NCBI GenBank assembly: GCA_018268465.1
Contig: JAFDWN010000031.1
Location: 1 to 41,256 of the forward strand
Length of the DNA: 41,256 bases
Direction of reading: 5' to 3'
Source: Actinomycetota bacterium
GTDB taxonomy: Bacteria; Actinomycetota; Actinomycetes; Mycobacteriales; Mycobacteriaceae
In this document: positions 1-41,256 of the stretch, one piece after another
Numbering within the stretch: the stretch's first letter is position 1
Layout: every line of letters begins with the position of its first letter
Notes under the pieces: generated by a model
What the model saw: the letters and a program-made list of their open reading frames with translations, nothing else
Database searches by the model: none
Told to the model about the DNA's origin: nothing
Translations under genes and position numbers: made by a program

Positions 1-1
1 G

Positions 2-712
2 AGCAATCTGCGCAATCCGGTGCGATTCCATCAGGCGATCACCGCGGCAGGCCGTGACTACAACACCTTCGTGGAGGTCAGTCCCCACCCCCTGCTGCTG
101 CACGCCATCTCCGACACCCTCGGCAGCGCCGAGCACTACACGGTGCCCACGCTGTGGCGCGATACCAACGACACGCTGACGTTCCACGCCAACCTGAACA
201 CCGCCCACCTGCCGCAGGCCCAGCATCCCGCCGAACCGCACCCGCGGCTGCCGCGCACGCCGTGGCAGCACACCCGCCATTGGATCGACGCGGCACCTAT
301 CCAGGCCATTCAGTTGCTGAAAGCGCCTGCTGTCGAGGATGTTCCGGTGCAGAACGGTTCGGCGGCGGTCAACGGCTTCCGCGCGACGCTGCGCGACAGC
401 GACCCCGGCGAGCGTCACGATCTGCTGGCCGACCACGTGGGGATGCTCGTCGCCGCGGTGATGGGGATGCCACCCGCACAGCGGCTGGAACCCACCGCCG
501 GTTTCTTCCAGCTCGGCATGGACTCGATGATGAGCGTGCTGCTGCAACGCGCCCTTGTGGAGACACTCAGCGAACCGTTGCCCACCACCATCGTCTTCGA
601 CTATCCGTCGGTCGAAGCGCTCACCAATTATCTGGCGACCACACTTCCCGAGCTGGCCGAGGCGACAGACCTCGCGGGCGCGGGACAGGTGTCGCTACCC
701 GGGAAAGGCTGA
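2..712 (+). CDS. Type I polyketide synthase, C-terminal part (AT end plus ACP), 5' end outside window
   Basis: This is the last 236 residues of a modular PKS; the reading frame is open through the left edge. Residues 1 to about 95 are the C-terminal end of an acyltransferase domain ([20 protein letters not shown], then the post-AT HTRHW linker). After only some 40 linker residues comes an acyl carrier protein, about 135-215, with phosphopantetheine serine S175 in LGMDSMMS. No ketoreductase, dehydratase or enoylreductase lies between AT and ACP, so the visible end looks like a KS-AT-ACP module without reduction. The ACP (MGMPP...FFQLGMDS) resembles, from memory, the C-terminal ACP of mycobacterial PpsB. 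The gene precedes the ppsA-like gene by 121 bp. Whether a KS is present upstream cannot be seen. Placement in the pps-type pathway is inferred from context. Confidence 0.85.
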   Translation, partial: SNLRNPVRFHQAITAAGRDYNTFVEVSPHPLLLHAISDTLGSAEHYTVPTLWRDTNDTLTFHANLNTAHLPQAQHPAEPHPRLPRTPWQHTRHWIDAAPIQAIQLLKAPAVEDVPVQNGSAAVNGFRATLRDSDPGERHDLLADHVGMLVAAVMGMPPAQRLEPTAGFFQLGMDSMMSVLLQRALVETLSEPLPTTIVFDYPSVEALTNYLATTLPELAEATDLAGAGQVSLPGKG

Positions 713-833
713 TCCGCACCGCAATGCCTCTCGCTACCTCTGATCGCCTGGCGGTTCCGGCGGGCGCACAGCCACGCACGACACGTCGTCACACCGGTTG
801 CGCGGACGCCGTCCGCGGGCAGGGCCAGCCGGT

Positions 834-3800
834 ATGACACCGGACGGATTGGATACGGCCGGCCTGCGCGAATGGCTGGTCGAGTTCCTTGTCACCACCG
901 TCGGATGTGCTCCCGGCGAGGTGGACTGCGATGCGTCGCTGAACGATCTGGGCGTGGGGTCCCGCGATGCGGTGGTGCTGTCCGGCGAACTCGCCGAACT
1001 GCTCGGACGGCCGGTGTCGCCGGTCGAGCTGTGGCAGCACCCCACCGTCAACGCCCTGGCGGAATTCCTCAGCGGCACCGCAAACGACGCGGTGGTGGAG
1101 TCGGTCGACTTCGCCGGGGATCACGACGGTGAGGGCCCCATCGCCGTCATCGGTGTCGGATGCCGCTTCCCCGGCGGCATCACCGGGCCGGAATCGCTGT
1201 GGGAGTTCCTCAACGCCGGAGACTGCGCGGTCAGCACCGTGCCACCGTCGCGATGGGAGCCGTTCGACGACGGGTCACCCGAAGTGGCTGCGGCGCTCGC
1301 CGAAACCACCCGGTGGGGTGGGTTTCTCGACGACGTCGCCGGCTTCGACGCGGACTTCTTCGAGATCAGCCCGCGCGAAGCGGCCACCATGGATCCCCAG
1401 CAGCGACTCCTGCTCGAAGTCGCCTGGGAAGCGCTCGAACACGCGGGCATCGCCCCCGACGCGCTGCGCCGCTCGCAGACCGGTGTGTTCGCCGGGGCGG
1501 GAGCCGCCGAGTACGGGTTCGTCGCGGCATCCCACGTCGACGGTGTCGACGCGTGGAGCAACACCGGCGGCGCGCTGAGCATCGTGGCCAACCGGCTGTC
1601 GTATTTCCTGGACCTGCGCGGCCCGTCGGTCACCGTGGACACCGCGTGCTCGTCGTCGCTCGTGGCGATTCACCTCGCCTGCCAGAGCCTGCGGGCGGGC
1701 GATTCGGACCTGGCGCTGGCCGCCGGGGTGAACCTGCTGATGTCGCCGGCGATCTTCCGCAGTTTCGACGGCGCCGGGGCACTGTCGCCCAGCGGCCGCT
1801 GCCACGCGTTCGACGCCGCCGCCGACGGGTTCGTCCGCGGTGAGGGCGCCGGTGTGGTGGTGCTCAAGCGATTGGCCGACGCGGTCCGCGACGGCGATCG
1901 GGTGCTGGCGGTGGTGCGGGGTTCGGCGGTCAACCAGGACGGCCGCTCCAACGGTTTGATGGCGCCCAACCCGGCCGCGCAGATGGCGGTGCTCGCCGCG
2001 GCCTACGCGCATGCAGGCGTGACGCCGCACGAGGTGGACTACGTCGAAACCCACGGCACCGGAACGCTGTTGGGTGACCCCATCGAAGCCCGCGCGCTGG
2101 GCACTGTGCTCGGCAGGGGCCGGCGCCCCGACAGTCCGCTGCTGCTGGGCGCGGTCAAATCCAACCTCGGGCATCTGGAAGCCGCCGCGGGCATCGCCGG
2201 CTTCATCAAGGCGACCCTTGCCGTGGCCGAAGGCGCCATCCCGGCCAATCACGGTTACCGCAACCCCAACCCGCACATCCCGTTCGACCAGCTGCGGCTG
2301 CAGGTCGTCTCGGAGAACCGGCGCTGGCCGGATCATTCGCGCCCGCGCCTGGCCGGTGTCTCGTCATTCGGCTTCGGCGGCACCAACGCCCACGTGGTGC
2401 TCGAAGAGGCGCCCACCGCCCCGGCCCTGGTACGCCTGCCCGCGGCACCCGTGACCACCCTGGTCGTTTCCGGCAAGACGGAGGCCCGGATCGCCGCCAC
2501 CGCCGCCGCCCTGGCCGACTGGATGGCCGGCGCCGGCGCCCGCGCGACCCTGCCCGACATCGCCCATACGCTCAACCACCATCGCGCCCGTTACCCGCGG
2601 TTCGCGACGGTGGCCGCCACCGACCGGGCCCAGGCGCTGACCGGCCTGCGCGCGCTGGCCGGCGGGTACACCGCCGACGGTGTCGTGCCCGCCCACGACG
2701 GGCCGTGCGGTCCGGGCACCGTATTCGTCTACTCCGGGCAGGGCTCCCAGTGGACGGGCATGGCCCGCCGACTGCTGGCCGACGAACCCGCCTTCGCCGA
2801 CGCCGTGGAACGGCTCGACCCCGACTTCCAGGACATCGCCGGGTTCTCGCTGCACCGGGTGATCGCCGACGGCGCGCCCGTGACCGGGATCAACCGCATC
2901 CAGCCCGTCCTGGTCGGCGTGCAACTCGCGCTGACCGACCTCTGGCGCAGCCACGGCATCCACCCCGACGCGGTCATCGGCCATTCCATGGGCGAGGTCA
3001 CCGCGGCGGTGGTGGCCGGCGCCCTCACGGTGGCCGACGGCCTGCGCGTCATCACGACCCGATCGGCCCTGATGGCGCGGCTGTCCGGGCAGGGCGCGAT
3101 GGCCCTGCTCGAACTGGACCCCGACGCGACCGCCGAACTCATCGCCGGGCACCCCGAGGTCACCCTGGCCGTCTTCGCCTCACCCCGGCAGACGGTCATC
3201 GCCGGACCGCCGCAGCTGGTCGACGAACTGTGCGCCGCCGTACAGGCCCGGGGCAGGCTGGCCCGCCGTGTCGACGTCGACGTCGCCTCACATCACCCCA
3301 CGATCGACCCGATCCTGCCGGACCTGCGCACGGCCCTTGACGACCTGCGTCCGCAGCAACCCACCATCCCCATCATCTCCACCGTCTACGACGCCGCCAC
3401 ACCCGCGGCCGCCTACGACGCCGCCCACTGGGTCGACAACCTGCGCAATCCCGTGCGGTTCCATCAGGCGATCACCGCCGCCGCGGCGTCACACACCACC
3501 TTCGTCGAGGTCAGCCCCCACCCGCTGCTCACCCACGCGATCGAGGACACCCTCGCGGGCACCCATCACCACACGATCGCGACCCTGGTCCGCGACACCC
3601 ACGAGGCCCATACCTTCCACACCCACCTCAACACCGCCCACGCCGTCGGCACCCCCCGGCATCCGCACACCCCGCACCCACCCGAACCCCACCCGGCGCT
3701 GCCCGCCACCCCGTGGCGGCACACCGACCACTGGCACACCATCGAAAAGGCCAGGCCCGCAACCGGTTCCGCGCCACGCCGGGCGACGCTGCTCGGTGCG

Positions 3801-6344
3801 CACACCACCGTGACCACGCAGGAGCCCATCCATCTGTGGCAGGCCAAGCTGGTGTCCGGCTCGCTGCCCTACCCGGGGCACCATCGCCTGCACGGCGTCG
3901 AGGTGGTGCCGGCGTCGGTGCTGATCAACACGCTCGCGGCCGCGGCAGCCGAACTCGGTGACACCCGGCTGTGCGCGATCCGCCTGGAAAACCCGGTTCT
4001 GCTCGACGCACCGCGCACCATCCAGGTCGTCGCCGACCGCGACACCCTCACGCTCACGTCGCGCCCAGCCGACGACGGCACCGCCGCGCACTGGGTGCGC
4101 CACCTCACGGCGCGCCGTGACACCGGCGCGGTGCCCGCGCACCCGGCGCCACTCGACACGACTCCCGTCCACCCGGTGACCGCCCGCTACGACACCGCAC
4201 AACTCGACGAACTGCTGACGGCGTCCGGCGTCGACGGCAGGCCCTTCGCCTGGACCCTCGACATCTGCGAAGCGTCTCCCACACAGATGGCGGCCACGGT
4301 GGCCGCCCCAGCGGGGGAGTCGCTCACCGCCGCCCTGCTCGATGCCGCGCTGCACCTGGCCCCCCTCACCGGCGCCACCGAGTCCCGCCTGTTCGTGCCC
4401 GCCGGCCTGGGTGACCTGGTGGTCACGGCGGAGCCCACCGGCCAGCGCGGCTCGGTGACGATCCGGCGGACCGGCGGCGACGCGGACGAGATGGTGCTCG
4501 ACGTCACGGTGTCGGACGCCGACGGCACCGCATGCGTGTCGATGCACGCACTGCGCTACCGCGCACTGGACCCGTCGACGCCCCAAACCTCAAGCACGAC
4601 AGCCGATCCCACGACATTCGTGCACGCTCTGCAGTGGGCATCCCGCGGCGACGCCGATACCGTCGCCGCCGGCCGGGGCAGCGTCGCGGTGCTCGGCGCC
4701 GCGGGTGAGCTGCCCACCGCCCTGCAGAACCTGGGCCACCCGGCGGATCCGCCCGCCACGGCCCGCCACGTCGTCTACGTCGCCGGCACGGGCCGGCCCG
4801 CGGGGGAGGCCCACGCCGACACCGCCGCACGGCTGGCGGCCGAGGTGATCGGCCTGGTGCGCGAGCTGTCGCAACGCGACAGCGCCGACCCGGCCCGGCT
4901 GTGGGTCCTCACCCGTGGGGTCCGCGAAGGCGCGGACGACACGGCGCTGCGGCACAGCCCGCTGTGGGGTCTGGCCGGGGTCATCGCCGCCGAACACCCC
5001 GACGTGTGGGGCGGCCTGATCGACCTCGACACCGCGACGGACCCCGCCGCGGCCGGCCGGACCCTCACCGAAACCTTCGACCGGCCCAGCAAAACCGTGC
5101 TGGCGCTGCGCGACGGGCAGCTGCTGGCACCCACGCTGGCCCCGCTCACCGGCGCCCCGATCCGCGAACCACTGCGCTGCCGGGCCGACGCCGCCTATCT
5201 GATCACCGGCGGTCTCGGCGCACTCGGGCTGCTGACCGCGGGCTGGCTCGCCGACCGCGGCGCACGCCGGCTGCTGCTGGCCGGCCGCACCCCGCTGCCG
5301 CCGCGACGCGACTGGGACTCCCCGCACGCCGGGGCCGCCGCAGCGGCCAAGATCGCCGCGATCCGCGCGCTGGAGCACCGCGGCGTCGCCGTCGACGTGC
5401 TGCCCATGGACATCGGCTCCGCAGGCCAGCTGACCGACATGCTCGACCGGCGAGACCGGGCCGGCGCGCCGCCGATCCGCGGCGTCATCCACGCCGCCGG
5501 CGTCACCGGGGACCAATTGCTCACCGCCGCAACCGACGACGTCATGGCGCAGGTGCTGCGCCCGAAGATCGGCGGGGCCGAAGCGCTGCACGAGGCGTTC
5601 CCCCCGGGCAGCGTCGACTTCTTCTACCTCACCGCGTCGGCCGGTGCGCTGTTCGGGGTTCCCGGGCAGGGTTCCTACGCCGCCGCCAACGCCTACCTGG
5701 ACGCCCTGGCCCGCGCCCGGCACCGCCAGGGCTGCCACACCGTCAGCCTGGACTGGGTCGCCTGGCACAACCTCGGCTTCGCGGCCGGCGCCGACCTCGT
5801 CGTCGAGGAACTCGCGCGGATGGGTTCGCGGCCGTTACAGCCCGGCGAGGCGTTCCTCGCCTGGGACCACGCCCAGCGCCACGACATCGCCCAGGCCGTG
5901 GTCATGCCCACCCAGCAGCACGACGACGCCGACAGCGCGACGCCGGACACCCCGGGCGAGACCACCGACTGGTCCGCGCTGGGCCCCGAGGCGTTGCGCG
6001 CCGAACTCGAGGCCGGACTGCGCGCCATCGTCGCCGCCGAACTGCGACTGCCCGAAAGCGAACTGCCCTCTGACCGGCCCTTCGCCGAACTGGGCCTGAA
6101 CTCGATCATGGCCCTGTCCATCCGGCGCGGAGCCGAGAAACTCGTCGGCATCGAGTTGTCGGCCACGATGCTGTGGAACCACCCCACCGTGGCCCTGCTG
6201 GCCGCCCACCTGGCCACGGTGCTCTCGCCCCCCGACACGGCGGAGACGGACGGCGACTACGCGCTTCCGGAGCCGGCGACCAGCGTGCTGGACTCGCTGT
6301 TCGACAGCGTCGAGTCCGCCTCCGGCACGGAAAGCAGGATCTGA
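834..6344 (+). CDS. ppsA: PpsA-type polyketide synthase, ACP-KS-AT-DH-KR-ACP
   Basis: A protein of 1836 residues. Domains in order: N-terminal ACP about 10-85 (S43 in LGVGS), KS about 100-525 (Cys272 in DTACSSS, with the HGTGT and NLGHLE histidine motifs), AT about 625-930 (S718 in GHSMGE, VASH at 817-820), DH-like about 985-1250 (H1017 in [11 protein letters not shown]1170 and H1174 in DAALH), KR from about 1455 (GGLGALG, catalytic Ser-Tyr-Asn in TASAG...YAAAN) and a C-terminal ACP (S1757 in LGLNS). The N-terminal ACP before the first KS marks PpsA, which in M. tuberculosis receives the fatty-acyl starter from the AMP ligase FadD26; the usual PpsA length, about 1876, fits. ATG 834 gives the PpsA-like N terminus; a TTG at 798 would only add an Arg/Gly/Pro-rich tail. 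The gene is coupled to the next PKS by a 1-base overlap (TGATG). The DH region keeps both active-site motifs, so the extension product may be an alkene or an alcohol. Confidence 0.88.
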
Positions 6345-9300
6345 TGAAAAGCACGTTCAGCCGGGTATCGGCGATGACCGGCCAGCAGCGCGCCGCACTG
6401 ACCGACGAATTCGCCAAGGCCTCCCGGATCGCCTCCGCCGAACCCGTCGCCGTCGTCGGGATCGGCTGCCGCTTCCCCGGCGACGTCACCGGACCCGACA
6501 GCTACTGGCAGCTGCTGCTGGACGGCACCGACGCCATCACCACGGTGCCCGCCGACCGGTGGAACGCCGACGAGTACTACGACGCCGATCCGTCGGCCCC
6601 CGGCCGGATCACCACCCGATTCGGCGGCTTCATGTCCGACGTGGCCGGATTCGACGCCGACTACTTCGGTATCGCCCCGCGCGAAGCCGCCGCAATGGAT
6701 CCGCAGCAGCGGATCCTGCTCGAAGTCGCCTGGGAGGCACTGGAACACGCGGGCATCGCCCCGGATTCGCTCGACGGCACGCGCACCGGCGTCATGATGG
6801 GTGTCTACTACAACGACTACCAGACCGAATCCAGCGCGGGGCCCGAGAGCGTCAACGCCTACACCGGCACCGGCAACGCGCACAGCATCACCGTCGGGCG
6901 GATCTCCTACCTGCTGGGTCTGCGCGGCCCGTCGGTGGCGGTGGACACCGCCTGCTCGTCGTCGCTGGTGGCGATCCACCTGGCCTGCCAGAGCCTGCGG
7001 ATGCGGGAGAGCGACCTCGCGCTGGCCGGGGGCGTCAATGTCATCCTGCGCCCCGAAACGTCCATCGCCATCTCGTCGTGGGGTCTGCTCTCCCCGGACG
7101 GCCGGTGCAAGACCTTCGACGCCCGCGCCGACGGATTCGTGCGCGGCGAAGGCTGCGGGGTGGTGGTGCTCAAACGGCTCACCGACGCCGTGCGCGACGG
7201 GGACCGGGTGCTCGCGGTCGTCCGCGCGTCCGCAGTCAACCAGGACGGCCGCTCCAACGGCATCACCGCGCCCAACGCGCTGGCGCAGCGTGACGTGATC
7301 ACCGACGCGCTGCGCTCCGGCGACATCACCGCCGCATCGGTCGGCTACGTCGAAACCCACGGCACCGGAACGATTCTCGGTGATCCCATCGAATTCGATG
7401 CGCTCGCCGACACCTATGGCAAGGGCACGGGGGCGTGCGCGCTCGGGGCGGTGAAAACCAACTTCGGCCACCTCGAGGGCGCCGCCGGCGTCGCGGGCTT
7501 CATCAAGGCCACGCTGGCCGTCCAGCACGGCCTGATCCCCCAGAATCTGCACTTCACCCAGATGAACCCGGCGATCGACGCGTCGTCCAGCAGATTCTTC
7601 ATCCCGACCCAAACCGAGCAGTGGCCGGCCGGCGACGGCCCCCGCCGCGCCGGCGTGTCGTCGTTCGGGCTGGGCGGCACCAACGCGCACCTGGTGGTCG
7701 AGCAGGGACCCGACGACACGGCGGCCGCACCGGCCGAAACCGGGCCGCAGCCCGCGGTCACCACGCTCGTGGTCACCGGCAAATCCACGGAGCGGATCTC
7801 GGCCACGGCCGCCGGCCTGGCCGACTGGATGTCCGGGCCCGGCGCCGACGTGGCACTGCCCGCCATCGCCCGCACCCTGCACCACCACCGGTCCCGGCAG
7901 CCCAAATTCGCCACCGTGTGCGCGCGCGACCACGCCGGGGCCGTCGCCGGGCTGCAATCACTGGCCGAGGATCACCCCGCGGCGGGGGTCACCGGCCCCC
8001 ACGACGGCGCATGCCGGCCCGGCACCGTCTTCGTCTACTCCGGGCAGGGCTCACAGTGGGCCGGCATGGGCCGGCGGCTGCTCGCCGACGAACCCGTCTT
8101 CGCCGCCGCCGTCGCCGACCTGGATCCCACCTTCACCGCCGAGGTCGGGTTCTCCCTGCAGCGGCTGCTGGCGGACGGCGAATCCGTCACCGGGGACGCC
8201 CGCGTCCAGCCGGCCGTCATGGGGCTGCAACTGGCGCTGACCGAGCTGTGGCGCCACTACGGCGTCACCCCCGACGCCGTCATCGGCCACTCCATGGGTG
8301 AGGTCACCGCCGCCGTGGTCGCCGGCGCGCTCACCGCCGCAGAAGGCCTGCGGCTGATCTCCATCCGCTCGAAGCTGATGTCACGGCTGGCGGGGCAGGG
8401 CGCGGTGGCGCTGCTCGAACTCGACCCCGACGCCACCGAGGCTCTCATCGGCGGCCACCCCGACGTCACGCTGACCGTGTACTCCTCACCGCGACAGTCC
8501 GTCATCGCCGGCCCGCCCGAGCAGGTCGACGAGTTGATCGCCGCCGTGCAGCGGCAGGACCGGCTGGCCCGCAGGGTCAACATGGAGGTGGCGTCCCACC
8601 ATCCGACGATGGACCCACTGCTGCCCGAACTGCGTGCGGCGCTCGCGGATCTACGGCCGGCGCCGCCGCGAATCCCGATCATCCCCACCGCGCTGGACCC
8701 CGCATCGCATCCCGCACCGGTGTTCGACGCCGACTACTGGGTGGCCAACCTGCGCAATCCGGTCCGGTTCAGTCAGGCCGTCGCCGCCGCCGGCGCCAGC
8801 CACGGCATGTTCGTCGAGGTCAGCCCCCATCCGGTGCTCACCCAGGCGGTGTCGGACACCCTCGCCGACATACACCACCACAGCATCGGCACGCTGCGCC
8901 GCGACGGCGACGACACACTGGCGTTCCACACCAACCTCAACGCCACCCACACCTCGACCCCGCCGGTCAGCCCGCGCACCGACGGGCCGCTCGCATCTCT
9001 CCCGGCGACCCCCTGGAAGCACAGTCACCACTGGGTCGACAAACCCGCCGCGCCGCGCGCCGACGGAGCCCACCCGCTGCTCGGGGCGGGTGTCACCGAT
9101 CCCGGCACCGGAACCCGGATCTGGGAGAACACGCTGAGCCCGGATCTGCTGTGGCTGCAGGACCACCGGATCAACGACGAAGTCGTGCTGCCCGGCGCGG
9201 CCTATGCGGAAATGGCTCTGGCCGCGGCCGCCGACGCATTCGGCGACGCCGACGTGACGGCCTGGACGGTGCGCGACCTCACCCTGGAACGGCTGATGCA

Positions 9301-12300
9301 CGTGGCCGACGGCACGGTCGTCGTCACCACGCTGCGCGGCGACGAGTCGAGCGCCCGCATCGAGATCGGCACCCGCGGCGGCGCCACCGGATGGACCACG
9401 CACGCCACCGCCACCGTCGAACGTGCGGGCGCGGTCGGGCGCCCCTGGCCACCGGCGGCGGGCACGGCCCCTGGCGGCGAGCTGGATCCCGCCGAGTTGT
9501 ACCGCCGCCTGCGCAGCGCCGGCCAGCAGCACGGCCCGGCGTTCCAGGGCATCACCGCCGTCACGGTCACCGACGGGGGAGTGGCCCGCGCGGCCGTCGC
9601 ACTGCCGGCCCCGGCCAAACTCGGCGGGCGCAGCCTGATGATGCACCCCGTCATGGTCGACATCGCCCTGCAGACGCTGGCCGCGACCACCATGGCCACC
9701 GGGCTGGCCGCCCAGAGCGACGACGCAGCCGACGACCAGACCAGCGTCCTGCCCGTGCGGCTCAGCGGCGTCCAGGTGTTCGGCGACATCACCGCGGGCA
9801 CCACCGCGCACGCCACCCTCAAACCCGCCGACAGCCCCGACCGTTTCGTCGGCCAGGTGCAGCTGACCGGCGCCGACGGCACCGTGCTGCTGGCCGTCGA
9901 CGAGATCGAAATGGTGGTGCTGCACACCGCCGCGGGCCCCGACGACCTGGTCAGCCGGATGTTCGTGCTGGACTGGCAGCCCGAGAGCCTGCCTGAACCG
10001 CGGGGATCGGTGGCCAACGTGCTGCTGATCGCCGACCCGGAATCGGGCGACGCGCTGCCCGCCGCCATCGCCTCGGCGCTGGCCGAGCGGGACGGCACCG
10101 CAACGACCGTGTCGGCGGCCGACCCGGCGCAGTGGCGTGCCGCCCTCACCCGCACGTGGGATGCCGTCGCCGTGGTGCTGCCGCCCCGGGCCGCCGACGA
10201 GCAGCTGTCCGGGGATGCGCAACTGCACCTCGCGCAGGACCGCACACTTTTGATCGCCAACGTGGTGTCGACGCTGTCGCGGGCCGGTTCACGCAACAGC
10301 CCGCGGCTGTGGATCCTCACGCGAGGAGCCCAGCAGGTCGAATCCGGTGAGCCGGTGACGCTGGCGCAGTCCCCGCTGCGCGGGATCGCGCGGGTGCTCA
10401 CGTTCGAACACCCCGAACTGCGGGCCACGATCCTCGACATCGACGCCGACGGCACCGCCTCCGACGCCGCCGCGGCCGCCGAGGTGCTCGCCGACGCCGA
10501 CCACGACGAAGTGGCGCTGCGCGCGGGCGAACGTCTCGTGCACCGGCTGGTGCGGATCCCCACCACCGTCACCCACCAGCTCGAAACCGAAACCCGAACC
10601 ACCACAGTGGATGTCGAGAGCGACACCGGGGTCCGGCTGGAGATCGACACCGCGGGCAGGCTCGACGGGGTCGGTGTGCACGCCGTGAAGCGGGCACCGC
10701 TGGCGGCCGGCGAGGTCGAGGTGCGCGTCACCCTGGCCGGGCTGAACTTCAGCGACGTCCTCAAGGCCATGGGCGTCTACCCGGGCCTCGACGGCCGGGC
10801 ACCCGTCCTCGGCGCGGAATGCGTCGGGGTGGTCGGCGCCGTGGGCACCGGGGTGACTTCGGTGCGCGTCGGACAGCGGGTGGCGGCGTTCGGCGCCGGC
10901 ACCTTCGCATCGCGCGTGGTGACCACCGAAGCCCTCGTCGCGCCCATCCCCGACGGACTGTCCGACGCCGACGCGGCCACCTTCGGGCTGGCGTATGTGA
11001 CGGCGTGGTACTCGCTGCGCGAAATCGGCCGGCTGGCGCCCGGCGAGCGGGTGCTCATCCATTCCGCCACCGGCGGCGTCGGCCTGGCGGCCGTCGCGAT
11101 CGCCAAGCTGCTCGGCGCCCGGGTGTACACCACGGCGGGCACACCGGCCAAGCGCCAACTGCTCGCCACCATGGACGTCGACTACGTCGGGGACTCCCGC
11201 GGCACCGCGTTCGCCGACGAGATCCTGGCCGTCACCGACGGCGAAGGTGTCGACGTCGTACTGAATTCGCTTCCCGGAGAAGCGATCCGCCGCGGTGTAC
11301 AGATCCTCGCCCCGGGCGGGCGGTTCATCGAACTGGGTAAGAAAGACGTGCACGCCGACGCCCACCTCGGGTTGGCGGCCCTGGCCAAGAGCGCGTCGTT
11401 CGCGGTGGTCGACCTCGACCTGAACCTGCGGCGTCAACCCGCGCTCTACGGCCGCCTGCTCGCCGAACTGCTCTCGCACGCCGAACGCGGGGACCTGCCG
11501 GCACTTCCGGTCACCGAATTCGCCTACGCCGACGCGCTCGACGGGTTCCGGCTGATGGCGTCGGGCAACCACATCGGCAAGATCCTGATCGCGCTCCCCG
11601 CCACCGGCACCATCCCGGCGCTCGCGGCAGGACCGGCGCAGCCCCTCGTCCGCCCCGACGGCGGCTACATCGTCACCGGCGGTCTGGGCGGCGTCGGATT
11701 CGTCACCGCTCGCTGGCTGGCGGCCCAGGGTGCGGGCCTGATCGTCCTCAACGGCCGCTCGGGCCCCGGCGCCGAGACCAGCGCCGCCATCGCCGAACTG
11801 ACCGCGTCGGGCACCCGTGTCGAGGTCGTCACCGGAGACCTGGCCGACGCGGGCACCGCCGCACGGCTGGTGGCCGCCGTCGAGGACGCCGGATTCCCGC
11901 TGTGCGGCGTCCTGCACAGCGCGACCGTCATCGACGACCAGATCGTGCTCAACGTGTCCGACGCCACCGCGGCCCGGGTGTTCCGGCCCAAGGTGACCGG
12001 CGGCTGGCGGCTGCACGAAGCCACCGCCGACCGCGACCTGGACTGGTGGGTGGCGTTCTCGTCGGCCGCATCGCTGCTCGGCTCGCCCGGACAGGGCGCC
12101 TACGCCGCCGCCAACTCGTGGGTGGACGGTCTGGTGGCGCACCGCCGGTCGCTGGGGCTGCCCGCGGTGGGAATCAACTGGGGCCCGTGGGCCGAGGTGG
12201 GCCGCGCGCAGTCGTTCGCCAATCTGGGGTTCTCGATGATCACCCCCGACCGCGGCATGGCGGCGATGGAACTGCTGCTCACCGCCGACCGGTCCTGCAC

Positions 12301-12825
12301 CGGCGTCTTCGGCCTCGACGCCAGGCAGTGGTTCCAGTCGTTCCCGTCCGCCGCCCAGTCGTCGCTGTTCAGCGAACTGGCCGAATCGGCGACCACCGAA
12401 CGGCGCGGCGGCCGGATCCGCACCGAACTGGAGGCCATGCCCAACGCCGAGCGGCCCGCCCGCCTGGCGTCGGTGATCGCCGACGAGATCCGCGCGGTCC
12501 TGCGTTCCAAGGACGCGATCGACCACGACGAGGCCATGGCCTCCCTGGGCCTGGACTCGCTGATGGCCCTGGAACTGCGCAACAGGCTGGAATCCAGCCT
12601 GGACATCACGCTGCCCGCCGCACTGGTCTGGGCCTATCCGACGATCTCGGATCTGGCCCAGGCGCTGTGCGAACGACTCGGCTTCGAGGCGCCGCCACAG
12701 ACGGCGTCCGACGACCCCGACGACGGCGACGATCTCGCCGACGAGGAGATGAGACTGTTGTCAGATCTGGTCCTGGCCACCGAGGCTCAGGTGGACGCCG
12801 ACGTGGCGACAGGGGCGTCGGACTC

Positions 12826-12829
<4 letters not shown>
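6344..12829 (+). CDS. ppsC: Fully reducing polyketide synthase, KS-AT-DH-ER-KR-ACP (PpsB-like front, PpsC-like rear)
   Basis: A protein of 2161 residues. KS about 30-455 (Cys204 in DTACSSS), AT about 555-860 (S650 in GHSMGE, VASH at 749-752), DH from about 905 (H941; D1106 and Q1110 in DIALQ), ER about 1435-1750 (nucleotide-binding [11 protein letters not shown] near 1571), KR about 1770-1990 ([13 protein letters not shown]...YAAAN) and ACP (S2072 in LGLDS). It performs a full cycle of condensation, ketoreduction, dehydration and enoyl reduction. In the DH motif the usual Gly is Asp945; I recall the same change in M. tuberculosis PpsC, so it need not mean loss of activity. The N-terminal docking segment ([15 protein letters not shown]) and the KS resemble PpsB as I remember it, while everything after the AT resembles PpsC. 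No separate ppsB follows ppsA, so this looks like a merged module. The 3' end overlaps ppsD by ATGA. Confidence 0.88.
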
Positions 12830-22661
<9,832 letters not shown>

Positions 22662-22699
22662 CCCCTGTCGTGCACTCAGCCGAAAACCCGAGGAACCTC

Positions 22700-22729
22700 A
22701 TGACCGACGAACGCGTGGAGCAGCAATGA
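22700..22729 (+). CDS. Possible mini-cistron (9 aa) coupled to drrA
   Basis: In the 64-bp gap between ppsE and drrA an ATG stands 5-6 bases after a GAGGAA ribosome-binding sequence and opens a nine-codon ORF (MTDERVEQQ). Its TGA overlaps the drrA ATG as ATGA. The drrA start also has its own GGAG six bases upstream, so the mini-ORF is not needed to explain drrA translation. It may be a leader peptide for coupling, or chance. Confidence 0.3.
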   Translation: MTDERVEQQ

Positions 22730-23721
22730 CCGACACAGACAAGAGCGTCGTCGTCGACGGCATCCGGAAGTCTTTCGGTGACGTCCAGGCGTTGCGCGGC
22801 GTGAGTTTCGAGGTCGGCCGTGGCGAAGTGATCGGACTGCTCGGGCCCAACGGGGCGGGGAAGACCACCACCGTGGACATCCTGTCGACACTGACCCGCC
22901 CGGATGCGGGCCGCGCCGTGGTCGCCGGGCACGACGTGGTGCGCGATCCCGCCGGGGTGCGCCGGTCGATCATGCTGACCGGCCAGCAGGTGGCACTCGA
23001 CGACATGCTCACCGGACGGGAGAACCTCGTCCTGTTCGGGCGCCTGCAGGGTCTGACGAAATCCGTTGCGCGCGAACGCGCAGTGGAACTCGTCGACCAG
23101 TTCGACCTGGCCTACGCCGCCGACCGGCGGGTGGGCACCTACTCCGGCGGCATGCGGCGGCGTATCGACATCGCCTGCGGTCTGGTCGTGCGCCCGGAGG
23201 TGGTGTTCCTCGACGAACCCACCACCGGTCTGGATCCGCGCAGCCGACAGGCCATCTGGGATCTGGTGTCGCGCTTCAAGGACGCGGGCATCGCGACGCT
23301 GCTCACGACGCAGTACCTCGAAGAGGCGGACTCGCTGAGCGACCGGATCATCGTGATCGACCACGGCACCGTGGTGGCCGAGGGGACCGCCGACGAGCTC
23401 AAGGAGCGCACCGGCGGCACCTACTGCGAGATCGTGCCGCGCGATCTCAACGATCTGCCCGCCATCGTGGAGGCACTCGGCCCGCTGCTGCCCGAGCAGA
23501 ACAAGGCGGCGCTCACCGCCACCTCGGACCGCGTCGCCATGCCGGCCCCGCGGGGCGCCAACACCCTGCTCGAGGTCCTGGGCCGGCTGGAATCGGCCGA
23601 CATCGAACTGGCCGACATCGCCTTGCGCCGTCCGTCGCTCGACGACGTGTTCCTGGCGTTGACCACCGACAACACCGGAAGCAGCGGTGCGGCGCGGGTG
23701 GCGACGGACGCCCTGACATGA
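22726..23721 (+). CDS. drrA: DrrA-type ABC transporter ATP-binding protein
   Basis: A cytoplasmic ATPase of 331 residues, the length I recall for M. tuberculosis DrrA. Walker A is G40-T47 (GPNGAGKT), the Q-loop lies in LTGQQVAL, the signature is YSGGMRRR near 139-146, and Walker B is VVFLDEPTTGLD at 159-170. The switch position has Gln (LLTTQYLEEAD) instead of His, as is usual in the DrrA family. The C-terminal extension of about 90 residues is also typical. It powers export of the polyketide lipid together with the two membrane proteins that follow; position between ppsE and papA5 is the same as in the PDIM locus. The 3' end overlaps drrB by ATGA. Confidence 0.93.
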   Translation: MTDTDKSVVVDGIRKSFGDVQALRGVSFEVGRGEVIGLLGPNGAGKTTTVDILSTLTRPDAGRAVVAGHDVVRDPAGVRRSIMLTGQQVALDDMLTGRENLVLFGRLQGLTKSVARERAVELVDQFDLAYAADRRVGTYSGGMRRRIDIACGLVVRPEVVFLDEPTTGLDPRSRQAIWDLVSRFKDAGIATLLTTQYLEEADSLSDRIIVIDHGTVVAEGTADELKERTGGTYCEIVPRDLNDLPAIVEALGPLLPEQNKAALTATSDRVAMPAPRGANTLLEVLGRLESADIELADIALRRPSLDDVFLALTTDNTGSSGAARVATDALT

Positions 23722-24524
23722 CGGTGATCAGCACCGCACGGCCGACCACGTCGACCGTGTCGCAATGGTGGGTTCTGACCACCCGCCTCATCGCCCCCAC
23801 GCTGCGCAACGGTGAACTGGTCATCGCGTTCACCGCGTCGGCGGTGTTCACCGCCGGCTTCTACATCCCGCTGAACCAGGTGATCGGCGCGCGGACCGGG
23901 ATGAGCAGCTACGCCCAGTACCTGATGCCCATGGTCGTCATGCAGGCCATCGCGTTCGCGTCCATCTCCGCGTCGTTCCGCGCCGCAACGGACGCCGTGC
24001 AGGGCATCAACCGCCGCTTCAGCTCCATGCCGATCGCCGCGAGCACCCCGCTGGCGGCCCGGATGTCGGCGAGTATGTACCGCTGTGTGATCGGTCTGAC
24101 CGCGGCGATCATCAGCGTGCACGTCGTCGGGTTCCGGTTCTACGGAAGCATCTGGAACACCATCGGGCTGTGCGCGCTGGCCCTGATGATCGGGTTCACC
24201 CTCTCGCTGCTCGCCGACGTGATCGGAACGGCGTCCCGCAACCCGGAGGCCACCACCCAGTGGCTGGCGCTGCCCCAGCTGATCTTCGGCATGCTCTCGG
24301 TCGGCTTCCAGCCCGCCGCACTCTTCCCCGAGTGGATCCAGCCCCTGGTGCGCAATCAGCCGGTCTCGCAGTTCATCTACGCGATGCGGGCGCTGGCCGG
24401 CGACTCCACCCCAACCGCCGGCGTGGTGGACTGGGCGACGATCGGGCCGTCGGTGCTGTGGATCGCGGCACTGATCACGGTGACGGTGATCCTGTCGAAG
24501 TTCGTCCTTGGGAGGCGGTCCTGA
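23718..24524 (+). CDS. drrB: DrrB-type ABC-2 permease
   Basis: An integral membrane protein of 268 residues with about six hydrophobic segments and the ABC-2 membrane fold. Diagnostic stretches shared with mycobacterial DrrB from memory are GFYIPLNQ, FRAATDAVQGINRRFQSMP-like sequence near residues 88-105, GTASRNPEA, FPEWIQPLVRNQP and MRALAGD. It pairs with DrrC to form the membrane channel of the lipid exporter. It begins by ATGA overlap with drrA and its TGA overlaps the drrC ATG by one base, so stoichiometric translation is likely. Confidence 0.9.
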   Translation: MTVISTARPTTSTVSQWWVLTTRLIAPTLRNGELVIAFTASAVFTAGFYIPLNQVIGARTGMSSYAQYLMPMVVMQAIAFASISASFRAATDAVQGINRRFSSMPIAASTPLAARMSASMYRCVIGLTAAIISVHVVGFRFYGSIWNTIGLCALALMIGFTLSLLADVIGTASRNPEATTQWLALPQLIFGMLSVGFQPAALFPEWIQPLVRNQPVSQFIYAMRALAGDSTPTAGVVDWATIGPSVLWIAALITVTVILSKFVLGRRS

Positions 24525-25396
24525 TGGCGACCACTGATCAGCTGTCCGAAGCCGACCCGGGGTCCGCGTCTTCGTTCCTGGCCGACGGCGCCTTCCCCGT
24601 CGCCGACCGGTCCCGCCCGGAGAACTCGCTGCGGGTGCTCCTTCCGCAGACGCTGCTGCAGACCCAGCGGCTGCTGCTGCGCCTGTGGCGCAATCCGGCG
24701 ACCATCCTGCACGCACTGCTGCTGCCGGTGCTGTTCCTGTTCACGCTGGACATCGTGCTCGGCGACACGGTCTCGACGATCACCGGCAGAAGTGCGCTGT
24801 ACGGCAGCGTGCCTATGGTCACCATCGTCGGTGTGTTCTCGGGTGCGTCGGTCGGCGCCATCGGCATCATGCGCGAGCGGGCCGACGGTCTGATGGCGCG
24901 GCTGTGGGTGGTGCCCATCCACCGGGCGTCGGGCCTGCTGTCGCGGATGCTCGCCGAGGTGGTCCGGGTGTTCGTCACCGCACTCGTCATCCTCGCGATC
25001 GGCCTGGTGCTGGGAATGCGGCTGGAGCAGGGCTGGCTGGCCGCCCTGGGCTGGCTGTCCGTGCCGGTGATCTTCGGTGTCGCCTTCGCCTGCCTGGTCA
25101 CCACCGTGGCGCTGTATGTGCGCATCACGCTGCTGGTGGAGACACTCACCCTGGTCAATTCGCTGGGCATCTTCTTCTGCACCGGTTTCGTCCCGCTGGA
25201 CCAGTACCCGGAATGGGCCCAGCCGATCGTCGAGCACCAACCGATGACCTACGCCGTCGAGGCGATGCGCGGCATGTCCGTCGGCGGTCCGGTGCTGCAG
25301 CCGTTCCTGGCCGTGGTGGCGTGGTCGGTGGGAATCGTGGCGGTGTGCATCGTGCCGATGGTGATCGGCTACCGCCGGGCCAGCCGGCACAACTGA
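24524..25396 (+). CDS. drrC: DrrC-type ABC-2 permease
   Basis: An integral membrane protein of 290 residues. A GGGAGGCGG ribosome-binding sequence lies just before ATG 24524, and this start is preferred to any further upstream because it abuts the drrB stop and gives a normal DrrC N terminus. Shared family stretches are QTLLQTQRLLLR, MRERADGLMARLWVVPIHRASGL, GFVPLDQYPEWAQP and the terminal VIGYRRAS. About six transmembrane segments follow a cytoplasmic N-terminal region of about 50 residues. It is the second membrane subunit of the exporter. The stop overlaps the papA5 ATG by one base. Confidence 0.9.
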   Translation: MATTDQLSEADPGSASSFLADGAFPVADRSRPENSLRVLLPQTLLQTQRLLLRLWRNPATILHALLLPVLFLFTLDIVLGDTVSTITGRSALYGSVPMVTIVGVFSGASVGAIGIMRERADGLMARLWVVPIHRASGLLSRMLAEVVRVFVTALVILAIGLVLGMRLEQGWLAALGWLSVPVIFGVAFACLVTTVALYVRITLLVETLTLVNSLGIFFCTGFVPLDQYPEWAQPIVEHQPMTYAVEAMRGMSVGGPVLQPFLAVVAWSVGIVAVCIVPMVIGYRRASRHN

Positions 25397-26643
25397 TGTT
25401 CCCCGCCTCCGTCATCCGTAAACTCGCGCCCAGCGAGGAGTACTTCGCGCACACCCAGACGATCAACTCGGCCCGGGTGCACGTCACCGGACCGGTCGAC
25501 GTCGACGCGCTGGCCACCGCATTCGACGGCCTGCTGGAGGCCCATCCGGTGCTGGGCGGGCACCTCGAGGCCGATCCCGAGGGCCGCCACCACATCGTCG
25601 TCGACGACTTCATGCATCCCGGGATCTGGATCGTGGAAGCCGGCGACCCGGTGCCCACCGCCGACGAGGTCGGCCTGCGGCTCGACCAGCGCCAGACGCT
25701 GGTCAACCTGATGGTCAGCCCGGCCGGCGAGGGCAGCGAGATCACCCTCTACCTGCACCACAGTCTCGGCGACGGTTTCCACATGGCCGCGCTGCTGGCC
25801 GAGCTGTTCACCCACTACAGCGACGTCGTCGAGGGCGGCGGTCTCGGTGACATCAGCGCCGAACCCGCGCCCGAGTCGGTCGAGGCGCTGCTGGAGCACC
25901 GCGGTGTAGCCAAACTGCACCGCTCAGGACTGGAGCGGTTCCTGCCCGCGATGTTCGCCCACGAGCTGCCACCGCCGCGGACCGCAGGCCGTGCCGCGCT
26001 GAACCGCCCGACGCTGATCCCGGCCGCGCGCGGCCGGTTGACCGCCGACGAGACCACGGCGCTGGTCGAATTCGGCCGCGCCAACCGGCTGTTCCTCAAC
26101 AACCTGGTCTCCGCGGCAGTGCTGATCGCCGAATGGCAGATCCGGGAAACCCCCCACATCCCCATCCCGTACCTGTATCCGGTGAATCTGCGGCCCCTGC
26201 TGAATCCGCCGGTGTCGGCCACCGGCGCCACGAACGCGCTCGGGCTGGCCGCCTATCTGGCGCAGATCAGCCCGCAGACCACCGTCGTCGATCTCGCCCG
26301 CGATATCGCCGACACCTTCGCCGCCGATCTGTCCGACGGGGTGATCGCGCAGTCCCAACTGCATTTCAACCTCCAGTACGCCGAGGGTGCGCCGGGTCTG
26401 CCGAGTCTGGTGTTCTCCACCAACATCGGCCGGGTGCCGCCGATCCGGATGCCGGCGGGGCTGCGGATCGACGACTGGGAGACCGAGTTCTACCAGATGT
26501 CGGTGGTCTCCGACATGTACGCCGTCGGCGTGTTCGCCGATCAGCTGATCATCGAACACCACAGCCGCGACGAGGCCCCGGAACGGGAAGTCGACCTGGC
26601 CCTTGCGCTGCTGCGCGACGCCACTACGCGACCGGCACCCTGA
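25396..26643 (+). CDS. papA5: PapA5-type polyketide-associated acyltransferase
   Basis: A cytoplasmic acyltransferase of 415 residues (PapA5 is about 422). The N terminus (MFPASVIRKLAPSEE) matches PapA5 closely from memory. The catalytic HHxxxDG motif of the condensation/acyltransferase superfamily is intact at 121-127 (HHSLGDG). PapA5 esterifies the hydroxyl groups of phthiocerol with mycocerosic acids taken from Mas. Here no mas gene follows, so the acyl donor must be encoded elsewhere or be a different acid. It is translationally coupled to drrC upstream and to the DUF2505 gene downstream, in each case by a one-base TGATG overlap. Confidence 0.92.
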   Translation: MFPASVIRKLAPSEEYFAHTQTINSARVHVTGPVDVDALATAFDGLLEAHPVLGGHLEADPEGRHHIVVDDFMHPGIWIVEAGDPVPTADEVGLRLDQRQTLVNLMVSPAGEGSEITLYLHHSLGDGFHMAALLAELFTHYSDVVEGGGLGDISAEPAPESVEALLEHRGVAKLHRSGLERFLPAMFAHELPPPRTAGRAALNRPTLIPAARGRLTADETTALVEFGRANRLFLNNLVSAAVLIAEWQIRETPHIPIPYLYPVNLRPLLNPPVSATGATNALGLAAYLAQISPQTTVVDLARDIADTFAADLSDGVIAQSQLHFNLQYAEGAPGLPSLVFSTNIGRVPPIRMPAGLRIDDWETEFYQMSVVSDMYAVGVFADQLIIEHHSRDEAPEREVDLALALLRDATTRPAP

Positions 26644-27149
26644 TGGCCCGGTCGTTCACGCTGACGGTGCAGTCCCCGGCGACCGTCGAGCAGGTCCTCG
26701 CCGCCTTCGGCGACCCCCAGTACTGGCAGGCGCGGCTGGCCGCGCTGAGCGGCGGTACCGGGGTGCTCGACGAACTGCGCGTCGACGGCGACGGAACGGT
26801 CACCGTCGCCACCACCAGCAGCCTGCTGCGCGACCGGCTGCCCAAGATCATCACCCAGGTGCACCGCGGTGACGTGCATCTGGTGCGCCGGGAACGCTGG
26901 CGGTGGGTGGAGGACGGTCGGGTCCACGGTGAGATCACGGCGTCGGTTCCCGGTGCACCGCTGTCGGTGGCCGGCGCGGCGCTGCTGGCGCCGGCGCCGA
27001 CGGGTTCGCGCGGCGACTACACCACCACCGTGTCGGTATCGCTTCCGCTGGTGGCGGCCTCCATCGAGAACTTCATCGGCGGGCAGGCCACCGAGCAGAT
27101 CACCGCACTGCAGCGGTTCACCACCGAGTGGATCGCCGCGCAGGGGTAA
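26643..27149 (+). CDS. DUF2505 family protein (SRPBCC-like)
   Basis: A protein of 168 residues with no signal peptide or membrane segment. It opens with the pattern MARSFTLTV...PATVEQVLAAFGDPQYWQARLA, typical of the actinobacterial DUF2505 family, which is thought to have the START/SRPBCC fold that encloses hydrophobic ligands. The ATG overlaps the papA5 stop by one base, so it is the last cistron of the lipid operon. In the M. tuberculosis PDIM locus papA5 is followed instead by the convergent mas, so this gene is an addition specific to this arrangement. A ligand-binding role in lipid transfer is only inference. It ends 21 bp from the convergent VWA gene; no terminator hairpin is evident there. 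Confidence 0.75.
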   Translation: MARSFTLTVQSPATVEQVLAAFGDPQYWQARLAALSGGTGVLDELRVDGDGTVTVATTSSLLRDRLPKIITQVHRGDVHLVRRERWRWVEDGRVHGEITASVPGAPLSVAGAALLAPAPTGSRGDYTTTVSVSLPLVAASIENFIGGQATEQITALQRFTTEWIAAQG

Positions 27150-27170
27150 CGACCCGGACCGGCCGGTGTC

Positions 27171-29054
27171 TCACGCCAGGAACCGGGTGACCGCGGCGAG
27201 CATCTCGGGGGAGTCCGAGGCGGGCACGCTCTGGTAGGTGCCACCGCTGAGCTGCGCGACGGACTCCCAGGTATCCCGGTCGGGGTCGTTGCCGACGTTG
27301 ATGACGTCGATGGTGACGGGCCGGGCGGGGTCGGCGTTCTGCCGGACCATGTCCAGCAGACCACTGCTGCCCAGTGACTGGTCGGTATGCGGCCCGGAGG
27401 TGATCACCAGAATCGAATTCGGTTGTCCCTGCCGGTAGCTGGCTTGCGCGGCGGCGTAGACGTTGCGCAGCGTGGTGAACGACACCCGGCCTCCGGCCGA
27501 GCCGGCCAGACCGTCCAGGGTGGAGGTGAGGACCTCGGCGCGGCTCTGCCCTTCGACGTCGTCGCTGAGCCTGCCCAGGTTGACCTGGGTGGTGCCGGTG
27601 CCGCCGTCGAACGTGGTGAGGCCGACCGCCGCGGTCGGCGGCAGCGCACCGATGCGGGTGTTGAGCGCGGAGACCACCGGCGCCAGGTTCAACGACTGGT
27701 CCAGCATGATCGTCACCGCCGGACTCTGCACCGGCGCGGTCAGCGCGTCGGCCAGCGTGGTTCGCATCGCGTTGTCGCCGACCGACAGCGGCGCCGACAG
27801 GTCCGCGAAGTTCGTGACGTCACTGTCGGGCGGGGTGGCGCCTTCGGTGCGGAAACCGGCGCCCGCCAACTCGGCCAGCTGCTCGGGTTTGCGCATGAAC
27901 CGGGCGAATTCGCTGGCGGCGGCCACCTGTTCCTGGGACAGCCAGTCACCGCTGAGCAGCACGGTCGGGTAGTCCGCGAGTGCGGTCGGGCCCGGCGGCA
28001 GCCACGAGGCGAGGGTGTTCTTGGCGTCGGACAGGCCCGCGCCGCGCTGGAACAGCTGCTGTTCGGTGGTCACGACCGCGTGCACGTCGGCGGTGTCCGG
28101 CTCGGACGCGTCCAGCAGTGCATCCATCGCGGTGGACGCCGTGTCGTCGGCGAGGCGGGGCTGACCCGCCATCAGGGTGCTGACCGCCCCCATGCCCGCG
28201 GTCGGGGGAGCACCGTCGGGTGCCGCGGCCGCCGCCACCGCCTCGGCCGCCAGATAGGTGGCGTCCCCGTCACCGGTGAGCGGCAGCGCCAGCTTCAGCG
28301 ATCCCCAGCCGCGCAGACCCAGCCCGTCCAGGGCGGCGGGATCGCTCTGCAACCCCGGCAGGCTGCCCCAGCTCTGCCGGGCCAGCGCACCCCGCAGTTG
28401 GGGGCGTACCGCCAGCACGACGGGCGAACTCACCAGCGACCGGCTGTCGCTGACGGTCTTCGCACCGGCCACCGCTTCGAGCCGCGCCTCGGACACGCCG
28501 CTGGCGGGAACCCACAACGCGGGGCGTTCACCGAGGTCACCGGGCCAGCTGCCGCCAAATCCGTTGACCACCTGATCGGATTCGGCCGACTTCACCCCAA
28601 CCTTGACGCAGCGGTCGCCGACGGGGCTGGCCGTGTCGTTGTAGCGGTCGGCCAGGGCCTGGACGTGGTCGGCGATGGTCGGGTCGGCGAGCACCGCCAC
28701 CGCGAGGTCACCGTCGACGCACCGCGCCGCCGCGGCGTCGCTGCGGTCGGACAGCGCGTCACCGAAGAACCGCCACACGATGACCACCCCGACGACCACC
28801 ACGACGGTCACCAGCGCGACGATCACGCCGACGCTGACGCCGCGCCGGCCGGTGTTCACCGCCCGGTGGCTGCCGGTCCATTCGCCGCTGTCCCAATCGG
28901 GACGTTTGATGCGGGTGGTCTCGGATTCGGACGCGGCCACCTCACCGGTGTCCGGCGCGTCGTCCGCACCGGTGTCACCGGTGTCGCCGAAGGGCTGCCG
29001 GAGACCGCGTTCGTCCGGCGAATCCTCGGGATCGGGAATGCTGTGCCTGCCCAT
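27171..29054 (-). CDS. Membrane-anchored von Willebrand factor A domain protein (Rv1836c-like)
   Basis: A protein of 627 residues. It begins MGRHSIPDPEDS, a start I associate with Rv1836c orthologues, followed by an acidic, disordered cytoplasmic region, one transmembrane helix about 73-95 and a large exported region. The middle part (about 110-420) resembles a periplasmic solute-binding domain; the C-terminal part from about 430 is a von Willebrand A fold (TIMLDQSLNL, SILVITSGPHTDQS). The metal site DxSxS is read as DQSLN, so metal binding may be weakened. The function is unknown; VWA domains usually mediate protein-protein contact. It lies 102 bp downstream of glcB on the same strand, as in M. 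tuberculosis. Confidence 0.82.
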   Translation of the reverse strand: MGRHSIPDPEDSPDERGLRQPFGDTGDTGADDAPDTGEVAASESETTRIKRPDWDSGEWTGSHRAVNTGRRGVSVGVIVALVTVVVVVGVVIVWRFFGDALSDRSDAAAARCVDGDLAVAVLADPTIADHVQALADRYNDTASPVGDRCVKVGVKSAESDQVVNGFGGSWPGDLGERPALWVPASGVSEARLEAVAGAKTVSDSRSLVSSPVVLAVRPQLRGALARQSWGSLPGLQSDPAALDGLGLRGWGSLKLALPLTGDGDATYLAAEAVAAAAAPDGAPPTAGMGAVSTLMAGQPRLADDTASTAMDALLDASEPDTADVHAVVTTEQQLFQRGAGLSDAKNTLASWLPPGPTALADYPTVLLSGDWLSQEQVAAASEFARFMRKPEQLAELAGAGFRTEGATPPDSDVTNFADLSAPLSVGDNAMRTTLADALTAPVQSPAVTIMLDQSLNLAPVVSALNTRIGALPPTAAVGLTTFDGGTGTTQVNLGRLSDDVEGQSRAEVLTSTLDGLAGSAGGRVSFTTLRNVYAAAQASYRQGQPNSILVITSGPHTDQSLGSSGLLDMVRQNADPARPVTIDVINVGNDPDRDTWESVAQLSGGTYQSVPASDSPEMLAAVTRFLA

Positions 29055-29117
29055 CCCTAACCCCTGTGCTCCCGTCGTCGCGTCGTCATCGTCGGCCCCC
29101 CACTCGGTTCCGCCGAG

Positions 29118-29123
29118 AGTCTA
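29118..29123 (-). promoter_or_regulatory. Candidate -10 element for the VWA gene
   Basis: On the - strand the glcB-VWA gap reads TAGACT, which fits the mycobacterial TAnnnT -10 hexamer. A start of transcription about 7 bases downstream would give a leader of about 55 nt. No convincing -35 is seen, which is common in mycobacteria. A short hairpin (CTCGG...CCGAG, 29103-29117) overlaps the presumed start. Confidence 0.25.
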
Positions 29124-29156
29124 GTCAACGCCCGGACACAGACGCCGCGGCTCACC

Positions 29157-31364
29157 TCACACACCGTTGGCGGCAGCCCTGGCCTTGAACTCGCGACGCC
29201 GGCGGTGAAGGATCGGCTCGGTGTAGCCATTCGGCTGCGCCGCACCGGACAGGATGAGTTCCTGCGCGGCCTGGAAGGCGATGCTGGCCTCCGGATCCGG
29301 GGCCATCGGCCGGTAGGTGGGGTCACCCGCGTTCTGCTGGTCGACCACCGCCGCCATCCGTCGCAGGCTGGCCTTCACATCCTCCTCGGTGATCACGCCG
29401 TGACGCAGCCAGTTGGCCAGCAGCTGACTGGAGATCCGCAGCGTCGCGCGATCCTCCATGAGCGCGACGTCGTGGATGTCGGGCACCTTCGAGCAGCCGA
29501 CACCGGCGTCGATCCAGCGCACCACGTAGCCGAGGATCGACTGGCAGTTGTTGTCGACCTCCTCGTGGATCTCCTCGGGCGCCCACGCCAGTTCCTTGGC
29601 CAGTGGGATCGTGAGGATGTCGCCGATCGAGGTGCGCGGCGTTCCTGCGAGTTCCTTCTGCACCTCGAAGACGTCCACTTCGTGATAGTGCATCGCGTGC
29701 AGGGTGGCCGCCGTCGGCGAGGGCACCCACGCGGTGGTGGCGCCCGCCTTGGGCTGGCCGATCTTCTGCGCGACCATATCGGCCATCAACTCGGTCATGG
29801 CCCACATACCCTTGCCGATCTGCGCCCGCCCGGAGAAGCCGGTGGCCAGGCCCGTGTCGACGTTGGCATCCTCATAGGCCAGGATCCACGGCTGGCTCTT
29901 CATCGCACCCTTGCGGATCATCGGGCCGGCATCCATCGACGTGTGGATCTCGTCGCCGGTGCGGTCAAGGAATCCGGTGTTGATGAACACCACCCGGTCG
30001 GCCGCCGCCTTGATGCACGCCTTGAGGTTGACCGTGGTGCGTCGCTCCTCGTCCATGATGCCGACCTTGATGGTGGCCTGGGGCAGACCGAGCACATCTT
30101 CGACACGGCTGAACAGCTCGCAGGTGAACGCGACCTCGTCGGGTCCGTGCATCTTGGGCTTCACGATGTAGATCGACCCGGTCCGGCTGTTGACGAGCGG
30201 ACCGTTGGCCGCACCGGATTTGAGCCCGTGCATGGCGATGAGGCTGGTGAACAGCGCGTCCTGAATGCCTTCCGGCACCTCCGCGCCGTCCTGGCCGTCG
30301 GCATCGACCACGATCGCGTCGTTGGTCATCAGATGGCCGACATTGCGCACGAACAGCAGGCTGCGCCCCGGCAGCGTCACCTCCCCGCCGTCGGGAGCGG
30401 TGTAGGTGCGGTCCTCGCTGAGCACCCGGGTGAACGTGGCGCCGTCCTTGGTCACCGCTTCGGCGAGGTCACCTTTGTTCAACCCCAGCCAGTTGCGGTA
30501 TCCGAGCACCTTGTCGTCGGCGTCGACGGCGGCCACCGAATCCTCGAAGTCCATGATCGTGGTGATGGCGGACTCCAGGACGACATCCTTGATACCCGCG
30601 GCATCGGTGGCGCCGATGGGCGAGTCGGGGTCGATGACGATCTGGATGTGCAGACCGTTGTTGGCCAACAGGATCGACGAGGGGCTGCCCGCCTCGCCCG
30701 TATAGCCGACGAACTGTTCGGGTGCGGCCAGCCCGGTGGACAGCCCGTCACCCAGGGTCGCCAGCAGCTGGCCGTCGTCCACGGTGAAGCCGGTGGCATC
30801 GACGTAGGACCCGCCGGCCAGCGGCACCGCGCGGTCCAGGAACGCACGCGCGTAGGCGATCACCTTGTCACCGCGCGCCTTGTTGTAACCCGATCCCTTC
30901 TCCGCACCGTCCTCTGCGGGAATCACGTCGGTGCCGTACAGCGCGTCGTACAGCGAGCCCCAGCGCGCGTTGGCGGCGTTGAGCGCGAACCGGGCGTTGA
31001 GCACGGGCACCACGAGCTGCGGCCCGGCGGTCGTGGTGATCTCGTCGTCCACCCCGGCCGTGGTGATGGTGAAGTCGCCGGGCTCGGGCAGCAGATAGCC
31101 GATGTCGACGAGGAACTGCTGGTAGGCCTCCGGATCCAGGGGCCCGATCACCCGCTGGCGGTGCCACTTGTCGATTTGGGCCTGCAGTTCGTCACGACGT
31201 GCGAGGAGCGCCTCGTTCTGCGGGGTGAGATCGGCGATCACCTTGTCCACGCCGGACCAGAACGTCTCGGGGTCGAGGTCGGTACCAGGCAGCGCCTCAT
31301 TGGTGATGAAGTCGTAGAGCACCTTGGCCACACGGAGGTTGCCCACCGCCACGCGTTCGCTCAT
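29157..31364 (-). CDS. glcB: Malate synthase G
   Basis: A protein of 735 residues, near the usual length (741 in M. tuberculosis). It condenses glyoxylate with acetyl-CoA to malate and CoA in the glyoxylate shunt and is needed for growth on fatty acids. Seen: the N-terminal [13 protein letters not shown], the TIM-barrel segments [19 protein letters not shown] (catalytic Arg), [15 protein letters not shown] (metal-binding Glu) and [11 protein letters not shown], and the C-terminal helical domain with [12 protein letters not shown] carrying the catalytic Asp. The ATG at 31364 is preceded by GGAGCGGAGGCGG and overlaps the stop of a tiny upstream ORF (ATGA). It therefore appears to be translated through a chain of mini-cistrons. 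The neighbour downstream is the VWA gene. Confidence 0.97.
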
Positions 31365-31399
31365 GCGCGATCCGCCTCCGCTCCTCGCTGGTCGGTCAT
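31361..31399 (-). CDS. Mini-cistron c (12 aa), overlaps glcB start
   Basis: An ORF for [12 protein letters not shown], whose TGA overlaps the glcB ATG as ATGA. The purine-rich codons for RGAEA double as the ribosome-binding sequence of glcB. The peptide itself has no recognisable function; the arrangement suggests translational coupling or attenuation. Its coding status is inferred only from layout. Confidence 0.45.
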
Positions 31400-31434
31400 G
31401 CGCGATCCGCCTCCGCTCCTCGCTGGTCGGTCAT
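31396..31434 (-). CDS. Mini-cistron b (12 aa), identical to mini-cistron c
   Basis: A second copy of the [15 protein letters not shown], identical at the DNA level. Its start overlaps the stop of mini-cistron a and its stop overlaps the start of mini-cistron c, each as ATGA. The GGAGCGG in mini-cistron a provides its ribosome-binding sequence. Confidence 0.45.
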
Positions 31435-31463
31435 GCGCGATCCGCTCCTGGGTTGAACGTCAT
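31431..31463 (-). CDS. Mini-cistron a (10 aa), overlaps the stop of the upstream gene
   Basis: An ORF for [10 protein letters not shown]. Its ATG overlaps the TGA of the preceding 343-residue gene (ATGA) and has a strong GAGAGG five bases upstream. Its TGA overlaps mini-cistron b. It shares the ending GADRA with the repeated units, so the repeat may have arisen by copying an older leader ORF. Confidence 0.45.
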   Translation of the reverse strand: MTFNPGADRA

Positions 31464-32491
31464 CGTTTCCTCTCTAGGGCTGACGGCACCGCGGGCACCG
31501 CTGCATCACGCGTACCATGCGCGCCGTTTGTCGAGCTTACCCATGAGTAATGGCAGGCACTGACACCCTGGTCGCTCGTCGGGGCCCGCACTGCCCGTTC
31601 GGTCGGGTCGGGTCCGGGCTCCTGGGTGAGCAGCCATCCGCACCGGTCGGCCAGCGCGGCCCGCAGCGGCGCCGCCCGCGCGGCGATGTCCTGCTGAGCC
31701 CGCACGTACTCGGCTCGGCCGGCAGCGGTCTCGATCGCGATCGGGGCGAACCCGTACTCGCGCAGATCGTAGGGGCTGGCCCGCATGTCGAGTACGCGGG
31801 CGTCGGCGGCCAGCACCAGGCAGTCCACCACCAGCTCGGACGGCACCAGCGGGCCCAGCTTGTATGCCCACTTGTAACAGTCCATCGCCGCGTGGATGCA
31901 CCCCGGCTGCTCGGTCGCCCGCTGACGGTCACGGCTCAGCGGCTCGCAGTTGCGGGCGACCGCCGGCGCGGTGAAGAACCGGTAGGCGTCGAAGTGGCTG
32001 CAGCGCAACGGCATCGACTCGACCACCGCGTCGGTGCCCGCCGCGCCGAGACGCAGCGGAACCTGGCTGTGACGCACCGCGGGCGCGCGGTAGACCATCG
32101 CCCACTCGTGCAGCCCGAAGCAGTTCAGCCGCGGAGCCCGCCCCTGGGTGGCGCGCAGCAGATCCCCGACGAACGCCACGGTCTGGACGCGCGCCGCAAG
32201 GTGCGCGGCGGTCACCGTCACACCGTCGCGGTGGCCGCCGTAACCGCCGCGGCCCAGGTAGCTCCGGGACGCGGCGCCGCCCAGTACCACGCCGAAACCC
32301 GGATGCCACACCCGCAGCTGGCGCGGACGCAGGTTGTAGTAGGTGAACAGGAAGTCCCACACCGGATGCGCGCGGCCGGCCTGCCGACGGCGCAGGTGCG
32401 GTTCCAGGAACGCGTCGACCCGATCGCGGTGCGCCTGCGCCCGCGGAACCCAGACCCGCTCGTCCCACACCTCAGACACGGTGGGTTCCAT
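31460..32491 (-). CDS. Conserved actinobacterial protein (often labelled 3-methyladenine DNA glycosylase)
   Basis: A soluble protein of 343 residues. The block WVPRAQAHRDRVDAFLEPHL, HPVWDFLFTYYNLRPRQLRVWHPG, and CIHAAMDCYKWAYKLGPL with DLREYGFAPIAIET is a conserved actinobacterial family that automated pipelines often call 3-methyladenine DNA glycosylase; I see no HhH-GPD or AlkA/Tag motif that would prove this. ATG 32491 lies inside the 3' end of the upstream CBS gene (20-bp overlap); a GTG at 32479 would give a protein four residues shorter and is equally possible. The last 40 or so residues are Ala/Thr/Ser-rich and look unstructured. It is co-directional with glcB and tied to it through three mini-cistrons. 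Confidence 0.75.
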   Translation of the reverse strand: MEPTVSEVWDERVWVPRAQAHRDRVDAFLEPHLRRRQAGRAHPVWDFLFTYYNLRPRQLRVWHPGFGVVLGGAASRSYLGRGGYGGHRDGVTVTAAHLAARVQTVAFVGDLLRATQGRAPRLNCFGLHEWAMVYRAPAVRHSQVPLRLGAAGTDAVVESMPLRCSHFDAYRFFTAPAVARNCEPLSRDRQRATEQPGCIHAAMDCYKWAYKLGPLVPSELVVDCLVLAADARVLDMRASPYDLREYGFAPIAIETAAGRAEYVRAQQDIAARAAPLRAALADRCGWLLTQEPGPDPTERAVRAPTSDQGVSACHYSWVSSTNGAHGTRDAAVPAVPSALERKR

Positions 32492-33520
32492 CCCGGACGG
32501 TGCCCACCAGATCCTCCACCAGATCCTCCAGCGCGACCATCGCCGTGACCATGTCGCCGGAGGTGACCAGAGCGAGATGGCTGTTGCTGCGGCGCAGTCG
32601 CGACAGCGCATCGGGCAGCGGCAGCGAGGCGGGCACCTGCGGCAGCGGCCGCACCATGGAGCGGTCCAGCACCGCGTCCGGATCGTCTACCAGCGGCAGG
32701 ACGTCCTTGATGTGCAGGTAGCCGAAGAACAGCCCGGAGGGATCGGCGACGGGGAAACGGGAGTACCCGGTCTCGGCGAGCGCGACCTCGATGGCCCCGA
32801 CCGTCGGCCCGGTGTCCCACGACGCCGCGGGTACGGCGCGGATCTCGCTGAGCGGCATCGCCACGTCGTTGACCACGCGGTTGCGGATCTGCAGGGCTCG
32901 GGTGAGCCTGGTGTGCTCCTCGGGATCGAGTAAGCCCTCCGACACCGATTCGGCGATCATCTCCGACAATTCGACCGTGGAGACCGTCACCTCGAGCTCG
33001 TCGCGCGGCTCGACCCGGAATGCGCGCAGGGTGATGTTGGCGCACCAGTTGTAGAAGGCGATCAGCGGGCGAGCGGCCCGGATGTAGACGAGATAGCTCG
33101 GGATGAGCAGCATCGCCGTGGATTCCGGACCCGCGATGGCGATGTTCTTCGGCACCATCTCACCGAGTAGCACGTGCAGGATCACCACGATCGACAGCGC
33201 CACCACGAACGACACCGTGTGCAGCAGCGCGTCGGGGATCCCCAGCGCCCCGAACGGCCGCTCCAGCACGTGGGCGACCGCGGGCTCGGCGACCCGGCCC
33301 AGCAGGATCGAACAGATGGTGATGCCCAGCTGGGCGCCCGCCAGCATCAGCGACAGGTTCTCACCGGCCCGGATCACCGTGACCGCACTCTTCTTACCCT
33401 GTTCGGCCAGCGCCTCCAGCCGGTCGCGGCGTGCGGAGATCAGTGCGAACTCCGACCCCACGAAGAAGGCGTTGGCCGCCAGCAGCGCCACCGTGAGCAG
33501 GACCCCGAACACGTCGCCCA

Positions 33521-33521
<1 letters not shown>
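32472..33521 (-). CDS. DUF21/CBS-domain membrane protein (Rv1841c-like)
   Basis: A protein of 349 residues of the CNNM/CorC family, whose members are linked to divalent cation (Mg2+) export. An N-terminal DUF21 membrane domain with about four helices (residues 1-170: NAFFVGSEFALIS, AGAQLGITICSILLG, GEMVPKNIAIAGP) is followed by a CBS pair, about 200-340 ([24 protein letters not shown]). Unlike its neighbour it lacks the C-terminal CorC_HlyC domain and stops right after the second CBS. The ATG overlaps the stop of the 456-residue paralogue by one base, so the two are co-translated and may form a heteromer. Confidence 0.88.
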
Positions 33522-34887
<1,366 letters not shown>

Positions 34888-34891
<4 letters not shown>

Positions 34892-35040
34892 CGCGGTCGG
34901 CGTCCGGATCGGTTGTGCGGGGCGCCGGGCCCAGGACCCGGCTGACTAGGGGAAGGTTCCGCGTCGGACGGCTCGTCGGGCGGTCGCTCGTCCTGCCCGC
35001 CCGGCCCGGAACTCGGCGCCACCACCGGTGCCTGCGGCAC
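34888..35040 (-). CDS. Small Pro-rich ORF coupled to the CBS gene
   Basis: A 50-residue ORF from GTG 35040, preceded by GAAAGGG seven bases upstream, ending in a TGA that overlaps the next ATG (ATGA). The product is rich in Pro, Gly, Asp, Glu and Arg with no hydrophobic segment and would be disordered. The frame stays open to an ATG at 35121, but the added residues do not look coherent. Third-position GC, counted by eye at about three quarters, is lower than in the neighbouring genes, so it may be non-coding leader. Position and coupling are the only support. Confidence 0.3.
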
Positions 35041-35167
35041 GTCAACCCTTTCTTCGTCAGCACTATCGACGGCTGAAAGTAAACATGCTAGCCCGATTCG
35101 GGGAATCCGCCTCTGCGCCATCGCGAATCGGGGCGCGCATCACGAATCCAGCGAGCGCGACGGATGT

Positions 35168-35186
35168 TTCTGTAAGCCTATCCTTA
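35168..35186 (+). promoter_or_regulatory. IdeR/DtxR-type iron box
   Basis: TTCTGTAAGCCTATCCTTA matches the published 19-bp consensus TWAGGTWAGSCTWACCTWA at 16 of 19 positions by my count; the three mismatches are at positions 3, 4 and 14. The box lies 68 bp before the start of the lipoprotein gene and covers a TATCCT that could be the -10 hexamer. Under IdeR control Fe2+-loaded repressor would block transcription when iron is plentiful, which fits the iron-transporter assignment of the operon. Confidence 0.7.
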
Positions 35187-35196
35187 TCTAGTGGTA

Positions 35197-35211
35197 GGTT
35201 CGGTGCGAACC
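35197..35211. promoter_or_regulatory. Perfect inverted repeat GGTTCG-GTG-CGAACC
   Basis: Six-base arms with a three-base centre, 11 bp downstream of the IdeR box and within the presumed 5' leader of the iron transporter. It could be a second operator or a small RNA hairpin. No regulator can be assigned. Confidence 0.4.
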
Positions 35212-35254
35212 GTTTCATTGCCAGCCGATTCACAGAAAGGCAGGGCCTGACTCC

Positions 35255-36298
35255 ATGTCGATCTCGATGCCCGTCTCCGTTCGAAGGATTGCCGGCGTCC
35301 TCGCCGCCTCCGCCGCGGCCATCGCATTCAGCGCCTGCAGCTCGGAGCAGGCGACCACCGAAGCCGACGAGAAGATCGTCGTGTACTCGGGCCGCAGCGA
35401 GGAATTGATCGCCCCGCTGATCAAGCAGTTCACCGCCGACACCGGCATCGAGGTCGAGGCCCGCTACGCCGGTTCGGGCGAGCTGGCCGCGCAGCTGATC
35501 ACCGAGGGCGACAAGTCGCCCGCCGACGTCTTCCTGTCGCAGGACGCCGGCGCGCTGGGCGCGGTGTCCAACGCCGGGCTGTTCGCGCCGATCGACCCGG
35601 CCACCCTCGAGGCGGTGCCGTCGGCGTTCTCCGCCGCGGACGGCACCTGGGTCGGGGTGTCCGGCCGCGCCCGCGTGGTGGTGTACAACCCGGAGCTGGT
35701 GCCCAACCCGCCGAACACGATCGACGCGCTGCTGGCCCCGGAGTGGAAGGGCAAGATCGGATTCGCGCCGAGCAATGCGTCCTGGCAGGCCTTCGTCACC
35801 GGCCTGCGGGTGGTGCGCGGCGACGACGGCGCCGAGCAGTGGCTGCAGGCCTTCAAGGCCAACGATCCGCAGCCGTTCGAGAACAACGTGGCCGTCCGCG
35901 ACGCCGTCGACTCCGGGCAGGTGCCGCTGGGCCTGGCCAATCACTACTACCTCTACGAACTCATCCACGCCAAGGGTGCGGACGCGGTGACCGCACGCAA
36001 CCAGTACATGGCGCCCGGCGATCCCGGTGGGTTGATCAACGTCGCGGGCGTCGGCGTGCTCAAATCCGCCCCCAACCCGCAGGGCGCGCAAGAGTTCGCC
36101 GCCTACCTCGTCGGCCAGTCCGCGCAGGAGTACTTCGCCACCGAGACCGCCGAATATCCCCTGATCGCGGGGGTTGCGCCGTCCGGTGAGATGCCGCCGC
36201 TGAGCGACCTCGAACCGCCCGCGGTCGACCTGTCGCAGCTCGACGACGTCGAGGTGACCCAGGAGCTGCTGGTCAAGACCGGCCTGCTGACGAACTGA
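35255..36298 (+). CDS. Ferric iron ABC transporter substrate-binding lipoprotein
   Basis: A protein of 347 residues exported to the cell surface. The signal peptide has RR at 10-11, a hydrophobic core at 12-26 and a lipobox-like FSAC ending at Cys28, so it is probably a lipoprotein. The mature part is a class of Fe3+-binding protein (FbpA/FutA/AfuA type): KIVVYSGRSEELIAPL, FTADTGIEVEARYAGSGELA, SPADVFLSQDAGALGAV and NHYYLYEL, whose paired tyrosines are typical iron ligands of the family. It heads a three-gene operon with a permease and an ATPase and carries an IdeR-like box upstream. Thiamine or other anions are possible alternative substrates in the wider family, but the Tyr-Tyr motif and iron box favour iron. 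Confidence 0.9.
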   Translation: MSISMPVSVRRIAGVLAASAAAIAFSACSSEQATTEADEKIVVYSGRSEELIAPLIKQFTADTGIEVEARYAGSGELAAQLITEGDKSPADVFLSQDAGALGAVSNAGLFAPIDPATLEAVPSAFSAADGTWVGVSGRARVVVYNPELVPNPPNTIDALLAPEWKGKIGFAPSNASWQAFVTGLRVVRGDDGAEQWLQAFKANDPQPFENNVAVRDAVDSGQVPLGLANHYYLYELIHAKGADAVTARNQYMAPGDPGGLINVAGVGVLKSAPNPQGAQEFAAYLVGQSAQEYFATETAEYPLIAGVAPSGEMPPLSDLEPPAVDLSQLDDVEVTQELLVKTGLLTN

Positions 36299-36301
36299 CA
36301 C

Positions 36302-37838
36302 GTGCCGTCCTCAGCCCGCGGAACGCGTGTCCCTGCGCTGCTGCTGATTCCGGCGGCGCTGGTCGCCGCGGGCACCCTGCTCCCGCTGGTCTACCTCGCG
36401 GCGCGGGCCACCGAACGGGGCTGGGCCTTCGTCGTCGGCGAACTGGTCCAGCCCCGCACCGCGGCGCTGGTGGGCAGGTCACTGCTGCTGGTCGTGGTCG
36501 TCACCGCCGCCTGCGTGGTGATCGGCGTCGGGCTGGCGGTCCTGGTGACCCGCACCGACGTGCCCGGCAGACGGGCACTGGCGGTGGCGCTGACGCTGCC
36601 GCTGGCGATGCCCAGCTATCTGCTGGCCTACCTGTGGGTGTCCGCGCTGCCCCAGGTCGCGGGCTTCTGGGGCGCCGCGCTGGTGCTGGTGCTGGTCAGT
36701 TACCCCTTGGTGATGATCACCACGTTGGCGGCCATGTCCCGGGTCGACCCGGCCCAGGAGGAGGTGGCCCGGTCGCTGGGCAGAGGTGGCGTGTCGGTCC
36801 TGTTCACCGTCACCCTGCGCCAGGCCCGCGCCTCGATCGCCGCGGGTGCGCTGCTGGTTGCGCTGTACGTGCTCAGTGATTTCGGCGCCGTCGCGGCGAT
36901 GCGCTACGAAGCGTTCACCTGGGTGATCTACGGGGCGTACCGGTCGGGATTCAACCCGTCCCGGGCGGCGGTGCTTTCGGTGGTGCTGCTGGTTTTCGCC
37001 GTGGCACTGGTGATCGCCGAGGGCCGCGCCAGGGGCCGGGCGGCGGCGTCGCGGGTCGGCGGCGGAACCCCGCGTCCCGCACCGCTCAACCGGCTCGGTC
37101 GCTGGTGGCCGGCCACGCTGGTGCTGCCCGCGGCCATGCTGGTCGCCGCGATCGGGGTGCCGACGGTGATGCTGGCCCGCTGGCTGCTGACCGCCGGCCC
37201 CCGCTTCGACGGCGCGGAGTGGTTGGCGGCGCTAGGGTCCACGCTGTGGTTGTCGGTGGCCGCGGCGCTGGTGTGCACCGCGGCCGCGCTGCCGCTGGGG
37301 GTGCTGGCCGCGCGGTACCGCACCGGGGCGACGCGCACGCTGGAGGGTGCGAGCTACGTCGCGCACGGGCTGCCCGCAATCGTCGTCGCGATCTCCATGG
37401 TGTCGGTCGGTGTGCTGCTGCTGCGGCCGCTGTATCAGCGCGAGCCGCTGCTGATCCTGGCCTACGCCGTGCTGTTCGTCCCCCTGGCCGTCGGATCGGT
37501 GCGGTCCTCGGTGGAGGCGGCGCCGATCCGGCTGGAGGAAGTCGCGCGATCTCTCGGCAGGGCGCCCTTGCGCGCATTCGGCACCGTGACCGCCAGGATC
37601 GCCGCCCCCGGTATCGCCGCCGGTGCGGCGCTGGTGCTGTTGACGTGTATGAAGGAGCTGCCGGTCACGTTGCTGCTGCATCCCACCGGGACGCAGACCC
37701 TTGCGACGCGGCTGTGGGGGTACACCACCGTCAGCGATTACGCCGCGGCGGCGCCGTACGCCGCGGCGCTGCTGGTGTTCGCCGCCGTGCCCACCGCGCT
37801 GCTCGGACTGTGGAGTTCCGGACTCGGGGAGGCGCGCG

Positions 37839-37846
<8 letters not shown>
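36302..37846 (+). CDS. Ferric iron ABC transporter permease (fused double BPD domain)
   Basis: A membrane protein of 514 residues with about 12 helices. Two binding-protein-dependent transport domains are fused in tandem, each with an EAA-type loop (EEVARSLGRGG near residue 155 and EEVARSLGRAP near 415), as in FbpB/SfuB-type iron permeases. GTG 36302 is three bases after the stop of the binding protein, and no clear ribosome-binding sequence precedes it, so translation is probably coupled. The 3' end overlaps the ATPase gene by 8 bp. Confidence 0.9.

Positions 37847-41256
<3,410 letters not shown>

Follow-up and report, generated by a model that had tools for sequence, protein, structure and literature searches.

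A tandem repeat of chained mini-ORFs before glcB, a probable copy of a short MIRU-like element found at mycobacterial gene starts

Is the chain of very short open reading frames that leads into the malate synthase gene of this mycobacterial genome a local peculiarity of glcB, or a copy of something that occurs elsewhere, and how would the gene behind it be translated? The stretch analysed here (the window; 41,256 nt) is part of contig 24 of a 6.9-Mb genome, G000. Its glcB (29157..31364, - strand, ATG at 31364, start ATGAGCGAACGCGTG) encodes malate synthase G of 735 aa, matching NF002825 with 1270 bits (cut-off 565) and TIGR01345 with 1183 bits. On the same strand, and to the base as the first-pass annotation had it, three mini-ORFs of 10, 12 and 12 codons (31431..31463, 31396..31434 and 31361..31399) joined by ATGA overlaps span the distance from the stop of a 343-codon ORF (31460..32491) to glcB. 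The TGA within the ATGA at 31463-31460 is the stop of the 343-codon ORF, and the TGA of mini-ORF3 overlaps the glcB ATG.

Mini-ORF2 and mini-ORF3 are identical, and so are the sequences of two 35-bp units, one adjoining glcB (31365..31399) and one upstream of it (31400..31434), each made of ATGACCGAC followed by the core CAGCGAGGAGCGGAGGCGGATCGCGC, which recurs at further loci of the same genome. The proposed 35-bp tandem duplication is thereby borne out, Tandem Repeats Finder (TRF) reporting an array of period 35 with 2.5 copies and 98% matches. The first unit (31435..31463) is diverged and 29 bp long; aligned by eye, it corresponds to a full unit minus 6 bp in frame, with 2 core substitutions. 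Every unit of the window opens with ATGA and has a length of 3n+2, so each mini-ORF closes in the TGA of the next ATGA, an automatic consequence of unit length that had been pointed out correctly. A chain of three ATGA-linked mini-ORFs (8-15 codons) appeared in none of 200 first-order Markov sequences of the window's - strand, a test that is weak alone since one duplication of length 3n+2 creates the links automatically; the dispersed family described below is the stronger evidence against chance. MITE and REP elements are defined by their terminal or internal inverted repeats. No inverted repeats of at least 6 nt were found within 31360-31470, and the RNA folding energy of the array region was no better than that of shuffled sequences.

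In its own genome, the element lies at seven loci before a gene start, with 0-2 mismatches in the core. A search with a 27-nt core at up to 3 mismatches found 6 places in 4 loci and none in the control; with 1 mismatch, pafC has two copies of this 27-nt part in front of it, and a ccsA/resC-type gene and qcrA have one each, every copy ending in the ATGA of the gene (Pfam supplied the identities of pafC and qcrA, and that of the ccsA-type gene through its copy in a relative). Three further loci, whose genes were named by protein reading, carry it before an enoyl-CoA hydratase-like gene (C15:41199, exact degenerate core), an acyl-CoA dehydrogenase-like gene (C70:365269, 2 mismatches) and a helicase-like gene (C70:101726, 1 mismatch, beside a run of N). 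Another own-genome search at up to 3 mismatches gave 46 matches versus 33 in the control, so matches with 3 mismatches are mostly chance. One 2-mismatch match (C43) was set aside, its appearance being unlike the element. On contig 61 a decayed array of period 33 was observed (40111-40197, L397), in which ATGA has become ATCA and the overlaps are lost.

Beyond this genome, the core was found with up to 3 mismatches over 28 nt in 119 of 297 genus genomes, own included, while a reversed-pattern control found none; the exact degenerate core, searched without RTGA in the pattern, is present in 39 of 118 genomes, again with the own one. A scan of genome contigs gave at least 116 stretches, and among the matches listed 79 of 80 are titled Mycobacterium or Mycolicibacterium and 1 “Actinomycetes bacterium”, the named records being non-tuberculous mycobacteria. 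No match was found in the phage records searched. In a literature search that was not specific to 35 bp, with subscription journals mostly outside it, none of the titles listed describes a 35-bp repeat class. A dispersed mycobacterial repeat of 20 nt, considered as possibly the same element, proved to be a different thing: GCGAGCAGACGCA(A/G)AATCGC, which also occurs in variant forms and whose arms pair across opposite strands, was found in 3 of 18 genus genomes (G073, G105 and G226; L149-L176) and is absent from G000.

From 164 loci we obtained 153 distinct arrays (identical flanks were merged and arrays near a locus end left out), of which 104 are single, 33 double, 10 triple, 5 quadruple and 1 sextuple, with spacings of 32 (8), 34 (3), 35 (55), 36 (5), 37 (1) and 55 nt (1). 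Most start at DTGA, that is (A/G/T)TGA, and finish at the ATGA or GTGA of a gene start. In 114 of the 153 arrays a DTGA precedes the core by exactly 10 nt, whereas offsets 16-79 give 1.6 arrays on average and never more than 7; in 127 of 150 the distance to the left DTGA is in frame. On the right, 148 of 150 RTGA-ended arrays lead into a long ORF (at least 60 codons, or 40 if running off the locus), an edge partly built in by the genus and genome-contig search patterns, which contained RTGA. With a pattern lacking RTGA, ATGA comes next at 7 of 7 own-genome sites, and among 20 stretches chosen mostly for RTGA not having been seen (one of them the own C15 site) it was present in 15 and absent in 5. 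Openness and GC3 were used to choose a coding frame upstream, and in 99 of 150 arrays the stop of this frame coincides with the left DTGA; among the others, 31 have no clear upstream frame, 8 lack a DTGA at 4-11 nt ahead of the core, 7 stop earlier, 4 have upstream frames running through to the right ATGA and 1 has too short a flank. Two irregular edges were also seen: in L299 the right-hand start is altered (ATTAGTGCAG versus ATGAGTGCAG on the left), and in L137 the repeat begins two bases earlier (ATATGA).

Grouping of the 148 proteins encoded downstream gave 59 clusters, of which 32 have a single member, the largest being MrpF (15), cytochrome c assembly protein (11), acyl-CoA dehydrogenase-like (9), PafC (8) and Mrp/NADH antiporter subunit (8). 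For qcrA and pafC, taken as an illustration, the search pattern has no match in the stretches shown for the 29 other loci of each, some of the qcrA stretches being wrong ones or without the junction, and a diverged copy is visible by eye in L333 and in L360. In L333 (qcrA of G040) the diverged 33-nt copy before ATGG is seemingly fused in frame to the qcrA start as an N-terminal extension (by eye). Copy number ranges from 1 to 6 units and varies between species before the same gene cluster (one genome per species), and in 16 of 49 tandem arrays the units are not alike in their variable nucleotides.

An element that inserts by duplicating a target of the form DTGANNNNN would leave similar bases behind the left DTGA and at the beginning of the gene. 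Such a likeness is present in the 113 arrays with DTGA at offset 10: the left side and the gene share the base at position 5 in 81% (35% with shuffled partners), at position 6 in 48% (30%) and at position 7 in 42% (30%); over positions 5-9 there are 290 agreements in 565, against 189 +/- 10 and a maximum of 229 in 2000 shuffles. That the agreement falls with distance means short or variable duplications, or later change. The cleanest case is L399, with ATGAGCACCAGCGA on both sides.

At glcB itself, the comparison is with sites that lack the element, which is absent within 400 nt upstream of the gene at 40 of 40 loci in 39 other genomes (located by tblastn); the comparison is not a close one, the relatives being about 80% identical upstream at best. 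A Shine-Dalgarno-like site of the GAGG/AGGAG type lies directly before the glcB start at 37 of these 40 loci, and the gene opens with ATGACCGAT in 17 of 40, with ATGACTGAT in 11, ATGACTGAC in 4 and ATGACCAAT in 3, besides others. In the window a probable ancestral glcB Shine-Dalgarno (AGAGAGGA; SD-like AGAGAGGAAACG) now stands before mini-ORF1 (31468..31475, - strand), to judge by its position, its duplex energy and the sequence in relatives, some of which (e.g. L025, L036) have a similar one at the same place directly before the ATGAC of glcB. Moreover, the window units open with ATGACCGAC, resembling the commonest glcB start of the relatives, ATGACCGAT. From this echo, and from the Shine-Dalgarno before the ATGAC start in relatives, the array probably entered the glcB start and parted the gene from its own ribosome-binding site. 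The right copy in the window, where glcB now opens with ATGAGCGAA, differs from the ATGACCGAC of the units, so at this locus a target duplication rests on the relatives, 17 of 40 of which start with ATGACCGAT. The sequences show dispersal to start codons in many species of the genus, the left DTGA and right gene-start edges of most copies, signs of a duplicated target and a glcB free of the element in all relatives read. The insertion at glcB is itself reconstructed from these signs, and we consider it very likely that a MIRU-like mobile element, interspersed in mycobacterial genomes, entered glcB at its ATGA start and gave rise to the array by subsequent tandem duplication.

Could the chain instead be a link in an operon, by which ribosomes travel from the 343-codon gene to glcB? 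The ATGA overlap that had been reported between the two is real, the TGA of the 343-codon ORF lying within the first ATGA, and the upstream frame stops at the left DTGA in those 99 of 150 arrays elsewhere. The 343-codon ORF, which has no match in Pfam or NCBIfam and beyond which lie two genes for CNNM-type membrane proteins, has a homolog at 27 of the 40 glcB loci of relatives; yet in 0 of 27 does it stop at the ATGA of glcB. Its stop lies 11-80 nt upstream of the gene in 23 of the 27, often with a palindrome between, 115 nt upstream in 1 and about 640 nt in 3. Most aligned homologs are conserved to about codon 290-298, and the extra 45 codons of the window (299-343), which cross the glcB leader, have a GC3 of 0.64 versus 0.90 before them. 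The tail of this ORF is therefore a probable run-on through the glcB leader and its overlap with the array probably a by-product, so the linkage that the first-pass annotation had drawn from the overlap is probably incidental. We regard passage of ribosomes from this gene into glcB as unlikely.

A translational role of the array at glcB is plausible and gains from the way the short ORF closes. Thirteen arrays have units of 3n+1 (31 or 34 nt), whose mini-ORF cannot close at the ATGA of the gene; 12 of these 13 precede a gene with an other-frame stop at +5 to +7 (such starts as ATGAGTAA and ATGACTGA), versus 5 of 126 for 3n+2 units. In single-unit 3n+1 arrays this stop is found in 10 of 10, in 5 of 5 gene clusters, orthologs being among the ten, and the mini-ORF ends there. 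Off-length copies, too, thus close their short ORF over the gene start. Counting against such a frame rule, among first units other than 35 nt lengths of 3n+2 are not enriched (13 of 32).

How, then, would ribosomes reach glcB? Each full unit carries GGAGG, a Shine-Dalgarno-like motif brought by the element itself: on the - strand, the copy at 31375..31379 in the last unit lies 10 nt before the glcB ATG and that at 31410..31414 lies before mini-ORF3. Computed against the 16S tail, the duplex energy comes to -6.4 kcal/mol at mini-ORF1, -7.1 at mini-ORF2 and -10.1 at both mini-ORF3 and glcB, beside -6.5 to -11.6 for six hand-picked glcB Shine-Dalgarno sites of relatives. Ribosomes would load at the old glcB site, now ahead of mini-ORF1, and after every 10-12 codons terminate and resume at an ATGA, arriving at glcB with the third restart; the GGAGG of full units would also permit a direct start at glcB. 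Termination-reinitiation helped by this motif is the likely mechanism, and the element would act as a portable translation-coupling spacer at little cost to the host. A strong Shine-Dalgarno is missing from many other copies (mean -6.8 over 149 arrays), and reinitiation would matter more for these. The mini-peptides are probably without a function of their own. Conservation of the core is as high at third codon positions as at the others, which gives no sign of peptide selection and argues for copying of DNA rather than a working peptide. The first base of codon 8, where T would make a stop, is never T in 117 units (A 76, G 34, C 7), an observation that is suggestive only.

The element might also act at transcription, as a promoter or an altered leader, glcB being transcribed from within the array and the mini-ORFs being by-products. 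A MIRU-bearing senX3-regX3 intergenic region can drive regX3 expression (PMC4213456), and MIRUs lie inside 5′ UTRs of M. bovis (PMC4128351). Against this, the window units contain no TA dinucleotide and hence no TANNNT, the mycobacterial -10 motif according to PMC4128351, and a promoter-like palindrome with a fitting TAAGCT (31534-31539) lies upstream of the array. The palindrome, TTACTCATGGGTAA (31537..31550, - strand), is an imperfect copy of TTACCCnnGGGTAA, which relatives carry in their glcB leaders (24 of 40 loci, at up to 2 mismatches and within 200 nt) and which is possibly an operator or part of a promoter. By eye, TTACCCnnGGGTAA sometimes provides the TAA stop of the gene upstream of glcB. 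Transcription from within the array would also leave unexplained why a stop at the gene start is kept even in off-length units, and we hold it to be unlikely too, slightly more so than the passage of ribosomes from the 343-codon gene.

Least tenable is a purely local 35-bp duplication that happened to make overlaps and serves as a tuning or phase-variable leader of glcB, for which two identical tandem units of a length that makes overlaps automatically might speak: the same core at several other own-genome loci and in 119 of 297 genus genomes, mostly at start codons, refutes it as the origin and makes it highly improbable as a whole, and the phase variation by copy number once suggested finds no support, since adding or losing a 35-bp unit preserves the 3n+2 geometry and the frame cannot switch.

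Returning to the mobile, start-codon element, a fuller description of its habits can be offered tentatively, with about as much doubt as confidence, from the sequences compared. An element with a core of ~26 nt, no inverted repeats and no gene of its own would be moved by some agent acting in trans and placed, in sense orientation, where start and stop overlap in (A/G)TGA, with duplication of the gene's first bases. The short ORF in each copy would close exactly at the next start at any length, often with a ribosome-binding site, so that the element could enter operons (pafBC, qcrCA, Mrp, cytochrome c assembly) without silencing them. Annotators should be warned that start codons, ends of upstream ORFs and leaders beside such arrays are easily misread.

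Among known systems, the nearest are the mycobacterial interspersed repetitive units (MIRUs), reportedly described by Supply et al. in 1997 and long used in tuberculosis typing. Like them, the element is mycobacterial, interspersed, often tandem and apparently mobile, occurring at many loci of a mycobacterial genome (seven in G000) and in 119 of 297 genus genomes. As described for MIRUs (PMC12548453), its copies sit at start codons and carry an internal ORF that is coupled at -4 nt to the gene, some exceptions apart (127 of 150 with an in-frame DTGA, 148 of 150 leading into a gene ORF). It differs in size, being mostly 35 bp (29 bp in the window's first unit) with spacings of 32-37 nt and one of 55, versus 40-100 bp (PMC2734929) or 46-101 bp (PMC3914561) for MIRUs, given for 41 loci in these two papers, and in that the named matches listed lie in non-tuberculous mycobacteria. 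A sequence taken for a MIRU-10 typing primer, which may be incorrect, had no match within 3 mismatches in 8 genomes and none in the genome contigs, and was found in 2 of 396 genomes at 1-2 mismatches with no tandem array there. We would therefore file the element as MIRU-like and not as a MIRU, given its size and a likeness drawn from site and organization rather than from M. tuberculosis MIRU sequences. A second likeness is to coupling driven by short ORFs through termination-reinitiation, treated in a review (PMC12548453): here too, short ORFs overlap the next start and may deliver ribosomes, with the difference that they are part of a dispersed repeat, three of them following one another in a chain. 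A case of a gene with and without a MIRU is given in PMC4128351, where parA is leaderless in M. marinum and its M. bovis ortholog has a 77-nt 5′ UTR that is one class I MIRU. Little is understood of the movement of MIRUs and of their effects on the genes that receive them, as PMC2734929 and PMC4128351 state in part. The interest of the present array lies in the element itself, which is very short, common in the genus and clear in its sites; with its place at start codons, many empty sites, a readable target duplication and a frame rule, it renders both MIRU questions, that of movement and that of effect on genes, testable in laboratory strains.
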